A stretch of 48,611 nucleotides of DNA from assembly GCF_003024805.1 (NCBI RefSeq), contig NZ_PUEC01000026.1, positions 1 through 48,611 on the forward strand. The letters are read 5' to 3'. This DNA is from Duncaniella muris. GTDB lineage: Bacteria > Bacteroidota > Bacteroidia > Bacteroidales > Muribaculaceae. Both the position numbers and the translations under genes were made by a program. Positions 1 through 48,611 of the stretch are shown here, in pieces. Within the stretch, counting starts at the first letter, position 1. Each line of letters begins with the position of its first letter. Under the pieces are notes generated by a model, which had not been told where the DNA came from, searched no databases, and was given only the letters and a program-made list of their open reading frames with translations.

Positions 1-114
1 CACCACGGCACCGGTCCCAAGATCCGGAAAATAAGTTATATTTTTCGGAGTCGAGCAAGACCCCAACAGCAACGCAGCTGCAAGAAAACATGATGAGATG
101 AATCGTATGCGCAT
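1..114 (-). CDS. Polysaccharide export (Wza-like) lipoprotein, N-terminal fragment
   Basis: Only the first 38 codons are inside the window; the gene continues off the left edge. The ATG is at 114-112. It encodes a short basic start (MRIR), a hydrophobic core and a lipobox ending LLLGSC, so Cys20 would be the lipidated residue. The following STPKNITYFPD resembles the start of the Bacteroidales polysaccharide biosynthesis/export (Wza/OPX) family, which forms the outer-membrane capsule export channel. It begins 48 bp after the upxY stop on the same strand, the usual order at the front of Bacteroidales capsule loci. The family call rests on a short N-terminus plus context, so it is probable, not certain. 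Confidence 0.65.
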   Translation of the reverse strand, partial: MRIRFISSCFLAAALLLGSCSTPKNITYFPDLGTGAVV

Positions 115-132
115 ATGTAAAGTTTTTTCATT

Positions 133-155
133 CCGCCAGCTCCAAGCTGGAGCGG
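133..155. promoter_or_regulatory. Hairpin between upxY and the export gene
   Basis: CCAGCT (136-141) pairs with AGCTGG (145-150) around a 3-nt loop. Outer CCG (133-135) pairs with CGG (153-155) across a 2-nt bulge. No T-run follows on the minus strand, so it is not a typical intrinsic terminator. It could be a pause or attenuation hairpin or an RNA processing site. Confidence 0.35.
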
Positions 156-161
156 CATTAA

Positions 162-758
162 TTACTTGTCAACAAGTTCTATATCAACAGCCTCTATCAC
201 AACCTTCGCACAGCCAAGAATATCAATCCTGACTATCAGCTCGCTATGTCCGTCATCCGTAGTGACAACCTCACCCTCAAGACCGCAAAGCTTCCCGCGG
301 GCCACTCTCACCCGATCGCCCTTCTGAAAAGAACGCTCGGAAATCGTAACCGGCACATCAGACTGACCAAGCATAAAGCGCAAAGTCTCGATCTGCCGGT
401 CAGGAATGACAGCCAGCGGCTTGGCAGAGGAATTACCCGAAGCCTTGTTGGTCATAAACCTGTTGATATACGGCAGCGCCACAATCTGCATACGCTCCCG
501 CTCCGAACATCTTACGAAGACCAGAGTAGGAAGCACAACATGCTCGATCTTAGCACGTCTGCCGTTTTTCCATACACGATAGAGGGTTTGTGTAGCGAGA
601 TAGCTCTCATAGCCGGCTTTCGCCAGCCGCTCATGAGCCATTTTTTCGGTATTATTCTTCACAATAGCCACAAACCAGCAACGTCGCTCCACGCCTACGG
701 CGCCGCCAACGCCCGAAGGCACCGTCGTAACGCCCTTTGTCACTACATCAGCACTCAT
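162..758 (-). CDS. upxY: UpxY-family transcription antiterminator (NusG paralogue) of a capsule locus
   Basis: The product is a 198-aa NusG-like protein. An NGN domain spans about residues 26-120 (CWFVAIVKNNTEKMAHERL start) and a KOW motif lies near 146-172 (KGDRVRVARGKLCGLEGEVV). In Bacteroides, UpxY proteins are the first gene of capsular polysaccharide operons and prevent premature termination in the leader of their own locus only. Here it is followed on the same strand by an export lipoprotein start, as expected, and preceded by a probable invertible promoter (796-983). No upxZ lies between upxY and the export gene; it may be absent or elsewhere. The ATG at 758 was chosen because it is the most upstream in-frame ATG. 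About 24 residues precede the NGN core, so an internal start is possible. Confidence 0.88.
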   Translation of the reverse strand: MSADVVTKGVTTVPSGVGGAVGVERRCWFVAIVKNNTEKMAHERLAKAGYESYLATQTLYRVWKNGRRAKIEHVVLPTLVFVRCSERERMQIVALPYINRFMTNKASGNSSAKPLAVIPDRQIETLRFMLGQSDVPVTISERSFQKGDRVRVARGKLCGLEGEVVTTDDGHSELIVRIDILGCAKVVIEAVDIELVDK

Positions 759-795
759 TGTAAAGAATTGTCAATAAAGGCTTATAGCGAAATCA

Positions 796-983
796 CTCTT
801 AATAAGAGATGATTTATCGGGTGCAAAGTTAAGAAATAATTCTGAAATAGAGCGAATTAAAGAGCTTAAATCAAATCTGAAAATTACATAAAATTTCAAT
901 CTGTTTAAACGCGCATCGTCAACCATTAACGTAACATTTTGGATCACAATTAATTGGCGTAAATTATTATCTCTTATTAAGAG
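796..983. repeat. Inverted-repeat-flanked probable invertible promoter segment
   Basis: A 15-bp sequence CTCTTAATAAGAGAT at 796-810 recurs as its exact reverse complement at 969-983, enclosing 158 bp. Each arm is itself a palindrome, CTCTTA-A-TAAGAG and the T-centred equivalent. The enclosed DNA is AT-rich and non-coding and holds a -7 box directed at upxY. Size, arm length and position match the invertible promoters of Bacteroides capsule loci. No recombinase gene is in the window, so a distant master invertase would be required. The alternative is a pair of regulator binding sites. Confidence 0.65.
824..831 (-). promoter_or_regulatory. -7 promoter box TAACTTTG for upxY, inside the inverted repeats
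   Basis: The minus strand reads TAACTTTG, an exact match to TAnnTTTG, pointing to upxY. Transcription would start near 818-820 and cross the left repeat arm before the ATG at 758. No convincing -33 TTTG/TTG is seen at the right spacing. In this orientation the locus would be ON. Confidence 0.6.
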
Positions 984-1029
984 ATAATTCCTCCCCCCTC
1001 TCCCCGCCCGTCCAAAACAGCCACAACGC

Positions 1030-1074
1030 AAAAAGAGCCGATCTTGCAACTGCAAAATCAGCTCTTCTCTTTTT
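1030..1074 (-). terminator. Intrinsic terminator after tRNA-Leu
   Basis: On the minus strand GAGC and GGCTC close a long stem whose inner part pairs GATTTTGC with GCAAGATC, followed by TTTTT. The plus strand also ends in CTTTTT, so it may work both ways. It separates tRNA transcription from the capsule promoter. Confidence 0.7.
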
Positions 1075-1080
1075 GAACCG

Positions 1081-1162
1081 TGCGCATGAAGGGACTCGAA
1101 CCCCCACGTCCTGAGACATTAGATCCTAAGTCTAACGCGGCTACCAATTACGCCACATGCGC
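1081..1162 (-). tRNA. tRNA-Leu (anticodon UAG)
   Basis: An 82-nt cloverleaf reads on the minus strand. The acceptor stem is GCGCATG (1162-1156) with CATGCGC (1088-1082) and discriminator A at 1081. A D-arm contains TTGGTAG, the anticodon stem is TTAGA/TCTAA with loop CTTAGGA, a long class II variable arm follows, and the T-loop is TTCGAGT. The anticodon TAG reads CUA leucine codons. CCA is not encoded. Confidence 0.97.
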
Positions 1163-1223
1163 ATTCAGTTAAAGTTATGGCCAAACCGCCCGCAGAATTA
1201 CACCTTTCAGACGATTTACCCCG

Positions 1224-1255
1224 CAAAGTTACAACATTCCCCCCAAATCTCCAAA
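1224..1255 (-). promoter_or_regulatory. Promoter of tRNA-Leu
   Basis: The minus strand has TTTG (1255-1252), a 20-bp spacer and TAACTTTG (1231-1224), a full match to the Bacteroidales -33/-7 consensus. The tRNA 5' end lies about 60 nt downstream. Confidence 0.8.
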
Positions 1256-1317
1256 CAAACGCACTGCTAAGAAACAAAAATCGTCAAAATCCCCCTCCCC
1301 CTCACTCCACATACAAA

Positions 1318-2541
1318 TCAGACCAGCGTCAGCCGCGAAAGCGAAGCCAGCGGAGCCGCAGCCTCACGCAGATCAGCCGCACTCACAGCCCGCAGCGCCT
1401 CAACAGTCTCATCAAACCCCACAGCACGGCCGCGATAAAGCACACTCCGCCCCATCGAAATCGCCACCTGCTCCGAATTCATCGACCCAACCGTCAGCTG
1501 ACCTATCAGCTGCCTCCTCGCAGCCTCAAGCCGCCGCTCCGACATAAGACCGCCGGCAAGCGCATCGACCACACCGCCCACAACCCGCAGACAGCGGCTG
1601 ACATCCGCCGGATCACACCCGAAATAAATAGTCAGCAAACCATTATCACTCATCAGCGACGTCGAAGCGTCAGTCGTATAGACCAGCCCGCGCCGCTCCC
1701 TCAGCGCCACATTCAGAAGCGAATTCATCCCCGGACCGCCGAGCACATTCACCAGCAGCGCCAGCGCCGTACGCCTCTCGTCAAGCATCCCCGGCACCCT
1801 CGCCCCCAGCAATGTATGCGCCTGATACGACCCCACCTTATCATTCACAACCTCAAAGCGCTCCACCGTCGGCGGCACCACCCTCTCAAGCGCCACACCA
1901 GCCCTGCTCAGCCCGCCTAACCGGCGCTCAGCCATCCTGAAAACCCTCTCGGCCTCCATCGGACCCGAATAAAACAACACCATTCGCCCAGGCGTAAACC
2001 GCTCCTCAAGCCAGCGCCGACACACCCCCTGATCAAACCCCGCCAGCGTCTCGCGCGTACCTAATATATTATGCGCCAACGGCGACCCCGCATAGATCAG
2101 ATCCTCGAAATCATCAAACACCGCATCTGACGGCGTATCCAGATAAGTATCAATCTCCTCAGCCACCACCTGCTTCTCACGCCCTATCTCAGCCTCAGGA
2201 AACACAGCGTCATCCACCATCTCCCCCAGCAGCGCCATAGCCCGCGCCAGATTCCCCGCCGGAAAAGTCGAATAGACCACCGTCTCCTCCTTCGTAGTAT
2301 AAGCATTCAGCTCACCCCCCACAAGCTCCATCCGATCCCTCACATAAGCCGCCCTATGGCTCGAAGTACCCTTGAAAATCGTATGCTCCACAAAATGCGC
2401 CAGCCCGTGCAGACCCGCCGCCTCATCACGGCTACCCGCATTCACCGCCACACCGCAATGCTCCACAGGCATCGCAACCCGCCGCGCCACAATCCGCAGC
2501 CCGTTGCCGAGCCTATGATATTGAATCATCTCGTCAGACAT
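1318..2541 (-). CDS. M16-family zinc metallopeptidase (processing-peptidase-like)
   Basis: This 407-aa protein carries the inverted zinc motif HxxEH as HFVEH (residues 49-53). The third metal ligand is probably Glu129, in VVAEEIDTYLDTP, at the usual spacing of about 76 residues. Length and the Arg/Tyr-rich C-terminal half fit the two-domain M16B (mitochondrial processing peptidase beta/PqqL-like) fold, in which the second domain is inactive but forms the clamshell. No signal peptide is visible, so it is probably cytoplasmic and degrades oligopeptides; the substrate is unknown. It is transcribed away from valS with its own -7 box (2589-2596). Its coding strand is very G-rich (the plus strand has 31 C and 11 G in 1861-1920), opposite to neighbouring plus-strand genes. 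Confidence 0.9.
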   Translation of the reverse strand: MSDEMIQYHRLGNGLRIVARRVAMPVEHCGVAVNAGSRDEAAGLHGLAHFVEHTIFKGTSSHRAAYVRDRMELVGGELNAYTTKEETVVYSTFPAGNLARAMALLGEMVDDAVFPEAEIGREKQVVAEEIDTYLDTPSDAVFDDFEDLIYAGSPLAHNILGTRETLAGFDQGVCRRWLEERFTPGRMVLFYSGPMEAERVFRMAERRLGGLSRAGVALERVVPPTVERFEVVNDKVGSYQAHTLLGARVPGMLDERRTALALLVNVLGGPGMNSLLNVALRERRGLVYTTDASTSLMSDNGLLTIYFGCDPADVSRCLRVVGGVVDALAGGLMSERRLEAARRQLIGQLTVGSMNSEQVAISMGRSVLYRGRAVGFDETVEALRAVSAADLREAAAPLASLSRLTLV

Positions 2542-2588
2542 AAAAATAGAGAATATTTAAAAGGTAGTTTAAAAACAAATTCCGGCTG

Positions 2589-2596
2589 CAAAGATA
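2589..2596 (-). promoter_or_regulatory. -7 box TATCTTTG for the M16 peptidase gene
   Basis: The minus strand reads TATCTTTG, an exact TAnnTTTG, about 48 bp before the ATG. No clear -33 element is seen. Confidence 0.55.
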
Positions 2597-2660
2597 CACA
2601 ATTGCCCCGACATCCCCCACCCCCGCCACACACCAAAAAATCCATGCCGCAAAACCAAAA

Positions 2661-2690
2661 TTGCCAATTCACAAAAAAATTGTAATTTTG
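2661..2690 (+). promoter_or_regulatory. valS promoter
   Basis: TTG (2661-2663), a 19-bp spacer and TAATTTTG (2683-2690) match the Bacteroidales -33/-7 promoter. The start codon follows at 2733, giving a leader of about 40 nt. Confidence 0.75.
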
Positions 2691-2732
2691 CACCTCTAAG
2701 AATAATAACAACCACACATCGACCAATCAATT

Positions 2733-5354
2733 ATGGAAGAATTAGCAACCAAATATGACCCGCGTGCCGTCGAAGACAAATGGTATGCCTACTGGATGCA
2801 GCACCGCCTGTTCCACTCCGAAGCCGACGCCCGCGAGCCCTACACCATCGTAATCCCCCCGCCAAACGTCACCGGAATCCTCCACATGGGCCACATGCTC
2901 AACAACACCATCCAGGACATCCTCATCCGTCGCGCCCGACTCATGGGCAAAAACGCCCTCTGGGTACCCGGAACTGACCATGCAGCCATCGCCACTGAAG
3001 CCAAAGTCGTAGGCAAGCTCGCCGCCGAAGGCATCAAAAAAAGCGACCTCACACGAGAGGAATTCCTCGCCCACGCATGGGAATGGAAAGAAAAACACGG
3101 CGGAATCATCCTCGAACAGCTCAAAAAACTCGGAGCATCATGCGACTGGGAACGCACAGCATTCACAATGGACGACATCCGCTCCCGCTCAGTAATCAAA
3201 GTCTTCGTCGACCTCTACCGCAAAGGTCTCATCTACCGAGGAAAACGCATGGTCAACTGGGACCCAAAAGCCAAAACCGCACTCTCCGACATCGAAGTAG
3301 TCTACAAAGAAGAACACTCAAAACTCTACTACCTCCGCTACAAAATCGTCGGCGAAGAAGGCTATGCCATCGTGGCCACCACACGCCCTGAAACCATCAT
3401 GGGCGACACCGCAATGTGCATCAACCCCAACGACCCCAAAAACCAGCACCTCCGCGGCAAACGCGTCATCGTACCCCTCGTAGGCCGTGAAATCCCCGTC
3501 ATCGAAGACGACTACGTAGAGATCGACTTCGGCACAGGCTGCCTCAAAGTCACACCCGCCCATGACATGAACGACAACATGCTCGGCGAAAAACACAACC
3601 TGGAGACAATCGACATTTTCAATGACGACGCCACCATCAGCGAAGCCGCCGGAATGTACATCGGCATGGACCGCTTCGCCGTCCGCGAACAAATAGCCAA
3701 AGACCTCGCCGAAGCAGGACTCATCGAAAAAATCGAAGACTACGAAAACAAAGTCGGCTACTCCGAACGCAACCCCGACACCGCAACCGAACCCCGCCTC
3801 AGCGACCAATGGTTCCTCCGCATGGAATCCCTCGCCGCACCCGCCCTCAAAGCATCCGAAGACGGCGTCATCCGCTTCGTACCTGAGAAATTCAAGACCA
3901 CCTACAACCGCTGGATGACCGAAATCCGCGACTGGTGCATCTCGCGTCAGCTCTGGTGGGGCCACCGCGTACCCGCATGGTACCTCCCCGGAAGCGAGAC
4001 CTTCGTCGTAGCCGAAACCGCCGACGAAGCCCTCACACTCGCCCGCGAGATCAACCCCGACCTCACCGCCGACGACCTCCGTCAGGACGAAGACTGCCTC
4101 GACACATGGTTCTCATCTTGGCTCTGGCCCATCTCCCTCTTCAACGGCATCCTCGAACCAGACAACGAAGAAATCCGCTACTACTACCCCACATCCGACC
4201 TCGTCACAGGCCCCGACATCATCTTCTTCTGGGTAGCCCGAATGATCATGGCCGGCTACGAATTCCTCGGCAAACAACCCTTCAACAACATCTACTTCAC
4301 AGGCATCGTCCGCGACGAAATCGGACGCAAGATGTCAAAACAGTTCGGCAACTCACCCGACCCCCTCGAACTCATAGCCGACTACGGAGCCGACGGAGTA
4401 CGCATGGGCATCATGCTCGCCGCACCCGCAGGCAACGACATCTTCTTCGACAAAAAACTCTGCGAAAACGGCCGCAACTTCTGCAACAAGATCTGGAACG
4501 CCTTCCGCCTCGTCAAAGGCTGGGACGTAGACCCGGCCCTCGAACAGCCCGAAAGCTCACGCAAAGCCGTCGAATGGTTCAGCGCCAAACTCTCCGAAGC
4601 AATAGCCGAAATCAACGACTCCTTCGAGAAATTCCGCATCTCCGAAGCCCTCATGACAGCCTACCGCCTCTTCCGCGACGAATTCTCTTCATGGTACCTC
4701 GAAATGGTCAAGCCCGACTATCAGAAACCGATCGACCGCGCAGGCTACGAAGCCACAATCAGCTTCTTCGACAGCCTCCTGCGCCTGCTCCACCCCTTCA
4801 TGCCCTTCATCACCGAAGAACTCTGGCAGCACCTCGCCACCCGTCGCGAAGGCGAATCAATCATGTACGCATCCATGCCCCAGGCATCCGCACCTGACAC
4901 CGCCATCCTCGCCGACATGGAAACCGTCAAGGAAATCATCAACGGCATCCGCGGAGTCCGCGCACAGCGCAACATCCCCTCGCGCGACACCCTACAGCTC
5001 AACATCATCGGCGCCGACATCCCCATGCAGGCCGTAGCCATCCGCCTCGGCAACCTCTCAGGCATCGCCACCGTAAGCGAAAAAGACCCCGCAGCAGCCT
5101 CGTTCATGGTAGGCACAACCGAATTCAACATCCCCCTGCTCAACAACATGGACGTTGAAGCCGAGCTCGCCAAACTCACCAAAGAACTCGACTACCTCCG
5201 CGGCTTCAAAACCTCAGTCGAAAAGAAACTCTCAAACGAACGCTTCGTCAGCAACGCTCCCGCAGCCGTAGTCGAAGCCGAACGCAAAAAACTTTCCGAC
5301 GCCACAACCAAAATCGAAGCCATCGAGCAGACAATCGCCGCACTCAAAGCCTGA
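2733..5354 (+). CDS. valS: Valyl-tRNA synthetase
   Basis: The 873-aa class I aminoacyl-tRNA synthetase charges tRNA-Val with valine in the cytoplasm. The HIGH motif appears as HMGH (residues 51-54, after PPPNVTGIL). The editing domain follows ([12 protein letters not shown], near 215-230), then the KMSKS loop as KMSKQ (533-537, [13 protein letters not shown]), the anticodon-binding helical domain ([13 protein letters not shown] near 690) and the C-terminal coiled-coil arm (about 805-873, [18 protein letters not shown]) typical of ValRS. Length is normal. The ATG is preceded by a good promoter and no other gene is co-transcribed upstream. The last Ser of KMSKS is Gln, which need not affect function. 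Codon choice is strongly C-ending and GAA/AAA-rich, unlike secA further right. Confidence 0.98.
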
Positions 5355-5384
5355 TAGCCACACAGGCCACGCCCCACACACCGC

Positions 5385-5430
5385 AACGCCAGGAGAGACA
5401 AGCCCCGCGCCTGTCACCCCTGGCGTTTCC
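5385..5430 (+). terminator. valS terminator
   Basis: AACGCCAGG (5385-5393) pairs with CCTGGCGTT (5419-5427) and is followed by a short T-rich TTTCC. The loop is long and C-rich. It separates valS from the dut operon. Confidence 0.65.
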
Positions 5431-5570
5431 TTCACCACTCCCACACCCTCCTCCAGACCCGATTTTATAATTATTAAGGAGAAAAATACCCGCATTATGC
5501 AGGAATTTTGCTACTTTCGCTTGTTTATTCAACGAGGCAACTCACTTTCGACTATCGCAACCGTCTACTT

Positions 5571-6014
5571 ATGGAAAGAATCAAGGTAAAAATCATCAAT
5601 GAATCAGGCCACGACCTCCCAGCCTATGAAACCCCATCCTCAGCAGGAATGGACGTCCGCGCCAAACTCGACACCCCCCTGACCCTCCAGCCCCTGCAGC
5701 GGGCACTCATACCAACCGGACTGCGCATACAGCTGCCTCACGGCTACGAATGCCAGGTGCGACCCCGCTCAGGCCTCGCCCTCAAACACGGCATCAGCCT
5801 CGTCAACACCCCCGGCACAATCGACGCCGACTATCGAGGCGAAATCGGCATCATAGCCATAAACCTCTCAGACACCCCCTACACCATCTCTGACGGCGAA
5901 CGCATAGCCCAGCTCGTAATCAAAGAATACGTCCGTGCGGAATGGCAACCCGTCAGCACCCTCGACCACACCGAGCGAGGCGACGGAGGCTTCGGACACA
6001 CCGGAGTAAACTGA
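5571..6014 (+). CDS. dut: dUTP diphosphatase
   Basis: The 147-aa protein is a trimeric dUTPase that hydrolyses dUTP to dUMP and pyrophosphate, keeping uracil out of DNA and feeding dTMP synthesis. All five family motifs are visible: SSAGMDVRA (23-31), the motif 2 [11 protein letters not shown] (65-75), [12 protein letters not shown] (82-93), ERIAQLVI (110-117) and the C-terminal P-loop-like [10 protein letters not shown] (136-145). The ATG at 5571 was chosen because MERIKVKI starts the first beta-strand; a longer in-frame reading from 5508 adds residues with no family match. It heads a run with the TPR, DUF4292 and EnvC-like genes, an arrangement I recall from other Bacteroidales. Confidence 0.96.
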
Positions 6015-6018
6015 CAAC

Positions 6019-6063
6019 TAATCTGACTAATTGGACTAATTAGCCCAATTGGCCTAATCCACC
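6019..6063 (+). repeat. Five tandem 9-bp units, AT-rich type
   Basis: Directly after the dut stop are TAATCTGAC, TAATTGGAC, TAATTAGCC, CAATTGGCC and TAATCCACC, an uninterrupted period-9 array filling nearly the whole dut-TPR gap. The same unit family recurs at 8698-8744 in the same operon. Confidence 0.85.
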
Positions 6064-6077
6064 CAACCCCGCCCCAA

Positions 6078-7826
6078 ATGAAAAAGCTACCACTGCTCAT
6101 CCTTGCCATACTCGCCCTCGGCGCCCTCTCGGCCATCGCCGCCGGCCGCCAAAGGCAGGCGGGGTCTGAAACCGAAGACACCCGCAAGGCCGACTACATC
6201 TACCTCGAAGCCCTGCGAGCAAAATCGCAGAGCAACCACGACGCAGCCTTCGCCCTCCTCCAGCGCGCCCACGAGCTCAACCCCGCCGACCGCGAAATCG
6301 GAGTAGAACTCTCCACCTACCTCCTCAGCCTCTCCCAGACCGACTCAGCACTCCTCACAAGCTCAATGGCCCTCCTCCGCGACTACTGCGAAGCCAACCC
6401 CACCGACATCTACTACGGCGGACGCTACGCAATGCTCAACGAACAGCTCCTCAACCGCGATGAAGCCCTCCGTACCTGGAAGCGGCTCCACACCCTCTAC
6501 CCCGACCGCCTCGAAGTCACCTACCGCTACGCAGGAGCCCTCGCCCAGGGAGGCACTCAGGCCGACCGCGACAAAGCCATAGCCGTCTATGACTCCGTCG
6601 AGATAGCCGAAGGCAAAAGCATACCACTCTCCTCAAAGAAAATACAGCTCTACTACTCCCTCCAGGACACAGCCTCGATCCTCGCCGAAGCCGACCGCCT
6701 CCGCAACTCCGCCCCGCGCAACGTCGACTTCCAGGTATTCTCAGGCGACATCTACTCCATGTTCGGCCTAAACGACCAGGCCAAACAGTTCTACGACAGC
6801 GCCTGCATCCTCGACCCCTCAAGCGGCCTCGCCTACTACTCGCGCGCTCAGTTCTACCACACCCTCGGCGACAGCGCAGCCTTCAACCGCGAAGTCTTCC
6901 AGGCACTCGAACAGAAAAACCTCGACGTGGAGACCAAGCTCGTCATCCTCCGCAGCTACATCCAGGAGATGTTCAACGACTCCGCAAACTTCCCCCGGAT
7001 CGGACAGCTCTTCGACGTGCTCATCGACCAGCACCCCCACGAACATGACATCCACGACCTCTACTCACGCTACCTCATCGTAACCAAAGACTACTCCAAA
7101 GCCGCCGAGCAGACCGAACGCGCCCTCGACCTCGACCCCGCCGACAGCGAAGGCTGGGAAATGCTCACCTCGCTCTATCTGCAGGTCGACCGCCTCGACG
7201 ACGCCCGCCAGGCCATCAAACGCTCCCTCCGCTACTACCCCGACAACAGCCGCCAGTATCTCGTGCTCGGCTCAATCTACGACCAGGAAGGCCAGCGCGA
7301 CAAAGCAGCCGCGGAATACCGCCACGCACTCTCACTCACCGACTCGACTGACGTAAGCCAGCTCTCGCGCATCTACGGAGCGATGGGCGACAACCTCTAC
7401 GCCAGCGAGCAAGCCGACAGCGCATTCGTCTACTATCAGAAATCACTCCTCTACGACCCCGACAACACCCTCGCCCTCAACAACTGCGCCTACTACCTCG
7501 CCTGCGAAGGCCGCGACCTCGACCGCGCCCTTGAGATGATCGAAAAAGCCGTAGGCGCAGAACCCGAAAACGCCACCTCGATGGACACCTACGCCTGGGT
7601 CCTCTTCAAACGCAAAGACTACGCCAAAGCCCGCGAGATCATTGACCGCACCCTCTCACTAACCGACGAGCGCAGCGAAGAGATCCTCGAACACGCCGGC
7701 GACATCTACTTCATGGACGGCGACCCCGACGGAGCACTACGCTTCTGGAAAGAAGCCCTCGAACTCGCCCCTGACAACCAGCTCCTCGCAAAGAAAGTCA
7801 AACACAAGACATACTTCTTCAAATGA
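6078..7826 (+). CDS. Exported tetratricopeptide-repeat protein
   Basis: The 582-aa protein begins with a signal peptide (MKKLPLLILAILALGALSAIAAG). The rest is a run of helical repeats with TPR signatures such as YLEALRAKSQSNHDAAFAL, ALDLDPADSEGWEMLTSLYL, ALSLTDSTD and ALELAPDNQLLAKKV; I estimate ten or more repeats. Such proteins scaffold envelope complexes. Its function is not established, but the position between dut and a DUF4292 lipoprotein/EnvC-like activator pair suggests a periplasmic role in envelope assembly. It overlaps the next gene by 4 bp (ATGA), indicating translational coupling. Confidence 0.85.
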   Translation: MKKLPLLILAILALGALSAIAAGRQRQAGSETEDTRKADYIYLEALRAKSQSNHDAAFALLQRAHELNPADREIGVELSTYLLSLSQTDSALLTSSMALLRDYCEANPTDIYYGGRYAMLNEQLLNRDEALRTWKRLHTLYPDRLEVTYRYAGALAQGGTQADRDKAIAVYDSVEIAEGKSIPLSSKKIQLYYSLQDTASILAEADRLRNSAPRNVDFQVFSGDIYSMFGLNDQAKQFYDSACILDPSSGLAYYSRAQFYHTLGDSAAFNREVFQALEQKNLDVETKLVILRSYIQEMFNDSANFPRIGQLFDVLIDQHPHEHDIHDLYSRYLIVTKDYSKAAEQTERALDLDPADSEGWEMLTSLYLQVDRLDDARQAIKRSLRYYPDNSRQYLVLGSIYDQEGQRDKAAAEYRHALSLTDSTDVSQLSRIYGAMGDNLYASEQADSAFVYYQKSLLYDPDNTLALNNCAYYLACEGRDLDRALEMIEKAVGAEPENATSMDTYAWVLFKRKDYAKAREIIDRTLSLTDERSEEILEHAGDIYFMDGDPDGALRFWKEALELAPDNQLLAKKVKHKTYFFK

Positions 7827-8704
7827 CCCACCAAAACCGCCGCCGCCTCCCGCGGCTCCAAACTCTCGGCCTCCTTCTGATAACACTCACAGCCCTCCTG
7901 GCCTCATCATGCCGCTCCGGCCGCAACGCAGCCGGAAGCAACACCGGCGACTACAGCCAAAACACAGGCAAAACCCTCTCGCAGAGCCAGCTGAAAACCA
8001 TGCTCAACAGCCTCAGCGACAGCTACGGCACCTGGAGTGACGTAAAAATTCCACTAACCCTCCGCCTCAAAAGCCCCAAAAAGATCAGCATCGGAGGCAC
8101 CCTCACCATGCAGCGCGACCGCAGCGTCCACCTCTCCCTCCGCTTCCTCGGCATGGAAGTAGCCTCACTCATGGTCACCCAGGACAGCATCTTCGCCCTC
8201 TACAAACTCGAAAGGCTCTACTTTGCCGAAAGCATCTCCGACCTGCTCGGAGGCTTCCCTGCCACAGTCGGCAACGTCCAGGACCTCCTGCTCGGACGCG
8301 CCTTCATCCTCGGCGACACCCCCCTGGCACCCTCACGCTGCACCCTCGCCGGCACCCCCGAAAACTGGACCATCACCCCATCAGGCACCCCCTCAGGCAT
8401 AGCCTACACCTTCACCATCTCCACCCCCACAGGCAATCTTGAAAGCCTGACAGTCACCCCCGCCACCCGCAAACCGCTCACAGCCGAATACACCGACTTC
8501 GCCACCGGCCCCGTCGGCCCCTTCGCCGCCACCACCCTCCTCACCGCTGCCGGAGGCAAAACCACCCTCAGCGCCCAGCTTGAACTCAACGCCCGACGCG
8601 CCGAATGGAACACCGGAGCCACCAAAAACTGGTCCACACCCAAAGGCTACACCCGCATCAAAGCCGCCGACATCCTCAAAATAGTCACCAAAATGGCCAA
8701 TTAG
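7823..8704 (+). CDS. DUF4292 family lipoprotein
   Basis: The 293-aa protein has an N-terminal basic stretch, a hydrophobic core and the lipobox LLASSC (Cys about residue 30), followed by a Gly/Asn-rich linker. The remainder is predicted beta-rich (LRLKSPKKISIGGTLTMQRDRS, FLGMEVASLMVTQDSIF, LYFAESISDLLGG), like the Bacteroidetes DUF4292 family, whose fold recalls LolA/LolB lipoprotein carriers; that comparison is inference. It starts inside the TPR stop codon. Its own stop codon TAG lies inside a 9-bp repeat unit (8698-8706). The next gene encodes an EnvC-like protein, suggesting a shared envelope role. Confidence 0.8.
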   Translation: MTHQNRRRLPRLQTLGLLLITLTALLASSCRSGRNAAGSNTGDYSQNTGKTLSQSQLKTMLNSLSDSYGTWSDVKIPLTLRLKSPKKISIGGTLTMQRDRSVHLSLRFLGMEVASLMVTQDSIFALYKLERLYFAESISDLLGGFPATVGNVQDLLLGRAFILGDTPLAPSRCTLAGTPENWTITPSGTPSGIAYTFTISTPTGNLESLTVTPATRKPLTAEYTDFATGPVGPFAATTLLTAAGGKTTLSAQLELNARRAEWNTGATKNWSTPKGYTRIKAADILKIVTKMAN

Positions 8705-8744
8705 CCTAATCAGACCCATCTCAGTCTAATTAGCCCAATCCAAT
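8698..8744 (+). repeat. Second 9-bp unit array, overlapping a stop codon
   Basis: Units CAATTAGCC (8698-8706), TAATCAGAC (8707-8715), CCATCTCAG (8716-8724), a 2-bp interruption, TAATTAGCC (8727-8735) and CAATCCAAT (8736-8744) match the array at 6019-6063. The first unit contains the TAG stop of the DUF4292 gene. Confidence 0.75.
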
Positions 8745-8760
8745 CAAAACCCGCCACCCA

Positions 8761-10161
8761 GTGCCCCATTCATCACCATCCGGAAACCTTCTGAAACTGT
8801 GCCGCAGCCTCGCGGTGCTCCTGCTTGTCGCCATCATAGGCGCAGGCAGCCCTGCCGACGCCCAGACCCGACACAAGAACACCAAAACCACCATTCGCAA
8901 AACCGCCACAAAACAGAAAACCGCCACCCGCACCCTCGAATCAGTCAGAAAAGACAAAAGCACCACCGAAAAAAAAATCTCCGAAACCGCCACCAGACTC
9001 AACACCAACACCAAAGAGCTCCAGCGGCAGATCAACCGCCTCAACTCCCTCAACGGCGACATAGAAGCCAACCGCAGCAAAGTCCGCGACCTCCGAAGCC
9101 ACATCGACTCGCTCGGAACAGCTATCAGCACCACCGCCGACTCCATCAAGATCCTCGAAGACGACCTTGAAGCCATGCGCCTGGCCTACGCCAAAGCCCT
9201 CCGCGAACTCCAGCCCCACGCAGCCAGCACCGGAGAACTCAGCTTCATCTTCTCAGCAAAAAGCTTCTCCGAAGCCTACAGCCGCATCCGCTACCTGCGC
9301 CGCTTCTCCGCATGGCGCGAACGCAGAGCCGAAAACATCCGCCGGGGGATAGACCGCATAGCAGCCCAGCGCGCCCGCCTCACATCGCTGCGCCACTCCC
9401 AGGACCTGGCCTACCGCAAAGCCGAAGAAACCCAGACCACACTCTCACGCCAGCAGGCCGAATCTGAAAAAATGGTCACATCCCTGCGCAAAGAAGACTC
9501 AGCCCTGCGCGCCATGCTCAAAGAGCAGAAACGCAAATCGGCCGCTCTCGACCGTGAACTCGACCGCCTCATTGCCGCCGAACAGGCCCGCATAGCCCGC
9601 GAGGAAGCCGAAAGAGCACGCCGGGAGAAAGAGAAAAACAAAGCCAAAGGCACCAAAGCCTCTGATACCGGACGCTCGGCCAAAGACGTAGCCTCGGCCA
9701 ACGCCCCGACCCGCACCGCAGCCTCCACCTCTGCCTCGGCACTGACAGGATCATTCGAAGCAAACAAAGGCCGGCTCCTCTTCCCCGTAGCCGGATCATA
9801 CAAGATAGTACGCCGTTTCGGACGCCAGCCACACCCCACCCTGCGCCATGTCGAAACCGAAAACTCCGGCATCGACATCGAAGTCAGCCCCGGCACACAG
9901 GCCCGATCTATCTTCGCCGGAAAAGTCTCGGCCATCTTCAGGCAAGACGGCTTCAACTCCATAGTAATGATACGCCACGGACGCTACATCAGCATCTACG
10001 CCAACCTCTCGGCCGTCACCGTCAAGCAAGGAGACAGCGTCAAAGCCGGACAGAACATCGGCACCGTCTTCTCCGACCCCGACGACTCAAACCGCACCAC
10101 CCTCCACTTCGAGATCCGCAACGAGCGCCAGAAACTCAACCCCTCGCAGTGGGTCAGATAA
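8761..10161 (+). CDS. EnvC-like murein hydrolase activator (degenerate LytM/M23 domain)
   Basis: The protein has about 466 aa with an apparent GTG start at 8761; no in-frame ATG lies before the signal peptide (LLVAIIGAGSPADA). Residues about 55-300 form a long Arg/Glu/Lys-rich coiled coil, as in EnvC. A Ser/Ala/Thr linker follows, and the last 120 residues are an M23/LytM fold (GRLLFPVAGSYKIVRRFG to LHFEIRNE). Two zinc ligands of active LytM enzymes are changed: HxGxD reads NSGID and the YxHL His reads YANL, while the Asp and the LHFE His remain. EnvC-type proteins lacking the zinc site activate N-acetylmuramoyl-L-alanine amidases during daughter-cell separation. It ends the dut operon. A hairpin without a T-run follows (10167-10195). 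Confidence 0.85.
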   Translation: MPHSSPSGNLLKLCRSLAVLLLVAIIGAGSPADAQTRHKNTKTTIRKTATKQKTATRTLESVRKDKSTTEKKISETATRLNTNTKELQRQINRLNSLNGDIEANRSKVRDLRSHIDSLGTAISTTADSIKILEDDLEAMRLAYAKALRELQPHAASTGELSFIFSAKSFSEAYSRIRYLRRFSAWRERRAENIRRGIDRIAAQRARLTSLRHSQDLAYRKAEETQTTLSRQQAESEKMVTSLRKEDSALRAMLKEQKRKSAALDRELDRLIAAEQARIAREEAERARREKEKNKAKGTKASDTGRSAKDVASANAPTRTAASTSASALTGSFEANKGRLLFPVAGSYKIVRRFGRQPHPTLRHVETENSGIDIEVSPGTQARSIFAGKVSAIFRQDGFNSIVMIRHGRYISIYANLSAVTVKQGDSVKAGQNIGTVFSDPDDSNRTTLHFEIRNERQKLNPSQWVR

Positions 10162-10166
10162 CAGCC

Positions 10167-10195
10167 CCGCCGACCGGAGATCAGACTTCCGGCGG
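10167..10195 (+). terminator. Weak terminator-like hairpin after the EnvC-like gene
   Basis: CCGCCG (10167-10172) pairs with CGGCGG (10190-10195), with partial pairing inside. No U-tract follows, so termination would be inefficient or factor-dependent. Confidence 0.35.
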
Positions 10196-10258
10196 CATCT
10201 AACAGATTGTTTAAGAGTCCGTTTAAAAACCGGCTTTTAAAACAACGCCTCTAAACCA

Positions 10259-10277
10259 AACCTGTCTCTGACAGGTT
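10259..10277 (+). promoter_or_regulatory. Perfect hairpin in the helicase 5' leader
   Basis: AACCTGTC, loop TCT, GACAGGTT: an 8-bp stem with a 3-nt loop ending 20 bp before the helicase ATG. It lies where it could control ribosome access and would be a natural substrate for the encoded helicase. Confidence 0.5.
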
Positions 10278-10297
10278 ATAATCACAAAACCGTATAT

Positions 10298-12028
10298 ATG
10301 ACAACATTTGAAGAACTCGGCGTCAGCCAGCCGCTGCGCAAAGCCGTTGAAGAGCTCGGATTCGAATATCCTATGCCCGTTCAGGAACGCGTGATCCCGC
10401 GCCTGCTCGGCGACGCCAATGACATAATCGCCCTCGCCCAGACCGGCACCGGCAAAACCGCAGCCTTCGGACTGCCTCTGCTGCAGCGCATCGACCCCGC
10501 CGACCACACTCCCCAGGCCCTCATCCTCGCCCCCACACGCGAGCTTTGCCTCCAGATAGGCAGCGACCTGGCCGACTTCTCGAAATACATCCCCGATGTC
10601 AAAGTGCTCCCGGTCTACGGCGGCTCAAGCATCGAAAGCCAGATCCGCGGACTCAAAAAAGGGGTCCAGATCATAGTCGCCACCCCAGGCCGTCTGATCG
10701 ACCTCATAAAGCGCGGAGTGGTCCGCCTCGACGGAGTACACACCGTAGTGCTCGACGAAGCCGACGAGATGCTCAACATGGGCTTCCTCGACAGCATCGA
10801 AGAAATCCTCTCCAACATCCCCGCCGACCGCAAGATGCTGCTCTTCTCCGCCACAATGCCGCCTGACATCCTCAAGATTGCCAAGCGCTACATGAAAGAC
10901 TACGAGGAACTCGTGGTCGGAACCCGCAACGAAGGAGCTGAAAACGTGCGCCACATCTACTACATGGTCAACGCCCGCGACAAATATCTGGCCCTCAAGC
11001 GCGTGGTCGACAACTCGCCCAACATCTACGCCATAGTCTTCTGCCGCACCCGCCGCGACACCCAGGAGATAGCCGACAACCTCATCCGCGACGGCTACAA
11101 CGCCGAAGCCCTCCACGGCGACCTCTCCCAGCAGCAGCGCGACATTGTGATGAAGAAATTCCGCGACCGCGTGGTCTCCATACTCGTGGCCACCGACGTG
11201 GCGGCCCGCGGACTCGACGTCGACAACCTCACCCACGTCATCAACTACGGCCTGCCCGACGACACCGCCGTCTACACCCACCGCTCAGGCCGCACAGGCC
11301 GAGCCGGCAAGTCAGGCGTCTCGATAGCCATCATCCACTCGCGCGAAAAAGGCAAAATGCGCGAGATAGAGCGCATCATAGGCAAGACCTTCGAACACAA
11401 AGACGTGCCCACTCCCGAACACATCATCGAAAAGCAGCTCTACAACCTCGCCGACCGCATAGAGCGCGTCAAAGTCAACGAAACCGAGATAGCACCCTAC
11501 CTCTCAGGCATCTCGCGCAAACTCGAATGGCTCTCCGAGGAAGACCTGCTCAAGCGCGTCATCTCGCTCGAATTCAACCGCCTGCTCGACTACTACAAAG
11601 ACGCACCGAAAATCGACTTCATCGACGCCAAGCCCTCTCGCTCGGAGCGCAAGGCCCGCAAGGCTGCCGCCGAGCGTGAGCACGAACGCCCCAAAAACGA
11701 CCGCGAGAAAGACCGCCGAACAGCCGAACGCGGCTTCGAGAGAGTCTATGTCAACATAGGCAAGCGCGACGGCTTCTTCGCCGGAAACCTCATCGACATG
11801 CTCAACAGGCTCATCAACGGCAAGCGCGTCGACGTGGGCCGAATCGACCTCCTGCCAGGCTACACCCTCTTTGATGTCAAGAAATCCGATGCCCGCAAGG
11901 TGGTCGGAGCGCTCACCGGAGCCGAATTCTACGGAAAGCGCCTCCACAGCGAGATAGCCGATCCCGAACGCGACTACAGCCGCATAGCCGAAAAACGCAA
12001 AAACAAAGCCAAAAAGACCGCCAGCTGA
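10298..12028 (+). CDS. DEAD-box ATP-dependent RNA helicase (DeaD/CsdA-like)
   Basis: The 576-aa protein has every core motif in order: Q-motif (FEELGVSQPLRKAVEELGF), motif I AQTGTGKT (about 48-55), PTRELC, TPGRL, motif II DEAD (VLDEADEMLNMGF), motif III SAT, and motif VI HRSGRTGRAG in the second RecA domain. The C-terminal part has a basic linker (about 445-485, KARKAAAEREHERPK) and a DbpA-type RNA-binding fold (VYVNIGKRDGFFAGNLIDML). This layout fits DeaD/CsdA helicases that remodel structured mRNA and assist ribosome assembly, often at low temperature. It appears monocistronic or read into from upstream; the leader contains a strong small hairpin. Confidence 0.95.
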   Translation: MTTFEELGVSQPLRKAVEELGFEYPMPVQERVIPRLLGDANDIIALAQTGTGKTAAFGLPLLQRIDPADHTPQALILAPTRELCLQIGSDLADFSKYIPDVKVLPVYGGSSIESQIRGLKKGVQIIVATPGRLIDLIKRGVVRLDGVHTVVLDEADEMLNMGFLDSIEEILSNIPADRKMLLFSATMPPDILKIAKRYMKDYEELVVGTRNEGAENVRHIYYMVNARDKYLALKRVVDNSPNIYAIVFCRTRRDTQEIADNLIRDGYNAEALHGDLSQQQRDIVMKKFRDRVVSILVATDVAARGLDVDNLTHVINYGLPDDTAVYTHRSGRTGRAGKSGVSIAIIHSREKGKMREIERIIGKTFEHKDVPTPEHIIEKQLYNLADRIERVKVNETEIAPYLSGISRKLEWLSEEDLLKRVISLEFNRLLDYYKDAPKIDFIDAKPSRSERKARKAAAEREHERPKNDREKDRRTAERGFERVYVNIGKRDGFFAGNLIDMLNRLINGKRVDVGRIDLLPGYTLFDVKKSDARKVVGALTGAEFYGKRLHSEIADPERDYSRIAEKRKNKAKKTAS

Positions 12029-12087
12029 GCCCCGCGGAACTCTTCACCGAAGCCAACTGAAACTCTCATTCAAAATTCCGTCACACA

Positions 12088-12717
12088 ATGAAAAAACTCC
12101 TCCTTACAGCAACCCTGCTCCTTGCCGGAGCCTTGGGTGCGATGGCCCAGCTCACCGCTGCCGACGCCTTCACATCGGCTCCGCAGAACATATTCCCGCT
12201 GCTTGACCGCAACACACGCCTCGACATGGTCGACTACGTGAAGAGCGGCCTGTCAACCCCCTCGCAGAACAGCCTGCAGGGGCGCTCAGCCATAACCGAG
12301 ATCTCGCCCGAATCACTGACCGTCAAGATGTCAGACTCATCGGCAGCCCAGGTCGCAGTGCTCAAAGGGCAGAAAGGCGACATCATAGCCCTGATAAGCA
12401 CAGTGGCCACTCCCGGACTCGACTCATCCATACGCTTCTTTGACAGCAGCTGGCAGCCGCTCGACGGCGCCGCCATGTTCACCAAACCCGGATGGAAGGA
12501 ATGGCTCACCGACGCCGGACGCGACAACAAGGAAGAAGTCACCATGCAGGTGCCCTTCATGCTCGCCTCCTACCGCATCGACCCGGCCACCTCAGAGCTG
12601 ACGCTGACCAACAATCTGGCCCGCTTCCTCGACAAAGATGTCTACTCCATGATCGAAAGCTATCTCCGCCCCTCGCTGACCTACAGCTGGAACGGCAAGA
12701 AATTCACTGCCCGCTGA
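12088..12717 (+). CDS. DUF3256 family exported protein
   Basis: The 209-aa protein has a clear signal peptide (LLLTATLLLAGALGAMAQ) and the Bacteroidales-specific DUF3256 pattern: AFTSAPQNIFPLLDRNTRLDMVDY, NSLQGRSAIT, then a beta-rich domain with IRFFDSSWQPL. Function is unknown; it is probably periplasmic. It lies 59 bp after the helicase without a visible promoter, so it may be co-transcribed. Its last 126 bp overlap the end of the convergent gene 12592-13185. Confidence 0.8.
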   Translation: MKKLLLTATLLLAGALGAMAQLTAADAFTSAPQNIFPLLDRNTRLDMVDYVKSGLSTPSQNSLQGRSAITEISPESLTVKMSDSSAAQVAVLKGQKGDIIALISTVATPGLDSSIRFFDSSWQPLDGAAMFTKPGWKEWLTDAGRDNKEEVTMQVPFMLASYRIDPATSELTLTNNLARFLDKDVYSMIESYLRPSLTYSWNGKKFTAR

Positions 12718-13185
12718 CCCTCCGCCGCCGGAAGGCACAGCGCACAGCCCTGTCTCCACGGCAGACACATCCGCGACCGCAGCCACAACCGTAGCTGCGG
12801 CCGCGTCATTTTCTGCCATTTCCACAGCCTCAGGAGTAGCCGCAGTCCGCTCAGCCTCCGCGCGCTGCAGTTCCCTGACATGCCGGCGCCGTTCGGCAGC
12901 CGCACGCGCTCTTGCCGACCGCTCCTTGGCCTTGTCGAGCTCCGGCTGTATCATCTTGAAAATCAGAATCGAGTCCAGACCGTCGGCCAGCGTCGGCTCA
13001 CGCCCCGCAGCAAGATAATCATCCACGTGCCGCAAGCTCTTGGCAGCCTGCTCCGACGGATCGTCCAGATAACTGACAGTCACCCCTATACGGCGTTCAA
13101 TACCTGCATAAAACTCCTCTGACACCGGACGGCGCGCCCCGTTTTTCTTCCTGCGGCCCTTGCCGCCTGCAAATTTCTTGTTCAT
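12592..13185 (-). CDS. Uncharacterised basic/helical protein, convergent overlap with the DUF3256 gene
   Basis: I do not recognise a named family for this 197-aa reading frame. The N-terminus is very basic (KKFAGGKGRRKKNGARRP). Residues about 20-85 look like a folded helical domain (EEFYAGIERRIGVTVSYLDD, SILIFKMIQPELDKAKERSA), followed by an Arg/Ala/Glu-rich helix. The last 42 residues are encoded opposite the DUF3256 gene and look like antisense translation, because no stop intervenes. A -7 box TATCTTTG at 13226-13219 in the right direction supports a real gene. No signal peptide is seen. The basic tail could bind nucleic acid, but that is a guess. Confidence 0.6.
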   Translation of the reverse strand: MNKKFAGGKGRRKKNGARRPVSEEFYAGIERRIGVTVSYLDDPSEQAAKSLRHVDDYLAAGREPTLADGLDSILIFKMIQPELDKAKERSARARAAAERRRHVRELQRAEAERTAATPEAVEMAENDAAAATVVAAVADVSAVETGLCAVPSGGGGSAGSEFLAVPAVGQRGAEIAFDHGVDIFVEEAGQIVGQRQL

Positions 13186-13218
13186 AGCGATAAAATGATA
13201 AAAGTTTTTTCTCTACGG

Positions 13219-13226
13219 CAAAGATA
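13219..13226 (-). promoter_or_regulatory. -7 box TATCTTTG for the 13185 gene
   Basis: The minus strand carries an exact TAnnTTTG 34 bp before the ATG. No good -33 element is seen. Confidence 0.55.
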
Positions 13227-13237
13227 CGCACCGCCAC

Positions 13238-13251
13238 CACCCTTAAGGGTG
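13238..13251. promoter_or_regulatory. 14-bp perfect palindrome between divergent promoters
   Basis: CACCCTTAAGGGTG is a perfect palindrome sitting upstream of the minus-strand promoter. A second hairpin, CCCTC-N5-GAGGG, lies at 13284-13298. Both lie between the divergent genes at 13185 and 13352 and are candidate operators. Confidence 0.4.
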
Positions 13252-13316
13252 CGATAATGCGGAAATGTTAAGATTTTTTATTGCCCTCCTTTAGAGGGTG
13301 TTCGCAATATTTTTTG

Positions 13317-13324
13317 TAATTTTG
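13317..13324 (+). promoter_or_regulatory. -7 box TAATTTTG for the SurA-like gene
   Basis: An exact TAnnTTTG lies 27 bp before the chosen ATG at 13352. A -33 match is weak. Confidence 0.6.
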
Positions 13325-13351
13325 GGGCTGATATTCACTATTCTCACATCA

Positions 13352-14728
13352 ATGAACACTAACAGCGTGAAAACCAAATCAATCATATTGCTTGCAGTAC
13401 TCCTGCTCACCGGAGCCGCCTACGTTTCGGCAGGCACTGACAACGTGGCCGAGGAAGTAGCCTGGGTAGTAGGCGACCAGCCCATCTGGAAATCAGAAAT
13501 CGAGGAAGCCTATCAGACCATGCTCTACGAAAAAATGCCCATTGCAGGCGACCCCTACTGCGTGATCCCCGAACAGCTCGCCATCGAGAAACTCTATCTC
13601 CACCAGGCCGAGCTCGACACCGTGGTAGCCCCTGACAGCTGGGTGATGAACCAGGTCGAAGCCTACCTCAACAACTACATAAACAACTTCGGATCAAAGG
13701 AAAAGGTCGAACAGTACTTCCACAAGTCCATCCCCGCCATGCGCGAATCGCTGCGCGAAATGATCAGCAACCGCTCACGTGTGCAGCAGGTGCAGCAGAA
13801 CCTCACCTCCAAGATCAAGGCCACACCGGCCGACGTGCGCCGCTACTTCGAGAAACTGCCCGAAGACAGCGTGCCCTGGGTGCCCCTCCAGGTCGAAGTG
13901 CAGATCTTCTCGGTATCTCCCTCTGTCTCACGCGAAGCCGTTGAAGACGTCAAAGCCCGTCTGCGCTCCTTCAGCGACCAGGTCAACAAGGGTGAAAGCC
14001 CCTTCTCGACCCTCGCCATCCTCTACTCCGAAGACCCCGGCAGCGCCGTCCGCGGCGGTGAGCTCGGCTTCATGGGACGAGGAGAATTAGTGCCTGAATT
14101 CGCGGCAGTAGCCTTCAACCTCAACGACCCCAAGAAAGTATCAAAAGTAGTCGAGACCCAGTTCGGCTACCACATCATGCAGCTCATCGAGAAGCGCGGC
14201 GACCGCGTCAACGTGCGCCACATACTCCTGCGCCCCAAAGTGGCCGAGAAAGACCTCACCGAGGCCGTCAACCGTCTCGACTCGCTGCGCATGGATATCA
14301 ACGACGGCAAATTCACCTTCGAGGAAGCCGTCACCGTGCTCTCGCAGGACAAAGACACCAGAAACAACCGAGGCCGCATGGTCAACCCCACCACCGGCTC
14401 CACCCGCTTCGAAATGGCCCAGCTGCCCCAGGAAATCTCACGCCTGGTCAACGACATGCAGCCCGGCGACATCTCTCAGCCCTTCATCATGACCGACCCC
14501 AAGACCAACCGCGAGAAAGTGGCCTTCGTGAAACTTACCTCACGCATCCCCGGCCACCGCGCCAACATCAGCGACGACTACCAGCTGGTCAAGGACATGT
14601 ATGAAAACTCACGCCGCGAGGAAGTGCTCAACACCTGGCTGGCCAAAAAAATCAAAAACACCTACATCCGCATCGAAGACGGCTGGAAAAACTGCGACTT
14701 CAAACACGACTGGAACAAGCAGCAGTGA
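13352..14728 (+). CDS. SurA-like periplasmic peptidyl-prolyl isomerase/chaperone
   Basis: The protein has 458 aa from the ATG at 13352, chosen because it directly precedes the signal peptide (SIILLAVLLLTGAAYVSAG) and lies after the -7 box. The N-terminal SurA-type chaperone region is followed by two parvulin (PpiC) domains: about 175-285 (YSEDPGSAVRGGELGFMGRG, QFGYHIMQLIEKRGDR) and about 287-400 (VNVRHILLRPKVAEKD). SurA proteins escort unfolded beta-barrel proteins to the BAM complex. It is the first gene of a run with an OstA/LptA-like protein and mutL. Its stop codon overlaps the next ATG (TGATG), which suggests coupled synthesis with another outer-membrane biogenesis factor. Confidence 0.9.
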   Translation: MNTNSVKTKSIILLAVLLLTGAAYVSAGTDNVAEEVAWVVGDQPIWKSEIEEAYQTMLYEKMPIAGDPYCVIPEQLAIEKLYLHQAELDTVVAPDSWVMNQVEAYLNNYINNFGSKEKVEQYFHKSIPAMRESLREMISNRSRVQQVQQNLTSKIKATPADVRRYFEKLPEDSVPWVPLQVEVQIFSVSPSVSREAVEDVKARLRSFSDQVNKGESPFSTLAILYSEDPGSAVRGGELGFMGRGELVPEFAAVAFNLNDPKKVSKVVETQFGYHIMQLIEKRGDRVNVRHILLRPKVAEKDLTEAVNRLDSLRMDINDGKFTFEEAVTVLSQDKDTRNNRGRMVNPTTGSTRFEMAQLPQEISRLVNDMQPGDISQPFIMTDPKTNREKVAFVKLTSRIPGHRANISDDYQLVKDMYENSRREEVLNTWLAKKIKNTYIRIEDGWKNCDFKHDWNKQQ

Positions 14729-16788
14729 TGAAACTCTCACCTTTACTGGCACTCGCGGCGCTCGGAATAGTCAGCCTGCCCGCCATGCTCGCACAGGCCC
14801 CGAAAGACGGCCCCTCGGCCAAGTCTCCGGCGCCTAAATCAGCCCCGGCGCCCAAGAAAAGCGTCGTAAGGCCGACCATACCCGCGGCTGACCGCCACGA
14901 CCCCGGAAAAGTGTTTCTCGAAAAAGCTGACCGCCTGATGTTTGACCAGGCGCGCGACTCCGACGTGCAGGTGCTCGTGGGCAACGTCATGTTCCGCAAA
15001 GGCGACATGTTCATGTACTGCGACAGCGCCCGCTTCAACGAAGCCACATCGTCGCTCGACGCCTTCAACAACGTCCACATGGAGCAGGGCGACACCCTCT
15101 TCGTCTACGGCGACGAACTCTATTACAGCGGTGCCGACGAACTGGCCGAACTCCGCGCCTACCCCGGCAAAAAAGTCCGCCTCATCAACCGCGACGTCTC
15201 GCTGACAACCGACGTATTTTTCTACGATCTGGCCGAACACGTGGGCTACTACGAGACCGGCGGAACGCTGACCGACAAGCAGAACATACTCAAATCGCTC
15301 CAGGGCTACTACTACCCCGACTCGAAAGACGCCTTCTTCTATCTGAACGTAGACCTAACCGGCCCGCGCCCGAATGACACGCTCAGAATGTTTACCGACT
15401 CGCTCACCTACAACACCGGCACCAACATAGCCCAGCTCATGTGCGAGACACTCATTGTCAGCAAAGACGGCGAAATAACCTCCACATCAGGATTTTACGA
15501 CACCAAATCCGGTCTGGCCGACCTCTATGACCGCTCCACGGTCCACACCCGCAGAGGCAACTATCTGACCGGCGACACCCTCTTCTATGACCGCAACAAG
15601 GGCTACGGCGAAGCCTTCGGCAACATGATTCTGACCGACTCCGCCAAGCAGTCGGAACTCCGCGGCGACTACGGCTTCTATGACGAGCTGAAAGACTCCG
15701 CCTTCATCACCGGCAACGCCCTCGCCCTCGAATATTCCCAGGCCGACACCCTCTACCTCCACGGCGACACCATCTGCGCCTACATGCTCACTGACTCCAC
15801 GAAAGTCACTGACGTGTTCCACCGTGTGCGCTTCTTCCGCAATGACTGCCAGGGGCTCTGCGACTCGATAAGCGTGGTAGAGCGCGACTCCATATTATAT
15901 ATGTATTACAACCCGATCCTCTGGTATGGCGACAAGCAGATTGTAGGCAACGTCATCTATGCCCATTTCAACGACTCGACAGTCGACTGGGCGCGCCTGC
16001 CCGAATCGGGAGTGCTCGGTCAGCACATAGGCGAAGACTGCTATGACCAGCTCGCCGGCTCCGACATGACCGCCTGGTTCAATGACTCGACCATCCGCCG
16101 CCTATACGTGGAAGGCAACGTGCAGGTTATAATGTTCCCGATGGAAAACGACTCGACCTACAACAAGTTTGTCTTCACCGAAAGCAGCACAATGGATGCC
16201 TACTTCAACGGCAACGAGATCGAGAAAATCAACATGTGGCCCGAAACCACCGGCAAGGCCACCCCGCTCTATCTGGCCAAACGCTCGGCCTACTATCTGC
16301 CCATGTTCCGCTGGTACGCGCCTCTGCGGCCTATGGCACCCGCCGAAGTCTTCGACTACCCCGCAGAGATGGCCGATCTGAAAGCACAGAAACTCATGGG
16401 CAAGATACGCCCCGACGCATACACCGTCCGCGGCACTGCCACCGGACGCCCCAGGCCGCTTGAACCTGAGCACACAGCGGCTCCCGCGGCACTGCCCGCC
16501 GACTCTCTGCCCGCCGACTCCCTCTCGCCGGCCTCCAGCCTCCAGCTGCCTGACTCGCTTGGCATTTCAGTGCCTGTGACTCTGCCTGACTCGATTGAGA
16601 TTCCGGAACCCGTAGCCCTGCCTGACTCAATAGAAATTCCGGAGCCCGCCGATCAGCCTGAGCCAAGCGCACCCGTTGATCCGGCACCCGAAGCACCCGA
16701 AACTCCCGATGTGCCCGAAGCACCGTCCGCTCCCACACCCGATGCCCCCGGCACCACTGACATCTACAGAAAGGAGGTGATCTCATGA
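14728..16788 (+). CDS. OstA/LptA-like organic solvent tolerance protein
   Basis: The product is about 686 aa, with a signal peptide and an Ala/Pro/Lys linker. OstA-like repeats of the LptA jelly-roll type begin near residue 55 (VLVGNVMFRKGDMFMYCDSARF, LDAFNNVHMEQGDTLFVYGDELYY). Long OstA-like proteins of Bacteroidetes are inferred to take part in LPS transport across the periplasm. The C-terminal 100 residues are Pro/Glu/Ser-rich low complexity with three 12-residue repeats (LPDSIEIPEPVA type; DNA 16546-16653). The ATG at 14728 overlaps the SurA-like stop; a GTG just upstream is possible but unnecessary. The 3' end contains a strong Shine-Dalgarno sequence for mutL, and the two genes overlap by 4 bp. 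Confidence 0.85.
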   Translation: MKLSPLLALAALGIVSLPAMLAQAPKDGPSAKSPAPKSAPAPKKSVVRPTIPAADRHDPGKVFLEKADRLMFDQARDSDVQVLVGNVMFRKGDMFMYCDSARFNEATSSLDAFNNVHMEQGDTLFVYGDELYYSGADELAELRAYPGKKVRLINRDVSLTTDVFFYDLAEHVGYYETGGTLTDKQNILKSLQGYYYPDSKDAFFYLNVDLTGPRPNDTLRMFTDSLTYNTGTNIAQLMCETLIVSKDGEITSTSGFYDTKSGLADLYDRSTVHTRRGNYLTGDTLFYDRNKGYGEAFGNMILTDSAKQSELRGDYGFYDELKDSAFITGNALALEYSQADTLYLHGDTICAYMLTDSTKVTDVFHRVRFFRNDCQGLCDSISVVERDSILYMYYNPILWYGDKQIVGNVIYAHFNDSTVDWARLPESGVLGQHIGEDCYDQLAGSDMTAWFNDSTIRRLYVEGNVQVIMFPMENDSTYNKFVFTESSTMDAYFNGNEIEKINMWPETTGKATPLYLAKRSAYYLPMFRWYAPLRPMAPAEVFDYPAEMADLKAQKLMGKIRPDAYTVRGTATGRPRPLEPEHTAAPAALPADSLPADSLSPASSLQLPDSLGISVPVTLPDSIEIPEPVALPDSIEIPEPADQPEPSAPVDPAPEAPETPDVPEAPSAPTPDAPGTTDIYRKEVIS
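16546..16653 (+). repeat. Three tandem 36-bp repeats in the OstA-like gene
   Basis: Copies at 16546-16581, 16582-16617 and 16618-16653 each start CTGCCTGACTC and encode LPDSLGISVPVT, LPDSIEIPEPVA and LPDSIEIPEPAD. They lie in the Pro-rich tail, where copy number could change without disturbing the fold. Confidence 0.8.
16768..16782 (+). promoter_or_regulatory. Extended Shine-Dalgarno sequence for mutL
   Basis: AGAAAGGAGGTGATC is complementary to the 16S rRNA 3' end around its CCTCC core, with 7 nt between GGAGG and the mutL ATG at 16785. Strong SD sequences are uncommon in Bacteroidales, and no other start in this window is as SD-like. It is embedded in the coding end of the upstream gene (reads YRKEVIS). 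Confidence 0.85.
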
Positions 16789-18746
16789 GCGATATCATCC
16801 GCCTTCTCCCCGACTCCGTGGCCAACCAGATTGCCGCCGGAGAAGTGATCCAGCGCCCCGCATCAGTCATCAAAGAGCTTGTAGAGAACTCAATCGACGC
16901 CGGAGCCACCTCCGTCACCATCATTCTCAAAGATGCCGGACGCACACTCATCCAGGTGATCGACGACGGCTGCGGCATGAGCGACACCGACGCCCGTCTC
17001 GCCTTCGAACGCCACGCCACTTCGAAAATAAGCCGCGCCGACGACCTTTTCAGCCTCTCTACAATGGGTTTCCGAGGCGAAGCCCTGGCCTCGATCGCAG
17101 CCATAGCCCAGGTTGACCTGCGCACAATGCTCAAAGGCGAGAGCGTAGGCACCCGCCTGACCATCAGCGGATCAAAGGTAGAGAGCCAGAAGCCCGAAGC
17201 CTGCGCGCCGGGAAGCAACCTGATGGTCAAAAACCTGTTTTTCAACGTGCCCGCACGCCGCAAGTTTCTAAAGAAAGACTCCGTTGAACTCAGCAACATC
17301 ATGCGCGAGTTCGAACGCCTCGCGCTTGTCAACATCGGCGTGGACTTCACCCTGATCAGCAACGACACTACCCTCCACGCCCTGCGCCGCGCATCGCTCA
17401 AACAACGCATCGCCGACCTTTTCGGCAAATCGCTCGGAAAGCAGATCATACCCGTAGAGACCGACACCTCGATTGTCCGCATCAACGGCTTCATCGGACT
17501 GCCCGAAAACGCCCGCAAGCGCAATCCGCTGCAATATTTCATGGTCAACGGCCGCAACATGCGCCACCCCTACTTCCACAAGGCCATCATGCAGTGCTAC
17601 GAACGCCTGATTCCCGCCGACGAGCAGCCCAACTACTTCATAAATCTCACCGTCGATCCGGAGACTATCGACGTCAACATCCATCCGACCAAAAACGAAA
17701 TCAAGTTCGAGAACGAACAGCCTATATGGCAGATACTCAGCGCCGCCGTGCGCGAGTCGCTCGGACGCTTCAACGCCGCGCCGGCCATTGACTTCGACGT
17801 GGAAGACGCTCCGGAGATACCGGCCTTCGTGCCAGACACAAGCGCTACCCACGAGGTGGAACTTGACGACAGCTACAACCCCTTCGCCCAGAGCTCAGGC
17901 GGAACTCGGAGAGTGTCGAAAATGTCGGCCATCGCCGATGACCAGGAGCCCTATTCCCCATTCGCCCCCTCAGGCGACACAGCTGACAGCCCGTCATTCC
18001 GGACCGCAGACCCGTCGGCCCCCCGGCAGCCGCAGACCCGCCGGCGGAGCTCCAACTTCCAGGACTGGGAAAAACTCTATGACGACTTCATCAAAAAACG
18101 CGATGACGGCTATGCCTCGATGGTCGAAAGCAAAGTCAATCTCCCGGAAGCCGAAAGCGAGCTTGAGATGGAGAGCGGAGAAGTGACATCGGCCACCCTG
18201 CAGCTCAAAAACTCCTACATTCTGACCCCCTCGCGCGACGGACTGATGGTGATCGACCAGCACCGCGCCCACAAACGCATACTCTACGAGACATATCTCT
18301 CCAAGGCCCGCGAACACAGCTTCGTCTGCCAGAACACCATGTTTCCGGAGACCGTAGAGCTGTCAGCCGCGCAGAACGCCGTGCTCGCCGGCATAGCCCC
18401 CGAACTCGAAAACCTCGGATTCAGCATATCGCCCCTCGGCGACAACACCTGGAGCATCATGGGCATACCCTCGATTCTCAAAGACGCCAATCCGCGCGAC
18501 ACCCTGCTCGGAATGATCGAAAACATCACCGACAGCGGCGAAGACCTTGCCACAGGACTTCAGGAACGTCTGGCCATGTCGATGGCCCGCAGCAGCGCCA
18601 TCAAGCGCGGACAGGCTCTGAGCGCCGCCGAGATGGACAAGCTCATCAGCGACCTCTTCCGCCTGACCTCGCCCGGACTGACCCCCGAAGGCAACACAGT
18701 GTTCACCATCATCAAGCTCGATGACATCTCAAAACTCCTTGGCTGA
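16785..18746 (+). CDS. mutL: DNA mismatch repair protein MutL
   Basis: The 653-aa protein has the GHKL ATPase motifs NQIAAGEV and ELVENSIDAGA, DDGCGM, and GFRGEAL in the N-terminal 110 residues. A transducer domain and a long Pro/Ser linker (about 355-425) follow, then a C-terminal dimerisation domain. The endonuclease motif DQHA(X2)E(X4)E reads DQHRAHKRILYE from residue 491, so the A and first E are replaced. The usual CPHGRP segment reads TPEGNTVF. The C-terminal metal site is therefore degenerate, as I recall for other Bacteroidetes. MutL couples mismatch recognition by MutS to excision. The start is fixed by the SD sequence and the 4-bp overlap with the OstA-like gene. Confidence 0.97.
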   Translation: MSDIIRLLPDSVANQIAAGEVIQRPASVIKELVENSIDAGATSVTIILKDAGRTLIQVIDDGCGMSDTDARLAFERHATSKISRADDLFSLSTMGFRGEALASIAAIAQVDLRTMLKGESVGTRLTISGSKVESQKPEACAPGSNLMVKNLFFNVPARRKFLKKDSVELSNIMREFERLALVNIGVDFTLISNDTTLHALRRASLKQRIADLFGKSLGKQIIPVETDTSIVRINGFIGLPENARKRNPLQYFMVNGRNMRHPYFHKAIMQCYERLIPADEQPNYFINLTVDPETIDVNIHPTKNEIKFENEQPIWQILSAAVRESLGRFNAAPAIDFDVEDAPEIPAFVPDTSATHEVELDDSYNPFAQSSGGTRRVSKMSAIADDQEPYSPFAPSGDTADSPSFRTADPSAPRQPQTRRRSSNFQDWEKLYDDFIKKRDDGYASMVESKVNLPEAESELEMESGEVTSATLQLKNSYILTPSRDGLMVIDQHRAHKRILYETYLSKAREHSFVCQNTMFPETVELSAAQNAVLAGIAPELENLGFSISPLGDNTWSIMGIPSILKDANPRDTLLGMIENITDSGEDLATGLQERLAMSMARSSAIKRGQALSAAEMDKLISDLFRLTSPGLTPEGNTVFTIIKLDDISKLLG

Positions 18747-18753
18747 CAAGACT

Positions 18754-19974
18754 ATGACTGACGCGCTGAAAAGAATGGCCATCATGATCGCAGCCATGCT
18801 CCTGAGCCTGGCCGCCTCGGCGCAGCTCCCCTCGGAGACTCCGCGCATCTCGCTGCTGACCGCCCATGCAGGCGCGGAGATCTACCAGCTCGAAGGCCAC
18901 ACGGCTCTGCGCATCGTCCACCCCGACCGCGGAGACTACGTGGTCAACTGGGGGCTTTTCGACTTCGCCGCCCCAAACTTCGTCTACCGCTTCGTCAAAG
19001 GCGAGACCGACTATCTGGCCGGAGCCGCATCCACCGACCGTTTTCTTGAAATCTACCGCCGCGAAGGGCGCAAGGTGGTGGAGCAGACGCTTGATCTCAC
19101 CCCGGAGGAAGCTCTCAGAGTGGTAGAGCTTACCGACCTGAATCTCAGACCTGAAAACCGCGTCTACCGCTACAACTACGTGCTTGACAACTGCGCCACC
19201 CGTCCCCTGGCCGTCATAGAGAAGGCCATAGGCGACAGCCTGCGGTTCAGTTTCGACGGGCTCAGGCGCGAACCGTCGTTCCGCGAGGCCATGCGCTCGT
19301 ATCACCGCGACTATCCCTGGTATCAGTTCGGCATAGACCTCGCCCTCGGAAGCGGCATAGACCGCCCCATAAGCCTGCGCGAGGAAGCTTTCGCCCCTGT
19401 GAAACTCGAACTTATGCTCGAACAGGCCACCCGGCCTGACGGACGGCGCATAGCCGCCCCGGCCGTCTGCCTTGTCAGGGAAAAAGACGGAAGAGTGCTG
19501 CTTCCCCCCACTCCGTGGTATCTCGGCCCGATGTTCTGGAGCCTCGTGGTGCTCGCACTGGCCCTCGTAGTCTCCGCCGGGCAGCTCAGAAGCCGCCGGC
19601 GCACCGCCGCAAGCCGCATTTTCGACAGCATCTACTTCACGCTGCTCGGTCTGACGGGCTGCGTCATAGCCTTTCTGGTCTTAGTCTCGGTCCATGAGGC
19701 CACCTCGCCCAACTGGCTGTTTCTCTGGATCAACCCCCTGTGTCTGACCGCCGCAGTGGCCGTCTGGTCAAAAAGACTTGAAAAGTTGTCGGTCTGCTAT
19801 CAATTTGTTAACTTTGCACTCCTGATGGCACTCGCAGTAATTCTGCTCTGCGGAGTGCAGTCGCCCAACCCGGCCTTCATCCCCCTCATGGCGGCTGACG
19901 GCGTCAGGGCTCTGACCACCATATACACCTACTACCGAAACCGCCGATGTCAGCACGCAAAAGCCACCCGATAA
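18754..19974 (+). CDS. DUF4105 domain membrane protein
   Basis: The product has about 406 aa from the ATG at 18754. An in-frame ATG at 18721 would add 11 residues and overlap mutL; I prefer 18754 because the signal peptide (MAIMIAAMLLSLAASAQ) follows directly. The N-terminal half matches DUF4105: ISLLTAHAGAEIYQLEGHTALRI, VVNWGLFDF, then YRYNYVLDNCATRP with a conserved Asn-Cys pair typical of this NlpC/P60-related periplasmic domain. The C-terminal half has about four membrane helices (from FWSLVVLALALVVSAG). The domain suggests a thiol hydrolase acting on the envelope, but substrate and role are unknown. It overlaps the next gene by 28 bp. Confidence 0.8.
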   Translation: MTDALKRMAIMIAAMLLSLAASAQLPSETPRISLLTAHAGAEIYQLEGHTALRIVHPDRGDYVVNWGLFDFAAPNFVYRFVKGETDYLAGAASTDRFLEIYRREGRKVVEQTLDLTPEEALRVVELTDLNLRPENRVYRYNYVLDNCATRPLAVIEKAIGDSLRFSFDGLRREPSFREAMRSYHRDYPWYQFGIDLALGSGIDRPISLREEAFAPVKLELMLEQATRPDGRRIAAPAVCLVREKDGRVLLPPTPWYLGPMFWSLVVLALALVVSAGQLRSRRRTAASRIFDSIYFTLLGLTGCVIAFLVLVSVHEATSPNWLFLWINPLCLTAAVAVWSKRLEKLSVCYQFVNFALLMALAVILLCGVQSPNPAFIPLMAADGVRALTTIYTYYRNRRCQHAKATR

Positions 19975-21593
19975 GCACCCGGCTTGCCTCAGTGCTCGTT
20001 GTCTCACTCGCGACAATGGGCATTCTCGCCCACGCTCAGCAGACAGCACCCCGCCCCGCCACCGCCCAGCGCCCGCAGCTCGTGGTCGGCATCTTCGTGG
20101 AGGGCCTTTCTGCCGACTACATCAACCTGCTCCGCGACAACTTCGGCAAAGACGGCTTCAACCGTTTCATCCGTGACGGCGTCAGCATCGAGAACGTGGA
20201 CTTCGGTCCCGGCATCGACGCCACGGCCGCCACAGCCATGCTGATGACAGGCGCCGCCCCTGGAGTCAACGGCATACCCGCCGCAAGGGTCTGGGACAAC
20301 AACACGAAATCAGACTACCCGATACTGCTCGATCCGGCCAAGATAGGCAATTTCACCGACGAAACCTTCTCGCCGGGAGCGCTGAAAGTATCGACCGTCA
20401 GCGACGAGGTGCGCATCTCGGACGGCGGTCTGGGTCTGGTCCACTCGGTGGCACCCGACGCCCAGGTGGCCATCATCCTCGCCGGCCACGCCGGCAACAG
20501 CGGCTTTTGGCTCAACGACACGAACGGCAAATGGTGCACATCGACCTTCTACCGCGACGTGCCCGCCGCCATAGCCAAACGCAACTACGGAGTGACGCTG
20601 GCCTCGCGCCTCGACACCCTGGCCTGGACACCCTCTATGGCGCTTGACCGCTATCCTGACCTGCCCGACTACAAGAAACTATACCCCTTCCGCCATACCT
20701 TCCCCGCGCGTGAGACCGACCGCTTCAAAGCCTTCAAGACCTCGGCGCCGGGCAACCGCGAAGTGGCCGCCATAGGCCTCGACTACATCACGTCGCTGAA
20801 ACTCGGCACCCGCGGAGTCACTGACATGCTCAACCTCGGCTTCAACGTGTCGCCCTATCAATACGGACGCGAGGCCGACAACCGCATCGAGACAATGGAC
20901 GCCTATCTGCGTCTCGACTCCGACATAGCCCACATAGTCCGCGCCGTGGAGAAAGGTCCCGGCATGGCCAATTCGGTGATCTTCATAGCCGGCACCCCGG
21001 CCCCGACCGGCGGAAAGCGTGACGAAGAGCGCTGGAACATACCTTCAGGCCAGTTCTCGCCCCGCAAGGCCACATCGCTGCTCAACATGTATCTCATGGC
21101 CATCCACGGCAACGGAGACTACGTGAGCGGCTATCACAACGGCTACTTCTTCCTCAACCGCAAACTTCTGAAAGACCGCAATATAGACGAGAGCTCAATA
21201 CGCCGGGAAGCGGCAGACTTCCTTGCGCGCATGAGCGGAGTCAGCGCAGTCTACACCCTCGACGATATCATGGCGCGCCGCGCGGGCGACGAACCCCTGG
21301 CCCTGCAGCGCAACACATCGCCCGTCCATGCCGGCGACCTCCTTGTGATGGTCAACCCCGGCTGGGAGATTTCCGATTCGGCGGACGATGAAGTGAACAA
21401 AACACAGAATCCGGTCGTTAGATGCGTGGCGACAACCTCGCCCGTCTATATTCTCGCGCCCGCGGTCAGCACGCAGAGCATCGACTCGACAGTCGACGCA
21501 CGGGCCATAGCCCCGACTGTCACCCGCCTGCTCCGCATCAGGTCGCCCAACGCGGCCTCGGTGCCCCCGATCCGCCTTTCGGCCGTGCGCTGA
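19947..21593 (+). CDS. Alkaline-phosphatase-superfamily protein, probably with altered active site
   Basis: The 548-aa exported protein (signal peptide [16 protein letters not shown]) is related to type I phosphodiesterase/PafA-like proteins: [21 protein letters not shown], the block ATAAMLMTG-like region near 92-102, and GVNGIPA. The usual metal-binding Asp in the first strand is Glu52 (VEGLS), and I cannot find the SDHG metal motif; the expected place reads [11 protein letters not shown]. It may be a pseudoenzyme or bind a ligand without hydrolysis. The ATG at 19947 lies inside the DUF4105 gene; the signal peptide follows it at a normal distance. secA starts 73 bp downstream. Confidence 0.72.
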
Positions 21594-21666
21594 CCGCACA
21601 CACGCCCCCATTCTCTCCCCCTCCTTTTTTTCATCACTCTTTCAGAAAACAAACTTCATCATCAAT

Positions 21667-24600
21667 ATGTCTTTACAATCATTTCTCACCAAGATTTTTG
21701 GCAACAAATCGACCCGCGACCTCAAGGAGATCGAGCCAATTGTAAAAAAAATCGAGGCTTTTGAGCCTGAGGTGAAACAACTTAGCATAGACCAGCTGCG
21801 CGAGCGCATCCAGAACGTGCGCGACGACATCCGCCAGGCCATAACCGCCGAGCAGGAGGAAAACGCCCGCCTCAAGGTTGAAGTGGAAGAACTTCCATTT
21901 GACGAGCGTCAGCCGGTCTGGGACAAGATCGACCGCAACGAGAAGACCATGCTCGACACGATCGAGGACAAGCTCAACCAGCATCTGCCCGAAGTCTTCG
22001 CAGTGGTCCGCGAGACAGCCGCCCGCTTTGCGGCCAACGAGACCATAGTGGTCAAGGCCACCGAGCTTGACCGCGAACTGGCCGCCCAGGGCAAGGACTT
22101 CGTAAGCATCGACGGCGACAACGCCATCTGGAAAAACCACTGGCTCGCCGGCGGCAACGAAATCATCTGGGACATGATCCACTACCGCGTGCAGCTCATA
22201 GGCGGTATAGTGCTCCATCAAGGCAAGATAGCCGAGATGGCTACCGGTGAAGGCAAGACCCTCGTGGCTACCCTCCCGGTGTTCCTGCGCTCGCTCTCAG
22301 GCCGCGGAGTCCACGTGGTGACCGTCAACGACTACCTCTCCAAGCGTGACTCGGAGTGGATGGGTCCGCTCTACATGTTCCACGGATCGACTGTGGACTG
22401 CATAGACAAGCACCAGCCCAACACCGCCGCGCGCCGCGCCGCCTACAACTGTGACATCACTTTCGGAACCAACAACGAGTTCGGTTTCGACTATCTGCGC
22501 GACAACATGGCCATGTCGCCCGCCGACATGGTGCAGCGCAAACACTACTATGCGATCGTCGACGAGGTCGACTCAGTGCTCATCGACGACGCCCGCACAC
22601 CGCTCATCATCTCCGGTCCGGTTCCCAAGGGCGACGACCAGCTCTTCGACCAGTACCGCCCCAACGTTGAGAAGGTGGTCGAGGCCCAGCGCCGTCTGGT
22701 CACCAAAATCCTTGCCGAAGCCAAGACCAAGATCGCTTCAGACGACAAGGAGACCCGCAAGGAAGGCGCCCTGCTTCTCTACCGTGCGTTCAAGGGCCTG
22801 CCAAAGAACGGCGCCCTCATCAAATTCCTCTCTCAGGAAGGCATGAAGAACCTCATGCTTGAGACCGAGGCCTACTATCTGCAGGACAACAAGCGCGAGA
22901 TGCCCAAGGTGACTGACCCGCTCTACTTCGTCATCGACGAGAAAAACCGCAGCGTGGAGCTGACCGACAAGGGTATCGACGAGCTGACCGGCAAGACTGA
23001 CGACCCGCAATTCTTCGTGCTCCCCGACATAGCATCGCAGCTTTCGGAGACCGAGCATATCGAGAACGCCGCCGAGCGCCAGCAGCGCAAAGACGAGCTG
23101 ATGCAGGACTATGCCGTGAAGGCCGAGCGCGTCCACACCGTCACCCAGCTTCTGAAGGCCTACACGCTCTTCGAGAAGGATGTGGAATACGTGATTGACG
23201 AAGGCAAGATCAAGATCGTCGACGAGCAGACAGGCCGTATCATGGAAGGCCGCCGCTACAGCGACGGTCTGCACCAGGCCATCGAGGCCAAGGAGCATGT
23301 GAAGGTCGAAGCCGCCACACAGACATTCGCCACCATCACTCTGCAGAACTACTTCCGCATGTATCACAAGCTTGCGGGCATGACCGGTACGGCCGAAACC
23401 GAAGCCGGCGAGTTCTGGGACATCTATAAGCTCGATGTTGTCACTATCCCGACCAACAAGCCGATAGCGCGCATCGACATGAACGACCGCGTCTACAAGA
23501 CCAAGAAGGAGAAATATGCCGCCGTTATCGAGGAGATCCAGGATCTCGTGTCGAAAGGCCGTCCGGTGCTCGTGGGCACCACTTCGGTTGAAATTTCCGA
23601 GCTTCTGAGCCGAATGCTTACCATGCGCCACATCCCCCACAACGTGCTCAACGCCAAGCTCCACCAGAAGGAGGCCGAGATCGTGGCCCATGCCGGCAAG
23701 AAAGGCATGGTGACCATAGCCACCAACATGGCGGGCCGCGGTACCGACATTAAGCTCACCCCTGAGGTGAAGGCTGCGGGCGGTCTGGCCATCATCGGCA
23801 CCGAGCGCCACGAATCGCGCCGCGTCGACCGCCAGCTGCGCGGCCGTTCAGGCCGTCAGGGCGACCCCGGATCATCGGTGTTCTACGTCTCGTTCGAAGA
23901 CCAGCTGATGCGTCTCTTCGCCACTGACCGTGTGATGAAGATGCTTGACACTCTCGGTCTGGAAGAGGGCGAGCGCATTGAGAGCGGCATGGTGACCAAC
24001 GCTATCGGCAACGCCCAGAAGCGTGTGGAGGAAAACAACTTCGGTATCCGCAAACGCCTGCTTGAGTATGACGACGTGATGAACAAGCAGCGTACCTATA
24101 TCTATAACCGCCGCCACCATGCCCTGCTTGGCGAACGCATCGGCATCGACATCGCCAACATGATGTGGGATATCATCGAGAACCTCGTCAACAACTACAG
24201 CCCGGCTGAATATGAAGAGCTGAGCATGGAGCTGCTGCGGGTGCTCACCATCGAGGCTCCTTTCACCGAGGAGGAATACCGCAACATGTCGAAGGAAGAC
24301 GCCATCGAGAAGATCCACACCGCTGCCCATGAGGCTTTTGACCGCAAGGGCCAGAGAATTCTCGACGTGGCTCAGCCGGTGATCACCGACTGCGTTGAAA
24401 ACCGTGGTTTCAAGGGCCGCATCGCGGTTCCGATGACTGACGGCAAGCGATTCTTCAATCTGGTGGTAGATATCGACGAGGCTTACCGTACGGGCTGCAA
24501 GTCGATCGTCAAGGAATGGCACAAGGCTGTGCTGCTTGTGAGCATCGACGAGCTTTGGAAAGAGCATCTCCGCGAGCTCGACCAGCTGCGCCAGAGTGTG

Positions 24601-25077
24601 CAGAATGCGTCATACGAGCAGAAGGATCCGCTGGTGATCTATAAGGTAGAGTCGTTCCATCTCTTCGAGGCTATGCTCAACAATCTTAACGTTAAGGCTA
24701 TGGCGACTCTGATGCGCGGCCAGATCTATGTGCAGCAGCCGGCTCCACAGCAGGCGGCTCCGGCGGAGAATGCCGAGGGTGAGGCAGCACAGGCCGAGGC
24801 CGAGGGCGCAGAGGCTCCCCGTCAGCAGACTGAGGCCCCCAGGCCGCAGCCTAAGGTTGAGCGCGCTATGCCTGAACGTGCGAACGATTATTCGAAATAC
24901 CGCGCAAGCCGCGAGAATCTGCCAGGCGAGGCCGCTCAGCGTGCGGCAGCCCAGGGTGCCGGTCAGCAGCGTGTGGCGCCTCAGCCGGTGAAGGCCGGTC
25001 CGCGCATCAACCGCAATGATCCCTGTCCCTGCGGTTCGGGCAAGAAGTATAAGAACTGTCACGGCAAGGGTCTCTGA
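21667..25077 (+). CDS. secA: Preprotein translocase ATPase SecA
   Basis: The 1136-aa motor drives preproteins through SecYEG. Walker A is MATGEGKT (about 190-197) and the DEAD-like Walker B is [20 protein letters not shown]. The preprotein-crosslinking domain, NBD2 ([24 protein letters not shown]) and helical scaffold follow. A variable Ala/Gln/Glu-rich linker (about 1020-1110) precedes the C-terminal zinc finger [13 protein letters not shown] (from residue 1120) that contacts SecB/lipids. It is longer than Proteobacterial SecA (about 900 aa) but ordinary for Bacteroidetes. A perfect 10-bp terminator stem follows (25132-25163). Codons favour GAG and AAG, in contrast to GAA and AAA in valS, and local GC skew moves from negative to positive within this gene. 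Confidence 0.98.
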
Positions 25078-25131
25078 CCCCGGTGCCGGCGGCTGCCATG
25101 CGGCGGCCCAGACTTAGAATAAACAAGTATT

Positions 25132-25170
25132 GCAGGGGCGCTTCTGAACTGATGCGCCCCTGCCTTATAA
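25132..25170 (+). terminator. secA terminator
   Basis: GCAGGGGCGC (25132-25141) and GCGCCCCTGC (25154-25163) form a perfect 10-bp stem with a 12-nt loop, followed by CTTATAA. Confidence 0.8.
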
Positions 25171-25190
25171 AATAAACCGCTAAACTATCC

Positions 25191-25568
25191 ATGATGAAAA
25201 AACTTTTGTTTTCAGTGCTTATAGCCGCCAGTGTGGTTTCGGTCTCATGCACGAAGCGCGTGGAGGGTATTCTGCGCGAGGAGCCTGCCGAGATTTCAAA
25301 GAAGGAGGCTGTGAAGATCAGATCTTATTATGAGGAGCAGCTCGCTACGGCTGAGGCTCTGCTTAACGATGGCAAGACGGCTGAGCTTGAGGCTTACCTG
25401 AAGGGCCCGGATTGGGCTCTTGCCGAGCGCTGCCACAGCAAACTCACCCAACTCCCCCCGGAACTGGCTACAGAGATGAATATAGCCGGTCTGGAGATAA
25501 ATTTCGTGGCCTTTGTCAATAAGGTTATCGAGAAGGGTATTCCTCTGAGGGAAGTGGAGGAGGAGTGA
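25191..25568 (+). CDS. Small putative lipoprotein
   Basis: The 125-aa protein starts with MMKK, a hydrophobic core and the lipobox SVSC (Cys20). The mature part is short, charged and helical (EEPAEISKKEAVKIRSYYEEQLATAEALLNDG, then PPELATEMNIAGLEINFVAFVNKVIEKG). I do not recognise a family with confidence. Either of the two tandem ATGs could be used. No promoter box is visible in the 27 bp after the secA terminator stem. The gene ends directly at the start of the 9-bp inverted repeat array, whose first bases GAGAGGCTTGGGAG follow the TGA. Confidence 0.7.
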   Translation: MMKKLLFSVLIAASVVSVSCTKRVEGILREEPAEISKKEAVKIRSYYEEQLATAEALLNDGKTAELEAYLKGPDWALAERCHSKLTQLPPELATEMNIAGLEINFVAFVNKVIEKGIPLREVEEE

Positions 25569-25770
25569 GAGGCTTGGGAGAGCTTTTTTGAGAGCTCTGG
25601 GAGGCCTTTTTGAGAGCTCTGGGAGAGCTGGGAGAACTGGGAGTTCTGAGAATCTTTTTTGAAAGCTCTGAGAGCTCCCAAAGCACCCAAAGCTCCCAGC
25701 TCTCCCAGAGCTCCCAAAGCTCCCAGAACTCCCAAAGCTCCCAGAACTCCCAAAAACTCCCAACTCTCCC
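25569..25770. repeat. Large inverted array of 9-bp repeats
   Basis: The left arm is G-rich on the plus strand. It has two copies of a longer block (CTTTTTGAGAGCTCTGGGAG type) and then period-9 units CTGGGAGAG, CTGGGAGAA, CTGGGAGTT and CTGAGAATC (25619-25654). After a TTTTTTGAAAGCTCTG spacer, the right arm is the complementary C-rich type: AGAGCTCCC (25671-25679) then ten more units such as AAAGCTCCC and AGAACTCCC alternating to 25770, one of them 10 bp. The two arms can pair into a long imperfect hairpin. The right arm translates as repeated SSQ if read in frame, but this is probably not coding. Confidence 0.9.
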
Positions 25771-25813
25771 CAAAAATAAAAACTTCAAACCTATCCTAAA
25801 AAATTCAATTATC

Positions 25814-26371
25814 ATGCAATCTTCCTTTCTTCCTCAACGTGGTCATTACAAAAGCCTGATCGTCTATCAGAAGGCTGAGTGTATCTATGATGTCACTTAT
25901 ATGTTTGCCCACCGTTTTCTGTCAAGAGGTGACAGGACTGTCGATCAGATGATTCAGGCGGCGCGATCGGGCAAACAGAATATCGCTGAGGGCTGTGCGG
26001 CTTCGTCTACTTCACGCGAGACTGAAATCAAGCTTTATAATGTCGCCAAGGCGAGCCTCCAGGAGCTGTTGGCGGACTATGAGGACTTTCTGCGTGTCAG
26101 AAGCCTGTGCCAGTGGGAACTGTCTGACCCTCGAAGCATACGCACCAGAAAGGGATGCTCTGAGCACTGCGATTCCGCTTTCTATCGCAATTCACTGCAA
26201 AATTCAAGCGAGGAGACTATCGCAAATATAGCCATAACTCTGATTCATCAGGTGGATATTCTTCTCCACCGTCTCATCGAACGGGCCAAAAAGAATTTCC
26301 TTGAAGAAGGCGGTATCAGAGAACAAATGACCCGCCACAGACTGGAATATCGCAAAAACAATCCAAAATAA
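25814..26371 (+). CDS. Four-helix-bundle (23S rRNA intervening-sequence/S23-type) protein
   Basis: The 185-aa protein begins at ATG 25814 (MQSSFLPQRGHYKSL). The frame is open further upstream through the 9-bp array, but that stretch is SSQ repeats and unlikely to be translated. The core LIVYQKAECIYDVTYMFAHRFL, QMIQAARSGKQNIAEGCAAS, ETEIKLYNVAKASLQELLADYEDFL is the four-helix bundle family first described inside 23S rRNA intervening sequences; related small proteins include the Avd factor of diversity-generating retroelements. A C-terminal extension (ETIANIAITLIHQVDILLHRLIERA) resembles the suffix domain of long versions. Function is unknown. GC content is visibly lower than in neighbours. A 14-bp terminator stem follows. 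Confidence 0.85.
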   Translation: MQSSFLPQRGHYKSLIVYQKAECIYDVTYMFAHRFLSRGDRTVDQMIQAARSGKQNIAEGCAASSTSRETEIKLYNVAKASLQELLADYEDFLRVRSLCQWELSDPRSIRTRKGCSEHCDSAFYRNSLQNSSEETIANIAITLIHQVDILLHRLIERAKKNFLEEGGIREQMTRHRLEYRKNNPK

Positions 26372-26394
26372 GAATTCAATACCGCTATAAATGA

Positions 26395-26434
26395 CAAGAG
26401 GGAAAGCTCAGTTTTAAGCTTTCCCTCTTGTTTT
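26395..26434. terminator. Bidirectional terminator between convergent genes
   Basis: CAAGAGGGAAAGCT (26395-26408) and AGCTTTCCCTCTTG (26417-26430) form a perfect 14-bp stem with an 8-nt loop. TTTTCT follows on the plus strand. It serves the four-helix-bundle gene and perhaps the opposing lipoprotein gene. Confidence 0.88.
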
Positions 26435-26455
26435 CTATAATACTAATTCTATTTC

Positions 26456-29212
26456 TTAATCTACAAATTTTATAAACTTAGTATTCTTAAGACCTGATGC
26501 GCTGCAATAGTTCAGGATGTCACCTTGCAACAACACGCATTTACCCAAATTTGTCGGATTTGCATCCAATGCCAATGTCGCTCTTACAGCTGCCGGCAAC
26601 TGTACGGGAATACAAAGGTTATAATCTTTGCAATCAGCCGTCGGAGCTAAAACAAGGTTTGTATTCACAGCGCCTTCTGCTGTAAATTGGGTATTTGAAA
26701 GCACTGTTTTGTTTGACGGCATAAAACCGACTATATAACCTTTTACATAGACACTTTTGCAACCTTCAGCAGGGGTGGTCTTATCAGTTGCGTTAAGGGC
26801 AATCACTTTGGCTACTGAATAGGGATCTGCTTCTGTTCCACTTCCATCAGCGGGGCCGGGGGTGGGGGTTGGATCTACGGGGCCGGGATTTTCACCGCCG
26901 CCGGCGTTGAGCTTGACGTTGGTCACACACCAGGTGGCGTACTGGGTGTCAGTTGTGGCATAGTAGCGGAAGCCGATGTAGACGATGCCGCTGAATGAGC
27001 TGAGGTCAAGCTCGCCGGAGTTGAGCCATGAAGAGTAGCCGCTGTCAGGTGCTGTAGGAAGCGCGGGGTTGAGCTTGGTCTTGGTGGCTGTGGCGGGATC
27101 GGCCGAGGTCATTACGTAGACTTCAAAGACGGTGGTTGTTGAGCCGTAGCCGTTGACCTGGGTGTCAAAGGAGAGTTTCTTGTCAGTGACTTTCGAGAGG
27201 TCTACAGCGGGGCTGATGAGCCATGAGTCGTAAGGCGGGGTGGTGCCTTTGTAACCGGTGCATGCCGCATAGGGAAGGTCGTTGAAGACGGTGGCATACC
27301 AGGCTTTGTCACCGGCGGCTTTGACGAGGGTCCAGTCAGCGGGGATCTGCTTGTTGGGGAAGGTTTCATCAAGCGAGGTCACGGCGTTGCCGGGGGTGGG
27401 GTCTACGGGGGTGTCACCTCCGGAGATGGTTCCATCGGTGAGGTTCCAGATAGCGATTCGGTCTTTGTTGACTGCTTGGCCTGAGGGGCATTCGTTGATG
27501 ATTTCGAGGACGTAGGAGCCGGTGATATTGAAGTCGTGGCTGTAGACGCATTTCTCGAATTTAGTGATGCCTGACTTTTCAAGGATGTCGGAGGCTACTA
27601 TGGTACCGTTCTGCTTGATGTTGATGGTCAGTTTGGCTTTGCCGTTGTCATTGAACACCTGGGTGTAGTAGAACGAGAGGGTCTTGAGACCTCCTGAGAG
27701 TGTGGGTGAGGTGAGTATGCCGGGCTTGGAGGTGTTGCCGTTGAGGCCTACGGCGAATACAGAGGCGTCGCCGAAGACTTTGAAGACGGGGCTTGAGTCT
27801 GAGTCACCGCCGCGGAGGAGCTGCGAGTTGGTTGCGGTCCAGCCGGTGGCCGAGGTGAGGTTGACGTAGTAGCCGGTGGCTTCGCCGTTGTTCATGGTGT
27901 TGAAGTCGGGGTCGAGGTTGCCGCCGGTGTCGGGGATGTCGAGCCCGTCGATGCGGAAGTTGGCGGCTGCGCCGTTGTTGCCGGTGAGGGCTGCCATGTC
28001 AAGAAGGGTTCCGAGGTTGCCTTTGAGCCAGATCTGCGCCTTGTAGTTGCCGGGGTTGTCGGCGAGGTTGCCGTACTGGCGGAGGGGCGAGTCCTGGGGA
28101 AGAGATACGACCATGCACTTGGTCCAGTCTTTGCATTCGGGGTCTGAGGCTATGACGAGGGTGTTGTCAAGGTCTACTTCGGCACCGAACTGGATGTCAG
28201 TATTGGAGGTCACAGACTGTACGCCTGGAGCTACGGCACCAACGATGTAGCCTGTGAGCCAGATGTTGTTGTCTGAGCCTCCGCCGTTGATTACCGATAC
28301 GGCTTCATCTACGGTGTAGGGGTTGTCTTCGGCTCCAGGGCCCTGGGTGGGGTTGCCGACGTTCATGCAGCCCTTGCGGTCGATGAGGGTGAGCTGCCAG
28401 CCGCCATTTGAGTGATAGCCGAGGATGCCGACGATGTCGAAGTGGCCTTCGGGTAGGACGTCGGAGTAGAAGTTGGAGTAGCCGCTTGTGCGTACCACCA
28501 TCGAGCTTCCGTCAGAGAGGGTGAGTGTGCGGTTGACAGTTTCCTTGCTTGTGGCGAAGGTTTCCTTGCCGCCGTCGGCGAAGTAGCAGTCGTTGAAACG
28601 CACGAGCTGGCTCTGCCATTTCACGAGAGTGGCCGCGCCGCCTCCTGAGATTTCAGAGAGCGAGCGGATGGTGATGGTGTCGAGATCGGCGGGAGCGGGC
28701 AGGCCCTGCATCTGGACATGCTGTTCGAAGAATTCGTAGGGCATGAAGGTGGTCTGTGCGCCGTATGACTCGGAGTCTTCGGGGAAGCCGAGCTGCTGGA
28801 GACCTGCGTATTTGCCGACTGTCATGCCGGTTACGTCGATGACGAGTTCCTGTCCGCGACGATATTTGTTGTTCATCGAGTTGGCGTTGATGCTCATTGC
28901 GAGCGCGCCGGTTGCGTCCTGGATGATGAGCGACTTGTAGATGTTGCCTGAAGCGTCAGAGGAGATCACGCGGCCTTTGACGAGCACACGCTTGCCGTCA
29001 GCCGCGGCACCTACGGTGGCGTAGTAGTTTTCAGCATCCTGCCAGTATTCGGTCTTGAAGTCGTTGATCGACATGAGCTGATAGTTCTCGCTGTCGGCAA
29101 GCCAGGCCGAGGAGGGAGAGGACATTGCGGGATCGTCGAAATCGTCCTGGCAAGCGGTGAAGCCCAGGGTCGCGGCGAAGAGGAGTCCTATGTATTTATT
29201 GAATATTCTCAT
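26456..29212 (-). CDS. Surface lipoprotein with DUF5689, choice-of-anchor J and two DUF6359-like domains
   Basis: The 918-aa lipoprotein has the lipobox LGFTAC (Cys21) followed by QDDFDD, an acidic stretch like Bacteroidetes lipoprotein export signals for surface display. Domains in order: DUF5689 OB-like region (about 50-285; GKRVLVKGRVISSDASGNIY), a DUF6359-like OB domain (about 300-420; NPYTVDEAV, IWLTGYIVGAV), a beta-sandwich (about 430-600), a choice-of-anchor J domain (about 610-780; DETFPNKQIPADWT) and a second DUF6359-like domain (about 795-918; DPYSVAKVI, VYVKGYIVGFM). The DNA for the last domain (to about 26850) is 33-47% GC in sampled lines against about 62% for the rest, suggesting recent domain replacement. 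It is the last gene of the receptor locus, 24 bp after its neighbour. Confidence 0.82.
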   Translation of the reverse strand: MRIFNKYIGLLFAATLGFTACQDDFDDPAMSSPSSAWLADSENYQLMSINDFKTEYWQDAENYYATVGAAADGKRVLVKGRVISSDASGNIYKSLIIQDATGALAMSINANSMNNKYRRGQELVIDVTGMTVGKYAGLQQLGFPEDSESYGAQTTFMPYEFFEQHVQMQGLPAPADLDTITIRSLSEISGGGAATLVKWQSQLVRFNDCYFADGGKETFATSKETVNRTLTLSDGSSMVVRTSGYSNFYSDVLPEGHFDIVGILGYHSNGGWQLTLIDRKGCMNVGNPTQGPGAEDNPYTVDEAVSVINGGGSDNNIWLTGYIVGAVAPGVQSVTSNTDIQFGAEVDLDNTLVIASDPECKDWTKCMVVSLPQDSPLRQYGNLADNPGNYKAQIWLKGNLGTLLDMAALTGNNGAAANFRIDGLDIPDTGGNLDPDFNTMNNGEATGYYVNLTSATGWTATNSQLLRGGDSDSSPVFKVFGDASVFAVGLNGNTSKPGILTSPTLSGGLKTLSFYYTQVFNDNGKAKLTINIKQNGTIVASDILEKSGITKFEKCVYSHDFNITGSYVLEIINECPSGQAVNKDRIAIWNLTDGTISGGDTPVDPTPGNAVTSLDETFPNKQIPADWTLVKAAGDKAWYATVFNDLPYAACTGYKGTTPPYDSWLISPAVDLSKVTDKKLSFDTQVNGYGSTTTVFEVYVMTSADPATATKTKLNPALPTAPDSGYSSWLNSGELDLSSFSGIVYIGFRYYATTDTQYATWCVTNVKLNAGGGENPGPVDPTPTPGPADGSGTEADPYSVAKVIALNATDKTTPAEGCKSVYVKGYIVGFMPSNKTVLSNTQFTAEGAVNTNLVLAPTADCKDYNLCIPVQLPAAVRATLALDANPTNLGKCVLLQGDILNYCSASGLKNTKFIKFVD

Positions 29213-29236
29213 AATTTTCAGAGTATCTTTGGATTA

Positions 29237-31138
29237 TTACTCGGTAATCTTAAGGTTTTTGACTCTCCAGGTGTCAGCTCCTTCAGCAGAAGAGCCGTAT
29301 TTGAATCCAACCTGGATCTTCTTGCCGGCATAGGCCGAGAGGTCGATCTCACCGGCTGAGACGAAGTCCCAGCTTCCGGCCGCGGGCCATGCGGGAACTG
29401 TCAGTTCAGTCCAGTCCGAGGCACCTTCCTCGCGGACAACCACCGAGCAGAGAGTGCGGAGTGTGGTCTGGAATTTGGCGGTCTGATCGAAGGTCATTTT
29501 GGCCGAAGTGACGGCTGTAAGGTCGATGACGGGTGAGCAGGCGTAGGCAGTGGCGGGATAGGCCACGCCGCCTACAAAGGCGCTTGCGTTGAGATAGTAG
29601 AGACCGTTGTAGCTTTTCCAGGCCCAGATTTCGTTGACGTTTTCAGCCGAGTTGTTTTCAAAGGTCCAGTCGATGGAGGTGGCGTTTTCAGAGAGGCCGC
29701 TGTAGATTGCATCGTCTGCCACCGGGGGATTGACGGGGGTGTCAGGGGTGACGGGATGGTTTGCGGTGGTCTCGATGAGCACGTTTCTGATCTGCCATGT
29801 TCCGGCCTTGGAGGCTGTGGAGGTGTAGTGGAAGCCGATCTCGACTTTCTTGCCGATGAAGGCCGCAAGGTCAATGTCGCCTGAGTTGGCGAAGTTCCAT
29901 GACATTGAGGCGGGATAGGCGGGAACCGAGAGGACGGTCCATGCGGTTGTTCCGGCTTCACGGATGCAGACGGAGGTCTCGGTCTTGGCAGTTTCGATGC
30001 TGGCGAAGAAGTTGAGGGCCTGGTCGAAGCTCAGGAAGGCTGCTGACTGGGCCGAGAGGTCGATTTCGGGCGACACGAGCCATGAGTCAGAAGCGTAGTT
30101 GGCTTTGTTGATGTAGGCTGTGGCGATAGCGTATTTGTGGGAGTCGTATTTCCAGATTTCAGACACACCTTCAGGGAGGAGGTCATTGACGGCTTTGAAT
30201 TTGCCGAGGCCTGTAGCGAAGGTTTCAGAGAAGATTGCATCGCCTGAAGGGCCTGAGGGGGCATCCACGAATTCAAATCCGTCGATACAGCCTGACTGGG
30301 GGTCCATGACGGTGAGCTGCCAGGTGCCGTTGTAGTAGCCGAGGATAGCCACAACAGATCCGGTGCCTTTGGGTAGGATCTGTGAGGCGAATTTTGATTT
30401 GTCGCTTGTGCGGACGGTGATTGAATTGCCTTCAGCGTCCTTGAGAGTGCGGTTGGTTGATCCGGTCTGGCCGGGGTTGTTACACCAAGCCTCCTGGCCG
30501 CCGCCGTCAAAGCTTACGTTTTCGATCTTGACGAGCTGACACTGCCACTGGATGAGTTTTTCCTTGTCGTTTTTCCAGGCTTCGAGGTCGGAGATCTTGA
30601 CGGTGTATGGCTCGGCGTCTGTCGCAGCGGGTAGACCCTGGCGCTGTGCGCGGCGGATGAATTCTTCCTTGTCCATGCCGCCAAGGCTTGTCGATCCGGT
30701 GTTGGGGTTGGTGTACCAGACGCCGATCTGCATCTGGGTTCCGTAGCCGCCCACGAGGAGTCCGGTGACGTTGATGCGCACTTCCTGGCCCATGTGGTAG
30801 CTCTCATTGAGATCGTAGCCGTAGATGCGGAAGTCCATCGCGCCGCTTTCGTCGCGGACGTAGATGCGCTGGTAGACGTTGCCGCTCTGGTCTGATGATA
30901 TGACACGTCCGGCGAGGATGATGCTGTCACCGTCGGCGTTGACGGGGATGGTCTCCGGAGTGTTGTTCTGAGCCGCATTCCAGAAAAGTTCCTTGAATTC
31001 GGCGATCGAAGTGTTGGCCTCGTAGGTGGCCACGGGTACAATCACCGGCGGACGGTCGAGGTCGTCGTCGCAGCTGACGAGAGCGCCAGATGTGGCGGCG
31101 ACGGCGAGCACGGCGAATATTGATTTATATAGCTTCAT
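29237..31138 (-). CDS. Surface lipoprotein with DUF5689 and tandem choice-of-anchor J domains
   Basis: The 633-aa lipoprotein has lipobox ALVSC (Cys23) followed by DDDLDR, again an acidic surface-export-like signal. The N-terminal half is DUF5689 (about 40-285; GDSIILAGRVISSDQSGNVYQRI, VRINVTGLLVGGYG). Two beta-sandwich choice-of-anchor J domains follow (about 300-455 and 480-633; SDSWLVSPEIDLS, ATAYACSPVIDLT, both with a late VKIGFHY/VQVGFKY-type strand). It sits between the TonB-dependent receptor (42 bp) and the 918-aa lipoprotein (24 bp). By position it takes the place of a SusD-like partner, which is missing here. Ligand unknown; OB-like folds would suit nucleic acid or nucleotide binding. 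Confidence 0.83.
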   Translation of the reverse strand: MKLYKSIFAVLAVAATSGALVSCDDDLDRPPVIVPVATYEANTSIAEFKELFWNAAQNNTPETIPVNADGDSIILAGRVISSDQSGNVYQRIYVRDESGAMDFRIYGYDLNESYHMGQEVRINVTGLLVGGYGTQMQIGVWYTNPNTGSTSLGGMDKEEFIRRAQRQGLPAATDAEPYTVKISDLEAWKNDKEKLIQWQCQLVKIENVSFDGGGQEAWCNNPGQTGSTNRTLKDAEGNSITVRTSDKSKFASQILPKGTGSVVAILGYYNGTWQLTVMDPQSGCIDGFEFVDAPSGPSGDAIFSETFATGLGKFKAVNDLLPEGVSEIWKYDSHKYAIATAYINKANYASDSWLVSPEIDLSAQSAAFLSFDQALNFFASIETAKTETSVCIREAGTTAWTVLSVPAYPASMSWNFANSGDIDLAAFIGKKVEIGFHYTSTASKAGTWQIRNVLIETTANHPVTPDTPVNPPVADDAIYSGLSENATSIDWTFENNSAENVNEIWAWKSYNGLYYLNASAFVGGVAYPATAYACSPVIDLTAVTSAKMTFDQTAKFQTTLRTLCSVVVREEGASDWTELTVPAWPAAGSWDFVSAGEIDLSAYAGKKIQVGFKYGSSAEGADTWRVKNLKITE

Positions 31139-31180
31139 ATATATTTATGATCTTTTTGGGGATTGATGTTGTGACAGAAA

Positions 31181-33934
31181 TCAGAAGCGGATGCCTACGT
31201 TGAGATAGACCTTGATGCCCTGGGCGTAGAAATACTTGTTGGGGTATTTGGTAGAGTCGTAGTTGGTGTAGTCGAAGCGGCCCTGCTGGTAGGCGTAGGT
31301 CTGGATGTTTTTGTTGTTGAGGATGTTTTCAACGTTGAGGTTGAAGTTCATCGAGATCTTGCGGTTGATGTAGACGAGCTTGCCGACAGATGCGTTAAGA
31401 ACGAAGGCGTCTTTGAGCTTGTCCTGCTCGGCGAGCTGGCCCATCTTGGCTTCGAGTTCCTCAAGAGTGGGATATTTCTCCCAGAGGTCGGGAAGAGCCT
31501 CGTGGCGGATCGGCGAGAGGTTTACGTAGGCGTCGCCCATCCATGAAGCGTTCACGTTGAAGAACCATGATTTGGGGGCAGCCCAGTCGATGCCGATGTT
31601 GGCTGCGGTCTGGGGAGTTCCGCCGATGTAGAAGTTCTTGAGATAAACGGTCTGGTTGATGTCGTCCATCATGCCGTTTTCATATGAGCGTGTGCCTTCG
31701 GGGCGGTTCTTGTACTGATAACGTGCGAAGGTTGCGGCTGCCGAGAGGGTGAGCGAGGGAGTGATCTTGTAGGCTGCGCCGATCTCGATGCCTTTGTAGC
31801 GGGTGTGTACGCCCTTGAGCACGTAGTTCATGAATGTTGAGTACTGGTCGTCATAGAATGATGAGCGTTCGGTCTGGTCGAACATTTCGGTCCAGAATCC
31901 GGTGATGGCACCGCGGAAACGGCGGTAGTTCCAGGAGTATGATATGTCGCCGGAAAGGATGCGTTCGTTCTGGAGGCCGTCAATCGCAGTGTCTTTGATA
32001 CGGGGCGAGATGTAGGCATATTCGAAGAGGGGTGCTACGGTCTCATATCCGGCGTGGGCCGAGATGAAGTTGCGCCCGTCGATCTTGTAGGTCGCGCCTG
32101 CTTTGAGAGCGCCTGTGTCGAAGCGGTGGGTAGCGCCCTTGCCGTAGGAGTTTTCGGGAGCGCGGCCGTTCTGCATCTGGCCGTCACGGAAGAACTGGGT
32201 GTAGCCGATCTTGAGGCCGTAGTTGATGTCCCACTGGGGAAGGGTGATGATGTTCTGGAGCCAGAAGTCACCGTGGAGGGCGTTGATGTAGTAGTCATAA
32301 CCGAAGGTGTCGCCCTTGCCTACGCGGCGGCTGGGGTTGCGGAGGTCGTTCTGGAGCATCTGCGGGTCGCTGGGGAAGTCGCGTTCGCTGTACTGGTCGA
32401 TGTCGAGCCAGTATTCACCGCCGAGGAGGTCGCGGATGGTCTTGTAGTAGTGGGCGCGGGTGTAGTTGAAGCTTACGCCGGCCTGGAGGGTCATGTGGTC
32501 GTTGAGACGGTGGTTGAGCAGAGAGTTGAACATGAAGTTCAGCTGATTGCTGTGGCGGTTCTCAAGGATGTAGCTCGATGAGTGGTTGTCGGGGTTTCCA
32601 CCGCGTCCGAACTGATTGTTGAGGTAGTTGGCCTGGTAGAGCTTGTCCCAGTTGATCTGACGGAAGCTGTCGTCGTGACGCCAGAGGTCGGTGTAGAGGT
32701 CGAAAGCTTCCTGATTGTCGGCGAAGTAGCTGGGGAGGTAGCGGTAGTAGTCGGGACGGGGGTCGGCGGCGTTGTACCAGTTGAGAGCCGAGGTAGAGTA
32801 GTTGACGGCGCGGAAAGCGGCTCCGGTGTTGAGAGTGGTTCCGTTTTTGGGTTTCCAGATCCAGTTGAGCACGGCGGTGGGGTCAAATGTCTCAACAATC
32901 TTTGAAGAGCGCTTCTCGCCGTTCTGCCAGCCCCAGTTGGGGTTGTAGAGGTTGTTGCCGGTGAGCTGGTAGGCTTCTTCGTAGGTTGCGGAGTTGGTGG
33001 CGCGCTGGGTGGGGGCTCCCCAGACTGTGAGGTTCAGGGAGTGCTTGTCATTGAACACTTTTTCAAGCGAGGCGAAGAGGCCGAAGGAGTTGTAGAAAGT
33101 TCCGTCGATCACACCTTCATTGGCATAGCGTCCGATTGCTGAGACTGTGAATGCCCAGCCGTTCTTGTTGAGACCGGTCGAGTACATAGCCATAGCGCGG
33201 AGCATGTAGTTTGAGTTGGTGTAGGCAAGCGATCCGTTGAAGCCGGGAGCGTAGTGCGAGGCGCGGGTGTTGATGTCAGTTGCGCCGCCGATGTTGCCGA
33301 AGCCGAATGCGGCTGCTCCGAGTCCGAGAGCCGCAGTGCGGTCACGGAAAGCGCGGTTCATGCCGCCGAGGGTGGAGTAGTTAAAACGTCCGCGGGCCAT
33401 GTCATTGAAGTTCACACCGTTGATGTAGGTTTCGGAGTATTTGGAGTCGTAGCCGCGAATGCGGAAGCGCATGGGCTGGAAGTCGTAGCTGGCGGAGTTG
33501 TAGTAGACGTCGTCGCTGGCGCCGGTGAGGGCTGCTATCGACTGTGCCGATCCTTCTTCGTCTTCAAGGAGGTTCTGGTCGAAGAGCATGTCATTCTGAT
33601 CTTCATAGAAGACGTTGTTGAGGTTCGAATCGAGCATCTTGATGATGCCGAGGTTGTCAATGACTCCGTTGACGATGTTGACGTTCATCGTGACGTCCTG
33701 ATAGCCGTAGGCCACGATGACAAGCATGTCATCTCCGGCTTTGGCGGTGGAAATTCGGAACTCGCCCGAAGGGTCGGTCGTTGCCTGGAGTCCCTGGTTG
33801 TCGAGCATCACAGTTGCGCCCGAAACGGGAACGCCGGTGTTGGAGTCGACAACGGTACCGGCTACGCCTGTGGTCTGTGCAAGCGACGGTATTACGGCCG
33901 TCAGCAGCAGTAGCAGAAACAGTTTCAGTCTCAT
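31181..33934 (-). CDS. TonB-dependent outer-membrane receptor, SusD-less type
   Basis: The 917-aa protein has a signal peptide (LKLFLLLLLTAVIPSLAQ), a carboxypeptidase-regulatory-like beta-sandwich (about 22-100; GVAGTVVDSNTGVPVSGATV), a plug domain (FRIRGYDSKYSETYINGVNFNDM, about 157-180) and a 22-strand barrel ending with a terminal Phe (LNVGIRF). These receptors import large ligands with energy from TonB/ExbBD. There is no SusD homologue beside it; two DUF5689 lipoproteins follow on the same strand, and a kinase-like gene and a secreted nuclease gene precede it. No -7 box is visible in the 67-bp gap before it, so it is probably transcribed with the upstream genes. Confidence 0.93.
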   Translation of the reverse strand: MRLKLFLLLLLTAVIPSLAQTTGVAGTVVDSNTGVPVSGATVMLDNQGLQATTDPSGEFRISTAKAGDDMLVIVAYGYQDVTMNVNIVNGVIDNLGIIKMLDSNLNNVFYEDQNDMLFDQNLLEDEEGSAQSIAALTGASDDVYYNSASYDFQPMRFRIRGYDSKYSETYINGVNFNDMARGRFNYSTLGGMNRAFRDRTAALGLGAAAFGFGNIGGATDINTRASHYAPGFNGSLAYTNSNYMLRAMAMYSTGLNKNGWAFTVSAIGRYANEGVIDGTFYNSFGLFASLEKVFNDKHSLNLTVWGAPTQRATNSATYEEAYQLTGNNLYNPNWGWQNGEKRSSKIVETFDPTAVLNWIWKPKNGTTLNTGAAFRAVNYSTSALNWYNAADPRPDYYRYLPSYFADNQEAFDLYTDLWRHDDSFRQINWDKLYQANYLNNQFGRGGNPDNHSSSYILENRHSNQLNFMFNSLLNHRLNDHMTLQAGVSFNYTRAHYYKTIRDLLGGEYWLDIDQYSERDFPSDPQMLQNDLRNPSRRVGKGDTFGYDYYINALHGDFWLQNIITLPQWDINYGLKIGYTQFFRDGQMQNGRAPENSYGKGATHRFDTGALKAGATYKIDGRNFISAHAGYETVAPLFEYAYISPRIKDTAIDGLQNERILSGDISYSWNYRRFRGAITGFWTEMFDQTERSSFYDDQYSTFMNYVLKGVHTRYKGIEIGAAYKITPSLTLSAAATFARYQYKNRPEGTRSYENGMMDDINQTVYLKNFYIGGTPQTAANIGIDWAAPKSWFFNVNASWMGDAYVNLSPIRHEALPDLWEKYPTLEELEAKMGQLAEQDKLKDAFVLNASVGKLVYINRKISMNFNLNVENILNNKNIQTYAYQQGRFDYTNYDSTKYPNKYFYAQGIKVYLNVGIRF

Positions 33935-34001
33935 AAATTATTGATAATATGATTTTTGATGTTTTGATGTCGTTTTTTTTTCAATCCGGTTATGTCCGGT
34001 G

Positions 34002-34664
34002 TCAGTCGATGAATCCGCGCAGGCGGAGGTAGGCTTTGACGAGTTCTACGTTGTCTTTCATCTGCAGGCGTGAGGAGTCGAGCGTGAGGTCGTAGCTTTT
34101 GGCATCGCCCCAGGTCTTGTCAGTGAAGAAGTTGTAGTAGTCGGCGCGCCATTTGTTGGTCTTGCGGGCCATTGCTTCGGCTTTGTCTGCAGCGAGGGCG
34201 TCGTTTCGTCCCATGATGCGGCGCACACAGTCGGCCATCGGAGCGTGGACAAAGATGTTGACGCAGCGGGGATGGTCGCGCAGGATGTAGTCGGAGCTTC
34301 GGCCTACCACCACAAACGATTTTTCCTGGGCAACGGACCGCAGGAAGTCGCTGATGCTTTTGTAGAGTCCGTCATCGGAGATTGATGATGCTCCGGTGTA
34401 GTAACACATCGGTGTCACGCCCATCGAGAAGCTGAAAAGACCCTGAAGGAAGGTTGGGAAGCGCTCGTCTTTCTTCTGGAAGAATTCTGGGTTGACTCCG
34501 GCGAGTTTGGCCGATTCGACAAGCAGTTCCTTGTCGTAGTAGGCTATGCCGAGAGCGTCGGCGAGGGCTTTGCCCAATTCACGGCCTCCGCTGCCGAACT
34601 GTCGTCCGACGGTGATGACAAACGGAGGGCGGTGAGAGATGCGTGGGCTGGAATCGTTGTCCAT
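34002..34664 (-). CDS. Cytidylate kinase-like P-loop protein
   Basis: The 220-aa protein starts at the ATG at 34664 (MDNDSSPRIS); a TTG nine bases earlier is a weaker choice. FVITVGRQFGSGGRELGKALADAL holds a CMP-kinase-like P-loop (GRQFGSGGRELG, about residues 19-30), and YYDKELL follows as in cytidylate kinase-like (CMPK2-type) proteins. A later block, VVVGRSSDYIL and the Arg-rich RIMGRNDALAADKAEAMARKTNKWRADYY, resembles the phosphate-binding lid. It probably phosphorylates a nucleoside monophosphate, but true cytidylate kinase is usually a separate gene, so the substrate is uncertain. It sits between the nuclease and receptor genes. Confidence 0.85.
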   Translation of the reverse strand: MDNDSSPRISHRPPFVITVGRQFGSGGRELGKALADALGIAYYDKELLVESAKLAGVNPEFFQKKDERFPTFLQGLFSFSMGVTPMCYYTGASSISDDGLYKSISDFLRSVAQEKSFVVVGRSSDYILRDHPRCVNIFVHAPMADCVRRIMGRNDALAADKAEAMARKTNKWRADYYNFFTDKTWGDAKSYDLTLDSSRLQMKDNVELVKAYLRLRGFID

Positions 34665-34716
34665 CCTGTACAATTATATTAAGGTGGTTAAACAAGAATC
34701 CCTGTTGGACGGGCGC

Positions 34717-35760
34717 TTACCGGCGTGTTACCTGCAGAAAGATTTCAGTCGGGAAGTGATCGGAGTATCCGTTGAGCCATGCGCCGGCTGCAAATGTGCG
34801 TTTGGGGTAGCCCTGACGCTGGCCTTCGGTGTCAAAGAGGAAGTCGAAGTTGTTGACTTTGCAGGTTCTGTAGCAGAGGCGCGCGCCGTTTTTGTTGAGG
34901 AGTGTTCCGGAGACGATTATCTGGTCAAAGAGGTTCCACTGGCCTTTGTAGGCGAGGGTGCCGATGCCGCGGTCGAGGATTTTCCACCAGGGATTGTAGA
35001 ACTGGTGAGGTCCGACGTTTTTCTCGTCGCGCTGCGCGCCGAGGCTTACGGCACATGATTTGTCCTGTGGGTCGTCATTGAGGTCGCCCATGATTATCAC
35101 ACCCTGGTTGGGACGGATGGCCCAGAGGGAGTCGGCGATCTGCTTTGACAAAGATGCCGCTGCTTCGCGCAGGTAGCTCGAACGCTCCTGTCCGCCAAGA
35201 CGCGAGGGCCAGTGGTTGACGATGACGCTGACGGTGTCTCCGCCAAGGATACCTGTAACACACATCTGGTCACGTGTGCGGAAGCTTTCGTAGCCCGGAA
35301 TCACAAGGCGGTGGTTTGTGACATCGAGGACTTTGAATAGGCGGGGGTTGTAGAGGAGGCCTACGTCAACGCCGCGGCGGTCGGGCGAGTCGTGGTGCAC
35401 GACCTGCAGACGCCATTGACGTATGTCTTTTGCCCTCACGAGGTCGTCGAGACAGCTTTTGTTTTCAATTTCAGAGACACCGATGATTGCCGGGCCCATC
35501 GGAGTGTTTTTGGTCACCATCTTGGAGATGCAGTAGGCCAGATTGTTGATTTTGCTCCAGTATTTGGAACCGTTCCACTGACGGGCACCGTTGGGAGAGA
35601 ATTCAAGGTCATACTGGCCGTTGTTGTTGATGGTGTCAAACAGATTCTCAAGGTTGTAAAAAGCCACCCCGTAGACGAGGGGCTGCTTCGGGTCAGACTG
35701 GGCCGACGCACCAAACGCCATCAGCACAGCCAACAGCGGGAGTAGAAAAATCCTCTTCAT
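34717..35760 (-). CDS. Secreted endonuclease/exonuclease/phosphatase (EEP) family protein
   Basis: The 347-aa protein from ATG 35760 has a signal peptide ending GASAQ (LLPLLAVLMAFGASA); a longer in-frame reading adds an unlikely N-terminus. EEP motifs are all present: AFYNLENLFD with the Asn ligand, the catalytic Glu in IGVSEIENK, VNHWPSR, the Asp/Asn pair in GDLNDDP and the C-terminal SDHFP with the Asp-His pair. The family cleaves phosphodiester bonds in nucleic acids or removes phosphates from lipids or sugars. Export makes an extracellular or periplasmic nuclease plausible. It is the first gene of the five-gene minus-strand run, 52 bp before the kinase-like gene. Confidence 0.9.
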   Translation of the reverse strand: MKRIFLLPLLAVLMAFGASAQSDPKQPLVYGVAFYNLENLFDTINNNGQYDLEFSPNGARQWNGSKYWSKINNLAYCISKMVTKNTPMGPAIIGVSEIENKSCLDDLVRAKDIRQWRLQVVHHDSPDRRGVDVGLLYNPRLFKVLDVTNHRLVIPGYESFRTRDQMCVTGILGGDTVSVIVNHWPSRLGGQERSSYLREAAASLSKQIADSLWAIRPNQGVIIMGDLNDDPQDKSCAVSLGAQRDEKNVGPHQFYNPWWKILDRGIGTLAYKGQWNLFDQIIVSGTLLNKNGARLCYRTCKVNNFDFLFDTEGQRQGYPKRTFAAGAWLNGYSDHFPTEIFLQVTRR

Positions 35761-36159
35761 AAGATTGATAAACAGTATTTTACGAGAAGTTTTTAAAAGA
35801 CAATAATACAAGCCGGACACAACAGATATGCGCCACGGCTCTTTATCACGGTGTAAAAATAGTAATTATTTCACATCTATCCCAATATTAGCGGCTAAAA
35901 AATTATCACTGCAGACTGAAAATTGCTGAACGGTCTGTGCTGACAATCAGAAGATAAGCCTCGGCGAGAGGCTCCGTTAAACTTTATTGATTAAATTATT
36001 GTTAAACGTCAGCTTTATTATTGTCGGCAGAATGACTCTCTTAACAGATTTTTGTTAACTTTGCGAGTGATTTGGCAACGATTTGTCAGAAAACTATTAT
36101 TCTATAAGGTTGTTTTAGAATATACTGATCATCAACATACACACACCATACCAATTAAC
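35761..36159. other. Divergent intergenic region
   Basis: This 399-bp AT-rich region separates the nuclease locus (minus) from the malic enzyme gene (plus). It contains a 6-bp stem AGCCTC-N5-GAGGCT (35957-35973), a -7 box TAACTTTG (36056-36063) for the plus gene and a 7-bp inverted repeat TATTCTA/TAGAATA (36098-36104, 36116-36122) in its leader. For the minus gene only poor -7 matches such as TAATATTG (35890-35883) are seen. No open reading frame with recognisable content is present. Confidence 0.6.
36056..36063 (+). promoter_or_regulatory. -7 box TAACTTTG for the malic enzyme gene
   Basis: An exact TAnnTTTG gives a leader of roughly 95 nt before the ATG at 36160. No TTTG/TTG lies at standard -33 spacing. 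Confidence 0.55.
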
Positions 36160-38436
36160 ATGGCAAAAGTCACAAAAGAAATGGCGCTGGACTATCACCG
36201 TTATCCGCGCCCCGGAAAAATCGAAGTAATCCCCACCAAACCCTATGCCACCCAGGCCGACCTGGCCCTGGCCTACTCTCCCGGCGTGGCCTATCCCTGC
36301 CTTGAGATCAAAGACAATCCTGACGATGTTTACAAATATACCGACAAGGGCAATCTTGTGGCCGTGATCTCCAACGGCACGGCAGTGCTCGGCCTGGGCA
36401 ATATCGGCGCTCTGGCCGGCAAGCCCGTGATGGAAGGCAAGGGTCTGCTTTTCAAAATATTCGCGGGTCTCGACTGCTTTGACATTGAAGTCGACGAGAC
36501 CGACCCCGACAAGTTTATAGATATCGTCAAGGCTCTCGGCCCGACTTTCGGCGGCATCAACCTCGAAGACATCAAGGCGCCTGAGTGTTTCAAGATCGAA
36601 GAGCGCCTGAAGGCCGAAATGAACATCCCCGTGATGCACGACGACCAGCACGGCACGGCCATCATCTCGGCCGCCGCTCTGCTCAACGCCATCGAGATCC
36701 AGGGCAAGAAGATAGAAGAGATCCGTCTGGTGGTCAACGGCGCCGGCGCGGCAGCCGTGTCATGCACCAAGCTCTACTGCGCTCTTGGCGTGAAGATGGA
36801 AAACGTGGTGATGTGTGACAGCAAGGGTGTCATCAGCCACAAGCGCACAGACCTTAACCCGCAGAAGGCACAGTTTGCCACCTCGCGCGAGATCACGACC
36901 CTGGCCGAGGCTATGGTTGACGCCGATGTGTTCCTCGGCCTCTCGGTCAAGGATGTGGTGACCCCTGAAATGGTCAAGAGCATGGCACCGAAGCCTATCG
37001 TGTTCGCTCTGGCCAATCCCGATCCGGAGATCGCCTACGATACAGCAATGGCCGCCCGCCCCGACATCATCATGGGCACAGGCCGTTCGGACTACCCCAA
37101 CCAGATCAACAATGTGCTGGGCTTCCCCTACATCTTCCGCGGCGCTCTTGACTGCGGCGCGTCGGAGATCAACGAGACGATGAAGATCTATGCCGTAAGG
37201 GCCATCGCCGAGCTCGCCAAGAAGCCCGTGCCGCCGGTGGTGAGCGCTGCCTACAACCGCTCTGACATCCACTTCGGCCGCGACTACATCATCCCCACCC
37301 CCTTTGACCCGCGCCTGCTCACATCAGTGGCTCCCGCTGTGGCCAGAGGCGCAATGGACAGCGGAGTGTCACGCCGCCCGATCACCGACTGGGACGAATA
37401 TGACGAAAAACTCCGCCTGCTCAAAGGCAATGACCGCAAGTTTACCCGCCGCCTGAACGAGGCAGCGCGCACCAACCCGAAGCGAGTGGCCTTCGGCGAG
37501 GCCAATACCGACAATATGCTCCGCGCCGCCGCCATCGCTGCTGCCGACGGTCTGTGCATCCCCATCCTGCTCGGCAACGAGGAGATGATCGAGAAACGCG
37601 CCCAGCGCCTCGGCCTCAACATAGATGGAATCGAGATCGTCAACCTGCGCCACGACCGCGAGGCTCCGCGCCGCGAACGCTATGCGGCCATGCTGACCAC
37701 CAAGCGCCAGCGCCAGGGCGAGAATTTCGAAAGCGCTCTCGACAAGATGTTTGACCGCAACTATTTCGGCATGATGATGGTGGAGACCGGCGATGCCGAT
37801 GCCTTCATTGCCGGAACCCGCTCGGCCAACAATCCTACCGCGGACATAGCCCGCGAGGTGATAGGTCTGCGCGACGGGTTCAAGCACTTCGCAGCCATGC
37901 ATGTGCTCGAAACCTCGAAGGGCACATACTTCCTGGCCGACACCATGATCAACGGCACCGCCGACGAGGAAACCCTGACAGACATCACCCGTCTGGCCCA
38001 CGACGCGGTGAAGTTCTTCGCCCACGAGCCCGTCATGGCCCTCGTCTCATACTCGAACTTCGGCACCAATTCTGAAACCGAGCCGAAGACGGTGCACAAC
38101 GTTGTCAGCAAACTCCATGAGGAGAATCCGGATATGATCGTAGACGGCGAAATGCAGGTCAACTATGCCCTGAACCGCGCCGTGCGCGACAAGGCCTATC
38201 CCTTCACCCGTCTCTACGGCAAGGATGTCAACACGCTTGTGTTCCCCAACCTCAGCGCGGCCAATGCGGCTTACCGCATCATGCTTGAAATGGGTGTCGG
38301 CGAGTCGATCGGCCCGATCCAGATGGGTCTGAAGAAGCCTATCCACTTCATGAACGTCGACGCGGAGGTGCGTGACATCATCAATGTCATAGCCATCGCC
38401 GGCCTCGACGCCGCTACCCTCGAAAATATGAAGTAA
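36160..38436 (+). CDS. maeB: NADP-type malic enzyme fused to a phosphotransacetylase-like domain
   Basis: The 758-aa protein has an N-terminal malic enzyme region (about 1-425): [44 protein letters not shown] with the metal/substrate Asp residues, and a Rossmann motif GAGAAAV. A C-terminal phosphate acetyltransferase-like domain (about 430-758) follows. This is the MaeB architecture, which converts malate to pyruvate and CO2 with NADP reduction; the PTA-like part is thought to be regulatory (acetyl-CoA sensing). The ATG at 36160 matches the family start ([14 protein letters not shown]); the upstream in-frame residues do not. It stands alone on its strand with a -7 box and an unusual palindrome-rich 3' region. 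Confidence 0.95.
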
Positions 38437-38440
38437 GATA

Positions 38441-38725
38441 CCCCGTCCGGGGCGGTAAATCGGTGTCCTGCCGGACACCACATACAGAGGAAAATCGCAA
38501 ACCCGTGACACCTGCGCGCAAAGCGCTGCGGTGTCACGGGCTACGAGTAAATCTGCGTCCTCCGGACGCCCATCCGGACCGGCAGCGTAACACAAACTCG
38601 GACAGATCCGCAGACATCCGGCATCTGCAAGGCGGCCTCCGAATGGGATCGTAGTTTTCCTAAATATCTTGAAGAGACTGAGTTTCCGAGGCAGCCTCGT
38701 CCGGATTCCCCGACTGAGCAGTCTC
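38441..38725. repeat. Dense palindrome cluster after the malic enzyme gene
   Basis: Non-coding DNA contains successive inverted repeats: CCCCG-TC-CGGGG (38441-38452); GGTGTCC/GGACACC (38462-38479); a perfect 11-bp stem CCCGTGACACC (38502-38512)/GGTGTCACGGG (38530-38540) with a GCGC-rich loop; GCGTCC/GGACGC (38555-38569); and GAGACTG/CAGTCTC (38674-38680/38719-38725) enclosing GAGGC/GCCTC. It resembles a REP-like cluster or a structured non-coding RNA. No protein gene is supported here. Confidence 0.65.
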
Positions 38726-38733
38726 AAAAACCT

Positions 38734-38778
38734 AAACCCGGAAGAGCGTTTGTTACGGATGCTCTTCCGGGTTTCTTT
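38734..38778 (+). terminator. Strong intrinsic terminator
   Basis: AAACCCGGAAGAGC (38734-38747) and GCTCTTCCGGGTTT (38761-38774) form a perfect 14-bp stem with a 13-nt loop, followed by CTTTAT. It ends whatever transcript covers the palindrome cluster, about 300 bp past the malic enzyme stop. Confidence 0.88.
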
Positions 38779-38876
38779 ATAAAACTAATTTATCTTGGCC
38801 GATATCTGACTGCATGAGTGACACGGACGAGGCTGCGATGCGTGGCCGGCCCAGGGCTCATGGCACCAAGAGGCGA

Positions 38877-39098
38877 TCAGTCATCGTCATCATCGTGATG
38901 ATGATGGTGCTTCTTGTGCTTCTTATGTTTCTTATGCTTTTTATGATGGTGATGGTCGCCTCCGTCAGGGAAGTCATATTTATATTCATGCTCCATGCCC
39001 CAATGGGTTCTCACGGTTCCGCAAGAACTTGTCAGGCCTGACCCGACAAAGGCTAACAGAAGCCCGATAATATAAGCGAAAAATCTCTTGCGTCTCAT
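38877..39098 (-). CDS. Small His/Lys/Asp-rich lipoprotein
   Basis: The 73-aa reading frame encodes a basic start, a hydrophobic core and a lipobox ending LTSSC (Cys26). A short GTVRTHWGMEHEYKYDFPDGG segment comes next, then a tail of His and Lys clusters (KKHKKHKKHKKH) ending in five His and five Asp. The signal peptide plus composition make a real gene likely in spite of its size; the tail could bind Zn, Ni or Cu. I recall similar His-rich mini-lipoproteins in other Bacteroidales but no function. No matching -7 box was found upstream. The KKH run comes from short DNA repeats and may vary in length. Confidence 0.72.
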   Translation of the reverse strand: MRRKRFFAYIIGLLLAFVGSGLTSSCGTVRTHWGMEHEYKYDFPDGGDHHHHKKHKKHKKHKKHHHHHDDDDD

Positions 39099-39247
39099 AA
39101 TCAGCAGGTAAACGTGAGTTAATCTATATAAGGTTGTTTTTAAACCACCTCTTAAGTATGATCAGGCGTTGAACACCTTCATGATTTCTAACGTTAGTTA
39201 TGATAAAAATGTTTATCCCCGTTTAATTTTTTCTCATGTATTTTGCG

Positions 39248-39255
39248 TAATTTTG
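39248..39255 (+). promoter_or_regulatory. -7 box TAATTTTG for the DUF1573 pair
   Basis: An exact TAnnTTTG lies 112 bp before the first DUF1573 ATG. The leader contains CCCGG and CCGGG segments (around 39265-39290) able to pair. Confidence 0.55.
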
Positions 39256-39367
39256 TGGCTAATGCCCGGTTAAACCATTTCGGCCGGGAGGTGTCATATC
39301 CAGAAATGACCGACTGTCGTTTCATCTGTAATTCAAGATATCAAAAACCACTGACCAGGTATAGATT

Positions 39368-39760
39368 ATGAAAAAAATATTCCTCGTACTGTTGCTGGCA
39401 GTCACTGCCATCATAAGCGCAAGCGCCAAAGACAAAGCCGAAATGACATTTGTCAAAACCGCCCACGATTTCGGCACCATCAAGGCCGACGGAGGCGCCG
39501 TAACTGCCGTCTATGAGTTCACCAACACCGGATCGGCTCCGCTGACCATCATCAATGTGAGCAACGGCGGCTGCGGCTGCACCAAGCCCTCTTTCCCAAA
39601 AAAGCCAATAGCTCCGGGAAAAAAAGGCGAGATCAAGATTACTTTCCAGCCCAAGGGACGCGCCGGAGAGTTCAACCGCACGGTCAAGGTGAAGTCAAAC
39701 GCAACGAAATCACGCATCAACCTCACGTTTAACGGCGTAATCATTCCAGAAAGCAAATGA
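39368..39760 (+). CDS. DUF1573 family exported protein, single domain
   Basis: The 130-aa protein has a signal peptide (FLVLLLAVTAIISASA) and one DUF1573 immunoglobulin-like domain: AHDFGTIKADGGAVTAVYEFTNTG, the conserved GCGCTKPSFP and IKITFQPKGRAGEFNRTV. DUF1573 domains are common in exported Bacteroidetes proteins and belong to the ASH/PapD-like beta-sandwich group; their role is not established. It overlaps the next DUF1573 gene by 4 bp (ATGA), so the two are coupled and probably act together. Confidence 0.88.
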   Translation: MKKIFLVLLLAVTAIISASAKDKAEMTFVKTAHDFGTIKADGGAVTAVYEFTNTGSAPLTIINVSNGGCGCTKPSFPKKPIAPGKKGEIKITFQPKGRAGEFNRTVKVKSNATKSRINLTFNGVIIPESK

Positions 39761-40839
39761 TGAGACTGCGCACTATCGCCGCCATGCTCTTAGGTTCGGC
39801 GGCTTTCATGGCCCATGCCGACGGCCGGGGCATATGGCTTGAACAGAAGCACGATTTCGGGGCTTTTGACGAGGATCTGGGCACTGTCTACTGTGACTTC
39901 CGCCTGGTCAACGCCTCTGACGAGCCTATGGCCATAATCAGCGCGCGCGCCAACTGCGGATGCACCAAGCCGGAGTATTCGCGCGATCCGATAGCGCCGG
40001 GCGACACGGCCGTGATCCGCGTGGGCTTCGATCCAAAGGGGCGTCCGGGACGCTTCGTGAAGTATGTCAACGTTGATCTCGATTCTGACCCCAAGCGCAC
40101 GTCGCTGACCATACAGGGCACTGTGATCGGTGCGTCAAACACTCTTAAATCGCGTTTTCCGCTGACGCTCGGCCCGATGAAACTGCGCGGCGACATGATA
40201 AGCTACGGAAATATCTACAGCGGCCATACCGGCGGGCAGTATCTCGAATGCTACAATGCGTCGGCCGATACGATCCGCCCGCAGGTGATCAGCAAGCCGT
40301 CATATATAAATGTGATCATGCAGCCGGCCGAAGTGCCGCCGGGCGACAGATTCGTGATCTCGACCGTGTTTCACGGTGACCGGGTCAAGACCTGGGGCAT
40401 AGTGACCGACTCGATGACGATAGCGCCCGATGCCGGTTCGGCCGAACGGATGAAGATAGAGACCGTGGCCATCATAGGCGAGGATTTCTCGAAGCTCACA
40501 GCCAAGGAGCGCGCCAACGCTCCGGTGATCGACACTGACGAGACTGCCATTGACCTGCGGCGCATCAGCCGTGGCGATGCTCCGATGAAGCGCACTTTTA
40601 CCATCGTCAACAAAGGTAAGTCGAATCTGCTGATCCGCCGCATCCACTGTCCGGAAAAGGCTGTGGATGTCAGACTGAAATCCGACAAGATCAAACCGGG
40701 TAAGAGCGAGAAGGTGGAGGTGACGGTCAATCCGGCCCTCATCGGCGACACCGAACTGCTCAACGCCCGCATCAATATCATAGCCAATGATCCGGACCAT
40801 CCCTCGACTATGGTCCGCGTAGTTGCCGAAGTAAAATAA
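39757..40839 (+). CDS. DUF1573 family exported protein, multi-domain
   Basis: The 360-aa protein starts with tandem Met codons and a signal peptide (AAMLLGSAAFMAHA). The first domain repeats the neighbour's pattern (KHDFGAFDEDLGTVYCDFRLVN, ANCGCTKPEYSRDPI, RVGFDPKGRPGRF). Two further beta-sandwich units follow (about 135-235 and 245-360; KRTFTIVNKGKSNLLIRRIHCPEKAV). The last copy lacks the GCGC motif. The arrangement suggests duplication of the single-domain gene followed by divergence. MeaB begins 69 bp later without an obvious promoter box, so read-through is possible. Confidence 0.85.
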   Translation: MMRLRTIAAMLLGSAAFMAHADGRGIWLEQKHDFGAFDEDLGTVYCDFRLVNASDEPMAIISARANCGCTKPEYSRDPIAPGDTAVIRVGFDPKGRPGRFVKYVNVDLDSDPKRTSLTIQGTVIGASNTLKSRFPLTLGPMKLRGDMISYGNIYSGHTGGQYLECYNASADTIRPQVISKPSYINVIMQPAEVPPGDRFVISTVFHGDRVKTWGIVTDSMTIAPDAGSAERMKIETVAIIGEDFSKLTAKERANAPVIDTDETAIDLRRISRGDAPMKRTFTIVNKGKSNLLIRRIHCPEKAVDVRLKSDKIKPGKSEKVEVTVNPALIGDTELLNARINIIANDPDHPSTMVRVVAEVK

Positions 40840-40908
40840 GAGGTTGTCAGAAAACAGTCTCCAAGCATTCACTCATAGACCCACACACAGTCAAGCATCA
40901 CATCAGTT

Positions 40909-42000
40909 ATGGAACATATTGAAAACGACGATCAGTTCGGCGGCCTCACCGTCAACAAGGGCGTGAGCCAGCCTCCGGTAGTCAACCCCTATCTCAAACG
41001 CCGCAAGCGCAAGGCGCTGCCGAGCGCGGGCGAACTCGTGGAAGGAATACTCAAGGGCGACATCACCACCCTCGCCCGCGCCGTGACCCTCGTGGAAAGC
41101 CTTTCGCCCGACCATCAGGCCATAGCCCAGGAGGTGATAGAGAAATGTCTGCCCCACTCCGGGAAGTCGCGCCGCATCGGCATCACGGGAGTGCCCGGAG
41201 CCGGCAAAAGTACCTCTATAGACGTTTTCGGGCTCCACGTGCTCAAGGGGGGCGGCAAACTTGCCGTGCTTGCCATCGATCCGTCAAGCGAACGCACCAA
41301 AGGGAGTATTCTCGGCGACAAGACCCGCATGGAGAAACTTTCGGTGCACCCTGACGCCTTTATCCGCCCCAGCCCTTCGGCAGGATCGCTCGGCGGCGTG
41401 GCCCGCAAGACGCGAGAGACCATAGTGCTCTGCGAGGCGGCAGGCTTCAACAATATCTTTGTGGAGACCGTAGGCGTGGGCCAGAGCGAGACAGCCGTGC
41501 ACTCGATGGTAGACTTCTTCCTTCTGATCCAGCTTGCCGGTACGGGCGATGAGCTTCAGGGCATCAAGCGCGGCATCATGGAGATGGCTGACGGTATAGT
41601 GATCAATAAGGCCGACGGCGACAACATTCAGCGCGCACAGCTCGCGCAGGCACAGTTCCGCAGTGCTCTCCACCTCTTTCCGCCTACGGAATCAGGCTGG
41701 AGCCCGGAGGTGCTGACCTATTCGGGTTATTTCGAACTGGGAATTCCTGAGGTGTGGGACATGATAGACCGCTATTTCGCCTTTGTGGACGCAAACGGCT
41801 ATTTCGAGCGCAAGCGCAGTCAGCAGGCCCGCTACTGGATGTATGAGACGATCGATGAGCAGCTCCGCGCCCATTTCTACAATAATCCTGAAATCGAGCA
41901 GATGCTTGCCGCCAAGGAGATCCGCGTGCTGAACAATCAGCAAAGCTCGTTTACTGCCGCCCGCGATATTCTCGACCGCTATTTCAACCGCTCGCTCTGA
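40909..42000 (+). CDS. meaB: Methylmalonyl-CoA mutase-associated GTPase MeaB
   Basis: The 363-aa SIMIBI-class GTPase protects and reloads methylmalonyl-CoA mutase with adenosylcobalamin. The P-loop is GVPGAGKST (about residues 94-102). The family blocks VLAIDPSSERTKGSILGDKTRME, RPSPSAGSLGGVA and FVETVGVGQSE, and the base-specificity motif NKAD, are all present. Length is typical. The mutase genes are not in this window, so the partner is presumably elsewhere. The C-terminal helices (YWMYETIDEQLRAHFY) form the dimer interface in known MeaB proteins. A stem-loop lies directly after the stop. Confidence 0.95.
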   Translation: MEHIENDDQFGGLTVNKGVSQPPVVNPYLKRRKRKALPSAGELVEGILKGDITTLARAVTLVESLSPDHQAIAQEVIEKCLPHSGKSRRIGITGVPGAGKSTSIDVFGLHVLKGGGKLAVLAIDPSSERTKGSILGDKTRMEKLSVHPDAFIRPSPSAGSLGGVARKTRETIVLCEAAGFNNIFVETVGVGQSETAVHSMVDFFLLIQLAGTGDELQGIKRGIMEMADGIVINKADGDNIQRAQLAQAQFRSALHLFPPTESGWSPEVLTYSGYFELGIPEVWDMIDRYFAFVDANGYFERKRSQQARYWMYETIDEQLRAHFYNNPEIEQMLAAKEIRVLNNQQSSFTAARDILDRYFNRSL

Positions 42001-42016
42001 ATGGGTCTGTTCTGAG

Positions 42017-42036
42017 CCGGACTGTTCAAAGTCCGG
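42017..42036. terminator. Stem-loop between convergent meaB and antiporter genes
   Basis: CCGGACT (42017-42023), loop GTTCAA, AGTCCGG (42030-42036): a perfect 7-bp stem 16 bp after the meaB stop. No T-run follows. A second stem CTCAGC/GCTGAG (42050-42055/42060-42065) overlaps the antiporter stop. Confidence 0.45.
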
Positions 42037-42050
42037 GATGAAAGGCTCTC

Positions 42051-44198
42051 TCAGCGATGGCTGAGAACCCTGCGCAGACGGCGGACAAGCGCCATAGTAT
42101 AACGATAGAGCTGGTTCGGGGCCGACACGATATCGGTGGCCATAGTCTCGGCCATAGTCATCGGAGCTTCGGTGCCGAACTGGCCCGGATAGAGCACTAT
42201 GAGATTTGTATTGGCAAAGTATTTCTGCAGATATTCCGGCACGGCGTCCATGTCACTGTCAAACGATACCGATGAGCGGCGCGCACTCACCACTATGAGC
42301 AGATCATCGTCATTGACTTCCGCTGATTTCAACACGAAATCGTCATAACTTCTAACCTCGGCAAACGACATCCGTATGCCGAGGTTGCTTTGTCTTACGA
42401 CCGTGCGGATCAGCGGCACTGTCGACTCCTCGCACCAGAATTCAATGCGACAGCCTATCTGGCGGCAGAGGTTGCCTACGGCCTGCACCCAGCGGCGGAA
42501 TCCGGTTTCGAACTGGGCTTTCTTCGGCACGGCCACAAGGATGCGGGTGACAGTGTTGAGCGGGATGAAGCAGCGCGACATTACCACCATGCGGTTGGTG
42601 GAGCGCAGAAGCTGCTCCACTTTCTCGCCAAGGAAAGAGTCGATGATGCTTGTGCGACGGTGGAGGCCTACGATCAGTTCGGTTATATCACGCTCCTCCA
42701 TTGTGTTGAGCACTCCGGTTATGAAGTTGAGATCGAAGCGCTCTATAGGAGTTAGCGTGGTCTCGACGGCTGCAGCGGCTCTTTCGGCCACGTCAAGGGA
42801 GTTGCGGCCGATGGCACGTGCCGAGGCAGAATTGTCGTTGCGCACATGCAGCGCATAAAGATCGCCCGCCACAGAGCTGTCAGGGAAGCGCATCGAGAGG
42901 GCGAGGTCTACAATTCCGGGGGCTGTCAGCGGATTCGAGATGGCTATCAGGGTGCGCGGATGGGCGGCGGAGTCATCTTTGGAGTTTTCTTCCTCTTCCT
43001 GCTCAAGCATCTGGACCTTGATGCGCGAGGCTGCCCGCTCGGTTCCGAATGATGAGACTGTGCAGGTGACAAGGATCATGACCACCGTGCCGTTGAGCAC
43101 CTGGATGTCAAAGAGGTGCATCTCATAACCGATCATGACCACGGCGAGGGCCACGGCGGTGTGGGCGTTGGAGAGCTGATACATCATGGAGCGGTCAACC
43201 GGTGTCAGCCCGTAGACTTTCTGAGTGACAAGGGCGGCGAGCCATTTCGAGGCCATAGCCACGGCGCTCATCACGGCGGCGGTGTAGAGGGTGCCCCAGC
43301 CGTCAAGCACGACACGCAGGTCGATCAGCATACCGACTCCTATAAGGAAGTAAGGGATGAAAAGAGCGTTGCCCACAAACTCAAGGCGCCCCATCAGAGT
43401 GGACCGCGCCGGGATGAAGCGGTTGAGCACCAGCCCGGCGAAGAAGGCGCCGAACACCCCCTCAATGCCTATGAACGAGGCGAGGGCGGCGGCTCCGAAC
43501 ACAGCCACCATCACGTAGATGAACTGGCTGATGCCGTCGCTGTAGTGCTTGAAGAAGTAGCGCGTTATGCGTGGGTAGAGATATGTGATGCCCAAGCAGT
43601 AGAGGGCGAGATAGAAGAGCACCGGAACCAAGGAGCCCAAGGAGCCGTCGCGGTAGACACCGAGAACACCTGCAAGCACTATCAGCGATCCGAGCACGGT
43701 CATGATGGTGCCGGCTATGGCTATGATTACGGCCGGCGATTTGGTGACTCCGAATCGGTTTACAATAGGATAGGCTATGAGGGTGTGGGCTGCGAACATC
43801 GAGGCAAGCAGCACGGCCTCAAGTAGGTGCATGCCGAGCGCGGCCATCGCGGTGAGCGTTCCTAAAAGCAGTGGTATTATAAAGGTGAAGGCTCCGAAAG
43901 CCATGCCTTTGCGCAGGTTCTTGCGCAGGTGGTACATGTCAATTTCGATTCCGGCCAGAAACATGAGGTAGAGTATGCCTACCTGGCCGAAGACTTCGAA
44001 GCTCATGTCGCGGGCAAGCAGATTGAGCCCGTAGGGGCCTACGGCAACCCCGGCGATGATCAGTCCGATGACCTGCGGAATCTTCAGCCTGCTGAGCACG
44101 AGAGGTGTCAGCAATATAATGGCCATCACCGTCAGAAATATGGGTACGGGGGCGGTGATCAGAGGCGCAGTGGAGGGTATGGCAAATGACAGTAACAT
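42051..44198 (-). CDS. CPA2-type cation/proton antiporter with C-terminal stress-protein-like domain
   Basis: The 715-aa protein has about 12 membrane helices in residues 1-400 (FLTVMAIILLTPLVLSRLKIPQVIGLIIAGVAVGPYG start, LYLMFLAGIEIDM, GVFGAFFAGLVLNRFIP), the pattern of KefB/Na+:H+ exchangers. The soluble C-terminus (about 420-715; RTLIAISNPLTAPGIVDLALSM) looks like a universal-stress-protein pair, which may bind nucleotide and gate transport. The ion is not predictable; Na+ or K+ against H+ is likely. The first ATG (44198) fits the family start, and it lies only a few bases after a -7 box, so the mRNA may be leaderless. Confidence 0.9.
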   Translation of the reverse strand: MLLSFAIPSTAPLITAPVPIFLTVMAIILLTPLVLSRLKIPQVIGLIIAGVAVGPYGLNLLARDMSFEVFGQVGILYLMFLAGIEIDMYHLRKNLRKGMAFGAFTFIIPLLLGTLTAMAALGMHLLEAVLLASMFAAHTLIAYPIVNRFGVTKSPAVIIAIAGTIMTVLGSLIVLAGVLGVYRDGSLGSLVPVLFYLALYCLGITYLYPRITRYFFKHYSDGISQFIYVMVAVFGAAALASFIGIEGVFGAFFAGLVLNRFIPARSTLMGRLEFVGNALFIPYFLIGVGMLIDLRVVLDGWGTLYTAAVMSAVAMASKWLAALVTQKVYGLTPVDRSMMYQLSNAHTAVALAVVMIGYEMHLFDIQVLNGTVVMILVTCTVSSFGTERAASRIKVQMLEQEEEENSKDDSAAHPRTLIAISNPLTAPGIVDLALSMRFPDSSVAGDLYALHVRNDNSASARAIGRNSLDVAERAAAAVETTLTPIERFDLNFITGVLNTMEERDITELIVGLHRRTSIIDSFLGEKVEQLLRSTNRMVVMSRCFIPLNTVTRILVAVPKKAQFETGFRRWVQAVGNLCRQIGCRIEFWCEESTVPLIRTVVRQSNLGIRMSFAEVRSYDDFVLKSAEVNDDDLLIVVSARRSSVSFDSDMDAVPEYLQKYFANTNLIVLYPGQFGTEAPMTMAETMATDIVSAPNQLYRYTMALVRRLRRVLSHR

Positions 44199-44205
44199 CG
44201 CAGTG

Positions 44206-44237
44206 CAAAATTACTCAAAAGTGCCCGAATTCCGCAA
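44206..44237 (-). promoter_or_regulatory. Antiporter gene promoter, very close to the ATG
   Basis: The minus strand has TTG (44237-44235), a 21-bp spacer and TAATTTTG (44213-44206). The start codon begins at 44198, so the transcript would have a leader of 0-6 nt. Confidence 0.65.
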
Positions 44238-44291
44238 GTGCTGAAATGAAATTTTCACTGAAAAGACTGATTGAATGAACAAAGAGCTGCT

Positions 44292-44342
44292 AAAAAAGCG
44301 GGTCCCCCGCTCTGAGTGCATTGCGCACCCTGAGCGGGGGAC
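44292..44342 (-). terminator. Strong terminator of the GH95 gene
   Basis: On the minus strand GTCCCCCGCTC and GAGCGGGGGAC (44342-44332 and 44312-44302) form a perfect 11-bp stem with GTGC/GCAC pairing in the loop, followed by GCTTTTTTAG (A-run at 44292-44297 on plus). Confidence 0.9.
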
Positions 44343-44386
44343 GGTATGGTCAGTGAGCCGGATCTGAGGCGCGGGCTTGGCGGAAT

Positions 44387-46930
44387 TCAGCGGATGGCTT
44401 CGATCACATAAGTGGCTCCCGGCTCAGTGGGGAGATCATAGAGAGAGGTGGCGGGAAGTTCGAGCGCCGGGAGCTTCGAGCTGTCTTTTATAACGGGTTT
44501 CGGGATGTAGTAGACGCTGTTGAGCGCGTTGGTGTTGGCTCCTTCAGCCGCTTTCAGAGCCTCGCCTCCGGCAAGACGGAGAGCCGAGGCGGAACGCAGG
44601 CGGAGGTTGCCGCCGAGAGTCGAGCGGACGGTGGCCGACACGAGTTTTCCGTCAGCCCATTTCATGTCGGTTATCTCGAACCCGCCACGGGTGCGGAGGC
44701 CTTTGACAGAACCCTGTGGCCAGGCATCGGGCAGAGCCGGGAGCAGGTGGACGGCTCCGTCGTGGCTCTGGACAAGCATTTCGGCTATGCCGGCGGTGCA
44801 GCCGAAGTTGCCGTCGATCTGGAACGGCGGGTGGGCGTCAAACATGTTGGCATACGTGCCGCCGTCCTGATCCTTGATGGTGACGTTGGGATCTTTGAGG
44901 CGGAGCTGGTTGCGGATGAGCTTCATGGCGTGGTTGCCGTCGAGCAGTCGGGCCCAGAGGCAGACTTTCCAACCCATAGCCCAGCCACGGCTGGCGTCGC
45001 CGCGTCCGATGAGCGATTTTTTGGCCGCCTGGAAGAGTTCGGGGTTGGTGTAGGGCGAGATCTGGTTGCCGGGATAGAGCCCCCAGAGGTGCGAGACGTG
45101 TCGGTGGCTGCTGCGCTCCTTGTCCCAGTCTTCAAGCCATTCCTGGAGCTGGCCGTATTTGCCGACATGCATCGGGGGAAGCTGAGCTTTGAGCGAGTCG
45201 AGGCAGGCGGCAAATTCGCTGTCCACTCCGAGGACTCCGGCAGCAAGAGCGGTGTTGTTGAGCAGGTCGTAGACCATCTGGTTGTCCATAGTCACGCCGC
45301 TGAACACTGCAAGGCTCCGTTTCTTGCCTCCGGCATCCTCATAGGAACCGAGTCCGGGGTGGTTTTCAGGAGAATTTGAGGGGGAGACCACCTTGTAGCC
45401 GCTCTTGGGGTCGGTGACAAGGAAATCCTGATAGAATTCGCAGGCACCTTTGAGCACGGGATAGACCGATGCAAGCCAGGCCTTGTCGCCGGTGTAGAGA
45501 TAGCGTTCCCACAGGTGAGAGGCGAACCAGGCGTTGCAGGTAGGCCAGATGCTGCACGAGGCATTGTCGACCGATCCGGTAGAGCGCCAGAGGTCGGTGT
45601 TGTGGTGGAGAGTCCAGCCGCGGCATCCATACATTTTTTCAGCCGATTCGCGTCCGGTGACGCTGACATCTTTCACAAGCTGAAGGAAGGGATCGTGACA
45701 CTCGCTGAGATTAGTGACCTCGGCAGGCCAGTAGTTCATCTCGACGTTGATGTTGGTGGTGTATTTGCTGTCCCATGCGGGATACTGTCCGGCATCGGGG
45801 TTCCAGATACCTTGCAGATTGGCAGGCTGTGTGCCGGGCTGTGAGGAGCAGATGAGCAGGTAGCGGCCAAACTGGAAGTACATGGCGGCAAGACCGGGGT
45901 CGTCAGACGAGGCAAATTCGGCTATACGGGTGTCGGCCGGCTTGGCCTCCTGCACGGGGTTGTGGCCGAGATCGAGGCTGACGCGGTTGAACATCGAGGC
46001 ATAACGCGCGCTGTGGTCTGCCTTGGCGCGGGCATAGTCGCGGTCAAAGGCCGAGAGTGCGGCCATAGCCTTGGCATCGCTGTCGCCTGAAATGTCTTTA
46101 TAGTTTTCAAAGTTGGTGGCGGAGGCCACGATGATCAGTGCGCTGTCGGCATTTTTGACCGTCAGCGTGCCTTTTGAGCGGTCGGCGCTCTGCTTTCCGC
46201 CGTCGGCTATGATCTGTATATAGGTGGTGGCATGAAGAAGGTTGGGGATATTCTCCATTTCCGTCTGTCCGGGGAAGGAGCTGACCCGCAGTAGATTGTC
46301 GCTGCCTTTGACCACTTCGGCCGAGGCTTTGACGCGCTTTTCCTTTTCAGGGCCTTTGAATGAGGTAGTGAAGCTGATCTTGCCGCCTTTTGAGGCTGTC
46401 AGACGCATGACAAGCACGTTGTCGGCAAGTGAGGTGAAGATTTCGCGGTTGTAGCCCACACCGTCGGCGGTGTAGCTCACGCGGGCCACGGCGTCGGTCA
46501 GGTCGAGGGTGCGCGAATAGGCTGTCGGGGCTGCCTTCGGGGTCTTGAAGTCGAGCACGATGTTGCCGAGCGATTCATAGGCCATGCCGTGGGCGGTCAC
46601 ATTGATGTCAGCGGTGATGTTTTTCATGGCCAGGCGCTGAGCCTGTTCGTAGTCTCCTCGGTTGATGCAGTCACGTATTTCCTGCAGGTGGGCTTTGGCG
46701 TTGGGATTGACGTTGTTGTAGGGACTTCCGGCCCAGAAGGTGTCTTCGTTGATCTGGATGGTGTCACTTGTCACACCTCCGTAGACCATCGCTCCGAGGC
46801 GACCGTTGCCGAGCGGAAGGGCCTCAAGCCAGTAATCGGCCGGGCGGTCATAACGCAGAGTCAGATAGTTCTGAGCCACAAGGGGAATGGCCGTCACGGC
46901 CATCATCATGTACATAAAAAGTTTTTTCAT
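44387..46930 (-). CDS. Glycoside hydrolase family 95 enzyme (alpha-L-fucosidase type)
   Basis: The 847-aa secreted enzyme has a signal peptide ([17 protein letters not shown]), then the GH95 N-terminal beta domain ([39 protein letters not shown]). The (alpha/alpha)6 barrel includes [19 protein letters not shown] with the pair of catalytic Asn residues, the Glu in [11 protein letters not shown] and the Asp in [10 protein letters not shown], matching the catalytic set of family 95. GH95 removes terminal alpha-1,2-linked fucose or galactose from mucin or milk glycans. No SusC/SusD pair or other glycosidase is next to it, so it is an isolated gene. A terminator follows it, and an IR GTATAA-N5-TTATAC (46949-46965) lies before it. 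Confidence 0.93.
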
Positions 46931-46948
46931 TCGGTATAGTTACTTTAG

Positions 46949-46965
46949 GTATAATTGTTTTATAC
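46949..46965. promoter_or_regulatory. Short inverted repeat upstream of the GH95 gene
   Basis: GTATAA (46949-46954) and TTATAC (46960-46965) flank 5 bp and lie 19 bp before the GH95 ATG. It may be an operator, but is short enough to occur by chance. Confidence 0.3.
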
Positions 46966-46994
46966 AGGTTTCATGGGTTCAATCAGAAGGATGC

Positions 46995-48248
46995 TCAGTT
47001 TTTTGTCAGGGCGGTCTCTTCCCAGATGTAGAGGCGGTCGGAGGGACGGATTTTGCGCGGCACCTTGATGGAGAAGCTCTGGCCTTTCTTCACCACGGGC
47101 ACGGGGTCGTATTCCAGACGCAGTTCCTCGACAGTCATGATGATTGCTCCGGTGTCTGTTCCGGTGATTACCACCTCGTCGCCCACATGGAGCTCGCCGG
47201 CTTCCATCAGGAACTCCCCTACTCCGAGTTTCGGGAAATAGCGTACACCTTTGGCCAGATAGCGCTTGACGCGGGTGGCCGAGGAGCCGTATTTGGCCGA
47301 CCATTCGCCGAGGCGCTGGCCGAGATAGTAGCCGTTCCAGAAACCGCGGTTGAAGATCTTGGAGAGTTCTTCGTCCCAGCGGGCTATGCGCTCTTCGGTG
47401 AACTCGCCGCGGCAGATGGCCTCAATGGCTTCCGAGTAGGCCTGAACGGCGATTTTGACATACTCCGGACCGCGGGCGCGGCCTTCGATCTTGAACACTC
47501 TGACTCCCGCGTCGATCATCTTGTTGAGGAAGTGAATGGTCTTCAGATCCTTAGGCGACATGATGTATTTGTTTTCCACGGCAAGTTCGTCGCCGGTCTC
47601 GCGGTCGGTGACGGTGTAGCCGCGACGGCATATCTGAGTACAGGCTCCGCGGTTGGCGCTTGAGTTCATCTCGTGGAGGCTGAGATAGCATTTGCCTGAA
47701 ACGGCCATGCAGAGCGCTCCGTGGCAGAACATTTCGATGCGCACTCTCTGCCCGTGGGGTCCGCGGATGTCCTCGCGCCCGATGGCGTCATGGATGGCCT
47801 TGACCTGGTCGAGATTAAGTTCGCGGGCAAGCACCACCACGTCGGCATATTGCGCGAAGAAGCGTACGGCTTCGATGTTTGTGACATTGAGCTGTGTGGA
47901 GATGTGGACCTCCACTCCGATGCTTCGGGCATAGCTGATGGCGGCGATGTCACTGGCTATGATGGCTGAGATTCCGCTGTCGCGCACGGCCTCGATGACG
48001 GCGCGCATCTTGTCGAGTTCGTTGTCATAGATGATCGTATTGACCGTGAGATAGGTCTTGACTCCGGCCCGGTCACAGATGGAGGCAATGTTGCGCAGGT
48101 CGTCAAGCGTGAAGTTGACCGATGAGCGTGAGCGCATGTTCAGCCCTTCGACACCGAAATATATGGCATCGGCTCCGGCCTCGATAGCGGCGTGGAGCGA
48201 CTCGTAGCTCCCGACGGGAGCCATTATTTCAAAATCCTTTCTGTTCAT
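46995..48248 (-). CDS. U32 family protein (TrhP/YegQ-like, tRNA hydroxylation)
   Basis: The 417-aa protein starts at ATG 48248 (MNRKDFEIMAPVGSYESL); a longer in-frame reading to 48356 runs through the promoter and is rejected. The U32 signature is present as EMFCHGALCMAVSGKCYLS (about residues 162-180), followed by SANRGACTQICRRGY with cysteines typical of the group. Members once called collagenases include TrhP/RlhA types that, with prephenate-dependent chemistry, hydroxylate tRNA U34 or 23S rRNA. The beta-barrel C-terminus (ARGVRYFPKLGVGEFLMEAG-like) is normal. The promoter lies immediately before the ATG, suggesting a leaderless transcript. Confidence 0.88.
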   Translation of the reverse strand: MNRKDFEIMAPVGSYESLHAAIEAGADAIYFGVEGLNMRSRSSVNFTLDDLRNIASICDRAGVKTYLTVNTIIYDNELDKMRAVIEAVRDSGISAIIASDIAAISYARSIGVEVHISTQLNVTNIEAVRFFAQYADVVVLARELNLDQVKAIHDAIGREDIRGPHGQRVRIEMFCHGALCMAVSGKCYLSLHEMNSSANRGACTQICRRGYTVTDRETGDELAVENKYIMSPKDLKTIHFLNKMIDAGVRVFKIEGRARGPEYVKIAVQAYSEAIEAICRGEFTEERIARWDEELSKIFNRGFWNGYYLGQRLGEWSAKYGSSATRVKRYLAKGVRYFPKLGVGEFLMEAGELHVGDEVVITGTDTGAIIMTVEELRLEYDPVPVVKKGQSFSIKVPRKIRPSDRLYIWEETALTKN

Positions 48249-48254
48249 ATTCTG

Positions 48255-48286
48255 CAAAGGTACTACAAAACGCAAAAAAATACAAA
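48255..48286 (-). promoter_or_regulatory. U32 gene promoter, leaderless arrangement
   Basis: The minus strand reads TTTG (48286-48283), a 20-bp spacer and TACCTTTG (48262-48255), a perfect Bacteroidales promoter. The ATG begins at 48248, 7 nt after the -7 box, so the leader would be about 0-4 nt. Confidence 0.75.
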
Positions 48287-48356
48287 CTGCATAGCACAGC
48301 AAACAGGGCAACCGCATCAAAATTTTAGGCGATAAGCAGCGATGGCGTTGCGTCAA

Positions 48357-48469
48357 CGATGATAGATGTAGGGAAATTCTTTGAATACACCATATCCGAA
48401 GTCATGAATTCTTAGTAATTTTATAGTGCTAAAATCTCGGCAACAGTCTGATTTTTAGCGCCATAAAGC
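48357..48469. other. Intergenic DNA at the left boundary of the insertion sequence
   Basis: No gene is seen. Inverted segments GCTAAAATC (48428-48436) and GATTTTTAGC (48450-48459) may belong to the IS left end. The exact terminal repeat cannot be fixed without the right end. Confidence 0.35.
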
Positions 48470-48500
48470 TTGCATATCTCGTGTTTTTTTAGTATCTTTG
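48470..48500 (+). promoter_or_regulatory. Transposase promoter
   Basis: TTG (48470-48472), a 20-bp spacer and TATCTTTG (48493-48500) precede the transposase ATG at 48534. Confidence 0.65.
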
Positions 48501-48533
48501 TAGCTGACAATCAACAATATAGATACTAAAATC

Positions 48534-48611
48534 ATGCTAAACGAAATCTTTATGACAGTACCCGATCATCGGGTTACAGGTCGTTGCACATACGCGCTTT
48601 CCGACCTTCTG
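48534..48611 (+). CDS. ISAs1-like transposase, N-terminal fragment
   Basis: Only 26 codons are in the window: MLNEIFMTVPDHRVTGRCTY then ALSDLL. The pattern of a short helix, V/PD-R and a hydrophobic helix matches the DDE_Tnp_1-associated N-terminus of ISAs1-family transposases. The rest lies beyond the right edge, so integrity is unknown. Its own promoter is at 48470-48500. Confidence 0.75.
   Translation, partial: MLNEIFMTVPDHRVTGRCTYALSDLL

What the first reader, a model, noticed from the sequence alone, without database searches (positions are those of the whole stretch)
25569..26371. Inverted 9-bp repeat array joined to a four-helix-bundle gene: a candidate undescribed repeat-protein unit
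About 200 bp consist of a G-rich 9-bp array followed by its complementary C-rich array (eleven units, 25671-25770). They can fold into a very long hairpin, and immediately downstream is an IVS/S23-type four-helix-bundle gene of lower GC than its neighbours, closed by a 14-bp terminator. Four-helix-bundle proteins of this group sit inside rRNA insertions and include the Avd partner of diversity-generating retroelement reverse transcriptases, so a link to structured nucleic acid is plausible. The period of 9 equals that of the AT-rich arrays at 6 and 8.7 kb. It could be a mobile or amplifying unit in which the protein acts on the repeat hairpin.
Basis: partly seen in the sequence, partly recalled or inferred. 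Interest (0 to 1): 0.78.

Follow-up and report, generated by a model that had tools for sequence, protein, structure and literature searches.

The report
Repeat arrays paired with cognate gene
In many Bacteroidales bacteria a small four-helix protein gene is flanked by arrays of a 9-base repeat whose sequence follows the version of the protein, with more such arrays elsewhere in the genome, which points to an undescribed kind of protein-repeat system of still unknown function.

Summary
The inverted 9-bp array (25566-25775) and the four-helix gene (25814-26371; TIGR02436 plus TIGR04258 'suffix') are real, and the link holds across the family. Of 106 TIGR04258 loci, 90 have a period-9 array within 300 bp (66 upstream, 60 downstream), against 3 of 29 plain four-helix genes. 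The unit differs between loci (CTCCCANNN, GTCNGACNN, CTCNGAGNN, TTAAGGNCC and others), matches on both sides of a gene, and follows the protein, not the genome: unlinked genes 75-80% identical share it, co-resident paralogues do not. The same units occur as dispersed arrays, more often in genomes with a matching gene. Of 49 CTCCC-type sites, 31 face a start codon in one orientation and 3 in the other. This resembles REP-RAYT logic, but the protein is no transposase, and my paper searches found no description. I infer that the protein reads its cognate array, probably as RNA; how arrays spread is unknown. Against: two of three unit predictions failed, some arrays have no matching gene, two comparable array slots were not shared by a relative, and structure prediction was never available.

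The parts
25566..25643 (+). G-rich arm of the array (GGGAGANCT-like units, with T-runs; a 22-nt register dominates)
   Evidence: TRF and the repeat finder; period 9 at 25619-25643
25662..25775 (+). C-rich arm: period-9 array, about 11 CTCCCANNN units, complementary to the G arm; ends 39 nt before the start codon
25814..26371 (+). Four-helix-bundle protein gene (185 aa, stop included in range), TIGR02436 then TIGR04258 suffix at residues 134-181
   Evidence: dN/dS 0.013 against sister L033
26386..26439 (+). Inverted repeat after the gene, terminator-like; stem GAGGGAAAGCT resembles the array unit (by eye)
   Evidence: I3, 23-nt arms, 87%
6015..6066 (.). Period-9 array of another unit class (AATTGGNCT); the genome's single TIGR04258 gene has a different unit
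8695..8745 (.). Short period-9 array of the AATTAGNCN class, below TRF score 36
   Evidence: by eye

Best explanation
This is one member of a family of gene-repeat pairs in Bacteroidales. A solitary gene for a four-helix-bundle protein with a TIGR04258 suffix is embedded between arrays of a 9-nt unit, and further arrays of the same unit lie elsewhere in the genome, mostly between genes and, for some unit classes, often just before start codons. SHOWN: linkage, period specificity, shared unit on both sides, covariation of unit with protein, dispersed copies, quick change of the array between sister species and, for the CTCCC class, a preferred orientation toward the next gene. INFERRED: the protein recognises its own array; an oligomer (homopentameric in the related S23p) reads repeats at a fixed 9-nt register, which would explain why the period is constant while the sequence drifts with the protein; for the CTCCC class at least it acts on the transcribed leader (RNA), changing translation or stability of array-bearing mRNAs, its own included. 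NOT SHOWN: binding, any effect on expression, and how arrays are copied to new sites. Sub-estimates: genuine functional linkage 0.95; cognate recognition 0.8; RNA rather than DNA as ligand 0.55; protein needed for spread of arrays 0.5.
For: Linkage 90 of 106 against 3 of 29 plain TIGR02436, Fisher 8e-14. TRF-free autocorrelation, lags 5-15: lag 9 in 50 of 139 upstream and 53 of 137 downstream flanks, against 1 of 102 and 1 of 131 far flanks. Up and down arrays of one locus share the unit: 6-mer cosine 0.53 against 0.073 between loci, 0 of 10000 permutations, 43 loci. Gene pairs at sites without a shared flank: cosine 0.02-0.03 below 50% protein identity, 0.605 at 75-80% (20 of 22 above 0.3), while 19 same-genome pairs average 0.020. 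Nine unit classes (100 of 114 loci) need 25 changes on the protein tree; 300 shuffles 59-74. Pattern hits: CTCCC class in 9 of 9 genomes with such a gene, 3 of 48 others (arrays beside the gene included); TTAAGG hits away from the gene's contig in 7 of the 9 gene-bearing genomes with hits. Orientation 31 against 3, p = 8e-7. Both arms at 13 of 15 CTCCC-class gene loci (my count) against 7 of 47 dispersed sites, p = 7e-7. Purifying selection on the gene while the array is rearranged in the sister species. A C-terminal topoisomerase-type zinc ribbon on three family members fits nucleic-acid binding.
Against: Units predicted from arrays inside one protein linker were matched by a resident gene in 1 of 3 genomes (G205 yes; G230 and G034 no). 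Arrays without a known matching gene exist: G017 and G196 among genomes without a suffix gene, and others such as G105, G055 and G095; this genome itself holds AATTGG-class arrays without such a gene. For the GTCNGAC class the genome link is weak (8 of 11 against 8 of 48), and gene-bearing G258, G222 (period 10) and G049 gave no hit. GTCNGAC and CTCNGAG arrays often border or run into the end of the upstream ORF (8 of 19 within about 10 nt, my count) rather than a start codon. Two G298 array slots could be compared in colinear G309 and neither has a TRF array there, though one gap holds a short degenerate repeat by eye; this speaks against a conserved regulon. 16 of 106 genes have no array by the criterion used, and in the second set 8 of 40 have none. 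Mutual-information signals in the suffix are confounded by descent.
Confidence: 0.55

Rival explanations
1. Selfish, REP-RAYT-like element acting on DNA: arrays are non-autonomous copies spread by the suffix protein together with a host enzyme (for example via hairpins in single-stranded DNA); the array-gene-array block is the autonomous copy. Position and orientation before genes reflect only where insertions are tolerated.
For: Gene flanked by its repeat, dispersed copies, repeat class follows protein class. Lineage-specific array positions: an occupied G298 slot of 341-349 bp against 43 bp in G305; neither of two comparable G298 slots has a TRF array in G309. Arrays of different units in the same protein linker in different species (by eye). 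Some suffix proteins carry a topoisomerase-type zinc ribbon.
Against: No transposase, recombinase or RT domain match in the proteins scanned. No target-site duplications could be read, since the compared flanks are only about 70-85% alike. The orientation bias 31 against 3 needs extra selection. No boundary motif was seen at 24 sites (by eye).
Confidence: 0.25
2. Homing into arrays: arrays are pre-existing host repeats, and the gene is a passenger that inserts into arrays of a preferred unit.
For: Gene sits inside arrays with the same unit on both sides; arrays exist in a few genomes without a detected matching gene.
Against: Among 19 genomes without a suffix gene, the four unit patterns hit 1, 1, 1 and 0, so arrays of these classes are not a general host feature. 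Gene loci of the CTCCC class have both arms more often than other arrays (13 of 15 against 7 of 47).
Confidence: 0.12
3. Neutral slippage or chance: low-complexity DNA expanded by replication slippage, unrelated to the gene.
For: The array differs strongly between sister species whose gene is 96% identical.
Against: Enrichment beside suffix genes, at period 9, on both sides, with one unit; dispersed copies; covariation with protein at unlinked sites.
Confidence: 0.03
4. Array as plain transcription terminator or mRNA-stabilising hairpin, with the protein unrelated.
For: Strong hairpin in the window; terminator-like inverted repeat after the gene.
Against: Does not explain why the unit sequence follows the protein, nor arrays with one arm only before start codons.
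Confidence: 0.05

Closest known systems
REP sequences with RAYTs (REP-associated tyrosine transposases; passages of PMC2817692 and PMC3733652 seen)
   Same: A gene flanked on both sides by its repeat, dispersed copies of that repeat, repeat class follows protein class, palindromic or hairpin-forming repeat.
   Different: Protein is a four-helix bundle with no transposase match; repeat is an array of a 9-nt unit, not a 20-40 nt palindrome with a GTAG-type head.
23S rRNA intervening sequences with S23p/IVP (PF05635; passages of PMC4990558 seen)
   Same: Related four-helix protein domain; gene bordered by sequences that can pair.
   Different: Not in an rRNA gene; arrays are tied to the TIGR04258 suffix and were found at 3 of 29 plain family members.
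Avd of diversity-generating retroelements (passages of PMC10053308 seen)
   Same: Four-helix protein said there to resemble PF05635 (cd16375), linked to a system with structured nucleic acid.
   Different: No reverse transcriptase found among the neighbours of the window gene that were scanned; template and variable repeats were not sought.
TRAP and similar ring proteins that bind evenly spaced RNA repeats in leaders (recalled, no call)
   Same: Proposed logic: oligomer reading repeats at a fixed spacing near a start codon.
   Different: No homology claimed; different spacing; binding untested.
NCBIfam TIGR04258, four helix bundle suffix domain
   Same: The window protein is a member.
   Different: The model's name gives no function; no paper in the library holds its accession or name as searched.

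Membership tests
TIGR04258 four helix bundle suffix proteins | Suffix model above its curated cut-off | tested here: met
   74.9 bits against 40, residues 134-181
TIGR02436 / PF05635 four-helix (IVP/S23) proteins | Model above curated cut-off | tested here: met
   TIGR02436 33.3 against 24; PF05635 32.7 against 33.8 for the protein alone, 33.9 with its neighbours in the frame
23S rRNA intervening sequence element | Gene lies inside a 23S rRNA gene | tested here: not met
   Only Rfam match in the window is a tRNA at 1081-1162; neighbours are SecA and DUF5689 genes
REP-RAYT (REPtron) | Gene flanked by its repeat on both sides, with dispersed copies | tested here: met
   Family level. At the window itself the array is upstream only; the downstream hairpin is not a TRF array
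REP-RAYT (REPtron) | Y1/HUH tyrosine transposase (Pfam Transposase_17) | tested here: not met
   Pfam and NCBIfam scans give no transposase match; significant matches are the four-helix and suffix models
Diversity-generating retroelement | RT, template repeat and variable repeat next to avd | tested here: inconclusive
   No RT among the window neighbours scanned; template and variable repeats were not sought; neighbours at other loci were not scanned for RT beyond the nine proteins
Known anti-phage defence | PADLOC model match | tested here: not met
   0 families for P0001 and L214
Ring-forming RNA-repeat-binding protein (works-like only) | Oligomer binding evenly spaced RNA repeats | not testable with these tools
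   Structure prediction was busy at every attempt; no binding assay

The most novel reading that the evidence does not exclude
The gene locus is the master of a trans-acting RNA system: its hairpin supplies the arm (GGGAG) complementary to the single CTCCC arms that sit, sense strand, in front of start codons elsewhere, and the four-helix-suffix protein is the chaperone or ring that pairs repeat with repeat at a 9-nt register. In palindromic classes every array can pair with every other. Each protein clade would define its own orthogonal repeat 'address' and regulon, carried from genome to genome as one block.
Probability: 0.2. Interest if true: 0.93.

Novelty: categorically new. Interest (0 to 1): 0.82.

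Why it matters
If right, a common but unexplained gene family of Bacteroidales is one half of a protein-repeat pairing with many specificities, several in one genome. It offers a ready set of cognate and non-cognate pairs for testing how a small helical protein reads repeated nucleic acid, a way to predict which genes carry the address of which protein, and an explanation for a class of short period-9 repeats in these genomes. It would also give a first concrete function to a branch of the IVS/S23/Avd four-helix proteins.

Tried and rejected
Chance or slippage alone: rejected. A general property of four-helix IVP genes: rejected by the plain TIGR02436 control (a first version of that script, used a wrong ORF filter, kept only 6 loci with 1 array, and was replaced; three of the 29, L220-L222, look like copies of one gene). 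A genome-wide habit of the host rather than of the gene: rejected by same-genome paralogues with unrelated units (two searches gave the same picture before duplicates were removed). A phage or plasmid gene: no relative in the phage set or the viral contigs and one record in the plasmid set (a 568-kb Prevotella nigrescens replicon with only a weak array by the gene). A defence system by name: PADLOC empty for two proteins, although some family members lie in type I restriction operons. A solved relative: the PDB profile search gave one match, E 0.86, not useful. A universal start-codon position: it holds for many CTCCC sites and many TTAAGG sites (start within 30 nt in 10 of 19, my count), less for GTCNGAC and CTCNGAG. 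Conserved array positions in related genomes: not found in the few slots compared. Structure prediction with A2 (60 of the 79 sequences then usable): every attempt answered 'busy', so no fold search was run. Specificity residues by mutual information are exploratory only.

Full report
WHAT IS IN THE WINDOW. Between a small lipoprotein-like ORF (25191-25568) and a gene at 25814-26371 lie a G-rich repeat arm (25566-25643) and a C-rich period-9 arm (25662-25775) that are complementary and fold far more stably than shuffles (z -8.7; the shuffles do not keep the periodicity). The gene encodes 185 residues with a TIGR02436 four-helix domain and a TIGR04258 suffix. It is the only TIGR04258 match in the genome. 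Neighbours are secA upstream and DUF5689 genes downstream. Against the sister genome of L033 the gene has 21 nucleotide differences of 555 and one amino-acid change (dN/dS 0.013), while the array next to it is rearranged and homogenised to another CTCCC variant.

THE LINK IS FAMILY-WIDE. TIGR04258 was found in 175 of 297 genomes sampled from the host's family (the 30 best-scoring loci fetched), and 80 relatives were fetched from named genomes (the best 80 of 256). I used 106 loci, the window and its sister included (5 duplicates and L001 dropped). A TRF array (score 40 or more) of period 9 or a multiple is centred within 300 bp upstream in 66, downstream in 60, on either side in 90. In the flanks 1-3 kb away it occurs in 8 loci over 136 kb and 13 loci over 155 kb. 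A second set of 40 loci, mostly from multi-copy genomes and partly overlapping the first (L114, L135, L136, L139), had 20 upstream and 20 downstream; 32 of 40 on either side by my count from the listing. Some loci scored as misses have arrays of period 10 (L004) or short ones. A TRF-free autocorrelation test over lags 5-15 gave lag 9 in 50 of 139 upstream and 53 of 137 downstream flanks, lag 10 in 2 and 3, other lags none; in far flanks lag 9 appeared in 1 of 102 and 1 of 131. The control, plain TIGR02436 genes without the suffix from the same family of genomes, had 3 of 29 upstream and 0 of 29 downstream (one of 30 loci unusable, L220-L222 look like one gene).

THE UNIT BELONGS TO THE GENE. 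Arrays on the two sides of one gene share their unit (43 loci). Upstream arrays end a median 39 nt before the start (81 loci) and downstream arrays begin a median 11 nt after the stop (71 loci). Units differ between loci. After removing four near-identical proteins, 114 loci with arrays were compared. At sites with no homologous flank detected, unit similarity is 0.02-0.03 below 50% protein identity, 0.15 at 65-70%, 0.25 at 70-75%, 0.605 at 75-80% (22 pairs) and 0.544 above that (15 pairs). A Mantel test gave 0 of 2000 permutations as high. Nineteen pairs of genes in the same genome averaged 0.020, the highest 0.161. On a protein tree, nine unit classes (100 loci; 14 loci in smaller clusters left out) need 25 changes against 59-74 in 300 shuffles, and the TTAAGG class is one side of a branch (a quick tree with 47 open forks of 111). 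'Different site' means that no homologous flanking ORF was detected, and short contigs can hide one.

DISPERSED COPIES. Patterns of three units were sought genome-wide; the same patterns read backwards gave 0 in every genome (57 and 60 genomes). In one search, with gene classes entered by me from earlier outputs, genomes with a known matching gene had hits in 9 of 9 (CTCCC), 10 of 10 (CTCNGAG), 8 of 11 (GTCNGAC) and 9 of 10 (TTAAGG); other genomes in 3 of 48, 3 of 49, 8 of 48 and 5 of 49; genomes without a suffix gene at E 0.001 in 1, 1, 1 and 0 of 19. These hits include arrays beside the gene itself, not every gene copy in every genome was inspected, and a few gene-class calls rest on weak arrays. 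L124 in G265 and L126 in G287 would move those genomes into the gene-bearing CTCCC and TTAAGG groups, giving 10 of 10 and 9 of 11 (my recount from the labels). Away from the gene: TTAAGG hits lie on other contigs in 7 of the 9 gene-bearing genomes with hits and only on the gene's contig in G265 and G232. The window's genome has two further CTCCC arrays, on contigs C4 and C5. One 20-kb stretch of Marseilla An819 has seven array sites, two of them beside the gene. The C5 array lies in frame in the C-terminal linker of a protein encoded next to a PglZ-domain response-regulator gene. Of 21 relatives whose linker could be read, 3 hold arrays of other units (G034, G230, G205) by eye. The matching unit was then found at a resident gene in G205 but not in G230 or G034.

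OCCUPIED AND EMPTY SLOTS, CONTEXT, ORIENTATION. A 257-bp array between two conserved genes in G298 (gap 341-349 bp) faces a 43-bp gap without array in G305 and, in G309, a 124-bp gap with at most a short degenerate repeat. A second slot comparable in G309 has no array. Of 49 CTCCC sites dominated by one arm (places listed for G298, G299 and G303, extra arrays seen near them, and the own genome), with CTCCC read as the sense strand, a gene start follows within 150 nt in 31 and lies on the other side in 3; the other side is a gene end in 38 (p 8e-7). These 49 include the two arrays beside the gene in G298. Start distances have a median of 22 nt, 16 of 31 at 10-25 nt (my count from the rows). Of 38 GTCNGAC, CTCNGAG and TTAAGG sites, 16 lie between a gene end and a gene start. 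By my count, TTAAGG arrays have a start within 150 nt in 15 of 19 and within 30 nt in 10 of 19; in the other two classes 8 of 19 border or run into the end of an ORF. Genes here are longest-ORF calls, not annotation, and ORFs were cut at array edges. CTCCC-class gene loci have both arms in 13 of 15 (my count), dispersed sites in 7 of 47 (test). Overall, arrays resemble their own reverse complement more than their reverse or complement (0.237 against 0.056 and 0.012; 84 of 114 loci); for the longest single array alone the contrast is smaller (0.132 against 0.063).

PROTEIN CLUES. Three family members (L208, L209, L214) carry a C-terminal topoisomerase-type zinc ribbon (PF01396, E 1e-8 to 1e-9). 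No significant enzyme-domain match was found in the proteins scanned. The alignment of 60 sequences (of 79 usable) keeps many polar residues invariant (D40, R41, D44, Q45, Q48, S52, Q55, N56, E59, E84, D88, D91, Q146, E170). Positions that separate unit classes best include suffix residues 150, 152, 158 and 159, a hint confounded by descent. The homopentameric ring of a related S23p is taken from a passage of PMC4990558.

WHAT IT IS. The pattern of flanking repeat, dispersed copies and covariation is the one reported for REPs and RAYTs (passages of PMC2817692; of PMC3733652). By that logic it works like a REP-RAYT pair, but it is not a member: the protein is no transposase. Membership of IVS elements is not met, and DGR membership was only partly tested. 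The constancy of the 9-nt period under a drifting unit, and the strand bias before start codons, make me favour recognition of array RNA by an oligomer over DNA transposition. This is inference.

NOVELTY. Searches of the paper library for the family accession and names, for four-helix proteins with repeats, for period-9 or nonamer repeats in these bacteria, for IVP families and for RAYTs showed no description of this pairing in the titles and abstracts listed; searches matched thousands of papers of which only the first 15 and 8 were listed. Most subscription papers are not in that library.

Noticed in passing
L051, L066, L021, L006, L007, L017: Some suffix genes sit in type I restriction-modification operons. 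At L051 HsdM, HsdS and HsdR domains surround the gene; at L066, L021 and L017 an HsdS neighbour was confirmed; L006 and L007 look alike by eye.
   Followed up: partly
L208, L209, L214: Suffix proteins with a C-terminal Zn_ribbon_Top1; the flanks of L209 look period 8 rather than 9 by eye.
   Followed up: partly
L004: Arrays of period 10 (GGTCGGACAA) on both sides of the gene: the register may change in a clade.
   Followed up: no
G017: Genome with CTCCC and CTCNGAG arrays but no suffix-gene match even at E 1; it has plain TIGR02436 genes.
   Followed up: partly
G153 contigs C102 and C62 (apparently the same genome as G297, that of L033): Assembly contigs break at the array in the linker site, so draft genomes may under-count arrays.
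   Followed up: no
L250:9884-9946: A different repeat (GGAGTTAGAA-like) that matches many places in genome G307, some as inverted pairs.
   Followed up: no
L107: A gene with TTAAAG-type arrays in a contig titled Kiritimatiellae: transfer outside Bacteroidota or a binning error.
   Followed up: no
window 38908-38945: Short period-9 array TGCTTCTTA in a low-complexity stretch that is probably coding (by eye).
   Followed up: no
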